Assembly: GCF_000025325.1 (NCBI RefSeq)
Contig: NC_013744.1
Coordinates: 186,001 to 250,000 of the forward strand
DNA length: 64,000 nt
Origin: Haloterrigena turkmenica DSM 5511
Lineage (GTDB): Archaea > Halobacteriota > Halobacteria > Halobacteriales > Natrialbaceae
Reading direction: 5' to 3'
A program made the translations under genes and the position numbers. Shown one piece after another: positions 1 to 64,000 of this stretch. How positions within the stretch are numbered: the stretch's first letter is position 1; every line of letters begins with the position of its first letter. Below the pieces are notes generated by a model. The model was not told where the DNA came from and made no database searches. It saw nothing but the letters and a program-made list of their open reading frames with translations.

Positions 1-2
1 CG

Positions 3-644
3 TTCACCGCCATTCACATCACGGCGGCGATCGAATCCGTCGGGGACATCTCCGGCATCACGGCCGCCGAAGGGCGAACCCCGACCGAAGACGAGATGAC
101 GGGCGGTCTCTTCGTCGACGGGATCGGCAGTTCGATCGGGGCCCTGTTCGGCGCGTTCCCGCTAACGACGTTCTCTCAGAACGTCGGCCTCATCAACTTC
201 ACCGGCGTTATGAGTCGCTACGTCGTCGCCGTCAGCGGTGGCGTACTGCTGGTTCTCGGGTTCGTTCCGAAAATCAGCGCCGTCGTGACGACCATCCCCA
301 GTGCGGTACTCGGCGGCGCCGTGCTGGTCATGTTCGGCATGGTGATGGCGAGCGGTCTCCGCCTCATCTTCCTGAACGAACGGATGAACCGACGGAACAT
401 GGTAATCATGGCGACCTCGATCGGGGCCGGACTGGGCGTCGAGGTCCGCCCCGACGCGCTCAGCGCGTTGCCGGACCAGGCGACGATCTTCTTCGGAAAC
501 GCGATCATCATGACCGCCATTACGGCGGTCCTGCTCAACACGCTGGCACCGCGCGAGACGGAGACCGATATCGAGGACGCAGTCGTGTCGGACGATCTCG
601 ACGACGGTCTGGGTGCCGATGCCGTTGGGCCGTCCGAAGATTGA
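3..644 (+). CDS. NCS2-family xanthine/uracil permease, C-terminal part
   Basis: This is the 3' part of a nucleobase:cation symporter; the 5' end lies outside the window. The reading frame is open from base 3, upstream of the first internal ATG at 96. The visible part carries the NCS2 ESVGDI-type motif near its beginning, then several hydrophobic helices and an acidic, non-membrane C-terminal tail. The family imports xanthine, uracil or urate across the cytoplasmic membrane. Its position just before adenine deaminase and a molybdenum hydroxylase locus favours purine uptake, but the substrate is inferred from context. Confidence 0.85.
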   Translation, partial: FTAIHITAAIESVGDISGITAAEGRTPTEDEMTGGLFVDGIGSSIGALFGAFPLTTFSQNVGLINFTGVMSRYVVAVSGGVLLVLGFVPKISAVVTTIPSAVLGGAVLVMFGMVMASGLRLIFLNERMNRRNMVIMATSIGAGLGVEVRPDALSALPDQATIFFGNAIIMTAITAVLLNTLAPRETETDIEDAVVSDDLDDGLGADAVGPSED

Positions 645-905
645 GACGGCAACTTCGATTTTTGGAGCGGAGGATCTGCCCTCTATCACCGTCTGGGTCC
701 GGTCGCTCGCGTTCTCGACCGCCCGCCGTACGCGGACGTAGCGTTCGTCTCCAGAACCATGCCACGCCACACCATAACAATCTATTTGATGGTCGAACTG
801 GACGGTACACTATGCAGTTCGATCGCGTCGCAATCAGCGAACGGTCCTATCGCCGGTGCTGCGAAGATGCGGTGGGCGAGACGCTCTACGGCCGGGTGAT
901 GTATC

Positions 906-2573
906 GTGACTGAACGCGTCGACACCCTCGTTCGCGGAACGTTGGTCAACGTGAACACCGGGAACTTAGAGGATCGCGCCGTGGCGATCGATGACGGGAC
1001 CATCGTCGCGCTGGACGAACGTCCTGCCGAACGCGAACTGCGCGCGAACTACGTCGCACCCGGCCTCATCGACGCGCACATGCACGTCGAGTCGAGCATG
1101 GTGACGCTTCCACAGTACGCGGAAGCGGTCGTCCCGAACGGCGTAACGAGCGTCGTTCACGATCCACACGAGATCGCGAACGTTGTCGGAGCGGAGGGCG
1201 TCCGCGCCGTCATTCGGGACGCGGAACGGACGCCGTTGAAGGCCCGATTCACCGCCCCGTCCAGCGTCCCGGCGTCGGACCTGCAGGACTGCGGTGCGAC
1301 GCTCTCCGCCGAAATGGTGACCGATCTACTTGACGAGTCGACCGTCGTCGCACTCGGCGAAGTAATGGACGTTCCCGGGTTAGTCGCGGGAGACGGAGAA
1401 GTCCACGCCAAGGTTCGCGCCGCACGGGAGCGAGGACTGACCGTCGACGGCCACATGCCGCGGGTCACGGGCGACGACCTACAGGTAGCGGCGCGGTATC
1501 TGGACAACGATCACGAGAGTATCTCGCTCGCCGAGGCCCGAGAGAAAGTCGATGTCGGTCTTCGGGTGTACCTGCGCGAGGGCTCTTCCAGCAAGAACCT
1601 CGCCGAACTCCTCCCACTCGCGGAAGACGTCGATACGCGGCGCCTCTCGCTCTGTACGGACGACCGCGAGGTCACGGACATCGTCGACGAGGGTGGTGTC
1701 GACTTCGCCGTTCGGAAAGCGATCCGCGAGGGGATCGATCCGGTCGACGCCGTACAGATGGCGACGATAAACACGGCGGAGAGTTACGGTCTCCCGTTTG
1801 GCAGCGTACGACCGGGTGCGCCGGCCGATCTCGTGCTCCTCGAGGATCTGAAGACGTGGAGCGTCGACCGTGTGCTGATCGACGGCGAGCTGGACCCCAC
1901 GGACGACGGTACCGCCCCCGCCTCGACCGACCTCCCGACGGATACGGTCGAGTTCCCGTCGGTTTCGGTATCGGATCTCGCTATTACGGTCGCGGACGAC
2001 CACGGGAGCGCCGAGCGCGTCCGCGTCATCGATGCCGTCGGCGGCCTCCAGACTGAACCCATGATCGCCGAGGTTCCCGTACAGGAAGGCGTCTTGACTC
2101 CGAAACCGAGTGACGATCTGCTCTCGCTCGCCGTCATCGAGCGTCACGGCAAGAACGGGGGTATCGGCCGCGGTTTCGTTCACGGATTGGAACTGGATCG
2201 CGGTGCCGTCGGGTCAACGGTCGCTCACGACGCCCATAACTGCGTCGTTGCCGGCGCCGATCACGCTTCCATGGCATCGGTCGCGAACGAACTCGAGGAG
2301 ATCGACGGCGGCGTCGTCGCGTACGATCCTGTCGACGACGAGTTCGCGACGCTCGCGCTCCCGGTCGCCGGGCTGATGTCGAACGAACCGATAGAAACCG
2401 TCTACGATCGGTTCGAGGCCGTAGAGAGCCGCGCCGCCGAGCTCGGAATGGCGGATACCGGACTGATGGAACTCTCCTTTCTCGCGTTGGAGGTAATTCC
2501 GTCGTACCGGCTCACGAACAACGGTCTCGTGGACGTCGAGGACGGTCGGTACGTGGACGTGACGGTGACGTAG
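906..2573 (+). CDS. ade: Adenine deaminase
   Basis: A full-length 555-residue adenine deaminase of the amidohydrolase superfamily, converting adenine to hypoxanthine and ammonia in the cytoplasm. The N-terminal metal site DAHMHVESS (H58, H60) is the signature of this family and separates it from dihydroorotase or cytosine deaminase. The C-terminal half holds the family-specific GGIGRGFVHG and AHDAHN regions. The start is a GTG at 906; a short upstream reading frame ends within the first codons. It lies 261 bases after a nucleobase permease and would feed hypoxanthine to the xanthine dehydrogenase-like enzymes downstream. An AT-rich stretch near 780-790 could be its promoter. Confidence 0.93.
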   Translation: MTERVDTLVRGTLVNVNTGNLEDRAVAIDDGTIVALDERPAERELRANYVAPGLIDAHMHVESSMVTLPQYAEAVVPNGVTSVVHDPHEIANVVGAEGVRAVIRDAERTPLKARFTAPSSVPASDLQDCGATLSAEMVTDLLDESTVVALGEVMDVPGLVAGDGEVHAKVRAARERGLTVDGHMPRVTGDDLQVAARYLDNDHESISLAEAREKVDVGLRVYLREGSSSKNLAELLPLAEDVDTRRLSLCTDDREVTDIVDEGGVDFAVRKAIREGIDPVDAVQMATINTAESYGLPFGSVRPGAPADLVLLEDLKTWSVDRVLIDGELDPTDDGTAPASTDLPTDTVEFPSVSVSDLAITVADDHGSAERVRVIDAVGGLQTEPMIAEVPVQEGVLTPKPSDDLLSLAVIERHGKNGGIGRGFVHGLELDRGAVGSTVAHDAHNCVVAGADHASMASVANELEEIDGGVVAYDPVDDEFATLALPVAGLMSNEPIETVYDRFEAVESRAAELGMADTGLMELSFLALEVIPSYRLTNNGLVDVEDGRYVDVTVT

Positions 2574-2649
2574 TTCGAGATACTGTGTCACTGTCAGAAC
2601 TCCTGTTCGGGGTCCTCGGCCGCTTCAGTGGAATCCGACGCGTCGAATT

Positions 2650-3438
2650 TCAGCTGTCGACCGCACGGGACAGAATGATGTCGTCCACGTAGGACTCTCC
2701 CAGCAGATAGTGATCGTCGCGAGTCGCTTCGACGACCCAACCGCGGTCGGTGAGAAAATCGATACCGGTTTGATTCGTGGCGGGAAGGTGCTGATAGAGT
2801 TTCTCGTAGCCGCAGCGGTCGACCCACTTCTGCGTGTACTCCAACAGTCCGGTCCCGATTCCCGCTCCGCGTCGCTCTTCCGCGACGCCGCCGGTGATCG
2901 TCGCCGTGTGATGAGTTCGCGTCTGCGCCGTCGTCTCGACCTGCGCCCACCCACAGATCTCGTTCTCGACGGTCGCCACGTAGAACGCACACACGCCCTC
3001 CGAATCGCAGCGGTGTAGCGTTCCGTCGTCCGCCACCGTCGCCGTCGTCGCTCCGTCGCGCGTCCGTTTTCCAGCCACGGATCGCACGACGTCGATCAAC
3101 TCCGCGTACTCGCTCTCGTTCGCCGGCCGAAACTCGACGGGCGACTCGAGGGCCGAACGCTCGACCGTTTCCGTCTCCGCCAATCGGGACAAGTCGCCGG
3201 TAACGTGAAGCCGGTCCCCTTCGTCGACCAGGTATCCGTCGCGCTCGAGCAACGTACGGTGGTGACGGAACGCACGCCTATCGTTGGGAAACAGCTCCTC
3301 CTGGAGACGACGAGGCCGGACGGGGCCGTGTTCGGCCACGTACTCGAACACGGACCGTCGCTCCTCGTGGGGGATTTCGGTTACCGCTACTGTACTCGAC
3401 CGTGACGCGCCGCTATCCGCGCTCGCATTTTCTGACAT
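2650..3438 (-). CDS. Winged-helix/GNAT acetyltransferase fusion
   Basis: The N-terminal ~75 residues read as a winged-helix DNA-binding domain (phrases such as HGPVRPRRLQEEL and LLERDGYLVDEGDRL). The C-terminal half is a GNAT N-acetyltransferase with the acetyl-CoA loop RRGAGIGTGLL and the final strand TDRGWVVEATRDD. Haloarchaeal proteins of this build are annotated as HTH-containing GNAT acetyltransferases, and their substrate is unknown. I chose ATG 3438 over the upstream GTG-type start because the region before it reads as non-coding. It sits tail-to-tail with ade, so regulation of ade is possible but only inferred. Confidence 0.8.
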   Translation of the reverse strand: MSENASADSGASRSSTVAVTEIPHEERRSVFEYVAEHGPVRPRRLQEELFPNDRRAFRHHRTLLERDGYLVDEGDRLHVTGDLSRLAETETVERSALESPVEFRPANESEYAELIDVVRSVAGKRTRDGATTATVADDGTLHRCDSEGVCAFYVATVENEICGWAQVETTAQTRTHHTATITGGVAEERRGAGIGTGLLEYTQKWVDRCGYEKLYQHLPATNQTGIDFLTDRGWVVEATRDDHYLLGESYVDDIILSRAVDS

Positions 3439-3658
3439 AGTTTCTCCTGCGCTCACGATTCTCGGTCCGGTAATTGCACGGTACCTCGCGACCGACGATA
3501 GTACCGTCGTAAGCGAAGTATATAGTCCCTCTAACCGCCACACCGACGCACACCCGTGACAATATTTGGCACGCGGGTTCGATTGTCGTCGTACCCGCCG
3601 GTATTCCAGTCGGCGGCGCCGTGCCCGGCGTGGAATCGGTTTCTCGGTCGACGGAACG

Positions 3659-4303
3659 TCATCCGGTGGTCTCCTCCAGATCCGCTCGGTAATCGACGTC
3701 TCTCCTCACTCCCGAATCGTCGACGTCGATGCGGACGGCGTTCGCGTGGTCCTCGATGAGGCGGCGACCGCCTCGGTCGCCGGACACGGTCGCCAGAGCG
3801 TCGTAGTGCCGTCGACCGAACAGCACGGGGTTTCCGCGCTGTTCCTCGTACGTGGGGACGACGATCGTCCCGTCCCCGTTCGCGTACGCGGCGCGCAACG
3901 TATCGACGGTCGTCGGAGACACGAACGGCATATCACCGAGCATGAAAACGACGGCGTCCCAGTCCGCGTTCTCCGCGGCGTCGACGCCGACCCGGACCGA
4001 CGTACTCTGTCCCGCCGCGAAATTTTCGTTGGGCCGGACCGTGAGGTCCAGATCGGTGAGCGCCTCGTTCACTCGGTCCGCTTCGTGCCCGACGACGGCG
4101 ACGATATCGTCGACGGACGACCGACACAGCGTCTTTGCCGCCCGTCTGACGATTGGTGTTCCCTCGACCTCCGCCAGGAGCTTATTCCCGCCCTCGAAGC
4201 GGGTTCCCTCGCCCGCTGCGAGGAGCACTCCGCCAACTTCTGCCGATTCACTGTCGCCGTCCCGGCCGCCGGAAATGGGATTCGGCTCCGAACGATCTGG
4301 CAT
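3659..4303 (-). CDS. mocA: MocA-like molybdenum cofactor nucleotidyltransferase
   Basis: This 214-residue protein is a MobA/MocA-type nucleotidyltransferase. The nucleotide-binding loop LLAAGEGTRF lies at residues 27-36, with a conserved lysine in GGNK, and the metal-binding LGDMPF motif is central. MocA joins CMP to molybdopterin to make the cytosine dinucleotide cofactor used by many xanthine dehydrogenase-family enzymes; its homologue YgfJ belongs to the bacterial selenium-dependent hydroxylase cluster. It precedes no co-directional gene closely, but its neighbour is yqeC on the same strand 183 bases upstream. The choice between MocA and other family members rests on context. Confidence 0.85.
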   Translation of the reverse strand: MPDRSEPNPISGGRDGDSESAEVGGVLLAAGEGTRFEGGNKLLAEVEGTPIVRRAAKTLCRSSVDDIVAVVGHEADRVNEALTDLDLTVRPNENFAAGQSTSVRVGVDAAENADWDAVVFMLGDMPFVSPTTVDTLRAAYANGDGTIVVPTYEEQRGNPVLFGRRHYDALATVSGDRGGRRLIEDHANAVRIDVDDSGVRRDVDYRADLEETTG

Positions 4304-4486
4304 ACGATCACGTTCGTGACGTGCCGTAGTGATTCTTTTCCCGTCGCTGTTTCGTTCGACGAAGAGCGCTCCGAGCGACGGTGAGACGGCGCCTTTCCTC
4401 GGCGTTCGCTCGGGTTCGATAATCTGCGGTTCGACGGCCGGAGACGTGCATCCGGACCGCCGCCTCGGACGCTCCCCGATCCGCCG

Positions 4487-5248
4487 TCACGGGGCGTCGC
4501 TCTCGACGGCGAGACAAACGTCTCGTTCGAACGACGTCACGAACCCTCGAGCGAATCGAGTCGTGCTCTCGAGTGCGTGTTCGAGTATCCGTCGCGCCGT
4601 CTCCTGACGGACCGGCGTATCGGCCTTGTTGACGACGGGTGTAACGTCCGCACCGTCCGGAACGCGTTTCAGCCCACCGCGAGGACTGGCGAGTACGGTA
4701 CCGATCGCTTCGGGCGTGATCGCGTCGCCGACGGAGAGCCCCGTTATCGCTGCGACGCGTTCCGGACGGTGAACGACGGCGTCCGACAGCGGTTCGCCGA
4801 CGGCGAGAACCGAGGCCACCGGAACGACGCGGGTCGTCGCGTCGGGGACGACCGGTTCACCGGAGCCGGGAGCCTTGAACTCTCGAGTTCGAGCCCCGTC
4901 AGCTTTGACGAGGAGCCAGTCGAAGATCCCGCGGTCGAAAATCGAGGCGAGCGGTTCCGGATCGAAGCCGCGAACTTTCCGGGCGACTCGTTCCGGATCG
5001 GGAACCCAGTCTCTCGCGAACGCGACCGGCGGCTCGGTCTCGGTGAGCTTAGACGGCAGCGCCTCGACGTTCGCGACCGTCAGCGGGAGGTCGGGCGGCG
5101 GCATCTTCGTCGTCGTCGTGTACCCGACGTCATACCCGCGTTCGGTACCCTCCGTCGCGAGTCGGTGCATCGCGGTCTTCTTCCCGCCGGCGCCGACGAA
5201 CGAAACGAGCTCCCGGTCGCCGAGGCCCAGCGCATCGGACAGTCGCAT
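4487..5248 (-). CDS. yqeC: Selenium cofactor biosynthesis protein YqeC
   Basis: About 253 residues. A P-loop-like GAGGKKT sits at residues 19-25, followed by TTTTKM, and LLVKADGAR and FKAPGSGEPVVP further on, all characteristic of YqeC. YqeC co-occurs with YqeB and orphan SelD in genomes that make the labile selenium cofactor of molybdenum hydroxylases; its exact reaction is not known to me. ATG 5248 was chosen because residues from this point match the family start and a TATA-like box lies about 25 bases upstream, suggesting a nearly leaderless transcript. It is divergent from tusA-selD. Confidence 0.9.
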   Translation of the reverse strand: MRLSDALGLGDRELVSFVGAGGKKTAMHRLATEGTERGYDVGYTTTTKMPPPDLPLTVANVEALPSKLTETEPPVAFARDWVPDPERVARKVRGFDPEPLASIFDRGIFDWLLVKADGARTREFKAPGSGEPVVPDATTRVVPVASVLAVGEPLSDAVVHRPERVAAITGLSVGDAITPEAIGTVLASPRGGLKRVPDGADVTPVVNKADTPVRQETARRILEHALESTTRFARGFVTSFERDVCLAVESDAP

Positions 5249-5270
5249 ACCGTCACTGTGTCCCGGGAGC

Positions 5271-5279
5271 GAAAATAGG
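5271..5279 (-). promoter_or_regulatory. TATA-like box of yqeC
   Basis: Read on the minus strand this is CCTATTTTC, centred about 27 bases before the ATG at 5248. The spacing predicts transcription starting at or next to the start codon, as is common in haloarchaea. Confidence 0.5.
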
Positions 5280-5281
5280 TT

Positions 5282-5313
5282 TGTGCCGCGCGGGTCGCCC
5301 GCGGCGCGGCACA
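5282..5313. promoter_or_regulatory. Inverted repeat in the yqeC/tusA divergent promoter region
   Basis: A 10-base arm TGTGCCGCGC is repeated inverted (GCGCGGCACA) with a 12-base spacer. It lies immediately upstream of the yqeC TATA-like box and 43 bases before tusA, a fitting place for an operator controlling both transcripts. No regulator is identified. Confidence 0.45.
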
Positions 5314-5356
5314 TTGAGCCGACACTGTTTTGCGAGTCACTCGCATACATCGACGC

Positions 5357-5605
5357 ATGACGCGCGTGGATGTCAGCGGAGAAGTCTGTCCGCGGCCGGC
5401 GCTGATCGTACGCAAGCGGCTCTCCGAACTGGAGGTCGGCGACAGATTGCTGGTCCGTGGCGATTATCCCCCGGCGGAACGGAACCTCTGTCGAATGTGT
5501 CGGAAACGCGGATTCACCGTCGCGAAGACCGAAGACGGGACCGACGGGGACGCGTTCGAACTGCGGATCGAGGTGACCGAAGGCGCCGAGATACCGGAGG
5601 CCTAG
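5357..5605 (+). CDS. tusA: TusA/SirA-family chalcogen carrier protein
   Basis: An 82-residue protein with the TusA hallmark CPRPA, active cysteine C11, near the N-terminus of the compact fold. TusA-family proteins carry persulfide sulfur from a cysteine desulfurase to acceptors; some members have been linked to selenium metabolism. It has two further cysteines in LCRMCRKRG, which is unusual for such a short protein. The stop is only 3 bases before selD, so the two are co-transcribed. I infer that it carries sulfur or selenium for cofactor maturation; the sequence does not show which. Confidence 0.85.
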   Translation: MTRVDVSGEVCPRPALIVRKRLSELEVGDRLLVRGDYPPAERNLCRMCRKRGFTVAKTEDGTDGDAFELRIEVTEGAEIPEA

Positions 5606-5608
5606 CCG

Positions 5609-6646
5609 ATGACCGATCGTTCCGACGTCGCGGACGTCCGTCTGACCGAGTACGCCGACCTTCACGGGTGTTCCTGCAAGGTCGGCCGGAGCGACCTCGA
5701 CGACCTCCTTCGAGAGGCGGGCCTGACCGAATCCCGGGACGAACTCCTGTTCGGCGTCGGTGAAGACGCTGCCGCACGGCAACTGACCGACGATCTGGCG
5801 CTCGTTTCGACGGTCGATTTCTTCACGCCGATCATCGATGACCCGTACGACTTCGGCCGCGTCGCGGCGTGTAACGCCGCGAGCGACGCCTTCGCCACGG
5901 GGGCCGTCGACAACCTCGACTGTCTCGCCGTCCTCGGTCTCCCGCAGGAACTGACGACCGCTGCGCCGATGATCCTGGCCGGCATCGCCGACGCTATCGA
6001 CGGCATGGGCGGCGTAGTCGCGGGCGGCCACACGATCATCAGTCCGTGGCCGTTCGCCGGAGGCGCCGTCTCCGCGACCGCGCCGCCCGAGGAGCTACTG
6101 ACCTCACAGCGGGCGACGACGGGTGACCGTCTCTACCTCACGAAACCGCTCGGAACGCAGTCGGCGATGGGAGCGCTGCGCGTCTCGGACGACGAGTTCG
6201 TCGATGTCGTCGCGGAGGCCGCGGGACGTTCCGTCCGGACGATCGGCGACGAAGCGGTAGCCTGGATGACGACCCCGAACCGTGCCGCCGCAGTGGCCGC
6301 TCGCGACGTCGCGTCCGCGGCGACCGATATAACCGGGTTCGGCCTCGTCGGACAGGCGGAGGTGCTCGCCGACAACGCCGACGTCGGGATCGAGGTGACC
6401 CGTCTGCCCGTCATCGAGGGAACCGAGGGACTCTCCGCGCTGTTCGGCTACGGCCTCGAGGACGGCGAAAGTGCGGAGACGAGCGGCGGTTTGCTCCTGT
6501 CGGTTCCCCCGTCGCACACTGCGACTCTCGAATCGCGCCTCGATGACGCCGGCGTCTTCTACCGTCAGATCGGACGCGTCACCGATGGCGACGGCGTTTC
6601 GCTCCGCGATCCGACCGTAGAGCCGATCGCTCGAGCGGAACGGTAG
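5609..6646 (+). CDS. selD: Selenide, water dikinase
   Basis: A full-length 345-residue SelD, which makes selenophosphate from selenide and ATP. The catalytic loop HGCSCK gives C21 and C23 followed by the essential lysine. The dimer/ATP-binding core (FGVGEDAA, STVDFFTP, DDPYDFGRVAACNA) and the glycine-rich GGHTI region are intact. SelD normally serves selenocysteine or selenouridine synthesis. Here it lies among yqeB, yqeC and molybdenum hydroxylase genes with no selA or selB visible, the 'orphan SelD' arrangement known for the selenium-containing molybdenum cofactor trait. It converges on the XdhC-YqeB gene with a 12-base gap. Confidence 0.95.
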   Translation: MTDRSDVADVRLTEYADLHGCSCKVGRSDLDDLLREAGLTESRDELLFGVGEDAAARQLTDDLALVSTVDFFTPIIDDPYDFGRVAACNAASDAFATGAVDNLDCLAVLGLPQELTTAAPMILAGIADAIDGMGGVVAGGHTIISPWPFAGGAVSATAPPEELLTSQRATTGDRLYLTKPLGTQSAMGALRVSDDEFVDVVAEAAGRSVRTIGDEAVAWMTTPNRAAAVAARDVASAATDITGFGLVGQAEVLADNADVGIEVTRLPVIEGTEGLSALFGYGLEDGESAETSGGLLLSVPPSHTATLESRLDDAGVFYRQIGRVTDGDGVSLRDPTVEPIARAER

Positions 6647-6658
6647 GGACGCCGGTAG

Positions 6659-8239
6659 TCAGCGGAGTTTGAGAACGGCCTCGAGGACGCCGCCGCCGAG
6701 ACACAGCGCTTTATCCGAAATTTTCGTCGGGTCGACGTCGTCGCCGCGCGGATCGATGTCCCCGAGCTTCGTCCCGTCGCCGACCTCGAGTCCGCCGTGG
6801 ACGAGACCGCGCACGAGGCCGTCGATTTCCGCGTTCACGGCGCTGCCACCGACGTGACCTACGCTCTCGCCCGCCGAAACGAGGTCGCCGATCTCGACGG
6901 CGGGCTCCCACAGGCCCTCGTTCGGTGCGCGGAGGACCCGTTCGTGCGTGAAGCCGCGTCGTTCGCCCGGTTCGCCGTCGTACGGTCTCGCCCGTCCGTA
7001 GTAGAGGACGCGACCCAGTTCGTGCCCCCGATCCGTCTCGACGACGGCGTCGACGTCTTCGCCGGCTTCGAATCCGGGGCCGAGCCCGACGACCACGTCC
7101 GCGTCGTCGCGGCGGGTACCCGTATCGAGCCGCCCTTTCGCCAGTATCGCGTCGACGACGACGGCCGCGTCGAGCTCCGACGCGACCGACGCCTCGGGGT
7201 CCTCGAGGACCGGAACCGCGTCGTCCTCGAGGATTCCGATCGCCTCGTCCACGTCGGCCGCTCGCCGTCCGTCGACGCCGTCGATCGATACGTCGTCTTC
7301 GTACATCGCCGTCGCGAACGCCACCTCCCGCCGAACGACGGTCGGTCGCTCGACCTCGGTCACCACGACCGGATAGCCGGCCCGGTGCAGTCGGTAGACG
7401 ACTCCGCTCCCGAGGTCGCCCCCGCCCCGAACCACGACGAGGTCGTCGAGATTCAGCCGCGTCGCGCGCCGTCCGGTGACCCCGTATCGGTCCATGTTCA
7501 CCTCCGAGAGTATCGCCAGCGCGACGTCTTCCGGACCGCTCCCACCGAGATCGAGTCCAACGGGTGCTCTGACCCGTGCGAGTTCGCGGCGGCTGTACCC
7601 CTTTTCGGCGAGCGACTCGACGACGTGTTCCGTCTTCGTGTCGCTGGCGACGAGGCCGACGTACCCGGCGTTTCCGTCGAGCGCAGCGGCGACGGCGCGT
7701 TGATCGTACGTGCCACTCCGCGTCGCGACGGCGACCGACGTTTCTTCGGTCATCGGTAGCTCGGAGAGCACTTCTCCGTACTTCCCGTGGACGACATCCG
7801 TGTCGTCGGGAAACGCGTCCGGGTCCGCGTACTCCTCGCGGTCGTCGACTACCGTGACGTCGTAGCCCAACCGCTCCGCCAGCGGCGCGAGTTCGACGCT
7901 GATGTGGCCGGCGCCGGCGATGTACAGGCGCGCCCGTCCGCGAATACGTTCGATGAAGACGTCCATCGACCCGCCACAGACCATGCCGGTGTTACCGCCG
8001 GGTTCGAGTTCGTACGTCCGGACGCCGTCGTCGGACTTCCCCGCCAATACCGCTCGAGCGTCCTCCGTGGCGAGGTGCTCGACCGTTCCACCGCCGATCG
8101 TACCGTAGTCGCCGTCTGTGGTGACGAGCATCCGATCCCCGATGTCCCGGGGCGCGCTCCCGTCCTTGTTCACGATCGTCAGCATCGCGGCGGGCTCGCC
8201 GCTCTCGATCAGTTCGTTGACTCGCTCGAACACGCTCAT
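6659..8239 (-). CDS. XdhC-YqeB fusion for molybdenum hydroxylase maturation
   Basis: A 526-residue protein joins two maturation factors usually encoded separately. Residues 1 to about 255 are XdhC/CoxI-like: GMVCGGS (C88) and a Rossmann segment YIAGAGHISVELA at 106-118. Residues from about 260 to the end are YqeB-like, beginning LVVVRGGGDLGSG. XdhC proteins hold Mo cofactor and promote its sulfuration; YqeB is a marker of selenium-dependent molybdenum hydroxylases. ATG 8239 was chosen because upstream residues do not match the family; it overlaps the dsrH-like stop by 4 bases, so translation is coupled. The fusion supports direct cooperation between the two steps. Confidence 0.88.
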   Translation of the reverse strand: MSVFERVNELIESGEPAAMLTIVNKDGSAPRDIGDRMLVTTDGDYGTIGGGTVEHLATEDARAVLAGKSDDGVRTYELEPGGNTGMVCGGSMDVFIERIRGRARLYIAGAGHISVELAPLAERLGYDVTVVDDREEYADPDAFPDDTDVVHGKYGEVLSELPMTEETSVAVATRSGTYDQRAVAAALDGNAGYVGLVASDTKTEHVVESLAEKGYSRRELARVRAPVGLDLGGSGPEDVALAILSEVNMDRYGVTGRRATRLNLDDLVVVRGGGDLGSGVVYRLHRAGYPVVVTEVERPTVVRREVAFATAMYEDDVSIDGVDGRRAADVDEAIGILEDDAVPVLEDPEASVASELDAAVVVDAILAKGRLDTGTRRDDADVVVGLGPGFEAGEDVDAVVETDRGHELGRVLYYGRARPYDGEPGERRGFTHERVLRAPNEGLWEPAVEIGDLVSAGESVGHVGGSAVNAEIDGLVRGLVHGGLEVGDGTKLGDIDPRGDDVDPTKISDKALCLGGGVLEAVLKLR

Positions 8240-8481
8240 ACGAAGTTTTTCACCTCGTTTTCCACGATCATCTCTATCAAATCGCCGTACGTGATCCGCT
8301 CGATCTCGTCCGGAAGATCGACGCCCCGTACGTCGACGTCCTTCTCGACGGCGTAGAGTTCCGAACCGAGGTCGGGAGAGAGGAACACGCCGTCCTGGAT
8401 GAGGACGACGGCGGCGTCCGGATCGTCCGCCGCGGTTCGAAGTCCGATATCGGCCATGGGTTCGTCTATCAGGTACAGCAT
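8236..8481 (-). CDS. DsrH/TusB-like sulfur relay subunit
   Basis: An 81-residue protein beginning MLYLIDEP, with VVLIQDGVFL and LYAVEKDVDVRGV matching the DsrH/TusB fold in size and order. It is the third gene of a DsrE-DsrF-DsrH-like set and overlaps the XdhC-YqeB start. It has no cysteine, so if it works in a relay it would be structural. DsrH proteins form hexamers with DsrE and DsrF. The direction of transfer and the chalcogen are unknown here. Confidence 0.72.
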   Translation of the reverse strand: MLYLIDEPMADIGLRTAADDPDAAVVLIQDGVFLSPDLGSELYAVEKDVDVRGVDLPDEIERITYGDLIEMIVENEVKNFV

Positions 8482-8483
8482 GG

Positions 8484-8837
8484 TCAGAAGTCAAGCGTGC
8501 AATCGGCTTCCCGAATGAGCGTCGTCACGTCACCGCCGGAACGAACGCTCACGTCGTGGGCGATCTCGTCGTGGGCGATCTCTCTCTCCGCCATCGCTGC
8601 GGCGTCGACGATCATCTCTCCGTCCTGGTCCCGCAGATCGGCGACGTGTCCCGGTAAGTTCAGCGCGTCTCGATCCACGTCCGATCGGGCGGCGTACGCG
8701 CCGTCTTCCGTGAAGACCACGGTGACGTCGTGGTGGTCGAATCCCGCGGCGACGCCCCGCGCCGCCCGCATCCCTTCCGGGACGTGAACGCGTCCGTACG
8801 GCGCTCGAGTCAGTAACACGACGACGTCGCGTTTCAT
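8484..8837 (-). CDS. DsrF/TusC-like sulfur relay subunit
   Basis: A 117-residue DsrE-superfamily protein. The first strand VVVLLTRAPYGRVHVPEG and the central VVFTEDGAYAA match TusC/DsrF, as does the C-terminal LIREADCTLDF. It lies between the DsrE-like and DsrH-like genes, overlapping the former by 4 bases and 2 bases from the latter, so all are read as one transcript. Members form an E2F2H2 hexamer that passes sulfane sulfur. Function here is inferred from the trio and its neighbours. Confidence 0.75.
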   Translation of the reverse strand: MKRDVVVLLTRAPYGRVHVPEGMRAARGVAAGFDHHDVTVVFTEDGAYAARSDVDRDALNLPGHVADLRDQDGEMIVDAAAMAEREIAHDEIAHDVSVRSGGDVTTLIREADCTLDF

Positions 8838-9205
8838 AGCGATATCACTCGGTCGGCTTCACCGATCATGTCCGCCAGATCCGGGAGGAGTCCGACCTCG
8901 ACGCCGTCCGGGTAGTCGTTCGGCGCGTCGATACCGCGAGCGTCGACGCAGAGGCCGCAACAGATCACCTCCGCACCGTCGGCGACGAGTTCCTGAAACT
9001 TCTCCGTCGGCATCTCGTCGTACAGCCCGCTGTCCGAACAGTCCGGGAACGTCTGATCCTCGACCGGAACGAGCGCCCCGTCGAGGTAGTGAAAGAAGGT
9101 GACCTCGTGGCCCTTATTCAGCGCCGCTCTCCCGAGTTCGTACGCCGTTCGCCAGCGTTCGCTGTCGAACGGACCACCGGTCAGGAGGAACCCAATGGAA
9201 GCCAT
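8834..9205 (-). CDS. DsrE/TusD-like sulfur relay subunit
   Basis: A 123-residue protein starting MASIGFLLTGGPF and aligning by eye with DsrE/TusD. The expected active cysteine lies in EVICCGLCVDARG, giving C82, C83 and C86, so the thiol-bearing subunit of the trio is preserved and even enriched in cysteine. It is the promoter-proximal gene of a dsrE-dsrF-dsrH-xdhC/yqeB transcript. No DsrC/TusE partner gene is visible in the window, which argues against a plain sulfur oxidation or tRNA thiolation role and for delivery to a cofactor; this is inference. Confidence 0.8.
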   Translation of the reverse strand: MASIGFLLTGGPFDSERWRTAYELGRAALNKGHEVTFFHYLDGALVPVEDQTFPDCSDSGLYDEMPTEKFQELVADGAEVICCGLCVDARGIDAPNDYPDGVEVGLLPDLADMIGEADRVISL

Positions 9206-9226
9206 GCTCTAGCATAGCGGTGTCTC

Positions 9227-9237
9227 TATAATAATAG
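9227..9237 (-). promoter_or_regulatory. TATA-like box of the dsrE-F-H-xdhC/yqeB operon
   Basis: On the minus strand CTATTATTATA lies about 27 bases before the DsrE-like ATG at 9205, in an otherwise GC-rich region. This fits a leaderless or very short-leader transcript. Confidence 0.55.
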
Positions 9238-9316
9238 TTCGGTCGGCAACAGTACGGATCACGATACCCGCGCCGAGAGCTGGTGTTTCGGACGTCCGCT
9301 TCGCGTCGACCGGCTC

Positions 9317-11776
9317 CTACCCGTCCCGTTCCTCGAGGGCCCGTTTGATATCGTCGGCCGTGATGGGTAGGGAGTTGACCCGGACGCCGACGGCGTCTCG
9401 GACGGCGTTGCTGAGAGCCGGTGGAACGCCGTTCGTCGGGAGTTCGGCGATCGATTTCGCACCGAACGGTCCGGTCGGTTCGTGCGTTTCGACGATGATC
9501 GTCTCCATCGGCGGGTGGTCCGTCGTCCGCGGCATGCCGTACTGGCGGAAACCGAGTACTTCGGGGTTCCCCTCCTCGTCGAACGTCAGTCCGCCGCTGG
9601 TCGCGAATTCGAGGCTCATGTGCTCTCCCCCCTCGATCTGCCCCTCGACGAGCGCGGGGTTGATCGCGACGCCGCAGTCGGCGGCGAACACCATCTTATT
9701 AATGTCGTATTCGCCGGTTTCCTCGTTCACGGTCACGTCGACGAACTGGGCGCCGTACGGCGGCGGACTCTCGTCCGTCGAGTGATTTCCCTTCCCGAGA
9801 ATGTGTTCGCGGTCGTCGTGGCCGTAGGTCGCCTCGTACCCGATCTCCTCCAGCGAAACGCTCTCGTCGGTTACCTCGCTGTACACCTCGCCGTCGCCCG
9901 TCCGCAGGTTCTCGACGGGTTCGTCGAGCATCTTCGATCCCCAGTGTACCAGCCGTTCCCTGGCGTCTTCGGCGGCCTCCTTGACGGCCTGGCCGCTGAT
10001 GTAGGTCGTCGAGGAGGCGTACGCGCCGTAGTCGAACGGCGTCAGATCGGTGTCCGATGAGATCACGACGATATCCGTCGGCTCGCACCCGAGAACCTCC
10101 GCGGCGACCTGGCTGAACATCGTGTCGGAGCCGGTGCCGGTGTCGACGCCGCCGACCTGGAGGTGAAACGAACCGTCCTCGTTCATCTTGATCTGGGCCG
10201 CACCGAGCTCCCTCCCGGCGACGCCGCTTCCCTGCGCGATGAGCGCCACGCCGACGCCGCGGGAGCGGTGCGCCTCCTCGGGTCGGTCGAGGTCGTCGTA
10301 ACCGATGGCCTCCTTCCCGCGTTCGATGCACTCGCGGAGCCCGCAAGAACGTATCTCTCGGGTGAACTTCTCGTCGTCTTTCAGGATGGCGACGTTCCGG
10401 TCGACGTCGCCCTCGCGAACGGCATTGCGTTCGCGGAATTCGATCGGGTCGAGGTCGAGCCGGCGAGCGACCTCGTCCATGTGCGCCTCAACCGCGAAGT
10501 GGCCCTGCGGCGCGCCGTAGCCGCGCATCGCCGCGCCCATCGGAAGGTTCGTGTGGACGACGTCCCCCTCGAACCGGACGTTCGGAACGCGCGGATACAG
10601 CGGCAGCGGCTTCGTTCCAACGTTGTTCGCGACGGTCATCCCATGGGTGCCGTACGCCCCCGAGTTCGATAGCGCGTACAGATCCATCGCCTCGATCGTT
10701 CCGTCGTCGTCCACCGCCGTCCGCATGCGCATCCGCATCGGGTGGCGGAACCGGAGCGCGTAGAACTCCTCGCGGCGGGTCATCTCCAGTTTGACCGGCT
10801 TGTCCGCCGCCAGGTGGAGCGCGAACGCGATCGGTTCGATCGCCATCTCCTGTTTCGCGCCGAACCCCGCGCCGATGCGCGGTTTCGTGACCCGGACGTC
10901 GCGGATGGGTACGTCGAACAGGTGTGCGATCTGGCGTCGGGTGTGGAACGGGACCTGCGTCGCGGTGATAAACGAGTAGCGGTCATCCTCGTCCGTGTGG
11001 ACGATCGTGGTGTGCGGTTCGGGGACGCAGTGTGACTGGTACGGCGTCTCCCACTCCGTCTCGATCACCCGGTCGTCGTCCGCTCGTTCGAACGCCCGCT
11101 CGACATCGCCCCGCTCGCCCTCGAAATGAGACTCGAGGTTTCGCTCGTAGTCGGCGCCGCGCTGTTTGTTCTCGACCTCCGCGGGGTCGAACAACTGTGG
11201 AGCGTCCGGCTCCATCGCCTCCTCGGGGTCGAGGACGGGCTCTCGCTCCTCGTATTCGACGTCGATCGTCCGGGCGGCGCGGTCGGCCGTCTCCGCGTCT
11301 TTCGCGGCGATCGCCGCGACGGGGTCGCCGACATACCGAACGTGTTCGCGGAGTACGCGCAGATCCCAGGGACTCGGTTCGGGATAGGACTGGCCCGAAC
11401 TCGAGTACGCCTTATCGGGGACGACGTCGTCCCACGGGGTGATCACGGCGTAGACGCCGTCCATCGCTTCGGCCTCGCTCACGTCGATGTCGCGGACGTA
11501 GCCGTGCGCGATGTCGCTTCGGATCACTTTCCCTTCGGCGAGTTCGGGGAAGCGATCGCGGTAATCGGCCGTGTAGCGGGCCTCTCCGGTGACGATTTTC
11601 CGCGCGTCGTCCTTCTCAACGTTCTCGGTCAGATGTTCGCGTTCCTCCCGGGGTTTCCGGTCGTCCTCGGCCACCTCGTCCTCCCCCGGAGACGCGTCCG
11701 TTTCCGAGGCCACCTCCTCCGCCCGAACGCCGTCGGGTCTATCGTTCCGTCCCTGCGTCTCTTCCAGGTTGCTCAT
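9317..11776 (-). CDS. Molybdenum hydroxylase, molybdopterin-binding subunit (copy 1)
   Basis: An 819-residue xanthine dehydrogenase-family catalytic subunit. After an acidic, low-complexity N-terminal stretch of ~50 residues come DDARKIVTGEARYTADY (the usual domain start), GAGFGAKQ at 302-309, AMRGYGAPQ around 417-424, GGVDTGTGSDTMFSQ, and the C-terminal GAKSIAELP with the catalytic glutamate E778. The active-site loop is xanthine dehydrogenase-like rather than the cysteine-bearing loop of CO dehydrogenase. Its start overlaps the stop of the 2Fe-2S subunit by 4 bases. Substrate is not shown by sequence; purine hydroxylation is inferred from ade, the permease and the maturation genes. Confidence 0.9.
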   Translation of the reverse strand: MSNLEETQGRNDRPDGVRAEEVASETDASPGEDEVAEDDRKPREEREHLTENVEKDDARKIVTGEARYTADYRDRFPELAEGKVIRSDIAHGYVRDIDVSEAEAMDGVYAVITPWDDVVPDKAYSSSGQSYPEPSPWDLRVLREHVRYVGDPVAAIAAKDAETADRAARTIDVEYEEREPVLDPEEAMEPDAPQLFDPAEVENKQRGADYERNLESHFEGERGDVERAFERADDDRVIETEWETPYQSHCVPEPHTTIVHTDEDDRYSFITATQVPFHTRRQIAHLFDVPIRDVRVTKPRIGAGFGAKQEMAIEPIAFALHLAADKPVKLEMTRREEFYALRFRHPMRMRMRTAVDDDGTIEAMDLYALSNSGAYGTHGMTVANNVGTKPLPLYPRVPNVRFEGDVVHTNLPMGAAMRGYGAPQGHFAVEAHMDEVARRLDLDPIEFRERNAVREGDVDRNVAILKDDEKFTREIRSCGLRECIERGKEAIGYDDLDRPEEAHRSRGVGVALIAQGSGVAGRELGAAQIKMNEDGSFHLQVGGVDTGTGSDTMFSQVAAEVLGCEPTDIVVISSDTDLTPFDYGAYASSTTYISGQAVKEAAEDARERLVHWGSKMLDEPVENLRTGDGEVYSEVTDESVSLEEIGYEATYGHDDREHILGKGNHSTDESPPPYGAQFVDVTVNEETGEYDINKMVFAADCGVAINPALVEGQIEGGEHMSLEFATSGGLTFDEEGNPEVLGFRQYGMPRTTDHPPMETIIVETHEPTGPFGAKSIAELPTNGVPPALSNAVRDAVGVRVNSLPITADDIKRALEERDG

Positions 11777-12318
11777 CGCGATCGCCCCTCCTCACGCGGA
11801 CACGTCGATGGGGTCCGGGACGGGATGCGTTCCCCGCCGTCAGTCGCCGCGGGAGACTCACCGTCCATCCGGTCCGCGGCGTCGAGGACCGCTTCGACGA
11901 TCTTTTTGTAGCCGGTACACCGGCAGAGGTTGTCTTCCAGCGCCTCTCGCACCTCCGTTTCGGTCGGATCGGGATTCTCCTCCAGTAACGCCTTCGACCG
12001 CATGATCATCCCGGGGATACAGAAGCCACACTGGAGCGCCGAGTTGTCCACGAACGCCCGCTGAATCGGGTGGAGGTCGTCCTGCGTTCCCAGTCCCTCT
12101 ATCGTTTCCACCGTCGCTCCGGCGACGTTCGCGACCGGCGTGACGCAGGACATCGCCGGTTCGCCGTCGATCTGGACCGTACACATCCCGCACGCGCCAG
12201 TGTCGCAGCCGCGTTTCGGGCCGGTGTATCCGTTCCGCCGTAGTACATCGAGCAGGATGTCCGATTTCGCCGCTTCGAACGTCCGCTGTCGACCGTTCAG
12301 TTCCAGTTCCAATTGCAT
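11773..12318 (-). CDS. Molybdenum hydroxylase, 2Fe-2S subunit (copy 1)
   Basis: About 181 residues with both clusters of the family. The plant-ferredoxin-type site is complete at C38, C43, C46 (GCDTGACGMC) and C58; the second is QCGFC (C97, C100) and LCRC (C132, C134). It passes electrons from the Mo centre. ATG 12318 gives the normal family N-terminus; an upstream alternative would add 17 atypical residues. A TATA-like CTATTTAGG on this strand lies at 12373-12381. No FAD-binding middle subunit gene is present, so the final electron acceptor must be another protein or cofactor. Confidence 0.93.
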   Translation of the reverse strand: MQLELELNGRQRTFEAAKSDILLDVLRRNGYTGPKRGCDTGACGMCTVQIDGEPAMSCVTPVANVAGATVETIEGLGTQDDLHPIQRAFVDNSALQCGFCIPGMIMRSKALLEENPDPTETEVREALEDNLCRCTGYKKIVEAVLDAADRMDGESPAATDGGERIPSRTPSTCPREEGRSR

Positions 12319-12703
12319 GGGGCTCACCGTGGGAGAGATACTCTCCCTTCGTCCGATCATCACTCCCACGTACCTAAATAGCTGCTGAGGTTTTTCGATG
12401 AATAGGCGTGAAAATAACTGTGGTCGCCGCGTCGAACGGACGATAGCGGCGAAGACGGCCCTCTACGGTCGGATTCGTTCGAGCGGCTCTCGTTGCGTGC
12501 GCTACGGCAACACGAACGAAGCGTGACTGCACCCACGACTTCAGTCGCGGGCTTCTCTCACTGAAGATAACGCCGTGCCGCTCGGATCGGGATCACCCAC
12601 AGCGGACACATTGGACAAACGTCGACACAGGTTCCACGCGGACGGAACACACCGATACAGCGGTAGCGAGGCGAAAGCCCACGGCTTTCGTCGGAGGCGG
12701 ACG
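12319..12703. other. Intergenic region with two hairpins between the two hydroxylase operons
   Basis: No credible gene is seen. A hairpin with one mismatch lies at 12532-12551 (arms CCCACGACT and AGTCGCGGG), a form often found at the ends of haloarchaeal IS200/IS605 elements. A perfect 8-base stem with a CAC loop lies at 12672-12690 (CGAAAGCC/GGCTTTCG), just past the stop of copy 2, and may act in termination. The stretch between them may be an insertion-element remnant, but no protein fragment could be recognised. Confidence 0.5.
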
Positions 12704-15151
12704 TCAGCGCTCCTCGAGCGCCGCCTTGATCTTCTCGGCGGTGATGGGCATCTCGTTGATACGCACGCCGACGGCCTCGCGGATCGCGTTGCTCAGCGCG
12801 GGCGGCACCGTGTTGGTCGGCACTTCCGCGACCGATTTCGCGCCGAAGGGTCCCGTCGGTTCGTGCGTCTCGACGAGAATGCTCTCGATAGGCGGCGTCT
12901 CCGTCGCCGACGGAAGTCCGTACTGGTCGAAGTCCGAGACTTCTGCGCGGCCCCGCTCGTCGACGGTGATTCCCTCGCTAACGGCCATCTCGAAGCTCAT
13001 GTGATTGGCGCCCTCGACCTGCCCCTCCGCCATTCCGGGGTTGATCGCGACGCCGCAGTCGACGGCGACGACGAGTTCGTTGACCTCGAACTCGCCGGTC
13101 TCCTCGTCGACGGTCACGTCGACGAACTGTGCGGCGAACGGCGGCGGACTCTCCTCCGTGGAGTGGGTCCCCTTGCCGAGGATGTGTTCACGATCGTCGT
13201 GGCCGTACACCGACTCGTAGCCGATGTCCTCGAGCGTGACCGCGTCGCCGGTCTCCTCACTGTAGACCTCGCCGTCGCGCGTCTCCAGATTCTCCGCGGG
13301 TTCGTCGAGCATCCGCGACGCCCAGTCGAGGATGCGCTCCTTGGCGTCCTCGGCCGCCTTCTTCACCGCCATCCCGCTGATGTAGGTCGTCGAGGAGGCG
13401 TACGCGCCGTAGTCGAACGGCGTGTTGTCCGTGTCGGAGGATTTGACGATGATGTCGTCCTCGTCGCACCCGAGGACTTCGGCGGCGATCTGGATGAACG
13501 CGGTGTCCGCGCCCGTGCCGATGTCGACGCCGCCGACTTGCAGGTGGAACGACCCGTCCTCGTTCATCATGAGCTGCGCGGCGCCGAGTTCGTCGCCGGC
13601 GACGCCGGTCCCCTGTGCCGACAGGGCCATGCCGATACCGCGGTGGAGATGGTCCTCCGCCGGCTGCTCGAGTTCGTCCCACCCGATGGCCGCCTTCCCG
13701 CGCTCGACGCACTCGTCGAGGCCGCAGGAGCGGATCCGACGCTCCGCGCCCTCGCCGCCCATCATCCCGGCGATTTCGTCCAGGTCGCCGACCTCCATGT
13801 AGTGATCGCGTCGGAATTCGATGGGATCGAGGTCGAGATCGCGAGCGACCTCGTCCAGGTGGCCCTCGAGCGCGAGCGTCCCCTGTGGCGCGCCGTACCC
13901 GCGCATCGCGCCGGTTTGCGGCGTGTTCGTGTGGACGATATCCGCCTCGAAGCGGGCGTTGGGTACCTTCGAGTACAGCGGCATCGGTTTGCTGCCCACG
14001 TTACCGGCGACCGTCATGCCGTGGCTCCCGTACGCGCCGGTGTTCGAGAGCGCGTACAGGTCGATGGCTTCGATTTCACCGTCGTCGGTGACCGCCGTAC
14101 GCGCACGGACCGTCATCGGGTGGCGCGAGCGCATCGCGTAGAACTCCTCGTCGCGAGAGGCCTCGTACATGACGGGACGATCGGCCGCGAGCGACAGCGC
14201 GAGCGGGAGCGGTTCGACGACCATCGCCTGCTTGCCGCCGAAGCCGCCGCCGACGCGCGGTTTCTTGACGCGAATGTCCCGGATCGGAATATCGAACAGG
14301 TGCGCCAGCTGGCGGCGGGTGTGGTTCGGTACCTGCGTGCTCGTGACGAGCACTTTCCGGTCGTCCTCGTCGGTGTACGCGAGCGACGTGTGTTTCTCGA
14401 TTTGCGCGTGGGACTGGCGGATCGTCTCCCACTCGGTCTCGTGGACGTGTACGTCGTCGCGGTCGATCGCGGCGTCGACGTCGCCGATCTCGCCCTCGAT
14501 GTTGGACATCCGGTTACGATCGTAGTCGTGTCCGACGATCTTGTTCTCGACCTCGTCGTCGTCGAACAGTTGCGGCGCGTCCTCGTCGAACGCTTCCTCG
14601 GGGTCGACGACGTGATCGTACTCCTCGTACTCGACCTCGATGGATTCGACCGCGGACGCCGCAGCGGCCGCGTCCTCGGCCGCGACCGCCGCGATCGGAT
14701 CGCCGACGTAGCGGACGTGCTCGTTGAGCACGTTCATGTCCCACGGACTCGGTTCCGGGTAGGACTGACCGGCGCTCGTGTACTTCGCGTCCGGAGCGGC
14801 GTCGGACCACGGCGTGAGGACGGCGTACACGCCGTCCATTTCCTCGGCCTCGTCCGTCTCGATGGCCGTAACACGGCCGTGCGGAACCGTGCTGCGAACG
14901 ACCGCAGCGTGAGCGAGGTCCGGAAACCGCTGTTCGTAATCCGCCGTGTACTTGGCTTGACCGGTGACGAGCTTTCGGTCGTCGAACTTTTCCGCCGGTC
15001 GGGAGACGCTCTTTCGATCCTCCGGGGCTTTGTCGTTGTTCTCCGGTTCGTCCCACTCGAGGGGGTGTTCCTCGAACTCCTTCGGTTCTTTCGAGGCCGG
15101 CTCCGACGCGGTACCGCCGTCCGTCTGTGGGTCGTTCGGTTCGTCACTCAT
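12704..15151 (-). CDS. Molybdenum hydroxylase, molybdopterin-binding subunit (copy 2)
   Basis: An 815-residue paralogue of the subunit encoded at 9317-11776, with the same layout: acidic N-terminal tail, DDRKLVTGQAKYTADY, GGGFGGKQ, AMRGYGAPQ, GGVDIGTGADTAFIQ and GAKSVAEVP with catalytic glutamate near residue 776. ATG 15151 overlaps the 2Fe-2S gene by 8 bases; a GTG at 15160 is a poorer alternative. The two copies lie in tandem on the same strand with separate small subunits, so they probably act on different substrates or steps (for example hypoxanthine and xanthine, or another oxopurine). Which one carries selenium cannot be told from sequence. Confidence 0.9.
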   Translation of the reverse strand: MSDEPNDPQTDGGTASEPASKEPKEFEEHPLEWDEPENNDKAPEDRKSVSRPAEKFDDRKLVTGQAKYTADYEQRFPDLAHAAVVRSTVPHGRVTAIETDEAEEMDGVYAVLTPWSDAAPDAKYTSAGQSYPEPSPWDMNVLNEHVRYVGDPIAAVAAEDAAAAASAVESIEVEYEEYDHVVDPEEAFDEDAPQLFDDDEVENKIVGHDYDRNRMSNIEGEIGDVDAAIDRDDVHVHETEWETIRQSHAQIEKHTSLAYTDEDDRKVLVTSTQVPNHTRRQLAHLFDIPIRDIRVKKPRVGGGFGGKQAMVVEPLPLALSLAADRPVMYEASRDEEFYAMRSRHPMTVRARTAVTDDGEIEAIDLYALSNTGAYGSHGMTVAGNVGSKPMPLYSKVPNARFEADIVHTNTPQTGAMRGYGAPQGTLALEGHLDEVARDLDLDPIEFRRDHYMEVGDLDEIAGMMGGEGAERRIRSCGLDECVERGKAAIGWDELEQPAEDHLHRGIGMALSAQGTGVAGDELGAAQLMMNEDGSFHLQVGGVDIGTGADTAFIQIAAEVLGCDEDDIIVKSSDTDNTPFDYGAYASSTTYISGMAVKKAAEDAKERILDWASRMLDEPAENLETRDGEVYSEETGDAVTLEDIGYESVYGHDDREHILGKGTHSTEESPPPFAAQFVDVTVDEETGEFEVNELVVAVDCGVAINPGMAEGQVEGANHMSFEMAVSEGITVDERGRAEVSDFDQYGLPSATETPPIESILVETHEPTGPFGAKSVAEVPTNTVPPALSNAIREAVGVRINEMPITAEKIKAALEER

Positions 15152-15689
15152 CGGGATCACCGCCGTGAGCGGTGCAGTCGGTCTGGTCCGGTTCGATCCG
15201 CGAGCCGCCGTCGGCCGCGACCGACCGCTCGCCGCGCATTCGGTCGGCCGCGTCGAGGATCGCTTCGACGGGTTTCTGATAGCCGGTACATCGGCAGAGG
15301 TTATCGTCGATGGCTTCGCGCACCTCGGCTTCGGTCGGGTCAGGATTGTCCGCGAGCAGCGACTTGGCCGCTATTATCATCCCGGGAATGCAGAAGCCGC
15401 ACTGAACGGCGAAGTGGTCGACGAACGCCTCTTGAATCGGATGGAGGTCGTCCTGCGTGCCGAGATTCTCGATCGTCTCGATCTCCGCTCCCTCCGCGCT
15501 CCGGGCGTCCACGCCGCAGGCCATCTTCACTTCGTCGTCGACGAACACTTTCGACGCCCCGCACGCGCCGCCGTCGCAGCCACACTTCACGCCCGTGTAG
15601 CCGTTCCGTCGCAGTACCGTCGCCAGATCCTCGTCCGATTCGACCTCCACGGTCGTCGGTTCGTCGTTGATCGTTAGTTGGATTTCCAC
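15144..15689 (-). CDS. Molybdenum hydroxylase, 2Fe-2S subunit (copy 2), atypical cluster
   Basis: This 181-residue protein is homologous to the small subunit of copy 1 and keeps the second cluster (QCGFC, C97 and C100; LCRC, C132 and C134). The first, ferredoxin-like site reads KCGCDGGACGASK: C38 and C43 are present, the expected third ligand at position 46 is serine, and an extra cysteine appears at 36; C58 is kept. The serine codon is unambiguous (TCG). The cluster may use C36 or serine as ligand, changing its potential. The gene leads a two-gene operon with its molybdopterin subunit. Confidence 0.88.
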   Translation of the reverse strand: MEIQLTINDEPTTVEVESDEDLATVLRRNGYTGVKCGCDGGACGASKVFVDDEVKMACGVDARSAEGAEIETIENLGTQDDLHPIQEAFVDHFAVQCGFCIPGMIIAAKSLLADNPDPTEAEVREAIDDNLCRCTGYQKPVEAILDAADRMRGERSVAADGGSRIEPDQTDCTAHGGDPDE

Positions 15690-15710
15690 GGAAATTCCTC
15701 CATTGGTGCA

Positions 15711-15729
15711 CGTGTGCCTCTAGCACACG
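15711..15729. promoter_or_regulatory. Inverted repeat in the leader of hydroxylase operon 2
   Basis: Perfect 7-base arms CGTGTGC and GCACACG are separated by CTCTA. The site lies between the TATA-like box (15761-15770) and the start codon at 15689, where a bound repressor would block transcription. Confidence 0.4.
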
Positions 15730-15760
15730 CACGTCGTGGTGTAGGATGGGAGACAGCAAC

Positions 15761-15770
15761 ACATATATCT
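15761..15770 (-). promoter_or_regulatory. TATA-like box of hydroxylase operon 2
   Basis: On the minus strand this reads AGATATATGT, about 72 bases before the start codon at 15689; transcription would begin near 15737, leaving a short leader that contains the inverted repeat at 15711-15729. Confidence 0.45.
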
Positions 15771-15990
15771 ATGGGTGGGACTCACACGGCTGGTCGAAAA
15801 CGGCCCTGTACCGGAAATCGGTCGAGCGGACGCTTGCTACGGCCGTGGCCTCTCGTGTCCGCAATCCGTGGGTATCGACAACGGTGGATTGTCCGTTGGC
15901 ACAGCAATGTGGCAGTACCAGTCGTTTTCCAGGGAACCCGATTCGTTTGCGACGGATAAGATTTTGAAGGGGACTCCGCGTTGTCCCGGT

Positions 15991-16659
15991 ATGGAGATCG
16001 CACTCCTCGGAGGCACCGGCGACATCGGCGAAGGACTCGCGCTGCGCTGGGCTCGAGACACCGACCACTCGATTATCATCGGATCGCGGGATTCCGACAG
16101 GGCCGAGCGGAAGGCGAACGAATACCGCTCCGTACTGAAAGAGACTGGCGCCACACCGAACGTCGCCGGCTACGGTAACGAGACGGCTGCGGAGTTCGCC
16201 GAAGTTGTCGTCGTCAGCGTACCACCGGAGTACGCGTCGAGTACGGTCGAGTCGGTCGCCCCCGTGCTCGGTGAGGGGGATATCCTCGTCAGTCCGGCGG
16301 TCCGGATGACCCGCGACGCGGCCGGCTTTCACTACGATCCGCCCGAAGCGGGAACCGTCGCGGAAGCTATCGACGACGTCGCTCCCGTCGATGTCCCGGT
16401 CGTCAGCGCGTTCCAGAACCTCGCGGCGGGCGCACTCAGCGACCTCGACAACGACCTTGAGGCCGACGTCATCGTCACCGGCGACGACGGCGAGGCGAAG
16501 CGGACGGTCGAGGCGCTGGCCGAAGACATCGACGGCCTCCGCGCGCTGGACGGCGGTCCGCTCGCGAACACCGGCGTCGTCGAGAGTCTGACGCCGCTTC
16601 TGATCAACCTCGCGATGAACAACGACGGTATGCACGACGTCGGCGTTCGCTTCGAGTAG
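15991..16659 (+). CDS. npdG: NADPH-dependent F420 reductase-like protein (NpdG family)
   Basis: A 222-residue Rossmann protein starting MEIALLGGTGDIGEGLA, the dinucleotide-binding loop of the F420H2:NADP oxidoreductase family. SRDSDRAERKANEY follows, with basic residues suited to NADP phosphate, then VVVVSVPPEY and VVSAFQNLAA, both family landmarks. It would move hydride between F420 and NADP. Upstream residues to the earlier start are not conserved, so ATG 15991 is preferred. It is divergent from hydroxylase operon 2, and with the LLM oxidoreductase at 21081 it ties F420 to this locus. Confidence 0.85.
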   Translation: MEIALLGGTGDIGEGLALRWARDTDHSIIIGSRDSDRAERKANEYRSVLKETGATPNVAGYGNETAAEFAEVVVVSVPPEYASSTVESVAPVLGEGDILVSPAVRMTRDAAGFHYDPPEAGTVAEAIDDVAPVDVPVVSAFQNLAAGALSDLDNDLEADVIVTGDDGEAKRTVEALAEDIDGLRALDGGPLANTGVVESLTPLLINLAMNNDGMHDVGVRFE

Positions 16660-16941
16660 CTACCGACCGCTCTCGTCCCGGTCGACATTGCTCGGCGAAC
16701 CGGTCGCCGTCGCGCCGCTGACGGACTCCCGACTTCCGTTCGTCACGGCTGGTATCGGCGCTCCCGTCAGCCGGCGCCGGTCCGAGAGTCCGTTCAGCGC
16801 GGCGCCGGTACCAGGGTAACATTGATACGTTTTCACGTGGGATCGACGTGAGAACGAGCGCATGCGATCCCGCCGAGGGGGCATCTGCTGATCGTTCCGC
16901 CCCGGCCCTACCCGGATCGCCGCTCGTCAGCGCTGATATCC

Positions 16942-17826
16942 ATGACTGAAGACGCTCAACGGTACGCCGAGGTCGATCCGAGTGGCACTCGCACGCTGCT
17001 CTCGAAGCGGTCGTTGTCGAGCGTCCTCGCGGTAACGGTCGTCCTGGCGGTCGCCAGCTGGATCGTCGGCGTCGATCCGTTACTACTGCTATCGTCGGCG
17101 GCGCGAGACCAGATGGTCGCGTTCGTGGCCGACGGGTTCCCGCCCGAGGTCGGCCGCGACTTTCTGTTCGGTCGAACGCTCCGAGACGGATTGCTGTGGG
17201 CGGTCGTCGAAACCCTGGCCATCAGTATCGTCGGCACCTCGCTCGCCGTGGTCTTCGCGATACCGCTCGCCCTGGCGAGCGCGTCGACCGTGACGCACGA
17301 GGGACCGCTGTACGCCGGCGCGTCCTCTTCGCGAGTCGCATTCGGGTACGTCCTGCACCGAAGCGCTCGGGTGGTCTTGAGTTTCCTCCGGTCGGTTCCC
17401 GGCCTCGTCTGGGGGTTTCTCTTCGTCACCGCGGTGGGACTGGGACCGTTCGCCGGCGCGCTCGCACTCGGCGTTCACAACGCGGGCGTACTCGGTAAAC
17501 TGTACGCGGACTTCCTCGAGGACACAGATCCGATGACGACGGAAGCGGTCGCGTCGAGCGGGGCGACGCGGTTCCAGGCCGTGTGTCACGGCATGGTGCC
17601 ACAGATCTCAGCGACGGTGGCGTCGTACACGCTCTACAGGTGGGAATGCACGATCCGCTCGGCGACGATCCTCGGCTTCGTCGGCGCCGGCGGTATCGGC
17701 TACTATCTCGTCATCTCGATCCAACGCCTACAGTATCAGAAGCTCGTCACGGCGATCGCTGCGGTGTTCGCGCTCGTGGTGATGAGCGACGCGCTGGCGT
17801 CGAGGCTTCGGGCGAGGATGGTGTGA
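16942..17826 (+). CDS. PhnE-like ABC transporter permease
   Basis: A 294-residue membrane protein with about six hydrophobic segments. It carries the PhnE/phosphonate permease features SVPGLVWGFLF and, near the end, WECTIRSATILGFVGAGGIG, the loop that docks the ATPase. Such permeases import phosphonates or related anions. Neither a PhnC-type ATPase nor a binding protein gene is visible beside it, so the transporter is either incomplete here or uses subunits from elsewhere. The substrate is therefore open; a purine breakdown product is possible only by context. Confidence 0.8.
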   Translation: MTEDAQRYAEVDPSGTRTLLSKRSLSSVLAVTVVLAVASWIVGVDPLLLLSSAARDQMVAFVADGFPPEVGRDFLFGRTLRDGLLWAVVETLAISIVGTSLAVVFAIPLALASASTVTHEGPLYAGASSSRVAFGYVLHRSARVVLSFLRSVPGLVWGFLFVTAVGLGPFAGALALGVHNAGVLGKLYADFLEDTDPMTTEAVASSGATRFQAVCHGMVPQISATVASYTLYRWECTIRSATILGFVGAGGIGYYLVISIQRLQYQKLVTAIAAVFALVVMSDALASRLRARMV

Positions 17827-17915
17827 CCGATAGACTAGAAGTGCCGGCTGGAACGACGGAAGCACGATCCGAAGTGGATCCGGGGCCGCCGTGAGCTGCC
17901 GCACTGAAACGCCGC

Positions 17916-19148
17916 CTACACCGTCGCCTTCGACCGGACGGCCTCGAGGAGCACTTCGGTCCCCGTCACGACGTCTTCCCACTCCGTGTACTCGCTCTCC
18001 CGATGGCTGATACCGTCGACGCTCGGGACGAAGATCATGCTCGTCGGCGCGATTTTGTTGAGGTAGTTGGCGTCGTGGCCGGCGCCGCTAACGAGACGCG
18101 TGTACTCGCAACCGACCGTTTCGGCGGCATCGACGACCGTATCGATACAGCTCTGATCGAAGGGATCGGCGTCGATGCGCATGATCTCTTCGAACTCGTA
18201 CTCGAGTCCCTCTCGTTCGGCGGCGTGGGCGATTTCGTTTCGGATCCGTTCGACCGCCGCGTCGACGACCTCGTCGTCGTACGACCGGAAGTCGACGGTG
18301 AACTCGACTCTCTCAGGGATCACGTTGATCGCGTTCGGCCAGACGTCGACGCTACCGACGGTGCCGACGAGGTCGGTGCCTTCGGTCGCCGTGATCCGCC
18401 GAACGCTGTCGGTCACGTCGGCCGTCGCGACGAAGGCGTCGTGGCGCATGTTCATCGGCGTCGGGCCGGCGTGATTCGCCTGCCCCTCGAACGTGACGTT
18501 CATCCAGGAGAACCCGAACACGCCCTCGACGGCCGCGACGGGGAGGTCCTCCCGTTCGAGGAACGGTCCCTGCTCGACGTGCATCTCGAAGTAACAGTGG
18601 ATATCGTGGGCTTCGCAGGGTTCGTCGCCCTTGTATCCGATGCGTTCGAGTTCCTCGCCGAACGTGTCGCCGTCCTTGTCTTCGCGCTCGTACGCGTAGT
18701 CGAGGTCGAAGATATCGCAGAAAACGCCGCTCCCGAGCATATCCGGTTGAAACCGGACGCCCTCCTCGTTGCTCCACGCGACGACCTCGAGCGGTCGCTC
18801 CGTCGTTTCGTCGGCGTCGTTGAGCGCTTCGACGACCTCGAGACCGCCGAGGACGCCGATCACGCCGTCGTACCGTCCGCCGTTGTACTGGCTGTCGATG
18901 TGGGAGCCGAACACGACCGGGTCGGCGTCCGAATCCATTCCGGACCGCCGCCCGAAGATGTTCCCCATCTCGTCGATCCGAACCGTCAGGCCGGCGTCCC
19001 GAAACCATTCGATGAGGGTGTCTCGAGCCTCTTTGTTCTCGTCGGATAAGCTCGGGCGGTTCACACCGCCGTTTTCGGTCGCACCGATCTCGCTGAATTC
19101 GTCGAATCGGCGGCGGAATCGCCGCTCGTCGATACTCGCGGTAACCAT
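17916..19148 (-). CDS. M20-family amidohydrolase (allantoate/N-carbamoyl amino acid hydrolase-like)
   Basis: A 410-residue zinc-dependent hydrolase. Metal-binding motifs are GSHIDSQYNGGRYDG, NEEGVRF, EMHVEQGP and, near the end, GAGHDANYL; a dimerisation domain lies between (NHAGPTPM). Family members cleave allantoate, ureidoglycolate or N-carbamoyl-L-amino acids, releasing ammonia. YgeY, another M20 hydrolase, occupies a similar place in the bacterial ssnA/hyuA purine cluster. ATG 19148 was selected since further upstream residues are not family-like. It is divergent from the D-aminoacylase-like gene with 127 bases between. Confidence 0.87.
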   Translation of the reverse strand: MVTASIDERRFRRRFDEFSEIGATENGGVNRPSLSDENKEARDTLIEWFRDAGLTVRIDEMGNIFGRRSGMDSDADPVVFGSHIDSQYNGGRYDGVIGVLGGLEVVEALNDADETTERPLEVVAWSNEEGVRFQPDMLGSGVFCDIFDLDYAYEREDKDGDTFGEELERIGYKGDEPCEAHDIHCYFEMHVEQGPFLEREDLPVAAVEGVFGFSWMNVTFEGQANHAGPTPMNMRHDAFVATADVTDSVRRITATEGTDLVGTVGSVDVWPNAINVIPERVEFTVDFRSYDDEVVDAAVERIRNEIAHAAEREGLEYEFEEIMRIDADPFDQSCIDTVVDAAETVGCEYTRLVSGAGHDANYLNKIAPTSMIFVPSVDGISHRESEYTEWEDVVTGTEVLLEAVRSKATV

Positions 19149-19275
19149 GGCGAAACCCACCAGCGGAGCGAACTTTAACATTCCGGCGAGGGACGAGACG
19201 GATATCGAGCCAGCCGCGCCAGATGCGGGCCAAATCACCGAAAGAATCAAACGGCCCATCCACGAGGTTCGAGAC

Positions 19276-20916
19276 ATGTCGTCTGTTAGCACGGGGTCCG
19301 TAGAGTTTCGAAACGCGCGCGTTCTCGACGGCACCGGCGGGCCGGTCTTTACCGCACACGTTCTGGTCGATGGCGATCGGATCGAACGCGTCGGTGACGA
19401 ACCGGCCGGCGCCGACAGGGTTATCGATCTCGACGGCGCGTATCTCGCTCCGGGGTTCGTGGATATGCACGCCCATTCGGAATTGCGACTGATGACCAAG
19501 CCGGCCGCCGAGGAGAAACTCACGCAGGGAATCACCACCGAAGTCCTCGGACAGGACGGTGTTAGCGTCGCTCCCGTGCCGGATGAACTGAAGACGGAGT
19601 GGGAGAAGCGCATCCAGTCGCTGGACGGAACGATCGATCGGCACTGGCCCTGGAACTCCGTCTCCGAGTATCTCGACGAACTCGACGAGGCAGCGCCGGC
19701 CGTCAACGCCGCCCACTACGCCCCTCACGGGAACCTTCGGTCTCACATCTCCGGCTTCGAGGACCGAGAACTCGCGACGGCGGAGATCGCTGAGCTGCAA
19801 GAGCGGCTCGATCAGGCTATCGATGGCGGCGCGTTCGGGATGTCCACGGGGATGATCTATCCACCGAGTTCCTACGGGCGCGACCCGGAGCTCGAGGCGC
19901 TCGCCGAGACGCTCGCGACTCGAGACTCGTTTATGATCTCTCACGTGTGGAACGAGACCGATCACGTCGTCGAATCCATCGACCGTTATCTCGGAATCTG
20001 TCGTCGCGGCGGCTGTCACGCGCACGTTTCACACCTGAAAGTCGGCGGCCGACGGAACTGGGGGCGTTCCGCGGACGTCCTCGATCTGTTCGACGACGCG
20101 GTCGACGCGGGACAGCGGGTCTCGTTCGATCAGTACCCGTACACGGCGGGATCGACGATGCTCACCGCGTTGTTGCCGCCGTGGGCCCGTCGGAGAGAGA
20201 CGTCGGACATCCTCGAACGGCTGCGGCGAGCGGACGTCAGAGAGCGCCTCGCCGAGGATATCTCGTCCCCCGGCGATTGGGAGAACTTGGCCCGCGCGGC
20301 GGGCACGTGGGACAACATCCTCATCACCCGGACCGCGAGCGGCGACTATCAGGGGAACACGATCGAAGAGATCGCGACCGAACGAAACCTCGACCCGATC
20401 GATACGCTGTGTGAACTCCTCGTCGAGGAGAACCTGGACGTGACGATGGCGGACTTCGTCATGGCGGAGGAGGACATCGAACGGTTCCTCGCGGACGACC
20501 GGGGAACGTTCTGCACGGACGGCATCTTCGGCGGGAAACCCCATCCGCGAGCCGTCGGGACCTTCGGCCGCATCCTCGAGCGGTACGTCCGCGAGCGCGA
20601 CGTGCTATCGCCGTCGCTGATGGCGCGCAAGGCCGCCGGTCACCCCGCCGATATCCTCGGATTAGCCGATCGAGGCTACGTGAAGGAGGGGTACGTCGCC
20701 GATCTCGTCGCGTTCGACCTCGACGCCGTGTCCGAGAACGCCACCTACGAGGACCCGATCCAGTACACCGACGGCTTCGACTACGTACTCGTCGGCGGAG
20801 CGATCGCCGTCGAGGACGGGGCGACGACGGACGTCCGTAACGGCGAGATCCTGCGCTCGACCGACGAGTGGGACGGCCGCTCGCGCCCGTCGCTCGACCG
20901 GTCGTCCGACGAGTAG
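19276..20916 (+). CDS. N-acyl-D-amino-acid deacylase-like amidohydrolase
   Basis: A 546-residue amidohydrolase. The N-terminal metal motif is APGFVDMHAHSEL; YPPSSYGR, HVSHLKVGG and the late CTDGIFGGKPHPRAVGTF are typical of the D-aminoacylase family, as is the final KEGYVADLVAFD. Real substrates of archaeal members are largely unknown and may include cyclic ureides or N-acyl compounds. Downstream, an LLM oxidoreductase follows on the same strand after 164 bases with its own TATA box. A role in ring-opened purine products is an inference from location. Confidence 0.82.
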   Translation: MSSVSTGSVEFRNARVLDGTGGPVFTAHVLVDGDRIERVGDEPAGADRVIDLDGAYLAPGFVDMHAHSELRLMTKPAAEEKLTQGITTEVLGQDGVSVAPVPDELKTEWEKRIQSLDGTIDRHWPWNSVSEYLDELDEAAPAVNAAHYAPHGNLRSHISGFEDRELATAEIAELQERLDQAIDGGAFGMSTGMIYPPSSYGRDPELEALAETLATRDSFMISHVWNETDHVVESIDRYLGICRRGGCHAHVSHLKVGGRRNWGRSADVLDLFDDAVDAGQRVSFDQYPYTAGSTMLTALLPPWARRRETSDILERLRRADVRERLAEDISSPGDWENLARAAGTWDNILITRTASGDYQGNTIEEIATERNLDPIDTLCELLVEENLDVTMADFVMAEEDIERFLADDRGTFCTDGIFGGKPHPRAVGTFGRILERYVRERDVLSPSLMARKAAGHPADILGLADRGYVKEGYVADLVAFDLDAVSENATYEDPIQYTDGFDYVLVGGAIAVEDGATTDVRNGEILRSTDEWDGRSRPSLDRSSDE

Positions 20917-21040
20917 CGACGCGCGGTCTTCGCCGGGCGACGCTACCGGTACAGTACCGTCCCGGGCGGTCCCATCGACGACTCGGTCCGGACCGATCCG
21001 CGGTCGCGTGGCCACCATTGCCTGTGTTTCTCACCCATAC

Positions 21041-21050
21041 TTATTTATCA
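21041..21050 (+). promoter_or_regulatory. TATA-like box of the LLM oxidoreductase gene
   Basis: TTATTTATCA lies about 35 bases before the ATG at 21081, a good haloarchaeal TATA position for a transcript with a leader of roughly 10 bases. Confidence 0.55.
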
Positions 21051-21080
21051 AGTGTCGGTTTACTTGCTACCGGACTTCCA

Positions 21081-22118
21081 ATGAGCGATAGCAAACAGGT
21101 GTTCGACAGAGGCGACCGTGTTGGCATCTACCTGCAGGACAAACATTCGTTACAGGAGAACCTCGAGCTCGTCCAGTACGCGGAGGAACAGGGAATCGAC
21201 GAAATCTGGCAGGCGGAGTCTCGACTCGCACGCGACGGCGTCACGCCGCTCGGAGCGTACGCCGCCGTTACGGACAGGATCAAGCTCGGGACCGGCGTGA
21301 TCAACAACTGGACGCGAAACACCGCGCTCATCGCACAGACGATGAGCACGCTGGAGGAACTCGCCGGCCCGGACCGCATCCAGTGCGGGATCGGCGCCTG
21401 GTGGGACCCGCTGGCGGAGAAGGTCGGAATCGACCGGAGCGGCGCCCTCCGCGCGATGCGAGAGTGCGTCGAGGTGACGCAGGACCTGCTGGCCATGGAG
21501 AACGTGACCTACGACGGGGAGTTCGTCCAGATGCGCGACGTGGAACTCGACGTCGTCCACGGCGATTCCGGACCTCGGACGGTTCCGGTGTACGTCGGCG
21601 GTACCGGGTTCAAAATGCTTGAACTCACGGGACACTTCGCCGACGGCGCTCTGATGAACTATCTCGTCAGTCCCGAGTACAACGAGAAGGCGCTCGACGC
21701 GCTCGAGACCGGAGCGGAGCGCGGCGGCCGTTCGCTCGAGGACATCGATCGACCGCAGCTGATCGTCTGTTCGATGGACCGCGACGTCGACCAGGCGCTC
21801 GACAACGCGCGCGAACTCATCACGCAGTACCTGGGCCAACAGCCCCACATCATGAAGGCGAGCGGCGTCAGTCAGGACCTCATCGACGACGTCGGCGAGG
21901 CGATCGGCGGCTGGCCGGCGGACAAGGACGACATTCAGGAGGGAATGGAACTCATTCCGGACGACGTCGTCCACAAGCTCACGGCCAGCGGAACGCCCGA
22001 GCAGTGTCGAGAGAAGGTCCGCGAGTACGCTGACAGCGGCTGTCAGTGCCCGATCCTCTACCCCCTGGGTGACGACCGCGAACTGATGATCGACGAGTTC
22101 GCCGACGGCTACCTGTAA
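21081..22118 (+). CDS. F420-dependent LLM-class oxidoreductase
   Basis: A 345-residue luciferase-like TIM-barrel protein of the F420-dependent branch (methylene-H4MPT reductase/alcohol dehydrogenase type). Evidence includes AEEQGIDEIWQAESRLARDG, KLGTGVINNWTRN, QCGIGAWWDP and PVYVGGTGFKMLELTG. Such enzymes use reduced or oxidised F420 for hydride transfer to many substrates. The start matches the family N-terminus and the TATA spacing. It stands between amidohydrolase and PLP enzyme genes, where it could reduce or oxidise a purine-derived intermediate, taking the place of the flavoprotein YgfK of the bacterial cluster; this is a hypothesis. Confidence 0.87.
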   Translation: MSDSKQVFDRGDRVGIYLQDKHSLQENLELVQYAEEQGIDEIWQAESRLARDGVTPLGAYAAVTDRIKLGTGVINNWTRNTALIAQTMSTLEELAGPDRIQCGIGAWWDPLAEKVGIDRSGALRAMRECVEVTQDLLAMENVTYDGEFVQMRDVELDVVHGDSGPRTVPVYVGGTGFKMLELTGHFADGALMNYLVSPEYNEKALDALETGAERGGRSLEDIDRPQLIVCSMDRDVDQALDNARELITQYLGQQPHIMKASGVSQDLIDDVGEAIGGWPADKDDIQEGMELIPDDVVHKLTASGTPEQCREKVREYADSGCQCPILYPLGDDRELMIDEFADGYL

Positions 22119-22256
22119 CATCGCGGCGTTACCCCCTCACGCTTCCGGCGACGCCCCGGGACGACTGTTCGCGGTTGTCGGTTCTGGAGCGGATCTTCGA
22201 GGGGTAACGGAGCAAAACGAAGAGAACGATCGGTACGAGGTTCGGCGGCGCGACGA

Positions 22257-23516
22257 TCAGTCGTCGGCTGCGGCGGCCTCGGCGCCGCCGAACAGCGCTT
22301 CGACTTCGGAGATGTCCGGTTCGATCCGGTTGACGTCGCCGGTCGCCTTCTTCGCGCTCTCGGTGTCTTTCAGGCCGAAGCCGGTCGAAACGACGACGAC
22401 GGTTTCGTCTCGCTCGATGATGCCCCGTTTCAGGGCCTCTCGAACGCCGGCGACCGGCGTCGCACCCGCGGGCTCGGCGTAAATTCCTTCCGTGCTGCCC
22501 AGGAGCTTCTCCGCCTCGAGAATATCCTCGTCGGAGACCAACACGGTGTCCCCGCCGCTCTGTTCGGGGGCGCGGCAGGCCTTGATCGTGTTTCGCGGTC
22601 GGCCGACGGCGATGCTGTCGGCGATCGTCTCCGCGATGTCGTCGATGTCCTCGTGGCCCTGGAACGCGTCGTGGATTGCCGAGGCGCCCTCCGCCTGCAC
22701 GCCGAGCATCTTCGGATAATCGTCGACGTAGTCGAGGTCGTAGAACTCCTTGAAGCCCTTCCAGGCGCCGGCGATTGTACAGCCGTCCCCCATCGAAAAG
22801 ACGACCCAGTCGGGAACGTCGCCGCGGACCTTCGACTGCTCCGCGAGCTCGTGGCCGACGGTCCGTTTCCCTTCCACTTGGAAGGGATTGATCGCCGCGT
22901 TACGGTTGTACCAGCCGTACTCGTCCGTGACCTCGACGCTCAGATCGTACGCTTCGTCGTACGATCCGTTGACCGCGAGCACGTCCGCGCCGTACACGAG
23001 CGGTTGGGCGAGTTTGCCCGCCGGCGCGGCACCGGGCACGAAGATTCGGCAGTCGAGACCGCCGCGTGCCGCGTACCCGGAGAGCGAGGCCGCTGCGTTT
23101 CCCGTGGACGCGCACGTGATGATGTCGCGGCCGGCGTGTTTGGCTTTCGTCACCGCGATGGAACTGGCGCGGTCCTTGAAACAGCCGGTCGGATTGCGCC
23201 CGTCGTCTTTGACGAGCGTCTCGACGCCGAGAGCCTCGCTCAGGTTCGGCGCGTCGAATAGGTCTGTTCCGCCCTCGTTGAGGGTCACGACCTCCGCGTC
23301 GTCGTCGACCGGGAGGAAGGCCTCGTACTTCCACTGACTCCGGATATTCCCGTCGAGGTCGGCGTCGAAGTTGTCGTGGATGACGTCGTAGTCGTACTTG
23401 ACCTCGAGGATGCCTTTCACGCCCTCGTGTTCGGGGCAGGTGTAAATGATCTGGTCCGGGTCGTACTCCCGCTCACAGATGGTACACTCTAACGTAGTGA
23501 CATGGTCCATTGCCAT
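22257..23516 (-). CDS. thrC: Threonine synthase-family PLP enzyme
   Basis: A 419-residue fold-type II PLP enzyme. An N-terminal zinc ribbon (LECTICEREY, YTCPEHEG) is followed by GCFKDRASS, which contains the PLP lysine, then CASTGNAAASLSGYAARGG, which binds the cofactor phosphate, and FSMGDGCTIAGAWKGF. This is the archaeal threonine synthase architecture, converting O-phosphohomoserine to threonine. It may be the housekeeping enzyme. The bacterial purine cluster has another fold-type II enzyme, YgeX, in the same neighbourhood, so a lyase role on an amino-acid product is a reasonable alternative. Confidence 0.82.
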   Translation of the reverse strand: MAMDHVTTLECTICEREYDPDQIIYTCPEHEGVKGILEVKYDYDVIHDNFDADLDGNIRSQWKYEAFLPVDDDAEVVTLNEGGTDLFDAPNLSEALGVETLVKDDGRNPTGCFKDRASSIAVTKAKHAGRDIITCASTGNAAASLSGYAARGGLDCRIFVPGAAPAGKLAQPLVYGADVLAVNGSYDEAYDLSVEVTDEYGWYNRNAAINPFQVEGKRTVGHELAEQSKVRGDVPDWVVFSMGDGCTIAGAWKGFKEFYDLDYVDDYPKMLGVQAEGASAIHDAFQGHEDIDDIAETIADSIAVGRPRNTIKACRAPEQSGGDTVLVSDEDILEAEKLLGSTEGIYAEPAGATPVAGVREALKRGIIERDETVVVVSTGFGLKDTESAKKATGDVNRIEPDISEVEALFGGAEAAAADD

Positions 23517-24024
23517 ACGGTATCACAAGCAAGACTACTACTAAAAAACACCGCACGGTACCCGTAACGGCCTCACTGACGGCGAGCCCCGCTTTCTGAG
23601 CCGTACGCGGAGCGATTTCCCTCTCCAAGACGCCACATCGTCTCCAAACTCGTCACACACGTTCTGTCGCGCCTGTGGAATCGGCGGTCGGGGGCGCGCT
23701 GATCGTCGCGGCCGACCGCCCTCGTCTCACGTCCGATGTATTTCGATCGGCGGTCGCCACCCCTGCCGGTCGAACAGAGTACGGCTCCCGTCCCGATACG
23801 ACGCAATCCCGGGACGTACCGCGAGCAGCTCGAGGCGATGAGCGTCGATGGTGTGCACGTCCACCCGCTGACGCCAAACCGCCGGCAAACCCCGCCACAA
23901 CTGACGTGGCGACAGTGCTTTTATACGGGACTCCCTCGATGGTTCGCTGGACGCTAGCACGTCCCACGTTCGTCGGCGCGATCGCCGGCGCTAGCGCTCG
24001 GATAGCTAGCGGTGAATTACAATC
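23517..24024. other. Intergenic region before the NAD kinase-phosphatase fusion
   Basis: No convincing gene. A TATA-like TTTTATACG near 23919-23927 could serve the gene starting at 24025 with a leader of about 75 bases. Short open frames here are not conserved-looking. Confidence 0.4.
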
Positions 24025-25737
24025 ATGTACGGAAGACGCTTGGCTACGATAGAGGAGATCATCGCGCTCGTCAGTCCGGATAGCGACGAGGAACTGTCGA
24101 CGCTCGAGGCTTGGGCGGACAACCACGGGATACCCGTTCACGCGGTCGAGGTCGGCGACGACATCGATTCGGTGTACGCTCCGGAACGCGAGTACCTGGG
24201 CGTCACCCTCGGCGGTGACGGGACGTACCTCGAAGGCGTCCGCCAGTTCAGCCCGAAGCAGATCCCGATTCTCGGCATCAACGCGGGGACCCTCGCGTTC
24301 CTCGCGAGTATCTCGCCGTGCGATCTGACGGACGCCCTCGACGAAGCCCTCCGGGGGGGTGCGACGGTCGACCGGCGCCAGCAGTTGCACGTGGCCGCCG
24401 ACAGAGTCAACTGCACCGGCATCAACGACGTCATGATCGAACACGAGCCGCCGGAGGATCCCGTGGACAGGAAGATCACTCGGCTGCAAGTGTTCGCGGA
24501 CGGCGAGTTCGTCGGCGAGTACGAAGGGAGCGGTCTCGCGGTATCGACGCCGACCGGATCGACCGGCGTCTCGCTGTCCGCCGGCGGCCCCGTTCACTAT
24601 CCGATGAACAACTCGTCGCTTCAGATCGTCCCGCTGCACACGCATCAGATGGGCGTTCGCCCGCTCATCGTCGACGCCGACACCACCATCAAAGTGGTCG
24701 CCGAGGGGCCCGCGAACCTCCTCGTGGACGGCGGACGCGTACAGTCGCGTCTCGAGGAAGACGACGTCGTAACCATCGGCGGAGCCGATACGTCGGCGCT
24801 CGTCGTCAACACGAGTTACGACGACGACTTCTTCACGTCCATCTCCGAAAAGCTCGGTTGGAGCGTCCGCGAGGACAGACACGATCGGGGCGATGCTGAC
24901 CGTCTGGTCGAGACCGAAGACGACGGGGAGGTTGTCCGCCAGGCAAAGCAGGTAGCGGAGGAAGCCGCGAAGGCGGCCGGCGAGGCGCTCAGAGAACTCC
25001 ACGGACAGACGGAGTCCGTGGAGTACAAGTCCGACAAGTCGGACATCGTCACCGAGGCGGACTACAAAGCGGACAACATCATCACGACCGTCATCGAGAA
25101 CGAGTTCCCCGACCACGGGATCCGTTCCGAAGAGAGCGACGAGCGAGTCGGGTCGAGCGAGTACACGTGGCTGATCGATCCGCTCGACGGAACGGGGAAC
25201 TTCGCCCACGGGAACCCGAACTACTCGATCTCCATCGCGCTCGTGGAGGACGAGGAACCCGTGATGGGAGTCGTCTACGCGCCCGAAACGGACGAAATGT
25301 TCGCGGCGATCGACGGGGAAGGGGCGACACTCGACGGCCTTCCGATCTCGACGACCGATCGGGCGACTCTCGACGAGTGTATGCTCCTCTCCGGATACGA
25401 TCCGAACGGGGCATTCCTCTCGCACTGCTACCAGGAGACTCGCGGCGTTCGAAGTCTCGGTTCGGCCGCGCTGAACCTCTGTTTCCTGGCAGCCGGTAGC
25501 GCCGACGCGCTGTGGGAGTTCGATACGTATCCATGGGACGTCGCTGCGGGGGTCGTTATCGCCCGCGAGGCCGGCGCCACGCTCACGACCGCGAACGGAG
25601 ACCGATACGATCCGATCGCCGCCCACGAGGCGCGGAACGAACTCGTCGGGTCGAACGGAGCGGTCCACGAGACGTTGCTCCGTCATCTCGACGAAAAACA
25701 GGACTTGCAAGCACCGAAACAGACCAGCGCAGACTGA
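24025..25737 (+). CDS. NAD kinase fused to an inositol-phosphatase-family (NADP phosphatase-like) domain
   Basis: A 570-residue two-domain protein. Residues 1 to about 285 are an ATP/polyphosphate NAD kinase with GGDGTYLEG (63-70), GINAGTLAFLA and STPTGSTGVSLS. After a charged linker, residues 300-570 form an inositol monophosphatase-type domain with KSDIVTEAD, DPLDGTGNF (385-393) and WDVAAG (504-509). A bifunctional NAD kinase/NADP phosphatase is known from Methanocaldococcus, as I recall with the phosphatase first, the opposite order. The pair could set the NAD/NADP ratio, relevant to the nearby F420:NADP oxidoreductase. An in-frame stop just upstream supports ATG 24025. Confidence 0.88.
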   Translation: MYGRRLATIEEIIALVSPDSDEELSTLEAWADNHGIPVHAVEVGDDIDSVYAPEREYLGVTLGGDGTYLEGVRQFSPKQIPILGINAGTLAFLASISPCDLTDALDEALRGGATVDRRQQLHVAADRVNCTGINDVMIEHEPPEDPVDRKITRLQVFADGEFVGEYEGSGLAVSTPTGSTGVSLSAGGPVHYPMNNSSLQIVPLHTHQMGVRPLIVDADTTIKVVAEGPANLLVDGGRVQSRLEEDDVVTIGGADTSALVVNTSYDDDFFTSISEKLGWSVREDRHDRGDADRLVETEDDGEVVRQAKQVAEEAAKAAGEALRELHGQTESVEYKSDKSDIVTEADYKADNIITTVIENEFPDHGIRSEESDERVGSSEYTWLIDPLDGTGNFAHGNPNYSISIALVEDEEPVMGVVYAPETDEMFAAIDGEGATLDGLPISTTDRATLDECMLLSGYDPNGAFLSHCYQETRGVRSLGSAALNLCFLAAGSADALWEFDTYPWDVAAGVVIAREAGATLTTANGDRYDPIAAHEARNELVGSNGAVHETLLRHLDEKQDLQAPKQTSAD

Positions 25738-25816
25738 CGTCCCGCCTCACGCTTCCTCGGCTGCGCTACTGACCGATTCCGGATCGTCGGAGTCTACTAC
25801 CCCACTCTCGGCCGAG

Positions 25817-27154
25817 CTACGGCCGCGCGAGAAACGTTCCTCGACCGGGCGAGGAGTCGATTTCGTGATCGCGGGCGATAATATCACCGTCCGCGATAAC
25901 CGTGTCGACGCGCGCGCTCCACTCCCGACCTTCGTATGGCGTCCAGCCGCCGACGTACTGAAGGTCGTCGGCCGAAACCGTGAACTTCTCTTCGCGGACG
26001 AGCACGACGTCCGCGTCGGTCCCTTCCCGAAGCGAGCCCTTGCACGGGTAGATGCCGGCCTCGCGCGCCGGCCGCGAGCAGACGAGTTCGCGAAGCCGCG
26101 TCCAGGAGAGCCGGTCCTCGTGAACGCCGGCGCTGACAAGGAATTCGAGCATCGTTTCGATGCTCGGCAGCCCGGCGTACGGCTCCCAGATGTTCTCCCA
26201 GCCGCGCTCCCGGTCGTCCCGATAGGTAGGGAAGTGCTCGCTGGCGACGAGATCGATCGTCCCGTCCCGGACCGCGTCCCAGAGGCGGTCGACCTCAGCG
26301 GGTGATTTGAGACTCGGATTGACTTTCAGGAACGGCCCCTTCTCCTCGACGTCGTCCTTCGAAAACGCGAGGTAATGCGGACAGGTCTCGAGCGTCACCG
26401 GAACGTTCGCCCGGGATTTGAAGCGCCCGCCCTCGCGGGCCCCGCTCCCGCTGGAAACGTGGACGACGTGCAGGGGACAGTCGGCGTACTCGGCGAACCA
26501 TCCCATGCGGTTGATAGCGTCGAGCTCCGCCTCGAGGGGGCGGGAATCCATGTACACGTCGGGCGTGTTCCCGTCGATCGACTCTCGGGCGTGGTCGAGA
26601 ATACCCTGCGTCTCGCAGTGAACGCGGACTTTCCCGCCGGTGTTTCCGACGTCCTCCATCAGGGACACGATCGCGCCGTCGGAAGCGCGGTACGGCTCGG
26701 CCGTGAACGTCTTGAAGTCGCGCGTTCCCTCCGCCATGATTCTCTCGACGTCAACGTCCGGCGCTTCGACGTTCCCCGCGACCAGTCCGAAGTCGACGTG
26801 AGCGAGGTCGGCACACGCCTCTCGTTTCTTTCGGAACGCTTCCGGCGTGGTGATCGGGGTCTGCGTCGGGAGTTCGACGACCGTCGTCACCCCGCCGGCC
26901 GCGGCGCTCGCCGTCTGTGACGCGAAGTCGATGCCCTCTGGAAACAGTTCCGGATCGTGCAGGTGATTGTGGACGTCTACGACGCCCGGAAGGGCGACCA
27001 TCCCCGCGGCGTCGATCACGTCGGTTGCGTCCCCGTGTTCGCTCGCAACGTCCGGGCCGACCGCCCGTATCTGGCCGTCGGCGATCGCGATAGCTCCTTC
27101 CCGAACGCCGGTCGCGCTGACGATACGCGCGCCCTCGATGAGACGATCCGTCAT
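25817..27154 (-). CDS. Hydantoinase/allantoinase-like cyclic amidohydrolase
   Basis: About 445 residues of the dihydroorotase/allantoinase/hydantoinase family. Metal ligands are DVHNH (60-64), the carbamylated-lysine site FKTFTAE (K148) and later histidines (VRVHCE, VVHVSSGSG). The usual catalytic aspartate motif (SDHxP) reads SEHFP here, with glutamate 306. The start MTDRLIEGARIV matches the family; the longer frame upstream is not conserved. HyuA, a hydantoinase, is its counterpart in the bacterial purine cluster. It is divergent from the SsnA-like gene. It likely opens a five- or six-membered cyclic ureide; substrate unproven. Confidence 0.85.
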   Translation of the reverse strand: MTDRLIEGARIVSATGVREGAIAIADGQIRAVGPDVASEHGDATDVIDAAGMVALPGVVDVHNHLHDPELFPEGIDFASQTASAAAGGVTTVVELPTQTPITTPEAFRKKREACADLAHVDFGLVAGNVEAPDVDVERIMAEGTRDFKTFTAEPYRASDGAIVSLMEDVGNTGGKVRVHCETQGILDHARESIDGNTPDVYMDSRPLEAELDAINRMGWFAEYADCPLHVVHVSSGSGAREGGRFKSRANVPVTLETCPHYLAFSKDDVEEKGPFLKVNPSLKSPAEVDRLWDAVRDGTIDLVASEHFPTYRDDRERGWENIWEPYAGLPSIETMLEFLVSAGVHEDRLSWTRLRELVCSRPAREAGIYPCKGSLREGTDADVVLVREEKFTVSADDLQYVGGWTPYEGREWSARVDTVIADGDIIARDHEIDSSPGRGTFLARP

Positions 27155-27340
27155 GAACGAAATCGTGTCACGGACGACCAAAACAGTTGGCGATACCGTA
27201 TTGTATCTGACATATGGCGTCAGAGTGTCGCCGGTAGCCAACGCGGAGACCGCTTGTGGCACCGATGTGCCGCCGAATGTGGGATCGCGGCGAAGTCACC
27301 GGGAGGTACCTTTTTGTGGTACGACAGTATCTCCCATGGT

Positions 27341-28639
27341 GTGATACTGAACGCAGGTACGCTCATCACGATGAACGATGAGCGAGAGGTCAGAGAGGAG
27401 GTTCACGTCGTCGTCGAGGACGGAGAAATCGTCGACATCGCCGACGGCTACGAGTCCGCCGAGGAGACGATCGACGCACGCGACGAGGTCGTTATTCCGG
27501 GACTCGTGAACTGTCACACGCACATGTACGCGCTTCCGATCCGCGGAGCACCGCTGACCGCGTCCCCGGAGAGCTTCTACGAAGCGCTGGTCGATATCTG
27601 GTGGGAAGTCGACGAAGCGTTCACGACGCGTGACGCTCGGCTGTCCTCGCTCGGCTCGTGTGCCGAAATGGTTCGGGGCGGGGTCACGACGTTCTGTGAT
27701 AACTATTCCGGGCCGAACACGCTGCCCGGGGCGCTCGACGCCGTCGCCGACGGCGTCTCGCAGACGCCGATCCGCGGTATGATAACGTTCGAAACGACCG
27801 CACGGAACTCCGAAGAAGAGGCCATCGAGGGGATCAGCGAGAACCAGCGGTACATTCGGGAGTCGGAAGACGAGTACGACGGCGTCACCGGCCACTACTG
27901 TCTCCACACCCTGTTTACGAACACGGAGAGCGTCGTCGACGAGTGCGTCCGGCGCGCAGTCAGCGACGACCGGCCTATCCAGATCCATCTCGAGGAAGGT
28001 CTGGTCGACGTCCACGAATCGATCAAGGAGTACGGAGTACGACCCGTCCCCGCGCTCGACTCGATGGGATTCTTCGAGGCGGACGTCATCGCCGCCCACT
28101 GCGTCCACTCCACGGAACGCGAACTCGAGATTCTCGCCGAAAACGATGTGAGGGTCGCGCACAACCCGTACTCGAATATCAACAACGCGGTCGGAATCGC
28201 CGACGTCGAAACGATGGAAGCGCACGACATGACGATCGGCATCGGGGACGATGGCTGGGACCCCGATATGTTCGAAACGATGCGATCGGCCGTCGGCATT
28301 CACAAGTTGAAGGAGAACGATCCGAGCGGCTTCGACGGAGCGAAAGCGCTCGAGTGGGCGACCATCGGAAGCGCGGGCGTCCTCGGAATGGACGATCGGA
28401 TCGGCAGCATCGAAGTCGGCAAGCGCGGCGACTTCGTCTCGCTCGACCTCGGGCCGAACCCCGTGCTTCCCGAGAGCGCACCGTACTACGTCGTCAGTGC
28501 CGCGAGCGGGGCCGACGTGACGCGGACGGTCATCGACGGTGAGATCGCGTATAGCCCGGACCGGGGTGTACGCGGCGTAGACGAAGCGGACATGGAGACC
28601 GTCGGCGAAGCGAGCGCCGAACTCTGGGAGCGCCTTTGA
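27341..28639 (+). CDS. ssnA: SsnA-like amidohydrolase
   Basis: A 432-residue amidohydrolase of the chlorohydrolase/aminohydrolase branch. Metal motif VNCHTHMYAL (H59, H61), IQIHLEE (H217), AAHCVHS (H254) and GIGDDGWDPDMFETM are present. WWEVDEAF, TFETTARN, NPYSNINNAVG and the final ASAELWERL match remembered landmarks of E. coli SsnA, more so than guanine deaminase or ATZ/TRZ enzymes. GTG 27341 is favoured because ILNAGTLITMND is the normal opening strand; ATG 27371 is a shorter choice. SsnA belongs to the selenium-linked purine degradation set of gut bacteria, which supports the reading of this locus. Confidence 0.83.
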   Translation: MILNAGTLITMNDEREVREEVHVVVEDGEIVDIADGYESAEETIDARDEVVIPGLVNCHTHMYALPIRGAPLTASPESFYEALVDIWWEVDEAFTTRDARLSSLGSCAEMVRGGVTTFCDNYSGPNTLPGALDAVADGVSQTPIRGMITFETTARNSEEEAIEGISENQRYIRESEDEYDGVTGHYCLHTLFTNTESVVDECVRRAVSDDRPIQIHLEEGLVDVHESIKEYGVRPVPALDSMGFFEADVIAAHCVHSTERELEILAENDVRVAHNPYSNINNAVGIADVETMEAHDMTIGIGDDGWDPDMFETMRSAVGIHKLKENDPSGFDGAKALEWATIGSAGVLGMDDRIGSIEVGKRGDFVSLDLGPNPVLPESAPYYVVSAASGADVTRTVIDGEIAYSPDRGVRGVDEADMETVGEASAELWERL

Positions 28640-28705
28640 CTCGAGTTCGACGGCGGATACGCCCTCTCCCGCACTGCCGACGGAACGTTGTGATACGGGT
28701 ATCGG

Positions 28706-28725
28706 TTAACGGACTAAGGTTGTTA
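28706..28725. promoter_or_regulatory. Palindromic site 1 upstream of rdfA
   Basis: TTAACGGACTAAGGTTGTTA; its ends are inverted copies of each other and it matches site 2 at 28764 in all but a few positions. It is a likely operator or binding site for a dimeric protein. Confidence 0.5.
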
Positions 28726-28763
28726 CTCTAATCGGCCGCATCCGTCCTCCCGACTCGCCGTCC

Positions 28764-28784
28764 TTAACGGGCTAAGTCTGTTAA
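28764..28784. promoter_or_regulatory. Palindromic site 2 upstream of rdfA
   Basis: A second copy 58 bases after site 1, with TTAAC at the left end and GTTAA at the right around the shared core GGNCTAAG. Placed about 90 bases upstream of the TATA-like box at 28853. Confidence 0.5.
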
Positions 28785-28852
28785 ACACTCTTCCGTATCG
28801 CTCCGGACGATCGAACGCGGGATCGGTACGACCCGTGTACGCTTCGTCAAGA

Positions 28853-28859
28853 TTTATTA
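28853..28859 (+). promoter_or_regulatory. TATA-like box of the rdfA operon
   Basis: TTTATTA lies about 28 bases before the ATG at 28884, predicting a leaderless transcript. Confidence 0.5.
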
Positions 28860-28883
28860 GCGGTGGATAGGTAAGAACGGATA

Positions 28884-29525
28884 ATGCCAACTGATCCGGG
28901 TTGCAAAGTAGATACGGCGGTGGAGCGGTACGGGTTGGGGTCCGCTGATCCGGCGTACGAGTCGATCGACGACGGGCTCCTCGCTCGGTGGACGGGTGCT
29001 GATGGTCGGACGCCGATGGGCTATCGATCGCTCGCGGAGTGGTTCAACAAGCGCCTCCTTAAGCAAGTGTACGACGATCACGGTCGCGATTCGCTGGGGG
29101 CTCGCGTCGACAGCGATTACGAGGCGCTACGCGGCGACGACGACCTCCTCCGCGAGGAGATGGTCGAGAGCCTGCAGTCGGACGGGATTGACGCCGAACG
29201 GGTTCGTGAGAGCATGGTATCGTACGGGACGATGAGAACCCACCTTCGGGACTGTCTCGATGGGGACAAGGACCCGCAAACGGCCGACACTGAGTGGGAA
29301 CGCGAGAGCATCGAGATGGCTCGCGAGGTCGCCAGGGAGAAGACCCAACGAGCGCTGTCATCCCTGGAAACGAAAGGGCAGATCGACGGGATCGAGTCAT
29401 CGAACGTCGAGGTACAGATCCAACTCAGCTGTGAATCCTGTCCGACTCGTGTCCCGTTCGAAGTAGCGGTCGAGCGAGGCTACGTCTGCGAACAGCACGA
29501 TCAAACGCACGCCACTTCCGACTGA
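28884..29525 (+). CDS. rdfA: RdfA-like rod-determining factor
   Basis: A 213-residue protein with the layout of haloarchaeal RdfA: an opening CKVDTAVERYGL, then RSLAEWFNKRLLKQ, DDDLLREEMVESLQ and MRTHLRDCLDG, and a C-terminal metal-site-like CESCPTRV. In Haloferax a protein of this family is needed to form rods. Many haloarchaea have several copies paired with an SMC-like gene, as here: the stop is 3 bases from the next gene. This copy lies in accessory DNA, so it may be a plasmid-type paralogue rather than the cell-shape gene itself. Confidence 0.78.
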   Translation: MPTDPGCKVDTAVERYGLGSADPAYESIDDGLLARWTGADGRTPMGYRSLAEWFNKRLLKQVYDDHGRDSLGARVDSDYEALRGDDDLLREEMVESLQSDGIDAERVRESMVSYGTMRTHLRDCLDGDKDPQTADTEWERESIEMAREVAREKTQRALSSLETKGQIDGIESSNVEVQIQLSCESCPTRVPFEVAVERGYVCEQHDQTHATSD

Positions 29526-29527
29526 GC

Positions 29528-31333
29528 ATGACCTGGAATATCGAAATCGAAAACATCGCTGGGATACTGGACGGGGAGACGACTATCGAGCCCGGATTGA
29601 ACGCCGTGAGAGGATCGAACTGGCAGGGGAAGTCGAGTTTCATCGAAGCCATCAAGACGGCGCTCGGAACGTCGACGGAACTCACCGAAAACGAGGACAG
29701 CGGTCGGGTGCAGCTACGGACGCCCGACCGCGAGATCGCGGTGGAGCTCGTCCGCGAGAACGGATCCGTGCGTCGGAGCGGCACCCCGTATCTCGAAAAC
29801 GAGTACGACGTCATCAGAGCCGAACTGTTCGCCTGTCTCGACGAACGGAACGTGGTTCGTAGCGCGGTTCGACGGGGAAAGAACCTGGAGGACGTCCTCC
29901 TGCGCCCACTCGACTTTCAGAACATAGACGAGCAAATCGCTGATCTGAAACGCGAGCGCGAGCAGATACAGTCGGAGCTTTCACAGGCGAGAGAGGCGAA
30001 AAAACGCCTACCCGGCGTACAGGAGCAGGTCACGCAACTCGAGAAGGAGATCAAAGAGTTACGCGAAAAGCGCGATGAAATCGCCGTTAGCGACGCTGAC
30101 GACGGGACGAGCGACGACGAGGATGACGAGTCGCCACAGCAACAGTTGAGCGAAGTACAGACGGAACGGAGCCAGGCCAAAAATCGGATCGAGCGATTAG
30201 AACGGACCATCGAACGAACCGAAGAGCGCCTCGAACAGCGGAGATCCGAGCTGGAGTCGATCGAAATCCCGGCGGACGACGACGTCGAGAGCGAACTCGC
30301 GTCCGCCCGGGAGCAACTCCAACAGCTCAAACGAGACTCCGAGGTATTGCAATCGGTGTATTCGGCGAACGAGATGGTCCTGAAGGAGGGCCGACTGGAT
30401 CTCCTGACGGAAGTCGAACGCGAGTTAACTGCGGACACCGTGGTCTGTTGGACCTGCGGGAACGAGGCACAGCGTGAGGAAATGGAGGAACGGCTCAATC
30501 ATCTGGGCGACAAGATCACCGAGCTGCGGGCCCGGACCGAGCAGTACCACGAGAAGGTCAAGGAACTCGAAACGCGGCGCGAAGAGATCGATCAGACGAA
30601 GCGTCGAAAACGGGATCTGGAACGCGAAATAACGGAACTGGAGGAGACGCTCGCCGATCGCCGTCAGAGCCTCGAAGAGGCGGAGAAACGATATCGAAAC
30701 GCGCAGGAACATGCCGAAGAACTCTCCGATGCCGTCGACGAGACCGTCGAAGCGATCTCCGACGTCGAGAGCAAGATCAAGTACCGGGAAGCCGAACTCA
30801 AGGACACCAGAGACGAGTTGTCGCAACTCGAGACGCGGGCCGATCAGGTCGAGATGCTCGAATCCGAGAGCGAGGAGATCCGAACCGAGATCGAAGAACT
30901 CCGAAACCGGAAGGATCGGATCAAACGACGCGCTCGAGAGGCGTTTGACGAGGCGATGGACGAGATTCTCTCTCGGTTCGGGACGGGGTTCGAGACCGCC
31001 CGTCTCACCGCCGACTTCGATCTCGTCGTCGCCCGTGACGGTCGAGAAGCCAGCTTAGACGCGCTCAGTGAGGGGGAACTCGAACTGATCGGGTTCGTGG
31101 CGGCGCTCGCGGGCTACGAATCGTTCGACGTCGACGAGACGGTGCCGCTCCTGCTCGTCGACGGTGTCGGCGGACTAGCGGACGATAACCTGCACACCCT
31201 CATCGACTACCTCCACGAGCGGACGAATTATCTCGTGTTCACTGCCTATCCGGAGTACACGTCGTTCGAGGGTCGCGAGATCGACCCCAGTAACTGGTCC
31301 GTTGCGACGAACAGACAGGTTCGCACCGACTGA
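29528..31333 (+). CDS. Archaea-specific SMC/Rad50-related ATPase
   Basis: A 601-residue protein with an N-terminal ATP-binding site GSNWQGKSSF (29-38), two long coiled coils rich in E, R, Q and L, a hinge-like centre with CWTCG (C307, C310) resembling a zinc hook, and a C-terminal half with LSEGELELIGFVAALAG (signature) and VPLLLVDGVGGL (Walker B, D not followed by the usual E). This is the family annotated as archaea-specific SMC-related proteins (Sph type), commonly coupled to rdfA. It probably shapes DNA or a cell-envelope scaffold; that is unproven. Confidence 0.85.
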   Translation: MTWNIEIENIAGILDGETTIEPGLNAVRGSNWQGKSSFIEAIKTALGTSTELTENEDSGRVQLRTPDREIAVELVRENGSVRRSGTPYLENEYDVIRAELFACLDERNVVRSAVRRGKNLEDVLLRPLDFQNIDEQIADLKREREQIQSELSQAREAKKRLPGVQEQVTQLEKEIKELREKRDEIAVSDADDGTSDDEDDESPQQQLSEVQTERSQAKNRIERLERTIERTEERLEQRRSELESIEIPADDDVESELASAREQLQQLKRDSEVLQSVYSANEMVLKEGRLDLLTEVERELTADTVVCWTCGNEAQREEMEERLNHLGDKITELRARTEQYHEKVKELETRREEIDQTKRRKRDLEREITELEETLADRRQSLEEAEKRYRNAQEHAEELSDAVDETVEAISDVESKIKYREAELKDTRDELSQLETRADQVEMLESESEEIRTEIEELRNRKDRIKRRAREAFDEAMDEILSRFGTGFETARLTADFDLVVARDGREASLDALSEGELELIGFVAALAGYESFDVDETVPLLLVDGVGGLADDNLHTLIDYLHERTNYLVFTAYPEYTSFEGREIDPSNWSVATNRQVRTD

Positions 31334-31463
31334 GTGCGTGTTCGTTCTCCGCTTGATTCCCCCTATTGCCTCTCAACGTACCCGATACTGTGATATCGCG
31401 GATAATTAGGAAATTATTGCCGGTAGGTGAACGCAATAGTGGTGGTGTGTTGAGGATTACCGT

Positions 31464-32579
31464 ATGGTAGTTAGTGACGCATTTGGGGAGCTAACTGAGC
31501 TACTCGAACATCTAGAGACGGACGAAGCCGAGGTCAAGAACATCGAAATCGACGAGGAGACGATCGGCGAACGGGACGAAATAACCGCGAGACTGACCGT
31601 TGGGGTACCGGTCCTCGCCGGCGTCGAGTTACGCGACGGCGTTTCGATTCGGGCGGAGAATTTCGACCTCGAGGACCAGTACATGGATATCGAGCTCGTG
31701 GTGTCAGTATCCGTCGAGGAAGCACGGAATGGCTACGGCTCCTCACCGACCGACGTCGGCACGTCCTCGGAGTTAACCGGATCGAGTACCGTTCCGGCGT
31801 ACAAAGACCCGGACGCACTACGCGCCGTTTACGAGGAGTACGACACCTTCCCGGAGATGACCGAAGCACTAGGCGCCGACGTCACCTCGGAGACGGTCCG
31901 TCGATACATGGTCGAATACGATATCCACGACCCGAACGACACCAGACAAATACACAAACATACTTCCCCCGATCAGAACGAACGCGATCTATCGGGTGGA
32001 GACTCGGCCGGGGAAGAGGAATCAAGTGAATCGAACGGGACTCCGTTAGAGACAGTCGGGGACGAGAGCACCGTTACATTCGATGCTGATCCGTCGAAAG
32101 ACTCGACTGAGGCCGGAATTTCGGTAACGGCGACGAGCGAACGATCACCGACGATCGAAACTGACGAGTCGGATACTCCACCCGTCACCGGCGAGGACGA
32201 TTATGTCGAAAACGGTCACGGAGATGCTTCCGAAAACGGCGACGGCGAGGCGGCCACAACCGACATTGGCGATACGTCCGTTGCCGAACTCCTCACCGAG
32301 TCGACCAGCGAAGACGGTGACAACTCGCTCATCGCAGACGGATTCGGGATTCCCAAGGATTTGACCGTCGATGAACTCACGACGATCGTCAATGAGTCGA
32401 CCACTATCTACGAGGTCAAAACCCGACTAGACGTCAACCAGAATCACGCCCGTCGACTCCTCAAAGAAACTGCCCTGATCGATCTCGTTACGCAGCGTAT
32501 CGGCGCCGAGCAGATCAGCGTCACTCCGAGGGAGGTACGGAGACGAATCGACTCCAGTAGCTCGGCAACTCCGAACTGA
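31464..32579 (+). CDS. Haloarchaeal protein with N-terminal beta domain and two HTH-like segments
   Basis: A 371-residue protein that I cannot assign to a named family. Residues 1-95 (starting MVVSDAFGELTELLEHLE) form a compact acidic domain. A helix-turn-helix-like segment follows (YEEYDTFPEMTEAL, SETVRRYMVEYDIHDP), then about 150 residues of acidic, serine-rich disordered linker, and a C-terminal helix-turn-helix-like region (TIYEVKTRLDVNQNHARRLL). It follows the rdfA/SMC pair after 130 bases on the same strand and may regulate or assist it. Confidence 0.65.
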   Translation: MVVSDAFGELTELLEHLETDEAEVKNIEIDEETIGERDEITARLTVGVPVLAGVELRDGVSIRAENFDLEDQYMDIELVVSVSVEEARNGYGSSPTDVGTSSELTGSSTVPAYKDPDALRAVYEEYDTFPEMTEALGADVTSETVRRYMVEYDIHDPNDTRQIHKHTSPDQNERDLSGGDSAGEEESSESNGTPLETVGDESTVTFDADPSKDSTEAGISVTATSERSPTIETDESDTPPVTGEDDYVENGHGDASENGDGEAATTDIGDTSVAELLTESTSEDGDNSLIADGFGIPKDLTVDELTTIVNESTTIYEVKTRLDVNQNHARRLLKETALIDLVTQRIGAEQISVTPREVRRRIDSSSSATPN

Positions 32580-32792
32580 GCGTCGTAGTGCCCGACGGAC
32601 GCGGCCGAGAGCCGAATAGTCGCTTCTGTCCCGCTTTGATTGTTCTCCGTCTCACTTCTAATTGATCTGATACCGATTTTGATCGCCTCAGCGGATCGGT
32701 TTACGTTCTTCGTACATCTCCCCGTTGCTTTCTCTATATGGGGAACGAAATTATGGGAAACGTTATTGAGATGCGTGAAGAATCCTCACACA

Positions 32793-33605
32793 ATGGCGAC
32801 AATCAGAGTGCGAGATTGGACGAAAAAACGGATCGAGGAAATTCTCGAAGAGGAGTCACACTCGTCACACGATTCGGTAATCAAAGCTCTGTTGAAGGAT
32901 CGACAGCTAGCGAAATTCGCGGGACAAAACATCGAGGACGAAGCGGACACGGTAGAAGAGGAGCGACAGTTGCCCGAAGACAAGGCCTTCGACGAACTGA
33001 CCGTCCTTAACGAGATGTACCGCGCGGACAACGACGTTCTCTTTCTCTGGTGTCCGAACTGTGGGAAGGAACTCGCTCATCTCACTCTCGAAAACCCGGT
33101 AGATCTCTCTATCTTCGAGATGGAGTGCCAACGGTGTCTCAATCATCTCGACCAGCACGCGATCATCGCGATCGAAATCGGCTATCCGATCGAAGAGAAA
33201 CTCGTCGAAGATACTCTCCAGACCGATTTGAAAGAGTGCACCATCGACTACTGGGACCGCAATCTCGAGCACGCGACCGAGAATACCGTCAACGAAGAGA
33301 ACGACGTCGAGCAATTGGTCTGGCAGTTCGACCAGTACGTTCGAAACTTTCAGTGGGACTGGCCAACCGATATCCCCGTGGTCGGTTTCGAACCCGGAGA
33401 CACTCTCCGTAACGAGGTCGACGACGAACTGATCGAGGTAATCGAACCGGTTACGGAGAACCGAAACGCTCTAGATTCGTTCGAAGTGAAGCGGTATTCG
33501 AAGGGCGGGGATCCGAGTGAGGCCAGCACTGAAATCATGGACAGCAATACGATCGCCAATCTCATCATCAATCGGTGTCTGTATCTCGTAGAAGAAGAGC
33601 CGTAA
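32793..33605 (+). CDS. Haloarchaeal hypothetical protein, RHH-like N-terminus and zinc ribbon
   Basis: A 270-residue protein. The first 40 residues (ATIRVRDWTKKRIEEILEEE) resemble the ribbon-helix-helix proteins common in haloarchaea. The middle has CPNCGKE and CQRC, four cysteines suited to a zinc ribbon. The rest is acidic with no recognised domain. ATG 32793 was chosen over the longer frame because the upstream residues are hydrophobic and do not fit. It is the last gene of a co-directional run that begins with rdfA. Confidence 0.65.
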   Translation: MATIRVRDWTKKRIEEILEEESHSSHDSVIKALLKDRQLAKFAGQNIEDEADTVEEERQLPEDKAFDELTVLNEMYRADNDVLFLWCPNCGKELAHLTLENPVDLSIFEMECQRCLNHLDQHAIIAIEIGYPIEEKLVEDTLQTDLKECTIDYWDRNLEHATENTVNEENDVEQLVWQFDQYVRNFQWDWPTDIPVVGFEPGDTLRNEVDDELIEVIEPVTENRNALDSFEVKRYSKGGDPSEASTEIMDSNTIANLIINRCLYLVEEEP

Positions 33606-34059
33606 GACCCGCGAGACTGCATTATTCTCCTACCGTCGCTGCCGGTTATAACGGGAGTCCACGCTGGACCCACCGCTTTAGCGGTGGATAGCTCGATGCC
33701 GCGTTTTATCCACGAATGAAAAACGGTCCTGAGCGAACCGACTGTCCTTCGACGGATACTGGCACTACACGAGTGCACTGCGTGCGGATCGCGTCGATGC
33801 CGGCACACTCTGCCAAACGCCGAAATATCGCACAGCTCTGCGATCGGACTTGGACTCTCCTTCGGAAGACAATACCAGCGACGAAGGCCTCTCGAGTACG
33901 CTTCTATCTCACGTTCGTCGGAGTCTCGATGGACTCCGTTCGGACCAACTACGCACAGCAATCCCGAGGTGAACTCCGCTCGAAACCGCTTCTGGTTATG
34001 TATGGGCAAGTATGTTACCTTCTTCGATTACTTATTGGGTTCCTCTCCGAAGACTCGGT
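33606..34059. other. Intergenic region with a strong hairpin
   Basis: No credible gene. The main feature is a hairpin at 33670-33687, CCACCGC and GCGGTGG around TTTA, a form typical of IS200/IS605-type ends or of terminators. It lies 65 bases after the preceding stop. Confidence 0.45.
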
Positions 34060-34293
34060 ATGGTACAGAATACCGTTTCACGATCTGCGATTCAGGCGCG
34101 GAAGCGGGCGCTCGTCAAAACGCTCTGCTATCGGTTATTTATGCTCTCAATCACGATAACCGTCGCCTGGTTGATCGTCGGTGACGTAGGGGCCGCGTTG
34201 AATATCGGACTCGTAACTAACCTCCTGAAAACGGGAACGTACTACATCTACGAACGGACGTGGGATCGCATCACGTGGGGAGTGACAGCTTGA
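34060..34293 (+). CDS. DUF2061 small membrane protein
   Basis: A 77-residue protein with the DUF2061 pattern: RKRALVKTLCYRLFM, a first membrane helix, GDVGAALNIGLVTNLLKTG, a second helix, and YYIYERTWDRITWG. These are small integral membrane proteins of unknown function, in bacteria often near sulfate assimilation genes. ATG 34060 is the family start; the longer frame is not conserved. Confidence 0.8.
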   Translation: MVQNTVSRSAIQARKRALVKTLCYRLFMLSITITVAWLIVGDVGAALNIGLVTNLLKTGTYYIYERTWDRITWGVTA

Positions 34294-34536
34294 GTTTCGA
34301 TACTTCGTCTGCCTGCTCGCGGCTATCCCTTTAGACTCCCCGTTCAGTTGACCCTCGCGGGCGCTACCGATTGTGCGATAAACGGTATCGGTTGAAACCG
34401 CGATTTGAACTGCATTTGTGCCTTCGCCAACTCCGTGAGCGTTCTTTGCCAAACAAACCAAGTCGAATTTGTATTAGGTCTGCTCCATCCCCTATTATAC
34501 TAAATGTTATATGCACCTTCGTCCCAGTAAACGGTG

Positions 34537-34680
34537 ATGTTCGACGTTCAAGAGGACGCTGAAACCGAATCGACATACGAATGCTTGCAGTGCGGTGAAA
34601 TCGCAAAAGCAGCGTCACATCCCGTTAACTGTCCAAATTGCGGTAAGGTAATGCAGAACCAGACGAATTCGCTCGAGTGA
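34537..34680 (+). CDS. 47-residue rubrerythrin-like zinc finger protein
   Basis: A very small protein of 47 residues with two paired cysteine motifs, YECLQCGE and NCPNCGK, which form a zinc/iron ribbon of the rubrerythrin-rubredoxin type. Such proteins of 45-60 residues are widespread in haloarchaea and are annotated as rubrerythrin-like domain proteins. ATG 34537 or the adjoining GTG 34534 can serve as start. Function unknown. Confidence 0.75.
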   Translation: MFDVQEDAETESTYECLQCGEIAKAASHPVNCPNCGKVMQNQTNSLE

Positions 34681-34947
34681 CGTATGTCGCCGTCCCGCTC
34701 GCTCTACCAGGACAGACATAGCTGTCGGTACAGAACAACGACCATTCTGCCGTTTTGAGGGCCGTTCAGCGAGCGTCGATCGAGTTCACTGACCAAACAT
34801 ACGCGTACTCTGTAGCTACGTTTGGCGGGCGCCGGATCGGTGATTCTAAACTAGAAGGTCCGGATACCTATCTCTTCCCAGTTATATTTGGCAGGTTCGA
34901 TTTCCGTATCGAGGTCGAGGCCATGACGGTGAAGTAGTGCCTCCGAG

Positions 34948-35345
34948 TCACGGCGCCGTCTCGACGAGAGACACGACGCCGAAGACGTCGTGTGTCTCTG
35001 TGCACGCTCGCTCAGAAATACCCAGGGTAGTGCCGTATTTTGCGTCGAATAGCGTTATAGGTGCGGAAATCGCTCTTTCGGGTCGACAGCAGCGATAGTC
35101 AATAGCGCTGTTCGTTAGGTCGGACCACGGTCTCGTCGATCGCAATGCGATCCGATCGGTGTTCGTTTATCGACCGCAGATCGTCCCTCTCAATCCAATT
35201 ACGAACTGTTGATGGCTCCCAACTGATATCGTTCTTCTATAGAATATTTACAACATCTCAAAGTGACACTTCTCCCTCAAATTGTCCGAGAATACAAGCG
35301 ACTGGCTCCCTATCATCACGTCGATACTGATGAGGTTGTCGACCT
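34948..35345 (-). pseudogene. Decayed IS6-type transposase
   Basis: On the minus strand the best frame from about 35230 reads STVRNWIERDDL, then DRIAIDETVVRPNEQRY, matching the DDE transposases of haloarchaeal IS6-type elements (HNWVxKADL then VAVDETVI). Past QRY a stop and a frameshift occur; LTIAAVDPKE and, in yet another frame, THDVFGVVSLVETAP follow, the expected later blocks. Terminal repeats were not found. The copy is inactive and quite old. Confidence 0.7.
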
Positions 35346-35545
35346 GAAACGTTACTAGAAGGCGACGAGTACCTCGCGCCGATTCTTCTCACGTCGATCT
35401 CGATCGTTAGCAGTCGCTCGCCGCTGCTCACTGCGTCGGAGCACTGATTTCTCCGCCGCTCTTCCCTGATCAGAGAACGAAGGACGACCAGACGACGGCG
35501 GAGCGTGAAACCGACCTGCAGCGCTACTGTAGTCGAGAGTACTGC

Positions 35546-35779
35546 CTACAGCGACCGAGTGGTTGTGAGTAGTTGATCGACGAACTCGTCAATGAGTTCC
35601 ATCGCGGTATCGTACTCGCTTCCGGACGTACTACCGCTATTGATTGGGAGATCGCAGATGGTTATCTCCGCCCGCTCGAGGGCAGTCGGTTCGCCCTCCC
35701 GGCACTCGAGGTCGAGAATCGCGCCAGCGAAGAAACAGTAACATCGGTTCGGATCGCGCTCCTCACTGGTCCGGGCCAC
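35546..35779 (-). CDS. Short paralogue of the neighbouring hypothetical protein (probably truncated)
   Basis: A 77-residue frame with a GTG start whose body (FAGAILDLECREG, RAEITICDLPIN, AMELIDEFVDQLL) matches the protein at 35839-36147 position for position. Its first ~30 residues are missing or replaced, so it looks like the 3' part of a tandem duplication. Function unknown. Confidence 0.45.
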   Translation of the reverse strand: MARTSEERDPNRCYCFFAGAILDLECREGEPTALERAEITICDLPINSGSTSGSEYDTAMELIDEFVDQLLTTTRSL

Positions 35780-35838
35780 ACCTCACAGTTCGGGATACAC
35801 GTCTGTGCTGATGGAGAGTGATTGGCGCGTGTGTACAC

Positions 35839-36147
35839 CTACGGAGAGTGATCGGCGGAGACGAGTTGTTCGTGGAAGTCGTCGAGGAGTTTCCGCGCGG
35901 TATCGCCGTCGCTGTCGGAATTGCGGTGACTGTCGACGGGGAGGTCGTAGACCGTTATCTCCGCGCTGGTGAGTTCCGTTAGCGTCCCCGTCCGACACTC
36001 GAGGTTGAGAATCGCACCGGCGAAGATGACGATCGCCCGACGGTCGTCGACGTCGAGAAACTGGATCTCGAGTCGCTCGAGGATCGTCGTAACGTCGATC
36101 GCCGACGCGAACGTACACTGTTTCGAGACGTCGAGGGCCGTACTCAT
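35839..36147 (-). CDS. Haloarchaeal hypothetical protein, full-length copy
   Basis: A 102-residue protein starting MSTALDVSKQCTFASA, with VIFAGAILNLECRTG and ITVYDLPVDS in the middle and a C-terminal amphipathic helix ARKLLDDFHEQLV. I do not recognise the family. A shorter copy lies immediately downstream on the same strand, with the linking sequence GGAGAGTGAT also repeated. Confidence 0.55.
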   Translation of the reverse strand: MSTALDVSKQCTFASAIDVTTILERLEIQFLDVDDRRAIVIFAGAILNLECRTGTLTELTSAEITVYDLPVDSHRNSDSDGDTARKLLDDFHEQLVSADHSP

Positions 36148-36289
36148 CGTAGTCGTCTACGAGACGCAGTCTAATAGTACCTCGCCTCGTTTCGGAATCT
36201 GTTCGGTGGGATCGCAGAACGCGGTAGCTTCGAGGCATCTCGTCACTCGTCGCAGCAGGGCTTCGTTCCTTCTCGTTCTCCGACCGGTG

Positions 36290-36739
36290 TTATCCACCCG
36301 CATTCCGCCGCTCGATCATGCCGGTGACGGCGTAGTCGAGGACGACTTCGTCGCGTTGGTTCACCACGTTGACTCTCTACGTAACGTAGCCGCGGCGCGG
36401 ATCGTTCTCCGAGGGCCACGTATCGAGCACTTCGGTGCGAAGCGAGAGCGTATCGTCCGGTCTGACGGGTCGTTCCCAGCGCAGGTTGTCCGCGCTGCAA
36501 CCGCCCATTCCCGCACACTCCTGCAGGTAGTTGTCGACGAACAGTCGCATGGACATCGCGGCGGTGTGCCACCCCGACGCGACCAGTTCGCCGAACGCGG
36601 ACTCCTCAGCGGCCGCCTCATCGATATGGAACGGCTGTGGGTCGTACCGCTCGGCGAACTCGACGATTTCCTCTTTCGTGACGTGATACTCGCCGAACGA
36701 CTCGACCGTACCGACTTCGATGTCCTCGAAATAACGCAT
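36290..36739 (-). pseudogene. MaoC-family hydratase with an internal amber codon
   Basis: The frame starts MRYFEDIEVGTVESFGEY, the normal opening of haloarchaeal MaoC/hotdog dehydratases, with HIDEAAAEESAFGELVASG as the hydratase motif. At codon 121, after DPRRGYVT, a TAG interrupts the frame; translation then continues without any shift as RVNVVNQRDEVVLDYAVTG to TAA at 36290, giving the usual length of about 149 residues. A sense codon such as TAC probably mutated. The 120-residue product lacks its last hotdog strands and is probably inactive. Confidence 0.75.
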
Positions 36740-36826
36740 CGGTCGTCAACACGCCGGAACCCGGAAAAAGAACGCCGATTCCGACGCGGTATTAAGACGC
36801 TGGCGGTGGTCGTTCGGCGCGGTTCC

Positions 36827-37693
36827 ATGCGACTGCTCGTACTCGGCGATCTCCACCTCGGCGAGGACGGATTCGACGCCGAGCCACACCCCTCGTGGGA
36901 TCGGTTCGACGCGGCCCTCACCGTCGGCGACGTTGCTCACTCCAGCGTGACCGTAACGGACGGGAAACCGCAGCAGGAGGAACTGGTCGGTATCGAGGAA
37001 GCGCAAGCGTTCTTTCGGCGGCTGGACGATCTCGACGTTCTGGTCCTGACCGTTCCGGGCAACCACGACTATCGACGGCACGCTGACTTGATCCGCGAGA
37101 CGACGCGAGTGCGGAACCTCCATCGCGAGACGTATCCACTCGAGGGATACTGCGCGTTCGGACTCGGAAGCGAGACGTTCGACGCCGGCCCGGAGGTTCG
37201 CTACGATCCCGACGCGGTGACCGAACCGGACGATCCGGACGCGTGGCTTGAGCGGGCGCTCAAGCGTGCCGGCCGCGACGAGGCGGACGCGACCCTCGCC
37301 GAGTTACGCGAGCGAATCGACGCGTTCGACGACCAGTTCGCTACCTACACCGATCGGTACGAGACGCTCCGGTCGCTCGCGACCGGGCGCGAAAGCGAGA
37401 CGAACGCCGGGCGGATCGCGCTGACCCACGTCCCGCCGTTCGACACGTCCCTGGACCGCGTCGCGGAGTCGGTCCCGCGTATCGGCGGCCGCCACTGGGG
37501 ATCGATCGCGCTCAAGAACGTGCTCAACGAGTGCGATATCTCGTTCGTCGCGTGCGGCCACGTTCACGAACGGGAGGGCGTCGCGACCGTGGCCGATACG
37601 CCCTGTCTCAACGCGGGCTTCCGGAGCGCCTACGACGTGACGCTCGAGGGAGACGACGTTTCGATTGTCAATACCGATCCGCTGGTCGAGTGA
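36827..37693 (+). CDS. Calcineurin-like metallophosphoesterase
   Basis: A 288-residue phosphoesterase with all the metal motifs: GDLHLGED (DxH) at the N-terminus, TVGDVAHS (GDxxxx), VPGNHDYRR (GNHD), ALTHVPPFD (H) and ACGHVHERE (GHxH). A helical insertion of about 100 residues (105-200) lies between the GNHD and ALTH motifs. It would cleave phosphomono- or diesters; substrate unknown. ATG 36827 places the first strand MRLLVLGDLH directly at the start. Divergent from the MaoC gene. Confidence 0.85.
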   Translation: MRLLVLGDLHLGEDGFDAEPHPSWDRFDAALTVGDVAHSSVTVTDGKPQQEELVGIEEAQAFFRRLDDLDVLVLTVPGNHDYRRHADLIRETTRVRNLHRETYPLEGYCAFGLGSETFDAGPEVRYDPDAVTEPDDPDAWLERALKRAGRDEADATLAELRERIDAFDDQFATYTDRYETLRSLATGRESETNAGRIALTHVPPFDTSLDRVAESVPRIGGRHWGSIALKNVLNECDISFVACGHVHEREGVATVADTPCLNAGFRSAYDVTLEGDDVSIVNTDPLVE

Positions 37694-37757
37694 TGACGGT
37701 CGATCGAGACCAGCTGCGAGAAGATGCTAGCGTCGAACTACGATAGTCTAATCTACG

Positions 37758-38100
37758 TATCTTAGATATGTTTCTTAGGAAAGTCCTGTGGCTGATGGTG
37801 TGGGATAACTCCGAAGCGAGGCGAGAATACCGACTGTACAGTGCACATCTTAGTTCGATGGATGAGCCAGAGACGTTCTCTCCCTCGGAGTTGCGACTAG
37901 TGCTGTCTACTGGTTGTAGATGAGATAGTGGTGTGTATACCCCATCTAAGATTCTTAGACACGTTTCTTAGACATCTTAGTTTGATGAGCAAGTCCGATA
38001 TTTTCCTTTTTTGGCGTTGCGACTAGTACTGCCTATCATACGTCGATGAGATGGGGGTATGTGTAATAGGTCTAAGTTTCTTAGATAAGTCTCTTAGACA
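37758..38100. repeat. Iteron-like repeats upstream of the ParA gene
   Basis: Three copies of a 23-24 base element share the pattern TCTTAGAYAxGTYTCTTAG: at 37758-37780, 37951-37974 and 38077-38100. Two longer blocks also repeat around them (GTTGCGACTAGTNCTG near 37891 and 38016; CATCTTAGTTYGATG near 37846 and 37974). The region is AT-rich. Such repeats next to parA genes serve as partition sites, replication iterons or autoregulatory operators. Confidence 0.65.
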
Positions 38101-38186
38101 GGGCTCGTAGGGGTCTTACTTAGACATCATATACGTATGGCTTATTTGGAGAACATTCATATCAACGTAGACCATCAGGGTTTCTT

Positions 38187-39062
38187 ATGCTCTCGTACAC
38201 GGTTTACAGTGAGGCTGGAGGCGTCGGGAAATCGTCGCTCACAGCGAACCTCGCTGCCGCGCACGCTCGAGCGGGACTCGACGTTCTCGTCGTCCCGCTG
38301 GATCCGCAGGACGGCGACCTCAGCCGACTGCTCGGCGTCGACGACGACCGCGCCGATCACGAGGCCGACAACCTCGTCCGTCACATGGTCGGCAGTCCTC
38401 GCGGCTCGTTCGACGATTTGATTCAGTCCGCCGAAGGGATCGACGTCATTCCGGAACACAACCTGCTCTCGGATCTCTCCGATTTCCTCACGCGCGAAAA
38501 ACAGCAAGCCGAGAAGCTCGGTGATGCGTACAATATCTACGCCCAACTCCAGCGCGTTCTTCAGGAGGGCGACATCGCCAAGCAGTACGACGTCCTGATC
38601 TGTGACCCGCCGGCGACCGAGTCGGATCACCTCTACAACGCGATCTACGCCACGCGGAACCTCGTGATCCCGGTCGAGCCCTCTGCGAAGGGCGAAGCGT
38701 CGGTCGACGGCCTCCAGCAACTCGCGACGAACTTCGCCGATCAGATGGGTATCGAGGTCGGCGTCCTCGCCGCAGTGCCGAACGGATTCAAGGGAACGAA
38801 CGACCAGACGGAACTGCTCGAGGAAATCTCGTTCCCGACTCCCGAAGTGATCGGCGACCGAACATCGCTGATGGAAGGCTGCTGGAAGCAGCAGTGCTCG
38901 GCGTTCGAGTACCAGCGCGAGCACCGCGACTATCCGCGGGATCACGAACTCGAGACGCTCGCCCAGTTCGATCGCCTCGCCCGCTATCTCGAGGAGCAAC
39001 GCGGAATCGAAGCGCCGCATCCGCCCGAACCCGGTGCGCTCGAGGACGAGGTGACAGTATGA
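38187..39062 (+). CDS. ParA-family partition ATPase
   Basis: A 291-residue ParA/MinD-type ATPase. The deviant Walker A reads EAGGVGKSSLTANLA; LDPQDGDLS is the A' motif, VLICDPPATESDH the Walker B, and IPVEPSAKGEASVDG follows. It starts one frame upstream of a small partner gene whose start overlaps its stop by 4 bases. Haloarchaeal plasmids and chromosomes carry such pairs to segregate DNA, with the repeats upstream as a plausible centromere. Confidence 0.88.
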   Translation: MLSYTVYSEAGGVGKSSLTANLAAAHARAGLDVLVVPLDPQDGDLSRLLGVDDDRADHEADNLVRHMVGSPRGSFDDLIQSAEGIDVIPEHNLLSDLSDFLTREKQQAEKLGDAYNIYAQLQRVLQEGDIAKQYDVLICDPPATESDHLYNAIYATRNLVIPVEPSAKGEASVDGLQQLATNFADQMGIEVGVLAAVPNGFKGTNDQTELLEEISFPTPEVIGDRTSLMEGCWKQQCSAFEYQREHRDYPRDHELETLAQFDRLARYLEEQRGIEAPHPPEPGALEDEVTV

Positions 39063-39529
39063 CTGGGTTCAAGAGCGGCGCGAGCGCTGACGATCCGTTC
39101 AGCGATACTGGCGATGCGGATGACGACCTCGAGACCGAGTCGGCGTCGGCGAGTGAGTCGACCGACTCGGAGTCTCGAGACGAGTCCGAGTCTGCTGAGA
39201 CTGCCGATCGCGAGCAGGGCCAAGAGACGGCCAGCGAGACGACGACTGCTAGCGAAGCGACGACGGACGGCGAGACGGCGACGGACAGCCGTGGCCTGCC
39301 GTGGATCTACGAGCGCAATAGTATCACGGACGGGCGGAAGAAGACTGTCCAACTGCACCTCCAGAAGTCCTCTCTCGACCGCGAACGCGACACGCGGTTA
39401 GAGATCGAAGACGTGCTCGGTGAATCGGTCAAAAAGGCCGATCTCCGCGAAGCCGCGTTGCTCGTCGGCCTCGAGCGTATCGACGATGTCGCCGATCAGC
39501 TTCGCGAGTGGGGATACGATTTCGACTAG
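39059..39529 (+). CDS. Small acidic ParA partner protein
   Basis: 156 residues. The N-terminal ~80 are disordered and rich in E, S, D and T; the C-terminal ~70 (beginning GLPWIYERNSITDGRKKTVQLHLQ) look folded, with a helix-rich end (KADLREAALLVGLERIDDVADQL). Such proteins take the place of ParB beside haloarchaeal ParA genes. The ATGA overlap shows translational coupling. A similar partner follows the ParA fragment at 49.6 kb. Confidence 0.65.
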   Translation: MTGFKSGASADDPFSDTGDADDDLETESASASESTDSESRDESESAETADREQGQETASETTTASEATTDGETATDSRGLPWIYERNSITDGRKKTVQLHLQKSSLDRERDTRLEIEDVLGESVKKADLREAALLVGLERIDDVADQLREWGYDFD

Positions 39530-39649
39530 TCTCGCTGTTCTCCTCAACGAGTGAGTTGGTTGTCCGCCTCTGCGCTAGTTCGCTGAATTGAGACGCTACT
39601 CTCCCTTCCTCACCGAGCGTCGTCAGAACACGCTGCCTTCTGCTTGGCA

Positions 39650-39672
39650 GTCAGAAATCTGTGATTTCTGAC
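39650..39672. repeat. Perfect 10-base-stem hairpin
   Basis: GTCAGAAATC, loop TGT, GATTTCTGAC. It lies about 120 bases after the partition operon and could be a terminator or the end of a small mobile element. Confidence 0.55.
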
Positions 39673-39710
39673 GACGCCCAAAGGTGCGAGTACGGAGGGA
39701 AGACAGCGTT

Positions 39711-39731
39711 CACGAGAGCGTCGCTCTCGTG
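39711..39731. repeat. Perfect palindrome
   Basis: CACGAGAGCG, a single T, CGCTCTCGTG. Together with the hairpin 40 bases earlier it marks a structured stretch without a gene. Confidence 0.5.
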
Positions 39732-39816
39732 CGCGAACGAGAACGCGGAGCGTCTCGTCAACGTCACTCGCTTTTCAACAGGCACACTCAATACACAGCA
39801 CAGTCGACTATTATTT

Positions 39817-40029
39817 ATGCCCGATCTCGTCGTTACGTTATTGATCAGTGCACTCGCTATTCAATTTCCTATCGGTATTTTCATGTACCTCGATGCGAAA
39901 CGGCTCGATCTCAAAAACCCGGAGCTGTACTGGCTGGGTGTGATCGTCCCTGCGGGGGGATTTGCAGTGGTACTGTACTACCTCTCAGAACGAAAGACAC
40001 TCCCGAAGAACGAGCCTGAGACGACATAG
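39817..40029 (+). CDS. Small haloarchaeal membrane protein
   Basis: A 70-residue protein with two membrane helices (VVTLLISALAIQFPIGIFMY and YWLGVIVPAGGFAVVLYYL) separated by DAKRLDLKNPE, ending in a charged tail. This pattern recurs in many haloarchaea; no function is known to me. The ATG lies inside a TATA-like TTATTTATG, so the real promoter must be further upstream. Confidence 0.65.
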   Translation: MPDLVVTLLISALAIQFPIGIFMYLDAKRLDLKNPELYWLGVIVPAGGFAVVLYYLSERKTLPKNEPETT

Positions 40030-40082
40030 ACGCCTTCGCTCGTGTGTGAGATGACCGATCCGAGCGGCTTGCTGGTAGTCGC

Positions 40083-42536
40083 TCACGCGGCCGGGAGCGT
40101 AAACGAAAACGTGGTCCCCTCTCCGGGTTCGGAGTCGACACTGATCTCACCGTCGTGGCGCTCGACGATCCGTTGGCAAAGCGAGAGCCCGATACCGGTC
40201 CCGGGATGCTCCTCGCGGCCATGAAGTCGTTGAAACACCTCGAAGATCTGGTCTTGGTCCTCGGGCTCGATTCCGATCCCCTCGTCGCGGACCGAAATCT
40301 TCCACCTCGAGCCCCGTCGGTCGGCCGAGATTCGGACCCGCGGCGGCTCGTCGCCGCTGTACTCGAGGGCGTTCGACAGCAGGTTCTGGAACACCTGCTG
40401 GAGCTGGCTCTCGTCGCCACGGACCTGCGGGAGCGAATCCAACGTGATGTCGGCGCCGGTCTCCTCGATTTTCACCTGCAGATTGCCGATCGCATCGTCG
40501 ACTATCTCGCCGAGATCGATCGGTTCGAGCGGTTCGCCCTGCGTTTCGACCCGGGAGTACTCGAGCAGGCCGTCGATCATCTTGCGCATGCGCTCGGCGC
40601 CGTCGACGGCGAACTCGATGAACTCCGCGGCGTCCCCGTCGAGCTCGTCGGCGTAGCGACTCTCGAGCAGTTGCAGGTAGCTGGTGACCATCCGCAGCGG
40701 CTCCTGGAGGTCGTGGCTGGCCGCGTAGGCGAACTGCTCTAACCGCTCGTTGGATTCCTCGAGTTTGCGCTGGTACTCCTTGCGCTCGCTCACGTCGCGG
40801 AAGTAGACCGAGAGCCCCGTTTCGGAGGGGTAGGCGTTGAACTCAAACCAGGCGTCGTCGTCTTCCACGTAGATTTCGAAGGTGACGGGCTCTTGTGTCT
40901 CCAGTGCTCGTTCGAACGCCTCCCGATGGCGGTCTTCCGTTCCGTCGGGAACGACGTCCCAGACCTTCTGATCGAGGATCTGCGCTTTCGGTCGCCCGAC
41001 GAGTTCGGCGGCGTGATCGTTGAGGTGGGTAAATCGGAACTCGTCGTCGAGGGCGTAGAACGCATCGGAGATCCGGTCGAGGATCTCGCTCAGTTCGGTC
41101 TCGAGTTCGCTCTTTCGTTGCTCGAGCTGTCGCTCGCGCTCTTTCAGTTCGGTGATGTCCTTGCTGCCCGTGATGATGCGCTCGATCTCCCCGTCCGGTC
41201 CGAAGACCGGCGCCGTATTGACGCGGAAGTGCAGCCGTTCGCCGTCTGGCGGTTCGAATATCAGCTCTTCGTCGAAGATCGGCTCACCCGTCTGCAAGAC
41301 GCGGCCCGACGTCGTCTCCTCAGGCCCGAGGAGTTCGCCGTCGGCGTCGTAGATCTTCCACTCGCCGGTATCCACCGGGTTGTCGGTGAACTCCGACTCC
41401 GTGAGTCCGAACGTCTCTTGGGCCCGTCGGTTGGCCAGTATCGTCTCGCGATCGGCGTTCTGGACCGCGATCCCCACCGGCGCCGTTCGAAGGAGTTTTT
41501 CGGTCTGTTCGTACTCGCGGCGGAGGTCCCGTTCTTGCTCTTTTTGCTCGGTGATGTCGTCTACCGCGAGGACGATCCTCAACTCGTCGTCTTCGGCGTG
41601 TTCGAGCGGCACGGCGGTGATCGAGAGCCACCGGCGTCCGACCTCCGGAACGTCGACCTGACACTGGTAATCGTCGATCGGGTGCCCGGTCTCGAAGACC
41701 CGTCTCCAGGGCCGCTCGTCGGCCGGAATCGGCTCCCCGTCGACGTCGTAGAGGTCCCACGCATCGATCGATGACGGCTCGGACGCCGCCGGCTCGATAC
41801 CGAACTGATCGGCCAGCCGCTGGTTCGCCCGAACGACGTCGCCCGACGGCGTGAGCAGGCCGATACCGACCGGAACCGTCTCGAGGATCTGCTCGGTGAA
41901 GTCGCGCTCTCGCTGCAGTTGCTGTTCGTACGCCCGCCGCTCGGTCATATCGCGAGTGACCGTCGTAAAGCCCTGTAGCGTTCCGTCCTCGTCGCGGACG
42001 GCCGTGATGGTGACGTTCGCCCAGAACCGGGAGCCGTCGGCGCGGACGCGCCACCCCTCGTCCTCGACTCGACCGTCCTCCCGCGCGATGTCGAGGTTCC
42101 GCTCGGGCGCTCCGTCGGCGATAGCCGCGTCGGTGTAGAACGCCGAGACGTGCTCGCCGACGATCTCGTCCGTCTCGTAGCCAGTGATGCGGTTCGCTCC
42201 CTCGTTCCAACTGGCGACGGTACCGTCGGGATCGAGCGTGATGATCGCGTAGTCCGTGACGGCGCTCACGAAGGCCTCGAACTCCGTCCCGTCCTCTCGC
42301 TCGTCGGTCGAGCGCTCGGGTCGCCACCACACTCGAGTCCCCGGCCCGAGTTGCCTCGTCTGCAGTTCGTCGCGTTCCGCGAGCTCCTCGAGGACTCGGC
42401 GTGCGGCCTGGGGAGTACACGCCACTCGATCGGCGACTCCGGGTGCCGTGATCGGCGCGGACGGCTGGTCCAACCCCGCAAATACGTTCCGGACGTCCTC
42501 GCGAGTCACGTCCTGAGCGGAATCGGGACCTCCCAT
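40083..42536 (-). CDS. Multi-PAS sensor histidine kinase with N-terminal winged helix
   Basis: A soluble 817-residue kinase without membrane helices. The first ~70 residues resemble a winged helix (TPQAARRVLEELAERDELQ). Four PAS domains follow, opened by DYAIITLDPDGTVASWN, VPVGIGLLTPSGDVVRAN, APVGIAVQNADRETILAN and ISDAFYALDDEFRFTHLN. HisKA has ASHDLQEPLR with phospho-acceptor H608, and HATPase_c has NLLSNALEYS, DEGIGIEP and GTGIGLSLC. No response regulator gene is adjacent. It probably senses an intracellular or redox signal. ATG 42536 matches the family start; the longer frame is not conserved. Confidence 0.88.
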   Translation of the reverse strand: MGGPDSAQDVTREDVRNVFAGLDQPSAPITAPGVADRVACTPQAARRVLEELAERDELQTRQLGPGTRVWWRPERSTDEREDGTEFEAFVSAVTDYAIITLDPDGTVASWNEGANRITGYETDEIVGEHVSAFYTDAAIADGAPERNLDIAREDGRVEDEGWRVRADGSRFWANVTITAVRDEDGTLQGFTTVTRDMTERRAYEQQLQRERDFTEQILETVPVGIGLLTPSGDVVRANQRLADQFGIEPAASEPSSIDAWDLYDVDGEPIPADERPWRRVFETGHPIDDYQCQVDVPEVGRRWLSITAVPLEHAEDDELRIVLAVDDITEQKEQERDLRREYEQTEKLLRTAPVGIAVQNADRETILANRRAQETFGLTESEFTDNPVDTGEWKIYDADGELLGPEETTSGRVLQTGEPIFDEELIFEPPDGERLHFRVNTAPVFGPDGEIERIITGSKDITELKERERQLEQRKSELETELSEILDRISDAFYALDDEFRFTHLNDHAAELVGRPKAQILDQKVWDVVPDGTEDRHREAFERALETQEPVTFEIYVEDDDAWFEFNAYPSETGLSVYFRDVSERKEYQRKLEESNERLEQFAYAASHDLQEPLRMVTSYLQLLESRYADELDGDAAEFIEFAVDGAERMRKMIDGLLEYSRVETQGEPLEPIDLGEIVDDAIGNLQVKIEETGADITLDSLPQVRGDESQLQQVFQNLLSNALEYSGDEPPRVRISADRRGSRWKISVRDEGIGIEPEDQDQIFEVFQRLHGREEHPGTGIGLSLCQRIVERHDGEISVDSEPGEGTTFSFTLPAA

Positions 42537-43220
42537 GAATGTGTACCGCGTACGGGTCGGATCCGTAAATCCTTGACGTGAGAGACGAGTGCGGGATGAG
42601 TCGTGTTCCTTTGTCCGAGGTACCGTCCGTTCAGTACTACAGCAAACTCGAATACATCGGATCGGAATTTCCACCACAACCATTTGGAAGTAGAGAATGA
42701 ATGGTCGACTAACCGGCGATCGAGTGAGTCTCTTCAACTCGTCGTAATCGTACCGCTTCCAGCCTATTCGTGGTGACCTCTCTATCCGATCCTTGTGTTC
42801 TAGCATTTCTCTCGTCGATCTCGTGGGGAATTACACATCGATAACGGGAGGAGGATGGTTGGGTAGTTCCGCAGATTGAAATTCTCGTACCGACTTGTCA
42901 ACAGTTACACTTCGATGATGGGGGGTGTGGGTCGTGAGTCGAAAATAGAGACCAATTCTGATTCCGATTTCGGCCGTCCGGCGCCTAATCGTTATGAAAG
43001 TCTCGGAGTTGGCTGTTAACGATCGTCTGCAGTGGCTCGTCGTGTTCGGCTATCTACACGATCTGATTATCGTCACAGAGCCGGTCCATCATCGTCGTCG
43101 GATCCCCAGTGAAGGTAAATTCCATGTACATCCCACCGCCCCGTCCACGACTCTTTCACGATGTCGCAATGAGTCCGTACGTCGAGAGTTCTTTACCGCA
43201 CTTCACATACGTCTCTCGAG
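42537..43220. other. Gene-poor stretch with two origin-box-like repeats
   Basis: No intact gene. TTACACATCGATAACGGG at 42831 and TTACACTTCGATGATGGG at 42905 are imperfect direct repeats followed by G-runs. They resemble haloarchaeal origin recognition boxes (TTACACTCGAAACGAGGGG type). The last ~200 bases may hold decayed coding sequence on the minus strand, since one frame reads QWITDELDADQMTRETY before a stop. Confidence 0.45.
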
Positions 43221-43682
43221 TCATCTGATCGGCATCGAGTTCGTCGGTAATCCACTGGTAAATTTTGTAGCCGACCGGACTCGGAACTGAACTTCTTCCG
43301 CGAGCAGAACGACAATGGTTCGGTCTCGATAGGCACGTTCAACCGGGACGTCGATCGTCTCCTCGCGAGCCATGCGGACCCGTTCGTCGACGTACTCGAG
43401 GAGTCGTTTCCGTTGTTTGGGCGTCCAGAACTGTGTCTCGCCGGTCGGTTTGTCTTCGGGAAGGAACTCCTCGGCGCGTTCGGTCTCTGCCGGGTTCGTG
43501 TCGAGCAGTTCAGCCCGAACACAAAACGAGAGGAACGCACGCACGTAGGCGAAGTACGTGTTCGCCGTCGATCCAGCGATCTCTCCATCGATATACTTCT
43601 CTCGCAGCTCGAGGCCGTACTCACGACAGTCACCCGAGTCCAACTTAGCAACTGAGTCGATCCCCTGATCCTTACAGAACAT
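43221..43682 (-). pseudogene. Truncated tyrosine recombinase (integrase) fragment
   Basis: A 153-residue frame that matches the N-terminal SAM-like core-binding domain and the start of the catalytic domain of haloarchaeal phage integrases: TANTYFAYVRAFLSFCVRAELLDTNPA, split here as TANTYFAYVRAFL and CVRAELLDTNPA, then WTPKQRKRLLEYVDE and YRDRTIVVLLAEE. It is cut after VLLAEE, before any catalytic R, H or Y, and also lacks the expected first ~45 residues. It is a relic of an integrated plasmid or virus. Confidence 0.7.
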
Positions 43683-43787
43683 TACAAGGAGTATGGTATC
43701 ATCGGGCCGCTGGCAGTGTTCCTACAGAGATTCTTGTCGAATTTTCTGCCTGCTTCCGATCCTCTGCCCGTCCGAGAGTGAAAACGT

Positions 43788-43950
43788 CTATGATCGTGTT
43801 CCGATCAGACCAATCACCCCCTGTCCGTTCCTGTGCTGATAGAGCCGCTGCTCGTAGTTAATAGTGATACCGACATACCATTTTGCGTGTGGATCTTCGT
43901 CGGGTTCGAGCTTCAGTACGTAGAGCGTATGTAGGTCGTGCGTCTCATCG
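43788..43950 (-). pseudogene. GIY-YIG nuclease domain fragment
   Basis: The frame holds HTLYVLKLEPDED, KWYVGITINYEQRLYQHRNG, the first half of a GIY-YIG-like domain (LYVLKL and YVGIT are the paired motif). It ends abruptly in VIGLIGTRS and lacks a proper start codon, so both ends are lost. Confidence 0.55.
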
Positions 43951-43953
43951 GAA

Positions 43954-44190
43954 TTAGCCCATCCGCTGCCGTTTCTCTTTGAGGCGTTCGGGGAACTCCT
44001 CGAGATTGTCGAGTGCAACCTCTAAGACGATATCATGTATCTCTCGGAGTTCTTCGTCGCGGACCCCTTCTTTTCGAAGTACGGGGGTGAGTTTGACATC
44101 GAGCTGGTCCTCGAACTCTGTCCACGTCTCTTCGCGAGCACCCTCAAAGACGTCGTCGGCGACATGCTCGACAAAGGCGTCCTCACGCCG
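43954..44190 (-). pseudogene. C-terminal fragment of an unknown protein
   Basis: An open frame on the minus strand with clear coding character (VEHVADDVFEGAREETW, ELREIHDIVLEVALDNL) ends in QRMG and a TAA at 43954. Its upstream part is replaced at about 44190 by the beta-propeller fragment on the opposite strand. Family not recognised. Confidence 0.4.
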
Positions 44191-44192
44191 CC

Positions 44193-44645
44193 GACGGGAA
44201 CACGCTCGTCGTCCACGACCGGGCGACGGGAGCGAGGTGCAGTAAGACCACCGTCTTTGAGGACTACGAGAGAAGCGGCGAAACGACAGTCGCCGCGGAC
44301 GGTGGGACCGCGTTCGTCGCGTACAACCAGGGCGGCCTCCTCGCGGTCGATATCGAGGCCGGCACGACTCGGCGGTTGCACGACGGCTGGGTCTACGGAG
44401 CCGGGGTCGCCGTCGGGACCGAAATGGTGGTTGCCACGGCCGACAGCTCCCAGTACCGCGACTCCGGATACGGCGAGACGATTACCGCGTTCGACCGCGA
44501 AACGGGTGACGTGCGTCGGAACTACGCTATATATAATTTCCACCCGATAACAATTCCACCCATACTCGTCGAGGGTGCCATCTTTTTCGCCACGAGTCCC
44601 ATCGACGGCCTCGCCGTTCTCGGGGACGTTCCTGCGGAGGGGTAG
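44193..44645 (+). pseudogene. Truncated PQQ-like beta-propeller protein
   Basis: The plus-strand frame reads propeller blades: NTLVVHDRATGARC, GGLLAVDIEAGTTR, TITAFDRETGDVR, ILVEGAIFFATSPIDGLAVLG, each with the A-D/A-x-T-G pattern of PQQ-binding-like repeats. There is no start codon upstream; the sequence begins at the junction near 44190, so the N-terminal blades and any signal peptide are lost. Confidence 0.65.
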
Positions 44646-44664
44646 TCATACCGTTAGTGCAGCG

Positions 44665-45537
44665 CTACTTGTTCGGTTTCCGCTCTTGCTCGGGATGGTC
44701 GGAGATGAACACGCTCGTGTCGTTCGGCACGTCGTCGGTGACCCACGAGTTCGCCCCGATACTCACGTGGTCGCCGATATCGACCGGCCCGAGGACGTTG
44801 CTCCCGGCGCCGATGACGACGTGGTCGCCGATGTCGGGATGGCGCTTGTAATCTTTCGCCAGCATGTGTTCCTCGCCCTCCTCCTCCTCGAAGTGGAGGG
44901 CCCCCAGCGTCACGTTCTGGTAGATTCGGACCCAGTCACCGACCGTGGCCGTCTCACCGATGACGACGCCGGTCCCGTGGTCGATGAAGAAGTGGTCGCC
45001 GATTGTCGCGCCGGGATGGATGTCGATGCCCGTCTCGACTTTCGAGTACTCGGCGAGTTCGCGCGCGTACTTGACGTGGTCCGCCTCGTAGAGGCGGTGT
45101 GCAACCCGGTGGGTGAGGATGGCGTGAAAGCCTGGGTACGACCGAATGATTTCACAGTAGCTTTTCGCCGCGGGGTCGCCCTTGTACGCCGCCTCGACGT
45201 CTTTCTTGAGAGTGCGCCGGATTTCCGGCAGTCGGTCGAGTATCCCATCGACGACGCCGGTCAGGTCGTCCGCGTCGCGACTCGAATACGCCGTGATTCC
45301 CTTCCGAATGCAGGTGCCGAGCGCTGTTAAGTGGCGTCTCGCTTCGGCTGTATCGTCGACCAAGTCCGTCCCGTTCCAGCATCGGGGGAACAGAAGTTGT
45401 TTGAGTAGAAGGGGTTCGTCACGCAGAAACTCCCGGCGCGGATACACTCGTGAATCGTCTGTCGGAAACGGTGATTCGTCCGCTTCGTAGGCCGTGACGA
45501 GTTCGAGGTGGGCGTCGCCAGTGTACTCGTATCCCAT
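44665..45537 (-). CDS. cysE: Serine O-acetyltransferase
   Basis: A 290-residue serine acetyltransferase of the EpsC type: an N-terminal helical region, then SYPGFHAILTHRVAHRLYE, the left-handed beta-helix hexapeptides (IDIHPGATIGDHFFIDHGTGVVIGET in outline), VRIYQNVTLGAL and GDHVVIGAGSNVLGPV. It makes O-acetylserine for cysteine synthesis. An insertion EEEEGEEH sits in the catalytic loop after TLGALHF, as in many haloarchaeal members. Intact, and the only biosynthetic gene in this stretch of relics. No cysK lies next to it. Confidence 0.88.
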   Translation of the reverse strand: MGYEYTGDAHLELVTAYEADESPFPTDDSRVYPRREFLRDEPLLLKQLLFPRCWNGTDLVDDTAEARRHLTALGTCIRKGITAYSSRDADDLTGVVDGILDRLPEIRRTLKKDVEAAYKGDPAAKSYCEIIRSYPGFHAILTHRVAHRLYEADHVKYARELAEYSKVETGIDIHPGATIGDHFFIDHGTGVVIGETATVGDWVRIYQNVTLGALHFEEEEGEEHMLAKDYKRHPDIGDHVVIGAGSNVLGPVDIGDHVSIGANSWVTDDVPNDTSVFISDHPEQERKPNK

Positions 45538-45711
45538 TGTGTGACTGGAATACGGTCGATGGACGTAGTTCCTTCACTTTGTCTCCCGTCGGTACGCCTC
45601 GAAAATCAAACGGTGACAATGATTCTACGAACAACAATGGTGAAGCAGACAATGGCTCCCGGTCACACGTGATTTCCGTATCAGAATCGACGAACAATAT
45701 CGACGAAAGCA

Positions 45712-45912
45712 GTGTTCGATGCCAGTTTGCGGATCTTCCCGCCGGAGCACAGGAAGAGCAAGGCCGATCAGTTCGAACGGATTCAAGACCACCTCGAGGA
45801 CCGGCGCGGTCACGAACTTTCGCGGGCCAATGTCGTTGGGGCCTTGATGGCGGACTTCGAGCAGGTCCTCGAGGACACCCGTAGCGGCTCCGTTCTCCAA
45901 CGTAGCGGGTAA
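45712..45912 (+). CDS. Possible small helical protein
   Basis: A 66-residue frame with a GTG start (SLRIFPPEHRKSKADQFERI, ANVVGALMADFEQVLED). Composition is coding-like and helical, but no family was recognised and the frame is open upstream of the GTG without an ATG. It faces the Fic gene. It may be a remnant. Confidence 0.3.
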   Translation: MFDASLRIFPPEHRKSKADQFERIQDHLEDRRGHELSRANVVGALMADFEQVLEDTRSGSVLQRSG

Positions 45913-45931
45913 TGAACCCACGATCTCCAAG

Positions 45932-47089
45932 TTAGTGATCCGGCGGTCTCTCGAGGATGTCGAAGATATCGATCGCTTTGTACTCTTGATTCCGCTGTTT
46001 ACCAGTCGTCTCGACGAGGATACCGTCGAATACTAACTCCTCGATGGCGTTATACGCGGTTTGTCGACTGACATCGAACTCATCTTGAACATCGCTGGCA
46101 GTGAAGTACGGCATGTCGAAGACGCCCCGCGCAAGGCGATGGCTCGTTTTCTGGTGTGGATACCGTTGCTCGTAGTCGCGTCGAAGTTCTATCAGCCGCT
46201 GTGTTCGCTCGTACGAGTCCCGCGCCTGTACCTCGATTCCTTCGACAAAGAACGTGATCCAGTCATGCCAGTCCCCAGTTTCGCTCACAGCGCGCATCTT
46301 CTCGACGTATTCCTGCTTGTTGCGATTCAAGTAGGCGCTCGGATAGAGATACGGCTCGCTCAGATATCCCTCAGCGCAGAGCTGTAACACGATGAGAATG
46401 CGGCCGAGCCGGCCATTCCCGTCCTCACAGGGATGAATCGTCTCAAACTGGTAATGCGTAATCGCGAGATCGACGAGCGGGTGATATTGGCCGCCCATCT
46501 GGATATACGTCTCTAGGGAGTCCATCAGCTCGGGAACCGATTGGTGCGGCGGGGGAACGAACGGAGGCTGACTGGCGTACGGAGAGGGAAGGTGGACATC
46601 GGTCGTTCGCCAATCTCCCACGACCTCACCTTCGTTCCGGACGTTTTCGAGGAGCAACTCATGGAGCGACTGGAGGAGGTCGAGCGTTATCGGCTCGCCC
46701 TGTTTGATCGCGTCGAATCCTTTCTGAAGGGCGCGTTCGGCGTTCAGGACCTCCTGCAAGTCCCGACTCACGTCGACAGTCTCGTCTCTGCTGGTCCGTG
46801 TGTGATGGGCGTATACCTCATCCACGTCGACATCGGCCCCTTCTATTTCGGCGGTCTCGACGGCCTCGAGGCGGACGAGAGACGTGTAGAGAACTGGCGA
46901 GAAATCAACGGTTGGACTGATCCCGTCGATCCGGCCGAGCTGAAAGGACGCGTCGGCGATACGGTCCGTGAGTTCGTCGTCGATATCGATCCCTGTTGAG
47001 AGGGGAAGCTTGTCCGGAATGTAGTATGGATGTGGATGAGACTCGCGATAGTGGCCGGGAGCCGCTTCCGGAAGTTCTCGAGTCCGCAT
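45932..47089 (-). CDS. Fic-family adenylyltransferase-type protein
   Basis: A 385-residue Fic protein. The core motif is HPCEDGNGRLGR starting at H219, with cysteine where phenylalanine is usual; the catalytic histidine and the anion-binding GNGR are intact. TAEIEG (79-84) fits the inhibitory helix motif (S/T)xxxE(G/N), so the enzyme would be autoinhibited from its own N-terminal region. The C-terminus has a winged-helix segment (YFTASDVQDEFDVSRQTAYNAIEEL, in two parts: YFTASDVQDEFDVS and RQTAYNAIEEL). Family members transfer AMP or other phosphates to proteins. The target is unknown. Confidence 0.85.
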   Translation of the reverse strand: MRTRELPEAAPGHYRESHPHPYYIPDKLPLSTGIDIDDELTDRIADASFQLGRIDGISPTVDFSPVLYTSLVRLEAVETAEIEGADVDVDEVYAHHTRTSRDETVDVSRDLQEVLNAERALQKGFDAIKQGEPITLDLLQSLHELLLENVRNEGEVVGDWRTTDVHLPSPYASQPPFVPPPHQSVPELMDSLETYIQMGGQYHPLVDLAITHYQFETIHPCEDGNGRLGRILIVLQLCAEGYLSEPYLYPSAYLNRNKQEYVEKMRAVSETGDWHDWITFFVEGIEVQARDSYERTQRLIELRRDYEQRYPHQKTSHRLARGVFDMPYFTASDVQDEFDVSRQTAYNAIEELVFDGILVETTGKQRNQEYKAIDIFDILERPPDH

Positions 47090-47315
47090 TTGACTACACC
47101 ACGAACTCCGGCCTGTTAATCATACCGCTCTTAAATCGATTTGATTACTGGTATCTGAGGAAGCCTCACTCAAAATACGAGACGGGAGTTTTGGAGAACG
47201 GCCCCCCTCGTGACAGCGGTTGACTGCAGATTACCGCGGACCGCCACCATCTACGTCGGCTAACTGCGTACCTGACGCACTCTTATATCCGAATTCGGTC
47301 GGTTGGTCGGATCGC

Positions 47316-47591
47316 ATGGCGATGAATTTCGATCAGGCCACGCAGGCCCTGACTGACAGCGACGTGTGGATGGATGTTGGCATGGTCGCGGGCGGCTACC
47401 TCGCCCCGTACCTCGTCGACACCGCGACCGGCACGATGCTCCCGTCCGAGATCTTCGGCATCGGCGGGATGGCCCTCGGCGAGACGGTCGTCAACAAGCG
47501 CGCGTTCACCCTCGGCTCGGGTGCGTTCGTCGTCCGCGAGGCGGCCGAGCGCTTCAACGCTCAGGGCATGATCAACGAGGTGCTCGCATAA
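47316..47591 (+). CDS. Small hydrophobic protein, first gene of a virus-like cassette
   Basis: A 91-residue protein with two hydrophobic stretches (VGMVAGGYLAPYLVD and EIFGIGGMALGETVV). Its TAA directly adjoins the ATG of the next gene, a packing typical of virion gene blocks. Size, hydrophobicity and order recall the small membrane protein before the two capsid genes of halosphaerolipoviruses, but this is a resemblance of layout, not a demonstrated match. Confidence 0.5.
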   Translation: MAMNFDQATQALTDSDVWMDVGMVAGGYLAPYLVDTATGTMLPSEIFGIGGMALGETVVNKRAFTLGSGAFVVREAAERFNAQGMINEVLA

Positions 47592-48080
47592 ATGAGCCTC
47601 TCGCTGTACGCCGCGCTGGGCGATACCTTGAAGTACGTCTCGACGGAGACGAACATCCCCGACCAGCTGACGCCCGTCCTCTCGATCAGCCCGAAAGACG
47701 GCGTAGGCGTTCTCATCCGCAACGCCGTCAGCGTCGGGGATAAGATCGGACTCCCGATCTACGGGAAGTTCCGCGATTCGAACGGCAACCTGCTGCCGGA
47801 ACACTCGAGTCGCGCTCGGTTACCAGGTACCGACCGACGAGAGCATCCAGGTCGTCTCGGATCCGAAGGCCACGATCGCGAGCTACATCAAGAACAGCGT
47901 CTCCGACCAGCAGGACGATCGGAAGGTCGACGCCGTCAAGCACCAGCTCAAGGGCAAAAGCTCGAGGTGCGAGACATCGACGAAGCGCACATCCTCGTCG
48001 ATTCATCCGAGCAGATCGACCACGTCCAGAGCGAGATCTACTTCGAGGAGACCGCGCTCGCGGAGATGAACCTTGAGTAA
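47592..48080 (+). pseudogene. Frameshifted beta-rich protein, possible virus capsid-like
   Basis: The first 70 codons read SLSLYAALGDTLKYVSTETN to RDSNGNLLPE. The frame then turns non-coding while the next frame reads NTRVALGYQVPTDESIQVV and ATIASYIKNSVSDQQDD; near 47953 the original frame resumes with KLEVRDIDEAHILVDSSEQ to the stop. Two compensating indels (about 2 and 1 bases, the second in an A-run) explain this. The restored protein of about 163 residues is beta-strand-rich with a single-jelly-roll look. Sequence error is an alternative explanation. Confidence 0.55.
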
Positions 48081-48233
48081 TGGCGATCCAGCGCCAACTC
48101 AAGGCGGCCCTACGACGAGGGTCTCGCCAACACGCGCCTCGAGGTAATCGCTGTCGGCTTCAACGTTGTCCACGACTGTTGGAATGTCCATTGCGCGGAA
48201 TGCTCTCGCCATCGTCTGCTCGTCCAAGGTTGA
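48080..48233 (+). pseudogene. Truncated third gene of the virus-like cassette
   Basis: ATG 48080 overlaps the preceding stop by 1 base. It reads AIQRQLKAA, then after a one-frame shift YDEGLANTRLEVIAVGFNVV, and stops at 48231-48233 after about 50 codons. A second capsid-type gene would be expected here if the cassette is viral; only its start remains. Confidence 0.4.
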
Positions 48234-48824
48234 TCAGTCCTCGCTCTCGTGCTCGGCCTCAAGCTCGACGTCGAGCTCGTCCGTCGATGTCACCTCATCG
48301 TCGCCGGCCGGATCCGGAAACAGAATCTCGCAGTCGACCTCATCCTGAACCTCGAGCACCTGAGAGAGCGGTTTCGTATAGACCGCCGCGGCGTCGTCAA
48401 GATCTTCCACGTATCGTTCGAACACCTCCCGATTCTCCCAGATAGGCTTAAGTGGACCTTGGGACTTGCCAACGACGGAAACTTCGGGTTCCCTCTCGAG
48501 TTGGTCCGTCACTTTGTCGACGAGACTCGAATACCAGTTCTCGTGATACACACACCCGACGTAGTCGAGAGATGAAGCATAGGTGCCCTCACCGCAACCG
48601 AGACGCTTTCTGACGTCCGGCGGGCAGTATGCCACGCTAATATCGCTCTCCTCGATGTTCGGGTGATCCGTCGGCTCGTAGAAGTTCGAGACGATACCGT
48701 CAAAGAACCGGTTCGCGTTCCGCTTGTTCCCGAGGACCTGGGTCGCGATCTTGGTGACGTCGTCCTCCTCGATCTCCTCATCGACCTCGTGACGGATGAT
48801 CGCCGCGCACACAGCCGTTTTCAC
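48234..48824 (-). CDS. Hypothetical acidic protein, possibly 5'-truncated
   Basis: A 196-residue frame with a GTG start, beginning KTAVCAAIIRHEVDEEIEEDD; YCPPDVRKRLGCGEG and YVGCVYHENWYSSLVDKV follow, and the end is highly acidic. The frame is open for about 22 more codons upstream (EKIREFHDILQSRGTRVT) with no good start, so it may have lost its beginning. I do not recognise the family; the location suggests plasmid or virus origin. Confidence 0.45.
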   Translation of the reverse strand: MKTAVCAAIIRHEVDEEIEEDDVTKIATQVLGNKRNANRFFDGIVSNFYEPTDHPNIEESDISVAYCPPDVRKRLGCGEGTYASSLDYVGCVYHENWYSSLVDKVTDQLEREPEVSVVGKSQGPLKPIWENREVFERYVEDLDDAAAVYTKPLSQVLEVQDEVDCEILFPDPAGDDEVTSTDELDVELEAEHESED

Positions 48825-49043
48825 TGTGACACGTGTTCCGCGAGACTGGAGAATATCATGGAATTCTCGAATCTTCTCGTGAGTTTCTTGACCCTAAACC
48901 CAGCCCGGTCCTTGATCGCCTCCCACATGATTAGTTCGAGGAATTCTGGATCAAGAGAGTGTTCACCAAGACCAACTGAACACTACACGGGAGATAGGCC
49001 AAGACGAGATTGGAGATTCGACTCCTGAAGGGAACACGAGGAG

Positions 49044-49625
49044 ATGGATGTCCTCCCCAGTAACATCGATATGACTGCGGCAGAGCCGGAACTTACCCTC
49101 GCACGACGGGGCGGAGTTCGGCTTGATTCCTTCCTACAGCACATCGAGGAAGATCCGGACACGGACTATGACTACCTCCTCGTCGACGCACTGCCTAACC
49201 TCGGGAACCTCACGGACAACTCGCTTCATGCAACCCAGAACATCCTGATCCCGGCGCTGGCGGAGTCTACCAGTAAGCGTACCTTCGAGCTGCTCTCTGA
49301 TTACGTCGACGTACTCGAGGGGGATTACGAGATCACCGTTAATGAGGTCGGCGTCCTTATCAACCGGATCGACGTTCGCAAGAATCGTACCCAGGAGATA
49401 GTCGACTGGATCAATGAGGCCTATGACGACATCCCAGTGTGGGACGCTCGTGAACGCGCTGCCATCCAGGATGCTCTGGATAACGGATCCTCGGTCTTTG
49501 AGTGCAGACCGGAGTCCGATATCTGTGAGGTCTTCCTCGAGATCGCGGAGAGGCTTGACCACCAGTTCGGGTTCCCAGAGCCTACTACTGAGCCTGAATC
49601 TGATTCGGAACTGCTCGAGGCATGA
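49044..49625 (+). pseudogene. ParA-family fragment lacking the ATP-binding site
   Basis: A 193-residue frame that begins inside a ParA protein: DVLPSNIDMTAAEPEL, YDYLLVDALPNLGNLTDNSL (Walker B region, split here as YDYLLVDALPNLG), ILIPALAESTSKRTFELL, VGVLINRIDVRKN. The Walker A and about 90 N-terminal residues are absent. It still overlaps a downstream partner gene by 4 bases. GC content is lower than elsewhere in the window, in line with a plasmid source. Not homologous in detail to the intact ParA at 38.2 kb. Confidence 0.7.
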
Positions 49626-50047
49626 GTGATAGTGATCATGCCAGCTGCCTTCGTGAAAGACGGAATCAGTCTAATCGATCCAAGACGGAAGAGATGGAAG
49701 AGACGGGCAAGAGCACTGAACCAGAAGAACCAGCACAGACGGACCAGCCAGAAAAGACGGGCCAGCCTGAAGAGACTGACAGCACGGACAAGACAGCCAC
49801 GGAGTCAGAGTCAGACCATCCTACTCTCAAGGATGAACAGGTCGGGACGTACCTCTCTTCCAGAGAGCAGCGTGATGAGATGGACTCCCAGTACAAGATG
49901 CTCTCTGCTGAGTATGAACGTGAGTTCGGGACTGACCTCGAGAAGAACCGCCACTTCTACCCGCTCGTTATTAAGTATGGTCTCGATCGTCTCGTCGATG
50001 CTACTGCTTTGGAGGTTCGGTCTCTTCTCGAGAAGTTGAACTACTGA
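49622..50047 (+). CDS. Small partner protein of the ParA fragment
   Basis: A 141-residue protein with a long disordered N-terminal half rich in E, T, P and K, and a folded C-terminal part (SSREQRDEMDSQYKMLSAEY, HFYPLVIKYGLDRL). It mirrors the acidic partner of the intact ParA operon in length and organisation. ATGA overlap with the ParA fragment. Without an active ATPase its present role is doubtful. Confidence 0.55.
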   Translation: MSDSDHASCLRERRNQSNRSKTEEMEETGKSTEPEEPAQTDQPEKTGQPEETDSTDKTATESESDHPTLKDEQVGTYLSSREQRDEMDSQYKMLSAEYEREFGTDLEKNRHFYPLVIKYGLDRLVDATALEVRSLLEKLNY

Positions 50048-50314
50048 GTTCGCCCTGTCTCGTTTTCCGTTCAGTCGGTCTCACTCCGCTCGCAGTCGGC
50101 CGTGTTTCTGCTGGTGGACATCCCTGCCTATTGTCGCTCGGCTTCGCCTCGCTCTATTCTATGCTTCTCGAGAGGTTCTCTCTCGAGTTCTGTTCCCCTT
50201 AGCTGTAGTATAGTGGTTGGACGGGTCTTTGATGGTCGGCGGTGCTGTATTAGCTGGATAATCTCTGGAGAAAAACTAAGCGGATAGATATTAGCCATAC
50301 AGTGTGGTCAATGT

Positions 50315-50734
50315 ATGAGTTCAGATAGTTCGGGTGAGTTCGATGAGATTGCAGAGCGCATCACGGAGGACCGAGGGGCGTTACTCACGGCCCTCTCGAG
50401 GTCAGATCAGAATGCTCTCTCGACGACGGACCTTCGGCGACAGACGGACATCCCCTCTGGTAGCATGAACTATCACATGGATGAACTCGAGCAGCTAGGG
50501 CTGGTTGAAGTCGTCGGTCAGACCGAGGGTTCGGGACGGATCCCGGCCAACGTCTACTCGATCACAGAGTTGGGCCAGTCGTTCCTCGAGTCAAAGTCGT
50601 GGCAGTCGTTCCCGAGTATGGAGTATGTCCGTCGTCTCGAAGAACGGATCGACGGACTGGAACAAACCGTACAAGAGATGCAAGACAAGCACGAGAAGAT
50701 GGTCGATATCCTCGAGCAGATGCAGTCGAGTTAG
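50315..50734 (+). CDS. Winged-helix transcription regulator with coiled-coil tail
   Basis: A 139-residue protein. Residues 15-90 form a MarR/ArsR-like winged helix (LSTTDLRRQTDIPSGSMNYH, LGLVEVVGQTEGSG, ITELGQSFLE), and the last 40 residues are a coiled coil (YVRRLEERIDGLEQTVQEMQ). Such regulators accompany ParA genes on haloarchaeal plasmids. An AT-rich tract ending near 50290 probably contains its promoter. Confidence 0.75.
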   Translation: MSSDSSGEFDEIAERITEDRGALLTALSRSDQNALSTTDLRRQTDIPSGSMNYHMDELEQLGLVEVVGQTEGSGRIPANVYSITELGQSFLESKSWQSFPSMEYVRRLEERIDGLEQTVQEMQDKHEKMVDILEQMQSS

Positions 50735-51465
50735 TCGTCTTTGCTGAGTCGTAGGTCCGAGAGGTCTATCCCGTCTCTATCGTCTTGTTCGGTTTGTACG
50801 TCTTGTTCTTCTTTCCCGTCTGTACTCTCTTGCCCAATCAACGATGTGAGTGGTCGCGGTTCGCCCTCGTAGATCTCGAGGTCGGTTTCGTCGACGGGAT
50901 CGTTCGGGATGATGATGATGTCCCACTCGCTCGGATCGATCGACGCGGTCTCGTTCAGTTCCCACTCTGGGATGAACGGCTTCTTGATCGGAACCCAGTC
51001 GTCGGTGTTCTCGATGTCGGACTCGGTTGCCGGGTAGTGACTGACTGCGGAGACCACTGACTTCACGTCGGGGAAGCGTGCGTGTTCGTTCCCAGCACTG
51101 TCTCGGAGCAGTATCTTGCCGGAATCCTGGTCATGGAGCCAGACGGTCTCGCGTCCAGTGGCTGGTCGGTAGACGTGCTCGCCGCTGATCGAGAGGTTCC
51201 CCGAGTTGTAGTATCGTTCGTGCTCGCCGTCCCACTGATGGGAGTAGTGGCCGTTCTCTGTAAGTGTACGCCAGATGTTCGGAGCAACGTCTTCCCGACA
51301 CGCGAAAAGACACCGCTGTCCGAAGTTGGCTGCTTGGACTAAGTTGAGCCATGTCTGTGCGGGCTTCGATTCTCCTGTCGATGACTCGGCTTCGATGGCT
51401 ATCTCAGCACCTTCGGGGAGGTGGTAGAGCAGGGGGTTTTCCGCTTCGAACTCGTCTTGAGGAGC
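50731..51465 (-). pseudogene. 5'-truncated plasmid gene, C-terminal 244 codons
   Basis: The minus-strand frame runs from a stop at 51466-51468 to 50731 without any proper start. It reads DEFEAENPLLYHLPEGAE, TWLNLVQAANFGQRCLFACR, WRTLTENGHYSHQWDGEHE, ISGEHVYRPATGRETVWLH, and the last 111 residues from KSVVSAVSHYPATESD. The later part overlaps the winged-helix gene stop by 4 bases. It seems the end of a large plasmid protein of unknown role, cut at the junction near 51.45 kb. Confidence 0.5.
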
Positions 51466-52634
51466 TCACCGCGAAACTCTCGGCCGGCGAGTACGAGGAT
51501 CGCGACCGGTTCCGTGGATCGATCATGCGCTCGGCTCACGGCCTTGCTGGCTCGATCATCCATCTGTTCGACGCTCTTGGGATCGATGTCACTCGGGAAC
51601 TCCGAGTCCCGGGTGGACTCGGTGCTGACACACTCCACGAACTCGCGACTGCAATCGGCATTTCGACGGCACTTCAGTCGAGATACGGTGCATTCGCCTG
51701 CTATCGGCAACTGTTCGAAGCTCGTGAGGAGAAGCGACGGACTGCCCTCTCGCCGACCGTCGATGCCGGCGACCCGCTGGGGACGCTCATTGGCTCTCTG
51801 GTCGTTCGTGGGAAAGATATCCATCGACTCCGCCCGCCCCTCGAGGAATCGCTCGAGCGCCCAGCAACAGTCGCTGAGGGCGCGCCTGAGTTTGCAATCC
51901 ACGTTTCTCTTTCGACGGTCGATCGGACGGCCTACGCGGCGACTGCGACGCGGATTCTCCAGTCGAAAAACCTCCGCCTAACTCGAGAGATCGTCTCGCT
52001 GCTGCATGCAGTGACCGGCTCGCCGTATGCCGCCGCTCAGGCACTCCAGCAACTCGCCGGCGAAGACGAACACCGAGAACTCCGACTAGACGAACTCCGC
52101 TATGCGCTGGGAACGCTCGAGCCGAAGCAATTGCTCTCTGATCTCCCACCGGCAGTTGGCCAAATCATCCACGCGTTGCTCACAGCCGAGTACCGACTCT
52201 CACAACGCGAACTCGCTGAGCGGGCAGCTGTCTCAGCACGGACGATTCGGAAGTATCGCGATCGGCTTGAGGCACTCGATCTCATCCATATCGATACGAA
52301 TGGGTACCGATTGACGGTGCCGTTCCAGACAACTACTGAACGCCGCGATCCTGTTGTTCCAGCTGTTCTCGAGGACACCCAGACGCTACTCGACACAACT
52401 GATGCACTCCTCGAGATAATGGTGCCACCAGACCGGTACGGTGATCCTGACGACGTACTTGGGAGTGCACTCTTTTGGCCACTGGATCCGTCACGATTGC
52501 TTGATCATCCGACGGTCGGCCCGTGGCTGCGCGTAGCAGCTGCGCTCACAGCGACAGAAGCCATCGAGGACACTCGAACTCTTCAGATGGGGCCGTCACT
52601 CAAGCAGCGAGCACTGCCTCAGACGCCACCATAG
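51453..52634 (+). pseudogene. 5'-truncated plasmid-type winged-helix protein
   Basis: About 394 codons of clear coding sequence from RTRLEELTAKLSAGEYEDRD onwards. It includes SIMRSAHGLAGSIIHLFDAL, ATAIGISTALQSRYGAF and a helix-turn-helix SQRELAERAAVSARTIRKY near residue 270. The frame is open to a start at 51351, but residues before 51453 come from the antisense of the neighbouring gene and are not authentic. The family recurs on haloarchaeal plasmids and integrated elements; function unknown. Head-to-head with another truncated gene. Confidence 0.55.
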
Positions 52635-52910
52635 GCTCTACTCTCTCCGTGTCTGCGAGCCTGTCTACCGCGTTGTCGATGTCTTTGATAGCGCGTTTGA
52701 TGGCCTTCTGGACGAGGTTGGCGTGGAGATAGTCGGTTTCCTCGCGGAGGTCTTCATAGAGGGCGTCTTCGGCTTTTGACTTGCTCGTGATGCAGTCCTC
52801 GTCCGGGTAGCGCCACGCCCACTCGCTGGTGCGGTTTGCGCAGTAATGGAAGAGGTCGTTGGTGGCGTGGAGGTCACTCTTGCGGTCGTCGGGCACCTCG
52901 AATCGGTCTG
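52600..52910 (-). pseudogene. TnpB (IS200/IS605-type) N-terminal fragment
   Basis: The frame reads FEVPDDRKSDLHATNDLFHY, CANRTSEWAWRYPDEDC, YLHANLVQKAIKRAIKDIDN: the conserved opening of haloarchaeal TnpB proteins. It is cut after about 85 residues and runs into the end of the neighbouring plasmid gene; the catalytic RuvC domain and zinc finger are missing. No TnpA is present. Confidence 0.75.
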
Positions 52911-52911
52911 A

Positions 52912-54138
52912 TCACGGTCGTTGACGGTCACTTACTTTCCGCGCAGATCGCCACCGCTCGTAGTACGCACTCGCGGGGTGATAGTCGGATTCGACGCCCG
53001 GCGGCTCCGGCCCGATCGGATCGCCGCCGTCTTCCGGCGACAGCCGCTTCTCGTACCAGAGTCCGGCGGGACCGCGATACGCGGAGGCGCAGTCGGCGAG
53101 CAGCCGTTCCCAGTCGCGGAAGCGGTCACGCTCCTCCTCGTCGCCGTGGAAATCCGCGCGTTCGGCGAGCACCGCCGCGGCACCGAGGGCCTCTGCGAGG
53201 GCCCAGCCGTAGCGGTCGGAAACGATCGGTTCACCGTCGCGGTCGACGGTGTAGACGAATCCGTCGTCGGCCCAGCCGAGATCGACGGCGGCATCGAATA
53301 GTTCTCTCGCGCGAGCGTACTGCCCCTCCATCGGGACTATACTCTCGTCTTCGCACCCGTAGCGATCGAGCAACCCGAGAAACTTCGCCCACTCGACGTG
53401 GTGTCCGGGCTGGTAGCCCGGCGGACGGAACTGGTGGCGCGGCTCGTCTTCGTTGTAGGTGAACTCGTGGATCCACTCGTCGGTGTAGTGTTCCCACAGG
53501 AGTCCGTCCGTCGCTGCCGCGAGGTCGTCGGTGATCGTCTCGGCGATGTGGCGCGCACGGTCGTAGTACCGGCTCTCGCCCGTCGCTTCGTAGGCCGCGA
53601 TATACGCCTCGCAGGCGTGCATGTTGGCGTTTTGGCCCCGGTAGGCTTCCCGCTCCGTCCAATCGGGATCACAGTCACTGCGGAATAACCCGGCATCGTC
53701 GCGGAAGCGTTCCTCGAGCAGTTCGTGCGTCGCTCGGAGGTCCTCGACGGCGCCGTCGAGACCGGCAGCCGCAGCGCGGGCGTACGCGAGCAGCACGAAG
53801 GCGTGTCCGTACGCCGACCGCGTCCGATCGACCGGCTCACCGCCGTCGTCGACGACGAGGTGGTAGCCGCCGTCGGCAGCGCGGTGTGACTCCCGCAGGA
53901 ACTCGAGTCCGTGTTCGGCCGCATCGAGACACCACTCGGGACCGTCGACGACGGCACCGACCGAGAAATTCGCGATCGAACGGCAGGTAGCGACGAGATG
54001 GCGGCGATCGTCCGTGTACGGCTCGCCCGTCTCCGGATGGAGCAACCGAAAGCCGCTCTCGGCGAGCGCGTCCGGATACTGCAGTCGCAGCGTCGCCAGC
54101 AGCCTCGCTCGGTGCCTCGCAGTCCGATCCCGTGTCAT
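52912..54138 (-). CDS. AGE-family sugar epimerase/isomerase
   Basis: A 408-residue (alpha/alpha)6-barrel protein of the N-acylglucosamine 2-epimerase family. Typical segments are RSAYGHAFVLLAYARAAAAG, GQNANMHACEAYIAAYEATG, PGYQPGHHVEWAKFLGLLDR and TVDRDGEPIVSDRYGWALAE, which include the histidines and acidic residues of the active site. It would interconvert sugars such as N-acylhexosamines, mannose and fructose or glucose. It ends right where the TnpB relic begins, so this is the border of intact DNA. Likely starts at ATG 54138. Confidence 0.85.
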   Translation of the reverse strand: MTRDRTARHRARLLATLRLQYPDALAESGFRLLHPETGEPYTDDRRHLVATCRSIANFSVGAVVDGPEWCLDAAEHGLEFLRESHRAADGGYHLVVDDGGEPVDRTRSAYGHAFVLLAYARAAAAGLDGAVEDLRATHELLEERFRDDAGLFRSDCDPDWTEREAYRGQNANMHACEAYIAAYEATGESRYYDRARHIAETITDDLAAATDGLLWEHYTDEWIHEFTYNEDEPRHQFRPPGYQPGHHVEWAKFLGLLDRYGCEDESIVPMEGQYARARELFDAAVDLGWADDGFVYTVDRDGEPIVSDRYGWALAEALGAAAVLAERADFHGDEEERDRFRDWERLLADCASAYRGPAGLWYEKRLSPEDGGDPIGPEPPGVESDYHPASAYYERWRSARKVSDRQRP

Positions 54139-54382
54139 ACGAGATACTACTATTGTCTCGAGTAAAACCCTTTGTTAGAGACTCCTCCCTGAGGTCTCCC
54201 CTCGAAGCACTCCCGTGTTCGTCTGTAGAAGACTGTGTTCTCTGTATCGAACTGCCAAGTCCCTTGGCCCATGAGATCATACCTCAATTCTTCGTGTCAC
54301 CCGTACGGACGATGAACCCGCGAAATACCCCTGGTTCGTAGCTGTTTTGTGCGTTGGTTGAAAACGTCGAGTCGTAACTTCT

Positions 54383-55216
54383 ATGGACTCAGTACCAACT
54401 CAATCGCTTCCGAGCGGCGACGAAATTCCGGTCGTCGGCGCCGGCACGTGGGACATCAGCGGCGACGCCGTCAACGAGTCGGTCGAAACCGCACTCGAGG
54501 TCGGCTACACGCACATCGACACGGCGGAGGGATACAAAAACGAGGCCGAGATCGGCGAGGTGCTCGCCGAACACGACCGCGAGGACGTGTTCCTCACCTC
54601 GAAGGTGCTGCCGTCGAACCTGCACTACGACGACGTCTTCGAGTCCCTCGAGGCCTCTCTCGAGAAACTCGGGACGTCCTATCTCGACCTGTATCTCATC
54701 CACTGGCCGAACCCGGCGATCTCGCTGCGGGAGACGTTCAACGCGCTCGAGCGCGCCCACGAGGAGGGGCTGATTCGGAACGTCGGCGTGAGCAACTTCA
54801 GCCGGTATCAGCTCATGTTCGCCCAGCAGGTCGCGGACGTGCCGATCGCGGTCAACCAGATCGAACTCCATCCGTGGTACTACCGCGAGGAGTTGCTCGA
54901 GTACTGTCAGGAGAACGACATCGTCGTCGAGGCAGCCGCGCCGCTGGCCAGAACCGAACTGTTCGACGACCCGGTACTGAACGATATCGCCGATAGCTAC
55001 GAGAAGACCCCTGCACAGGTCGCCCTGAAGTGGGCGCTCCAAAAGGACGTGGTCGTGGTTCCGAAGTCGACGTCGGCGGAGCATCTCCGACAGAACCTCG
55101 AGCTCTTCGAGTGGGAACTCGAGGCCGACGACGTCGGTCGCATCGACGAGATCGATCGGATGGACAACGTCTACATGATCGACCTCGACGACGACACCTA
55201 CGGCATTCCGCCCTGA
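54383..55216 (+). CDS. Aldo/keto reductase
   Basis: A 277-residue NADP-dependent oxidoreductase of the AKR superfamily. The catalytic tetrad is visible: D in HIDTAEGYKNE, Y in the same motif, K in LTSKVLPS and H in YLIHWPNPA. The cofactor-binding PKSTSAEHLRQN lies near the C-terminus. It reduces aldehydes or sugars. Divergent from the AGE epimerase with 244 bases between, so both may serve sugar metabolism. Confidence 0.9.
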   Translation: MDSVPTQSLPSGDEIPVVGAGTWDISGDAVNESVETALEVGYTHIDTAEGYKNEAEIGEVLAEHDREDVFLTSKVLPSNLHYDDVFESLEASLEKLGTSYLDLYLIHWPNPAISLRETFNALERAHEEGLIRNVGVSNFSRYQLMFAQQVADVPIAVNQIELHPWYYREELLEYCQENDIVVEAAAPLARTELFDDPVLNDIADSYEKTPAQVALKWALQKDVVVVPKSTSAEHLRQNLELFEWELEADDVGRIDEIDRMDNVYMIDLDDDTYGIPP

Positions 55217-55427
55217 CGTCGGTCGACCGCGGCCGAATCGGCAGGCTCCCGCATACGCTCGAGCAGACGCTGAGTTCCCTCGTTTGCGGTTACGGGTAGC
55301 AATAAATAGTAGCGCAATTCCTTCATGCCTTAGAAGTGTGAAACAATCTCTCTCGATAAGTATGCGTGCGAACTGAACGTTTGTCTCTGGGCACACTCAA
55401 TCGGGTGCTAAGTCACCGGCAGGATAC

Positions 55428-55886
55428 TCAGTTCTCTGTTGGCTTCTCTTGGATGAGTGCTATCCACAAGTCCTCAATTTCCTGTACGAACTCGATAAAA
55501 TCATCCGGCTCAACTGGCTTTTGAACATAGTGATCCGCATCAACGCCCTTCGATTTGACGATACCCTCTCCTACCTCCGAACTCGTGAGGACAACAACAG
55601 GGATGTCACTTACTGCTGGCTCATTATCCAGTTCAGACAATACATCCATACCTCTGTCTCCGGGTAACTTCGGCTCGAGCAGGATCAGATCAGGACGTGG
55701 GTCATCTGCATGCTCACCGCGTTGATTGATAAAATCAAGGGCAGCGTCAGCATCAGAGACGGTGTAGAGACTATTCTTGAGCTTGGCATCTTTGAAGGAT
55801 TCCGTGAAGAGACGTGTGTCTCCGGGATTTGGTTCAACCAATAAAATGTTAACCCGCTCATCTTCTCCCTCCTCGTTCGAAGACAT
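55428..55886 (-). CDS. Degenerate response-regulator receiver protein
   Basis: A 152-residue single-domain receiver of the Rcp/CheY type. LLVEPNPGDTRLF replaces the usual acidic pair ED by E18-P19, and the phospho-acceptor position in LILLEPKLPGDRG is glutamate (E71) instead of aspartate. T101 (VVVLTSSE) and K123 (YVQKPV) are kept. With a glutamate in place, the protein may be locked in an active-like state and cannot be phosphorylated in the normal way. A stand-alone receiver with no kinase adjacent. Confidence 0.82.
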   Translation of the reverse strand: MSSNEEGEDERVNILLVEPNPGDTRLFTESFKDAKLKNSLYTVSDADAALDFINQRGEHADDPRPDLILLEPKLPGDRGMDVLSELDNEPAVSDIPVVVLTSSEVGEGIVKSKGVDADHYVQKPVEPDDFIEFVQEIEDLWIALIQEKPTEN

Positions 55887-56000
55887 TGTAAACTGTTTTA
55901 GGCGACCACTTAAAAGATTGGGGTCACATATATCGATCAGTCTATTTTCTGTACTGAACGCGAGTTTCCTAACCGACCTGATAAAGAATCGTATTATTAA

Positions 56001-56285
56001 CTACTGTTCTCGATTGAACGTCCCATCCGGAGCGGGGGCGATCCCAGTTCGGATCTCGAGATCAACACGTCTGAGATGCTTGCAACCATCAGTGGGCTGG
56101 CATTGGTTATAATCTGGGCAGGTACACGTCTCTGCCTCGATATCGACCGTGTAGGTGTTCCCGCTCTCACTGACGACCTCGTAGGTTGAACCCTCCTCGG
56201 CGAACCGGACATCCATCTCCTCGCTCAGTGCCCGGCGGGTTCGCGATTCGTCGATCGAGTAGCCACCGGCCTCGAGTGGTACCAA
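56001..56285 (-). CDS. SWIM zinc finger protein, 5' end uncertain
   Basis: About 94 residues with the SWIM pattern CTCPDYNQ and DGCKHLRRV (CxCx(n)CxH) after STYEVVSESGNTYTVDI. Haloarchaea have many such small proteins of unknown role. An in-frame stop directly precedes a TTG that opens the frame; the first ATG in frame is 23 codons later, so either the start is unusual or the beginning has been lost. Confidence 0.65.
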   Translation of the reverse strand: MVPLEAGGYSIDESRTRRALSEEMDVRFAEEGSTYEVVSESGNTYTVDIEAETCTCPDYNQCQPTDGCKHLRRVDLEIRTGIAPAPDGTFNREQ

Positions 56286-56398
56286 CTACTGGTAGGTCAC
56301 CATCTTTGGATTTAGCGAACGCCGGCGAGAAGATCGGTATCGATAGCACGAGAACGGCTCGAAGAGCGCGAGGACCGGGCGCTGGACGAACTGGACGA

Positions 56399-56806
56399 TT
56401 AGCTCTGGGCGGGGATTTCGGTGTCGGCCTCGGCGTGTTCGTACTTGTCCTCGAACTCCTGGATGAGTTGCCCCATCTTCGCGTACCAGTCGTTTAACAT
56501 CCGCTGCATATCGTTTGCGATCTGAGTGGGATCCGTCGGATAGTACACGTGGTAGTAGCCGCCCTGATCGTAGTTGATCTGCTCTTTCTGGATGAACCCG
56601 CTCTGGAGCAGCCGCTGGATCGAGCGGTACGCGGTCGAGCGCTCGCGGTCGACTTGTTCGGCGACCTCGTCGATCGTCAGCGCGTCCTCGCTCTCGACCA
56701 GCACGCGAAAGCACTCCTTGTCGAGTTGCTTGAGCCCGTGGATACACTCCAGCAACCCTTCACACTCCATGTCCTGCTGTAGTTGCTCTGCCATCGAGTT
56801 AGCCAT
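56399..56806 (-). CDS. TrmB-like helix-turn-helix regulator
   Basis: A 135-residue protein of the haloarchaeal TrmB/helix-turn-helix group: ECIHGLKQLDKECFRVLVE, LTIDEVAEQVDRERSTAYRS (recognition helix), LLQSGFIQKEQINYDQGGYY with a wing, and an acidic helical tail. The start MANSMAEQLQQD is preferred over the longer frame. It lies upstream of, and divergent from, the Tm-1-like operon, with a decayed membrane protein gene between. It may control sugar or central metabolism genes. Confidence 0.8.
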   Translation of the reverse strand: MANSMAEQLQQDMECEGLLECIHGLKQLDKECFRVLVESEDALTIDEVAEQVDRERSTAYRSIQRLLQSGFIQKEQINYDQGGYYHVYYPTDPTQIANDMQRMLNDWYAKMGQLIQEFEDKYEHAEADTEIPAQS

Positions 56807-56909
56807 GTTACTACCTCGAGAGAGGGTTCGTACCGGTATAAGGGTTGTGTGAATATTGTGCAATGTCGATGAGCCGAGATTGGACGGGGGAGAGCGGCCC
56901 GCTGTGGCG

Positions 56910-57182
56910 TTAGTCTGCAGACGTCGCGGACGATTTCGACCGTTCTCGCATCGTCGCGATCGTACGGTAGGGCACGGCCCCGCTGACCGCGGACGACGAG
57001 AGCAAAATCAGGGCGAAGCCGACCGTGCTGCACGCTTCGATGGCGAAGTAGTCGCCAACCTATTGGAACGCCGCGGCGATCGCTCCGGCCAGAAGCATCA
57101 GCCCGACGGACTCCAACTCCCTCGCTCCGAACGCGAACGGCTTGCGTCGCAGCGGTCTTCGATCCGTCCGGCGACCGCCCAC
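56910..57182 (-). pseudogene. Possible small membrane protein with an internal amber codon
   Basis: A minus-strand frame from GTG 57182 reads KPFAFGARELESVGLMLLAG, then TAG at codon 41 (57060-57062) after IAAAFQ, and goes on in frame with VGDYFAIEACSTVGFALILL to TAA at 56910. Two hydrophobic segments flank the stop. A single base change such as CAG to TAG could account for it. No family recognised, so the call is tentative. Confidence 0.4.
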
Positions 57183-57238
57183 TGATTTCCCGGTCGAGGA
57201 AAGCTTAAAGAGCTGTCATGTGGTCGACAACATTTGTC

Positions 57239-58078
57239 ATGGAGTTTATGCGCGAGGAAGCGGTCCGACGACTCGAGGAGACGGTATCGAACGACGAGCC
57301 GATCATCGGCGCCGGAGCGGGGACGGGGATGTCGGCGAAGTTCGCCGAGCGCGGCGGCGTCGACCTGCTGATCATCTACAACTCGGGCCGGTACCGGATG
57401 AACGGCCGTGGTTCGCTTGCGGGTCTGCTTCCGTACGGCGACGCCAATGAGATCGTGGTCGACATGGGGCGGCAAGTGCTGCCGGTCGTGGAGGACACGC
57501 CGGTACTGGCGGGGGTCAACGGAACCGATCCGTTCCGGCAGATGGACGTCTTCATCGAAGATCTCAAGCGCCGCGGGTTCTCGGGCGTCCAGAACTTCCC
57601 GACCGTCGGTCTCATCGACGAGGACAGCCAGTTCCGCCGGAACTTAGAGGAGACTGGGATGGGCTACGACAAGGAAGTCGAGATGATCCGTGAGGCCGCC
57701 GAGCAGGAGATGCTCACGTGTCCGTACGTCTTCACCGAGGAGCAGGCCCGCGAGATGACCGAGGCCGGCGCGGACGTGATCGTCTCGCATATGGGACTGA
57801 CGACGTCGGGCGACATCGGCGCTGAAACGGCGCTGGACCTCGATGCGGCAGCCGAACGGGTGCAGGCCCACCACGACGCCGCCAAAGACGTCAACGACGA
57901 CGTGCTCGTTATCTGCCACGGCGGACCGATCGCCTGGCCGGACGACGCCGAGTACGTCCTGAACAACACAGAGGGCGTCGCCGGCTTCTTCGGCGCGTCC
58001 AGCCTCGAGCGGTTGCCGACCGAGGAGGCCATCGAGAACCAGGCCCGCGAGTTCAAATCGATCGAGTTCCGACCATGA
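57239..58078 (+). CDS. TIM-barrel phosphoenolpyruvate hydrolase-family protein (Tm-1 C-terminal type)
   Basis: A 279-residue TIM-barrel protein. PIIGAGAGTGMSAKFAERGG, LIIYNSGRYRMNGRGSLAG, VQNFPTVGLIDEDSQFR and VSHMGLTTSGDIGAETALD are the family landmarks of the domain found in the C-terminal half of the tomato resistance protein Tm-1 and annotated as phosphoenolpyruvate hydrolase-like. ATG 57239 was picked over the upstream start, which adds seven atypical residues. First gene of a three-gene operon with 4-base overlaps. Confidence 0.85.
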   Translation: MEFMREEAVRRLEETVSNDEPIIGAGAGTGMSAKFAERGGVDLLIIYNSGRYRMNGRGSLAGLLPYGDANEIVVDMGRQVLPVVEDTPVLAGVNGTDPFRQMDVFIEDLKRRGFSGVQNFPTVGLIDEDSQFRRNLEETGMGYDKEVEMIREAAEQEMLTCPYVFTEEQAREMTEAGADVIVSHMGLTTSGDIGAETALDLDAAAERVQAHHDAAKDVNDDVLVICHGGPIAWPDDAEYVLNNTEGVAGFFGASSLERLPTEEAIENQAREFKSIEFRP

Positions 58079-58515
58079 CGGACCCACAGTACTTCGTCGA
58101 ACCGGATGACGTCGAGAGTCTAGCGTTCGACTGGGGAGTCCTCAAGTGGCTGCATACCCCTGACGTTACCGGCGGTGACCGCTTCAGCGCGGGCGTCGTG
58201 AAACTCGAGCCGGGGAAAGGCCACGAGCGACACACGCACCCCGAGAGCGACGAGATCCTCTACGTTCTGCGCGGAGAGGGAAGACAGGAGATCAGCGACG
58301 AGACGCGTGAAATCGCGGCCGGCGAGTTGGTGTTCGTACCGGAGGGCGTCGAACACGGGACGGTGAATACCGGCTGGGAGCCCCTGCTCCTTCTGGCCGT
58401 CTACGCGCCGCCGGGACCGGAAGCCGAACTGCGGGAGCTGCCGGAGTGCGAGGTCGTCCCCGCCGGCGAACTCCCGAGCGTGGAAACCGCCGCTTCGAAC
58501 GACTCAGACCCATGA
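58075..58515 (+). CDS. Cupin-domain protein
   Basis: A 146-residue single-cupin protein. Motif 1 GKGHERHTHPESDEILYVLRG (three metal histidines or glutamates; split as GKGHERHTHPESDE) and motif 2 VFVPEGVEHGTVNTG are complete. It overlaps both neighbours by 4 bases, so it is made with the Tm-1-like pair. Probably binds a sugar acid or small metabolite, either as an enzyme or a sensor. Confidence 0.85.
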   Translation: MTDPQYFVEPDDVESLAFDWGVLKWLHTPDVTGGDRFSAGVVKLEPGKGHERHTHPESDEILYVLRGEGRQEISDETREIAAGELVFVPEGVEHGTVNTGWEPLLLLAVYAPPGPEAELRELPECEVVPAGELPSVETAASNDSDP

Positions 58516-59732
58516 GCGTCGTCATCATCGGAACGTTGGATACGAAAGCGGAAGAGATCGGCTTCGCCAGGGACGTCCTCGAAGCCCAGGGTGTGGACGT
58601 CCACGTCGTCGACGCGGGCGTGATGGGCGAACCGGGATTCGAGCCGGAGACGACTGCGAGCGAGGTCGCCGATGCAGCGGGAACGACCCTCGAGCACCTC
58701 CGCGAGGAGGCTGACCGCGGCGAGGCGATAGAGGCGATGGGCGATGGCGCGGCCGAGGTCGCCCAGCGACTCCACGATGAGGGTGTCCTCGACGGCGTCC
58801 TCGGATTGGGCGGGTCGGGAAACACCTCGATCGCGACGGCGGCCATGCGGGCGCTGCCCGTCGGCGTCCCGAAGGTCATGGTTTCGACGATGGCGTCGGG
58901 CGATACGGAGCCCTACGTCGGGTCCCGGGACGTCACGATGATGTACTCGGTCGCGGATATCGAGGGGTTGAACCAACTTTCGCGGCGGATCATCTCCAAC
59001 GCCGCGCTGGCGATGGTCGGCATGGTCTCGAACGACCCCGACGTCGACGTAGAAGAGCGACCCACGATCGCCATGACGATGTTCGGCGTCACGACGCCCT
59101 GCGTGCAGGCGGCCCGCGAGCGACTCGAGGACATGGGCTACGAGGCGATCGTCTTCCACGCCACCGGGACCGGCGGGCGCGCAATGGAATCGCTCGTCGA
59201 GGAGGGTGTCGTCGACGGTGTGCTCGACGTCACGACGACCGAGTGGGCCGACGAACTGGTCGGCGGCGTCCTGAGCGCCGGTCCGGACCGACTCGAGGCG
59301 GCCGGCGACGAGGGCATCCCGCAGGTCGTGTCGACGGGCGCGCTCGACATGGTCAACTTCGGCCCTCGCGATTCGGTCCCCGAGGAGTTCGAGGGCCGTC
59401 AGTTCCACGTTCACAACCCGCAGGTGACACTCATGCGGACGACGCCCGAGGAAAACGCCGAACTCGGGGAGATCATCTCCGAGAAGCTCAACGACGCGAC
59501 CGGACCCACCGCGCTCGTCCTTCCCCTCGAGGGCGTCTCGGCGATCGACGTCGAGGGAGAGGACTTCTATGATCCCGAGGCCGACGCGGCGCTGTTCGAC
59601 GCGCTCCGGTCGTCGCTCGAAGACGACGTCGAACTCCTCGAGATGGAGACCGACATCAACGACGAGGCCTTCGCGGCGAAACTGGCGGAGACCCTCGACG
59701 GGTACATGCGAGAGGCTGGACGAGCCCCGTAA
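58512..59732 (+). CDS. Tm-1-like ATP-binding protein (UPF0261 family)
   Basis: A 406-residue protein starting MSVVIIGTLDTKAEEIGFA, the hallmark of the UPF0261/Tm-1 N-terminal domain, with LGLGGSGNTSIATAAMRALP, SVADIEGLNQLSRRI and MFGVTTPCVQAAR. In plants and fungi this domain is fused to the TIM-barrel domain that is encoded here at 57239. Its biochemical reaction is unknown to me. Last gene of the operon, starting by ATGA overlap with the cupin gene. Confidence 0.88.
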   Translation: MSVVIIGTLDTKAEEIGFARDVLEAQGVDVHVVDAGVMGEPGFEPETTASEVADAAGTTLEHLREEADRGEAIEAMGDGAAEVAQRLHDEGVLDGVLGLGGSGNTSIATAAMRALPVGVPKVMVSTMASGDTEPYVGSRDVTMMYSVADIEGLNQLSRRIISNAALAMVGMVSNDPDVDVEERPTIAMTMFGVTTPCVQAARERLEDMGYEAIVFHATGTGGRAMESLVEEGVVDGVLDVTTTEWADELVGGVLSAGPDRLEAAGDEGIPQVVSTGALDMVNFGPRDSVPEEFEGRQFHVHNPQVTLMRTTPEENAELGEIISEKLNDATGPTALVLPLEGVSAIDVEGEDFYDPEADAALFDALRSSLEDDVELLEMETDINDEAFAAKLAETLDGYMREAGRAP

Positions 59733-60095
59733 GGTGGTCACGGACCGACCGCTCACTGCCATCGGCTGCTCGGTGGCAGACGGTTCGGTCCTCGGCGAAC
59801 CGGTAAGCGACCGTGTGCAGAGCGCGAGACGTCGTAGCAGATCTCCGCTGGTGTGCGATCCGATAATTCGCTCGAGTTCGGCAGCACAGCTAGCGCCGCA
59901 CTGATCCTCGTCGCATCGCGGACACCGATAACCGTCCAGTACCGGGCGTGAGCAACGTCATTGAGGGGTACAATCTAACAATTTGAGCGCTTGTGACCTC
60001 CAGCAGACTGACCCAACGGGCGGCTCCGACGGCCACTCGAGCATTGTTTGATCCTGACCGAAATTTACACACGTCTACTCCACATTACGGCCAGT
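59733..60095. other. Intergenic region
   Basis: I see no gene, repeat or hairpin of note. The gene starting at 60096 probably has its promoter in the AT-rich part near 60055-60070. Confidence 0.4.
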
Positions 60096-60374
60096 ATGAC
60101 ACCGACCGTTCACGAACTCAGGAACGAAATCAGAACGGCAACTGGCCGATTCGAACGCGAGGTTTCGACCACGTTCACGAAGGAAGATCTCGCGGCCATT
60201 TGCGACGCCGTAAACTACGACATCGACGCGAATTCTCTTCCGTCGAAGCCGCAGATGCGAGCCGGGATTCTCTATCAGATCGGTGAACTCGATGACGATG
60301 CTCCAGATAGCACACAGAATCCGTTCAAGAAGGCAGAGCTCGTGCGTATAGCGGACACAGTTAGAGACGACTAG
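60096..60374 (+). CDS. Small haloarchaeal hypothetical protein
   Basis: A 92-residue protein: TPTVHELRNEIRTATGRFER, FTKEDLAAICDAVNYDI, MRAGILYQIGEL, LVRIADTVRDD. The arrangement of short helices recalls SAP-type or helix-extended-loop folds and recurs in haloarchaea. ATG 60096 gives the conserved start. Function unknown. Confidence 0.65.
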   Translation: MTPTVHELRNEIRTATGRFEREVSTTFTKEDLAAICDAVNYDIDANSLPSKPQMRAGILYQIGELDDDAPDSTQNPFKKAELVRIADTVRDD

Positions 60375-60689
60375 CACTGTTCGGGAACCGATGTAACGCA
60401 GTGGCTCGTGATCTACCGAGAATTTTCCACGGACAGAGTATCTGGGTGCGTCGGACCCGATGAGCACGTAATCGACGAGGCGAGGATTCTGGTGTCGTCT
60501 GTAGGCGTCAGTTCGGGTCGTCGGGGTTCGTCGCTGTCGAGTCGATAGATGTCCCTGACTGTGTCAAAGTCATCACCGAACGTACCGGTAGCCGAGCCCC
60601 TCGGTGGACACAGGAAAACTTCCAGTAGCTGATAGCACGGTTTCTTTGTCGGCCACAGAGCTATCCGACTGGAGAGCCAACATTCGAGG
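60375..60689. other. Intergenic region
   Basis: Nothing recognisable in this stretch; short open frames look random. Confidence 0.4.
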
Positions 60690-61289
60690 ATGGCAGACGA
60701 TAAGCGCGGTCGAGACAAGCAAGCACACGACGCTGAAAGACGCCAGCGAGAGCGTGAGCTCGCCACAGAACTGGAGCGCGGGGACGAAATAGAGCCACCG
60801 GTGGAAGCGGAGCAACTCGCCGATTTTGAGGCGGAACTCGAAGAGCTGACATTCCCGGCGACGGGAATCGAGGTCGTCGAGGCGATCGGCGATCGTGAGC
60901 TCGGATCGGCCGAGGGGAGCTACAGTATCGAGGAACTAGTCCCGGAGACAGACGAGGAGACGTTCGACTCTCCAGCTGCCGTTCGGGTGCAGGTACAGCG
61001 GCCGACAGTCGCCGCGGCCATGAAACGGGTCGTGGAAGCCAGCGAGACGCTCCGGAATTCGGATTTCAGTTGGACACAGCGCAAGGCGTACGAGAAGACC
61101 TTCCGGGAACTCAAAGCGATCGACGCCGATGACGACGATGAAGGGATCCAAGCCATCGGCGACTGGATCGTCGAGCGAATCCGCGACAAAGAAACGCTCC
61201 CGACGTCCCGGGCGGTACGCCGAGAAGCGGCGAAGTTCTGTCGGAAGAACGGATATCAGGTCCGAAACGACGAGTGGCTCGGGATATAG
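60690..61289 (+). CDS. DUF5789-type haloarchaeal protein
   Basis: A 199-residue acidic protein beginning ADDKRGRDKQAHDAERRQRE, a charged helical opening that marks this group. TFPATGIEVVEAIGDREL follows, then an acidic linker and a C-terminal helical domain (SWTQRKAYEKTFRELKAID, AVRREAAKFCRKNGYQV). No enzyme motif. I associate it with DUF5789 from memory. Function unknown. Confidence 0.7.
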   Translation: MADDKRGRDKQAHDAERRQRERELATELERGDEIEPPVEAEQLADFEAELEELTFPATGIEVVEAIGDRELGSAEGSYSIEELVPETDEETFDSPAAVRVQVQRPTVAAAMKRVVEASETLRNSDFSWTQRKAYEKTFRELKAIDADDDDEGIQAIGDWIVERIRDKETLPTSRAVRREAAKFCRKNGYQVRNDEWLGI

Positions 61290-61452
61290 ACCGACGATCA
61301 CGGGCGATCGTTGCACTGACTGCTATCAAGTTCCAAGCGTAACCGATACGCACCCTCTATCCTGTACGGGATGTTTTCTTGCGAGAGGCGTCTTGTTCCG
61401 TCTCGTTTGGACCTGCGATGGGCTTTATTGTGTTTCCAGTGAAACCACTAGT

Positions 61453-61926
61453 ATGGCACTCGATACAGCGGTCCCGGAACCACCAGACCTCTCGAACCGA
61501 GGAATGCCCCGCGAGTTCGAGTGGCAAGAAGAGACGCTCGGGTCAGAGGACTTCTATCGCGAGGACATCGAAGACCTGCTTCAGGAGGGTGCATGGAAGG
61601 AGGGGTTCAACGAGTGGACCGAGTACACGAATCTCGATGAAGAGCACGTTCGAATTGTCAGCGACCTCGGCCTGTTCCAGGCGTTCGACTTCTACTGGGA
61701 CCCAACCGAAGACCGCCTTCGCTTCGACGCCCCAACGATTTCGGACGACTGGCGGGAGCGAAACGCGACTGAGTCGCTCGATTCGAGCACGGTTTCACTG
61801 ATCGACGGTGAGTTAGCGGATCTCGGCCGAGCGGTACAGGAGGAACTGGACGACTACCTCGAACGGAACGACGAAGCGTCCGACTATGGTTGGGGTGAGG
61901 AAACGTACGGTAAACGCGAGGAGTGA
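61453..61926 (+). CDS. Haloarchaeal hypothetical protein
   Basis: A 157-residue protein, very acidic, opening ALDTAVPEPPDLSNRGMPRE and containing WKEGFNEWTEYTNLDEEH and FQAFDFYWDPTEDRLRFD. The start at ATG 61453 excludes an upstream region that reads in a different style. No domain recognised; aromatic-rich acidic proteins like this are common in haloarchaea. Confidence 0.6.
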   Translation: MALDTAVPEPPDLSNRGMPREFEWQEETLGSEDFYREDIEDLLQEGAWKEGFNEWTEYTNLDEEHVRIVSDLGLFQAFDFYWDPTEDRLRFDAPTISDDWRERNATESLDSSTVSLIDGELADLGRAVQEELDDYLERNDEASDYGWGEETYGKREE

Positions 61927-61990
61927 TTGACCAGCTCGATTTTCCGCTCATCCTTAATTCTAGTATTTCTCCCGGACACTCGCAGTATGG

Positions 61991-62436
61991 CTATTCCTCG
62001 AGGCGCTGTAGCAATTGGGCGACGTGCGGGCTGGTATCCCAGCTTCGATGCGGGCTGATCACCGTGATCAGCGTTCTCGCCTCCTCGGAGGTCATGTGTC
62101 CGTTTCGGGCGTAGTCACAGATGAGTCGCGGCGTCGGAACGATGCGTGGCCCCTGGAGAACCGCGTGGATGAGCGGGAAGTTCGTCCACCGAATTCGTCG
62201 GTCAGAAAGCCGTCACCGTCGAGTGCGTTCGTGAGGACGATTCCATCGCTCTCTCCGTCGCCGAGGCCGAACGTCGGCCGCGAGTCCGGGGTGTCAGAAC
62301 GATTATAGGGGTCCTCGACGGTGTAGTGGTTGCGAGCCGTGAGGACGTTGCTCGCGGCAGCGGCGTGGATGTCCTTATATTGCGTGATGTCGCGGGTGTT
62401 CGTCGGACCTGCACGCGGCAGCACTGCCAGTCCCAA
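61991..62436 (-). pseudogene. Frameshifted PIN-like domain gene
   Basis: The minus-strand frame from about 62436 reads HAAAASNVLTARNHYTVEDP, GLGDGESDGIVLTNAL and DGFLTDEFGG; near 62180 it loses sense, and the next frame continues with TNFPLIHAVLQGPRIVPTPR, LICDYARNGHMTSEEARTL and ends in LQRLEE at 61991. The GESDGI and LTDEF segments look like the acidic residues of a PIN nuclease. One indel breaks the gene; the start codon is not clear either. Confidence 0.5.
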
Positions 62437-62734
62437 AAACGGACTGTCGGTTATCGGAGTTCGTGGGGTTCGTCAGCGAGTAGTTTCAGCGCCAGAAGCG
62501 AATGACCAATAAGCGAGCGGGACAGACTCTGAGAACCCACAGTCTTCGAGGAAACTATCTCGAATACTGAGTGACTACCAAAGACTTTCCCGAAGGTCTA
62601 ATGCCCGGGAACGGAATCCCGGCGATGATACCCATTGAGGGGACAGAACCAACCTAATCCCCACCTACACACCCGAAATGCCTTTCTGCCGGACTGCGTC
62701 TTATTTATCGCCGCAGTAACGCTTTACCCCGCAT
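62437..62734. other. Intergenic region
   Basis: Between the broken PIN-like gene and the symporter. I see no gene; the AT-rich CTTATTTATCG at 62700-62710 lies just past the symporter stop and may be part of its terminator. Confidence 0.35.
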
Positions 62735-63997
62735 CTAGTCATCGCTAGAGACGATATTTCCACTGCCCGCTGATTTCTGCGTCCAGACGCCGTTGTCCAA
62801 GTCGATCGCGTCGTTCCATTTGCCTACGACAGTCGAAACCGCGAGGTCACCGGTCACGTTGTTCATCGTCGCGATACGACCGAGGATCGGGTCGACACCG
62901 GCGACGAATCCGACCACCGCAAGCGGAAGACCGACCTGATTGAGTACGACGGTGAGCATGACAATCCCTGCTCCGGGGACGCCGGCGGTGCCAATGCTGA
63001 TAAGCACGGCGACGACCAGCACGAGTACTTGCTCGGAGAACGCGAGTGGTTGTCCGACCACGTTCGCGGCGAAGACGACGGTAATCGCTTGTCGGATGGC
63101 GGCGCCGTCCATATTTGCTGTGGCACCAACTGGAAGCGCGAACGAGTAGATACGCTCCTTGATACGGAGGTCCTCTTCGGCGTTGTTCATCGTCACTGGA
63201 AGTGTGCCACTCGAGGAGCGGGTGGCGAAGGCGGTCACCATTGCGTCCTTCGCGCCCATGAGGAAGGCGAGCGGCGAGACGTCAGCGACCACGCCCATGA
63301 GAAGCAGTAGATACGTGAACGTGATGTGGATGGCAACTGCGATTGCGACAGCGAGCACGAGTTCACCGAGCGACGAGAACACGCCGATTCCCTCAGTGCC
63401 GATCCCGGCAGCCATGAGGGCGAATACGCCGACCACGCCGTACTCGAGGACGCCACGAACAACGACAAACATCGCTTCGGCTCCGATCTCAAATGCCTCG
63501 AACACTGAGTCGACACGATCCGCGAGTTCATCTTGTTGGGCACGCACGTAGGTGAGCGCGATACCGAAAATGATCACGAAGAAGACGGTCGCGAGCAGGT
63601 TCCCCTCTGCCATTGCAGTGACAGGATTGCTCGGGACGATGCCAAGCACGACCTCGGTGAGTGAGGGGGGTGCCTGGGACTCAGCTTCACCGCCGGTAAA
63701 CTCGACGCCACGGCCGGGTTGAAGGGCGTTCGCGACGGCAAGTCCGATGATGCCTGCGATGGTGGTCGTTACTGCGTAGAGGCCGACAGTTGCTCCCCCG
63801 ATCTTGCCGAGTCGAGCTGGCGATAGCTGGCGGATTCCAGTCAGCAGCGTGAAGACGATGATCGGGATCACCAGCATGTTGAGCAGCCGCAAGAACAGGT
63901 CTCCGAGTGGTTCGACGACCGTCATCTGCTCACCGAATGCGATCCCCGCTGCGGATCCGAGAAGGAACGCGAGTGTGATGCGATAGATCAATGGCAC
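62735..63997 (-). CDS. Dicarboxylate/amino acid:cation symporter (may extend past the window)
   Basis: A 420-residue SLC1/DAACS-family transporter. Family motifs are ATRSSSGTLPVTM (serine-rich hairpin), GATANMDGAA, GVPGAGIVMLTVVLN (second hairpin) and NNVTGD (cation and substrate site). About eight membrane helices are visible. These carriers import glutamate, aspartate or C4-dicarboxylates with Na+ or H+. The first ATG in frame is at 63997, three bases from the window edge, and the N-terminal helix looks complete, but the true start may be further out. Confidence 0.88.
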   Translation of the reverse strand: MPLIYRITLAFLLGSAAGIAFGEQMTVVEPLGDLFLRLLNMLVIPIIVFTLLTGIRQLSPARLGKIGGATVGLYAVTTTIAGIIGLAVANALQPGRGVEFTGGEAESQAPPSLTEVVLGIVPSNPVTAMAEGNLLATVFFVIIFGIALTYVRAQQDELADRVDSVFEAFEIGAEAMFVVVRGVLEYGVVGVFALMAAGIGTEGIGVFSSLGELVLAVAIAVAIHITFTYLLLLMGVVADVSPLAFLMGAKDAMVTAFATRSSSGTLPVTMNNAEEDLRIKERIYSFALPVGATANMDGAAIRQAITVVFAANVVGQPLAFSEQVLVLVVAVLISIGTAGVPGAGIVMLTVVLNQVGLPLAVVGFVAGVDPILGRIATMNNVTGDLAVSTVVGKWNDAIDLDNGVWTQKSAGSGNIVSSDD

Positions 63998-64000
63998 CGA

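What the first reader, a model, noticed from the sequence alone, without database searches (positions are those of the whole stretch)
5357..9205. TusA plus DsrE/F/H trio embedded in the SelD-YqeB-YqeC maturation cluster: a candidate selenium or sulfur relay to Mo cofactor
tusA is 3 bases from selD, and dsrE-F-H-like genes overlap the start of the XdhC-YqeB gene. The DsrE-like subunit keeps its active cysteine (C82/C83/C86). There is no DsrC/TusE in the window, so the relay would have to end on another acceptor. XdhC-YqeB, which handles the Mo cofactor, is the natural one. I know of no described DsrEFH role in selenium cofactor assembly.
Basis: partly seen in the sequence, partly recalled or inferred. 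Interest (0 to 1): 0.85.

Follow-up and report, generated by a model that had tools for sequence, protein, structure and literature searches.

The report
Archaeal selenium-linked TusA/DsrEFH sulfur-carrier genes
Some salt-loving archaea keep a set of four sulfur-carrier genes fixed inside the gene cluster that builds selenium-containing molybdenum enzymes, so these carriers probably handle selenium there, a role only suspected so far for a different bacterial carrier called YedF.

Summary
TusA (5357-5605+) lies 3 bases before SelD. A DsrE-F-H trio (9205-8236-) runs, by 4-base overlaps and a 2-base gap, into XdhC-YqeB. The organism is a haloarchaeon with an orphan SelD. In 292 Halobacteria genomes the trio, YqeB and SelD occur in exactly the same 22 genomes. 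Gene order E-F-H-XdhC/YqeB><SelD-TusA is invariant, even where the hydroxylase genes have moved. Relatives of the hydroxylase (61-64% identical) occur in purine islands without SelD, YqeB or trio. No DsrC was found in 145 Halobacteria genomes. None of 74 bacterial yqeB loci shows the trio; many of those genomes carry YedF, a TusA-DsrE fusion already linked to selenium. Corrections: C82 is not invariant; C83 (the TusD Cys78 position) and C86 are. The cluster itself was published in 2008 (Haloarcula marismortui), TusA included; the trio was not discussed in the text I read. Most likely this is a CxxC-type DsrEFH/TusA chalcogen relay dedicated to the selenium-cofactor pathway, a functional counterpart of bacterial YedF. 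Whether selenium enters at SelD or is handed to cofactor on XdhC-YqeB is undecided. Selenium handling itself is inferred, not shown.

The parts
5357..5605 (+). tusA-like gene, 82 aa, CPxP motif (C11) and a second invariant Cys (C48); 3 bases upstream of selD
   Evidence: PF01206 63 bits; C11 and C48 in 23/23 sequences
5609..6646 (+). selD, orphan selenophosphate synthetase, GCSCK active-site motif
   Evidence: TIGR00476 273 bits over cut-off 125; C21 and C23 invariant in 23
6659..8239 (-). XdhC-YqeB fusion, proposed Mo-cofactor chaperone / selenium-cofactor maturation protein; start ATG at 8239 overlaps the dsrH stop by 4 bases
   Evidence: TIGR03309 352 bits over cut-off 220, PF02625 and PF13478; start read from the frame listed
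8236..8481 (-). dsrH/tusB-like gene, 81 aa, no conserved Cys
   Evidence: PF04077 25.7 bits over 24.4
8484..8837 (-). dsrF/tusC-like gene, 117 aa, no conserved Cys
   Evidence: PF02635 43 bits; groups with TusC, support 87/90
8834..9205 (-). dsrE/tusD-like gene, 123 aa, active motif C83-G-L-C86; most conserved protein of the cluster
   Evidence: PF02635 76 bits; C83 aligns with TusD Cys78; mean pairwise identity 88%
4487..5275 (-). yqeC, selenium cofactor biosynthesis protein
   Evidence: TIGR03172 191 bits over cut-off 73
3659..4303 (-). MocA/YgfJ-like molybdenum cofactor cytidylyltransferase
   Evidence: PF12804 140 bits; TIGR03310 139.5 bits, below its cut-off of 186
9317..11776 (-). Mo hydroxylase large subunit 1 (xanthine dehydrogenase family), upstream of the trio on the same strand
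   Evidence: PF02738, PF20256, PF01315
11773..12369 (-). [2Fe-2S] subunit 1 of the Mo hydroxylase
   Evidence: PF01799, PF00111
12704..15160 (-). Mo hydroxylase large subunit 2
   Evidence: PF02738, PF20256, PF01315
15144..15689 (-). [2Fe-2S] subunit 2 of the Mo hydroxylase
   Evidence: PF01799, PF00111

Best explanation
TusA and the DsrE-F-H heterotrimer form a cysteine-bound chalcogen relay dedicated to making the labile selenium ligand of the neighbouring xanthine-dehydrogenase-type Mo hydroxylases. Proposed steps: (1) selenium is loaded as a perselenide (or mixed persulfide) on TusA Cys11; (2) it passes to DsrE Cys83, with Cys86 as resolving partner, F and H being structural; (3) it is delivered inside the SelD / XdhC-YqeB maturation module, where SelD activates it and XdhC-YqeB installs it on the Mo cofactor. 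The set is the haloarchaeal counterpart of bacterial YedF (TusA+DsrE in one chain). Shown here: gene content, order, co-occurrence, purifying selection, conserved C83/C86, no DsrC found, orphan SelD. Inferred: the heterotrimer, steps 1-3, and that the atom is Se. Branch point: I rate entry at SelD slightly ahead of direct hand-over to XdhC-bound cofactor (about 55:45 given that the relay idea is right).
For: Same 22 of 292 Halobacteria genomes carry YqeB, SelD, DsrE and DsrF over threshold. Order E-F-H-XdhC/YqeB><SelD-TusA is kept in 22/22, while hydroxylase, ade, YqeC and MocA positions vary (L101, L102), and the trio is also in 5 further haloarchaeal MAG loci. The 14 haloarchaeal plasmid records with the trio are exactly the 14 with a close (82% or more) hydroxylase; 61-64% hydroxylase relatives in Halalkalicoccus and Salinigranum purine islands have no selD, yqeB or trio within about 9 kb. 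Two genomes hold only fragments of the trio, with the rest of the module gone (L105 keeps bits of F and of XdhC-YqeB, L106 a bit of E). E is the most conserved protein of the island (dN/dS 0.04-0.18). C83 aligns with TusD Cys78. DsrC 0/145. Se genetics: C. difficile yqeB mutant behaves like selD mutants on xanthine and urate (PMC11448449). TusA to DsrEFH type II sulfur transfer on one DsrE Cys, F and H not loaded by TusA, shown in vitro (PMC13293266). TusA/TusD genes respond to selenium in M. maripaludis (PMC11097638). YedF, TusA+DsrE, is tied to SelD (PMC2432076, PMC5322559) and sits 17 bases from yqeB in Anaerotignum (L192).
Against: Nothing here shows selenium chemistry. The island is often on a plasmid or secondary replicon and looks inherited as one block, so 22 of 22 is not 22 independent events. 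No independent lineage was found with the trio beside yqeB: none in 74 bacterial yqeB loci, many on short contigs. The closest non-haloarchaeal trio (Desulfobacteraceae, L244) lies with Hdr-like, lipoate-binding and lipoate-ligase genes, i.e. a sulfur context, though a selD is on the same contig. YqeB itself offers no invariant Cys.
Confidence: 0.65

Rival explanations
1. The reader's specific model (a sub-branch of the best explanation, so the two confidences overlap): the relay ends on XdhC-YqeB, so DsrE hands Se (or S) straight to Mo cofactor held by XdhC, by-passing DsrC/TusE.
For: Trio is translationally coupled to XdhC-YqeB (4-base overlap) and stays with it when the hydroxylase moves. 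NifS4 sulfurates cofactor on XdhC and XdhC has a highly conserved Cys82 (PMC2997495); the XdhC half here has one invariant Cys in 23/23 (C87 in the numbering, C88 from the ATG at 8239). DsrC not found.
Against: TusA is coupled to SelD, not to XdhC-YqeB. YedF and M. maripaludis TusA/TusD act in organisms that make selenoproteins or selenouridine, which points upstream. Bacterial YqeB loci do without the trio.
Confidence: 0.3
2. It is a sulfur relay: it supplies sulfur for Mo cofactor (dithiolene or Mo=S) or tRNA thiolation, and selenium is handled by SelD, YqeB and YqeC alone.
For: All biochemically tested TusA/DsrEFH relatives that I read about carry sulfur (PMC3397948, PMC13293266); E. coli TusA feeds Mo-cofactor synthesis (PMC5372717). 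The nearest bacterial trio is in a sulfur-type cluster.
Against: 0 of 270 SelD-lacking haloarchaea have an intact trio, although relatives with this hydroxylase family exist without it. A general sulfur supply should not track SelD so exactly.
Confidence: 0.2
3. Selenium sequestration or detoxification: TusA/DsrEFH buffers reactive selenide or selenite made during uptake and only indirectly helps the cofactor.
For: CxxC pair in DsrE; a second tusA of this genome sits by a phosphonate-type ABC transporter; a phosphate-type transporter near the H. marismortui cluster was proposed to carry selenate (PMC2276186).
Against: Tight linkage to XdhC-YqeB, and loss together with the module, fit a biosynthetic part better.
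Confidence: 0.1
4. Hitch-hiking: the trio is a passenger in a mobile purine-catabolism island.
For: The island is on plasmids or secondary contigs and patchy.
Against: Strong purifying selection, highest conservation in the island, invariant coupling.
Confidence: 0.04

Closest known systems
YedF (TIGR03527), bacterial TusA-DsrE fusion of selenium metabolism (also FdhU)
   Same: A TusA module plus a DsrE-like module with CGxC, encoded beside selD; in Anaerotignum 17 bases from yqeB (L192). Present in at least 15 of 50 bacterial yqeB genomes examined.
   Different: One chain, no DsrF/DsrH; reported absent from archaea (PMC5322559). The haloarchaeal E is on its own branch, not inside YedF; TIGR03527 matches the TusA only, far below its cut-off.
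DsrEFH type II (PMC13293266; cable bacteria, sulfate reducers, some archaea)
   Same: Syntenic E-F-H with tusA, one active Cys in DsrE, low identity to type I. Window trio is 40% identical (concatenated) to L244 and 33% to a Desulfobacterota trio with tusA (L248), 28% to E. coli TusDCB.
   Different: Described with reductive dsrAB, dsrC, yeeE or qmo; the main text mentions neither haloarchaea nor selenium. Here with SelD, XdhC-YqeB and no DsrC.
DsrEFH type I / TusBCD
   Same: Three-gene order E-F-H (D-C-B); E C83 aligns with TusD Cys78; F groups with TusC.
   Different: NCBIfam TusD/C/B cut-offs not met; second Cys in E; no Cys in H; no DsrC/TusE acceptor.
SelD-YqeB-YqeC selenium cofactor cluster (Haft and Self 2008; Zhang et al. 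2008)
   Same: Same cluster as H. marismortui pNG700, including TusA pNG7238 and the XdhC-YqeB fusion.
   Different: The text and tables I read do not discuss the DsrE-F-H genes.
XdhC-NifS4 sulfuration of Mo cofactor (R. capsulatus)
   Same: A persulfide carrier acting on cofactor held by XdhC (PMC2997495).
   Different: Donor is a cysteine desulfurase and the ligand is sulfur.

Membership tests
Selenium cofactor (SDMH) trait | SelD, YqeB and YqeC together, with Mo hydroxylase genes | tested here: met
   SelD, YqeB and YqeC over curated cut-offs; hydroxylase subunits by Pfam
Selenium cofactor (SDMH) trait | Orphan SelD: no SelU, no SelB | tested here: met
   SelU none; SelB matches all below cut-off; SelA not searched
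Selenium cofactor (SDMH) trait | Labile selenium in the hydroxylase | not testable with these tools
   needs 75Se labelling
DsrEFH / TusBCD complex | Three syntenic genes E-F-H with a conserved active Cys in E | tested here: met
DsrEFH / TusBCD complex | Curated TusD/TusC/TusB model cut-offs (TIGR03012/03010/03011) | tested here: not met
   21.6, 27.2 and 29.9 bits against 89, 94 and 49
DsrEFH / TusBCD complex | Partner DsrC/TusE | tested here: not met
   PF04358 absent from own genome and 144 other Halobacteria; positive control rings in E. coli
DsrEFH / TusBCD complex | Heterohexamer or heterotrimer that transfers sulfur | not testable with these tools
   the model of E alone was low confidence (pLDDT 55); no complex was modelled
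DsrEFH type II | Under 30% identity to type I, synteny with tusA, one active Cys in E | tested here: inconclusive
   28% concatenated identity to E. coli TusDCB and 33-40% to Desulfobacterota trios, but the published HMMs were not available and tusA is separated from the trio by XdhC-YqeB and selD
DsrEFH type II | Co-occurrence with reductive dsrAB | not tested
   dsrAB was not searched in this genome; only dsrC was, and it was not found
YedF | TusA and DsrE-like domains in one protein, TIGR03527 over cut-off | tested here: not met
   separate genes; TIGR03527 29 bits against 110 on TusA, none on DsrE; separate branch in the tree

The most novel reading that the evidence does not exclude
A DsrEFH complex has been recruited as a selenium (perselenide) transferase that hands selenium to Mo cofactor on XdhC-YqeB without any DsrC/TusE. 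It would be the first DsrEFH with a different acceptor and the first identified selenium carrier of the selenium-cofactor trait.
Probability: 0.27. Interest if true: 0.82.

Novelty: new variant of a known kind. Interest (0 to 1): 0.6.

Why it matters
How selenium reaches the Mo cofactor of selenium-dependent hydroxylases is the least understood use of selenium in microbes (PMC11448449). A carrier set that, among haloarchaea, occurs only with this trait, in organisms that appear to have no other use of SelD, is a clean genetic handle: deleting it in Haloarcula should not be confused with loss of selenoproteins or selenouridine. It also points to a TusA/DsrEFH relay that must end on something other than DsrC, and it predicts that YedF and this set do the same job.

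Tried and rejected
Chance proximity: rejected by identical distribution in 292 genomes (Fisher p about 1e-33; strongly inflated by shared ancestry) and invariant order. Trio tied to the hydroxylase rather than to YqeB/SelD: weakened by L101/L102, where hydroxylase genes are elsewhere, and by Halalkalicoccus and Salinigranum. Trio as a general part of yqeB loci in all life: rejected, none in 74 bacterial loci, with the caveat of short contigs and HMMs built on haloarchaea. Haloarchaeal DsrE as a split YedF by descent: not supported by the tree. YqeB cysteine as acceptor: no invariant Cys in the YqeB domain. E. coli yqeB has no trio nearby. The structure model of E was poor (pLDDT 55); its best PDB match was YchN, but weak, so it is not used as evidence. 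The YqeB half folded well but gave no informative PDB match.
Full report
WHAT IS THERE. The window lies on a 698 kb contig of a haloarchaeal genome of 5.44 Mb. Reading from 3659 to 15689 the genes are: MocA-like (-), YqeC (-), TusA (+), SelD (+), XdhC-YqeB fusion (-), DsrH (-), DsrF (-), DsrE (-), and two pairs of Mo-hydroxylase large and [2Fe-2S] subunits (-). TusA ends 3 bases before SelD. On the minus strand DsrE/DsrF overlap by 4 bases, DsrF/DsrH are 2 bases apart, and DsrH overlaps XdhC-YqeB by 4 bases if the ATG at 8239 is used (my calls numbered the fusion from 8236, so its residue numbers are one too low there). Adenine deaminase (906-2573) and the neighbouring genes make this a purine-catabolism island. 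TusA, SelD, YqeB and YqeC are secure; DsrE/F/H are clear by Pfam but below the NCBIfam TusD/C/B cut-offs, i.e. divergent.

ORPHAN SELD. The genome has no SelU and no SelB over its cut-off. So SelD here most likely serves only the selenium-cofactor trait, as proposed for H. marismortui (PMC2276186, PMC2432076).

'Trio found equally often away from selD/yqeB' is false in haloarchaea. In a sample of 292 Halobacteria, YqeB over cut-off, SelD over cut-off, full-length DsrE and full-length DsrF fall in exactly the same 22 genomes. Only two other genomes gave anything: fragments. G130 keeps the first 34 residues of DsrE next to a hydroxylase gene, and G073 keeps bits of DsrF and of XdhC-YqeB (L106, L105); both look like remains of a deleted module. 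In all 22 loci the order E-F-H-XdhC/YqeB facing SelD-TusA is kept; hydroxylase genes, adenine deaminase, YqeC and MocA vary more. The trio is also present in 5 further haloarchaeal MAG loci; a sixth (L161) is cut off by its contig end. Caveat: this is one island passed down and around, so 22 is not 22 independent cases.

A NATURAL CONTROL. On haloarchaeal plasmids, the 14 records with the trio are the same 14 that have a close relative (82% or more) of hydroxylase subunit 2. Three further records have 61-64% relatives; the two I opened (Halalkalicoccus jeotgali, Salinigranum marinum) sit in purine islands with no selD, yqeB or trio within about 9 kb. So the trio follows selenium genes, not this kind of hydroxylase as such. 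This is the best argument against a plain sulfur supply.

SELECTION AND ACTIVE SITE. DsrE is the most conserved protein of the island (88% mean pairwise identity; XdhC-YqeB 80%, SelD 76%, hydroxylase large subunits 82-86%), with dN/dS 0.04-0.18 against the window. C83 aligns with E. coli TusD Cys78. C83 and C86 are invariant; C82 is not. DsrF and DsrH have no conserved Cys; TusA has C11 (CPxP) and C48. In A. vinosum DsrH-Cys20 is needed in vivo but not for transfer in vitro (PMC3397948); here it is absent.

RELATIVES ELSEWHERE. Of 80 yqeB loci from the genome collection, 74 are bacterial and none shows the trio by HMMs built on the haloarchaeal proteins; many contigs are short and these HMMs could miss distant members. 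In 50 of these bacterial genomes PF02635 occurs in 40; in at least 15 the locus examined encodes a protein of about 200 aa with both TusA and DsrE parts, i.e. YedF. In Anaerotignum (L192) yedF lies 17 bases upstream of yqeB. The closest trio outside haloarchaea is in a Desulfobacteraceae MAG (L244; E 45%, F 31%, H 47% identical), with TusA, two lipoate-binding-type proteins, lipoate-ligase-type and HdrB/C-type proteins, and a SelD-like gene on the same contig (these names are my reading of the sequences). A second Desulfobacterota trio with TusA (L248) is 33% identical. Other archaea of the phylum have E-F-H-like sets with a CxxC in E at 53-71 bits. In a tree of short sequences, haloarchaeal DsrE plus L244 form one branch (92/91) separate from TusD, YchN and YedF, and DsrF groups with TusC (87/90); deep forks are weak.

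MECHANISM. Known: TusA loads one sulfur on DsrE of DsrEFH type II, not on F or H, and DsrEFH passes it on to DsrC (PMC13293266). No DsrC was found here, so the endpoint must differ. Two candidates remain. (a) SelD: TusA is coupled to selD; YedF occurs with SelD in selenocysteine- and selenouridine-using bacteria (PMC2432076, PMC5322559); TusA/TusD transcripts of M. maripaludis rise 4.5-4.6 log2-fold on selenium depletion (PMC11097638). (b) Mo cofactor on XdhC-YqeB: the trio is coupled to that gene, NifS4 sulfurates cofactor bound to XdhC, and XdhC has a highly conserved Cys82 (PMC2997495); the XdhC half here has one invariant Cys, while YqeB has none across bacteria and archaea. In C. difficile yqeB is as necessary as selD for growth on urate and xanthine, while yqeC deletion had no obvious effect (PMC11448449). 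I rate (a) slightly above (b). That the carried atom is selenium is inference.

NOVELTY. The cluster and its TusA were published in 2008; the YedF fusion gives a precedent for TusA+DsrE in selenium metabolism; DsrEFH type II was published in 2026. I found no paper in the held open library that describes DsrEFH in the selenium-cofactor cluster; supplementary files and subscription papers were not readable. So: a new variant of a known kind, with a directly testable role.

Noticed in passing
own genome C2:178362-178595 (L104:8362-8595+), about 7.4 kb before the window start: A second tusA-like gene (CPQT motif) beside a phosphonate-type ABC substrate-binding protein, an ABC ATPase and a Rid-family gene; L117 (15514-15762) has a similar second tusA about 3 kb from the first. 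Possibly tied to uptake of a selenium compound.
   Followed up: partly
L105 (G073) and L106 (G130): Broken remains of the module: a DsrF piece with an XdhC-YqeB piece, and a 34-residue DsrE piece beside a hydroxylase gene; suggests loss of the selenium module with the hydroxylase retained in L106.
   Followed up: partly
L244 (Desulfobacteraceae MAG): An orthologous-looking E-F-H trio with TusA in a cluster of lipoate-binding, lipoate-ligase and Hdr-like genes, with a SelD-like gene on the same contig.
   Followed up: partly
G340:C188 (L246), G319:C172 (L204), G335:C137, G312:C3, G298:C187 (L209): DsrE-family reading frames with one in-frame TGA, possible selenocysteine-containing DsrE-like proteins.
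   Followed up: no
L192:3731-4348 and 4366: Anaerotignum: yedF (TusA+DsrE) directly upstream of yqeB, a bacterial parallel of the haloarchaeal arrangement.
   Followed up: partly
L163:11868-12113: Sphaerochaetaceae MAG: a stand-alone tusA-like frame about 1.1 kb beyond yqeB on the same strand.
   Followed up: no
window 3659-4303: The MocA/YgfJ-like protein scores below the curated TIGR03310 cut-off (139.5 against 186), so the archaeal cytidylyltransferase is divergent.
   Followed up: no
model of window 6659-8236: The YqeB half folds with mostly high confidence yet has no clear structural relative in the PDB beyond weak matches; the C. difficile paper notes a likeness of YqeB to a biotin carrier protein (PMC11448449).
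   Followed up: partly
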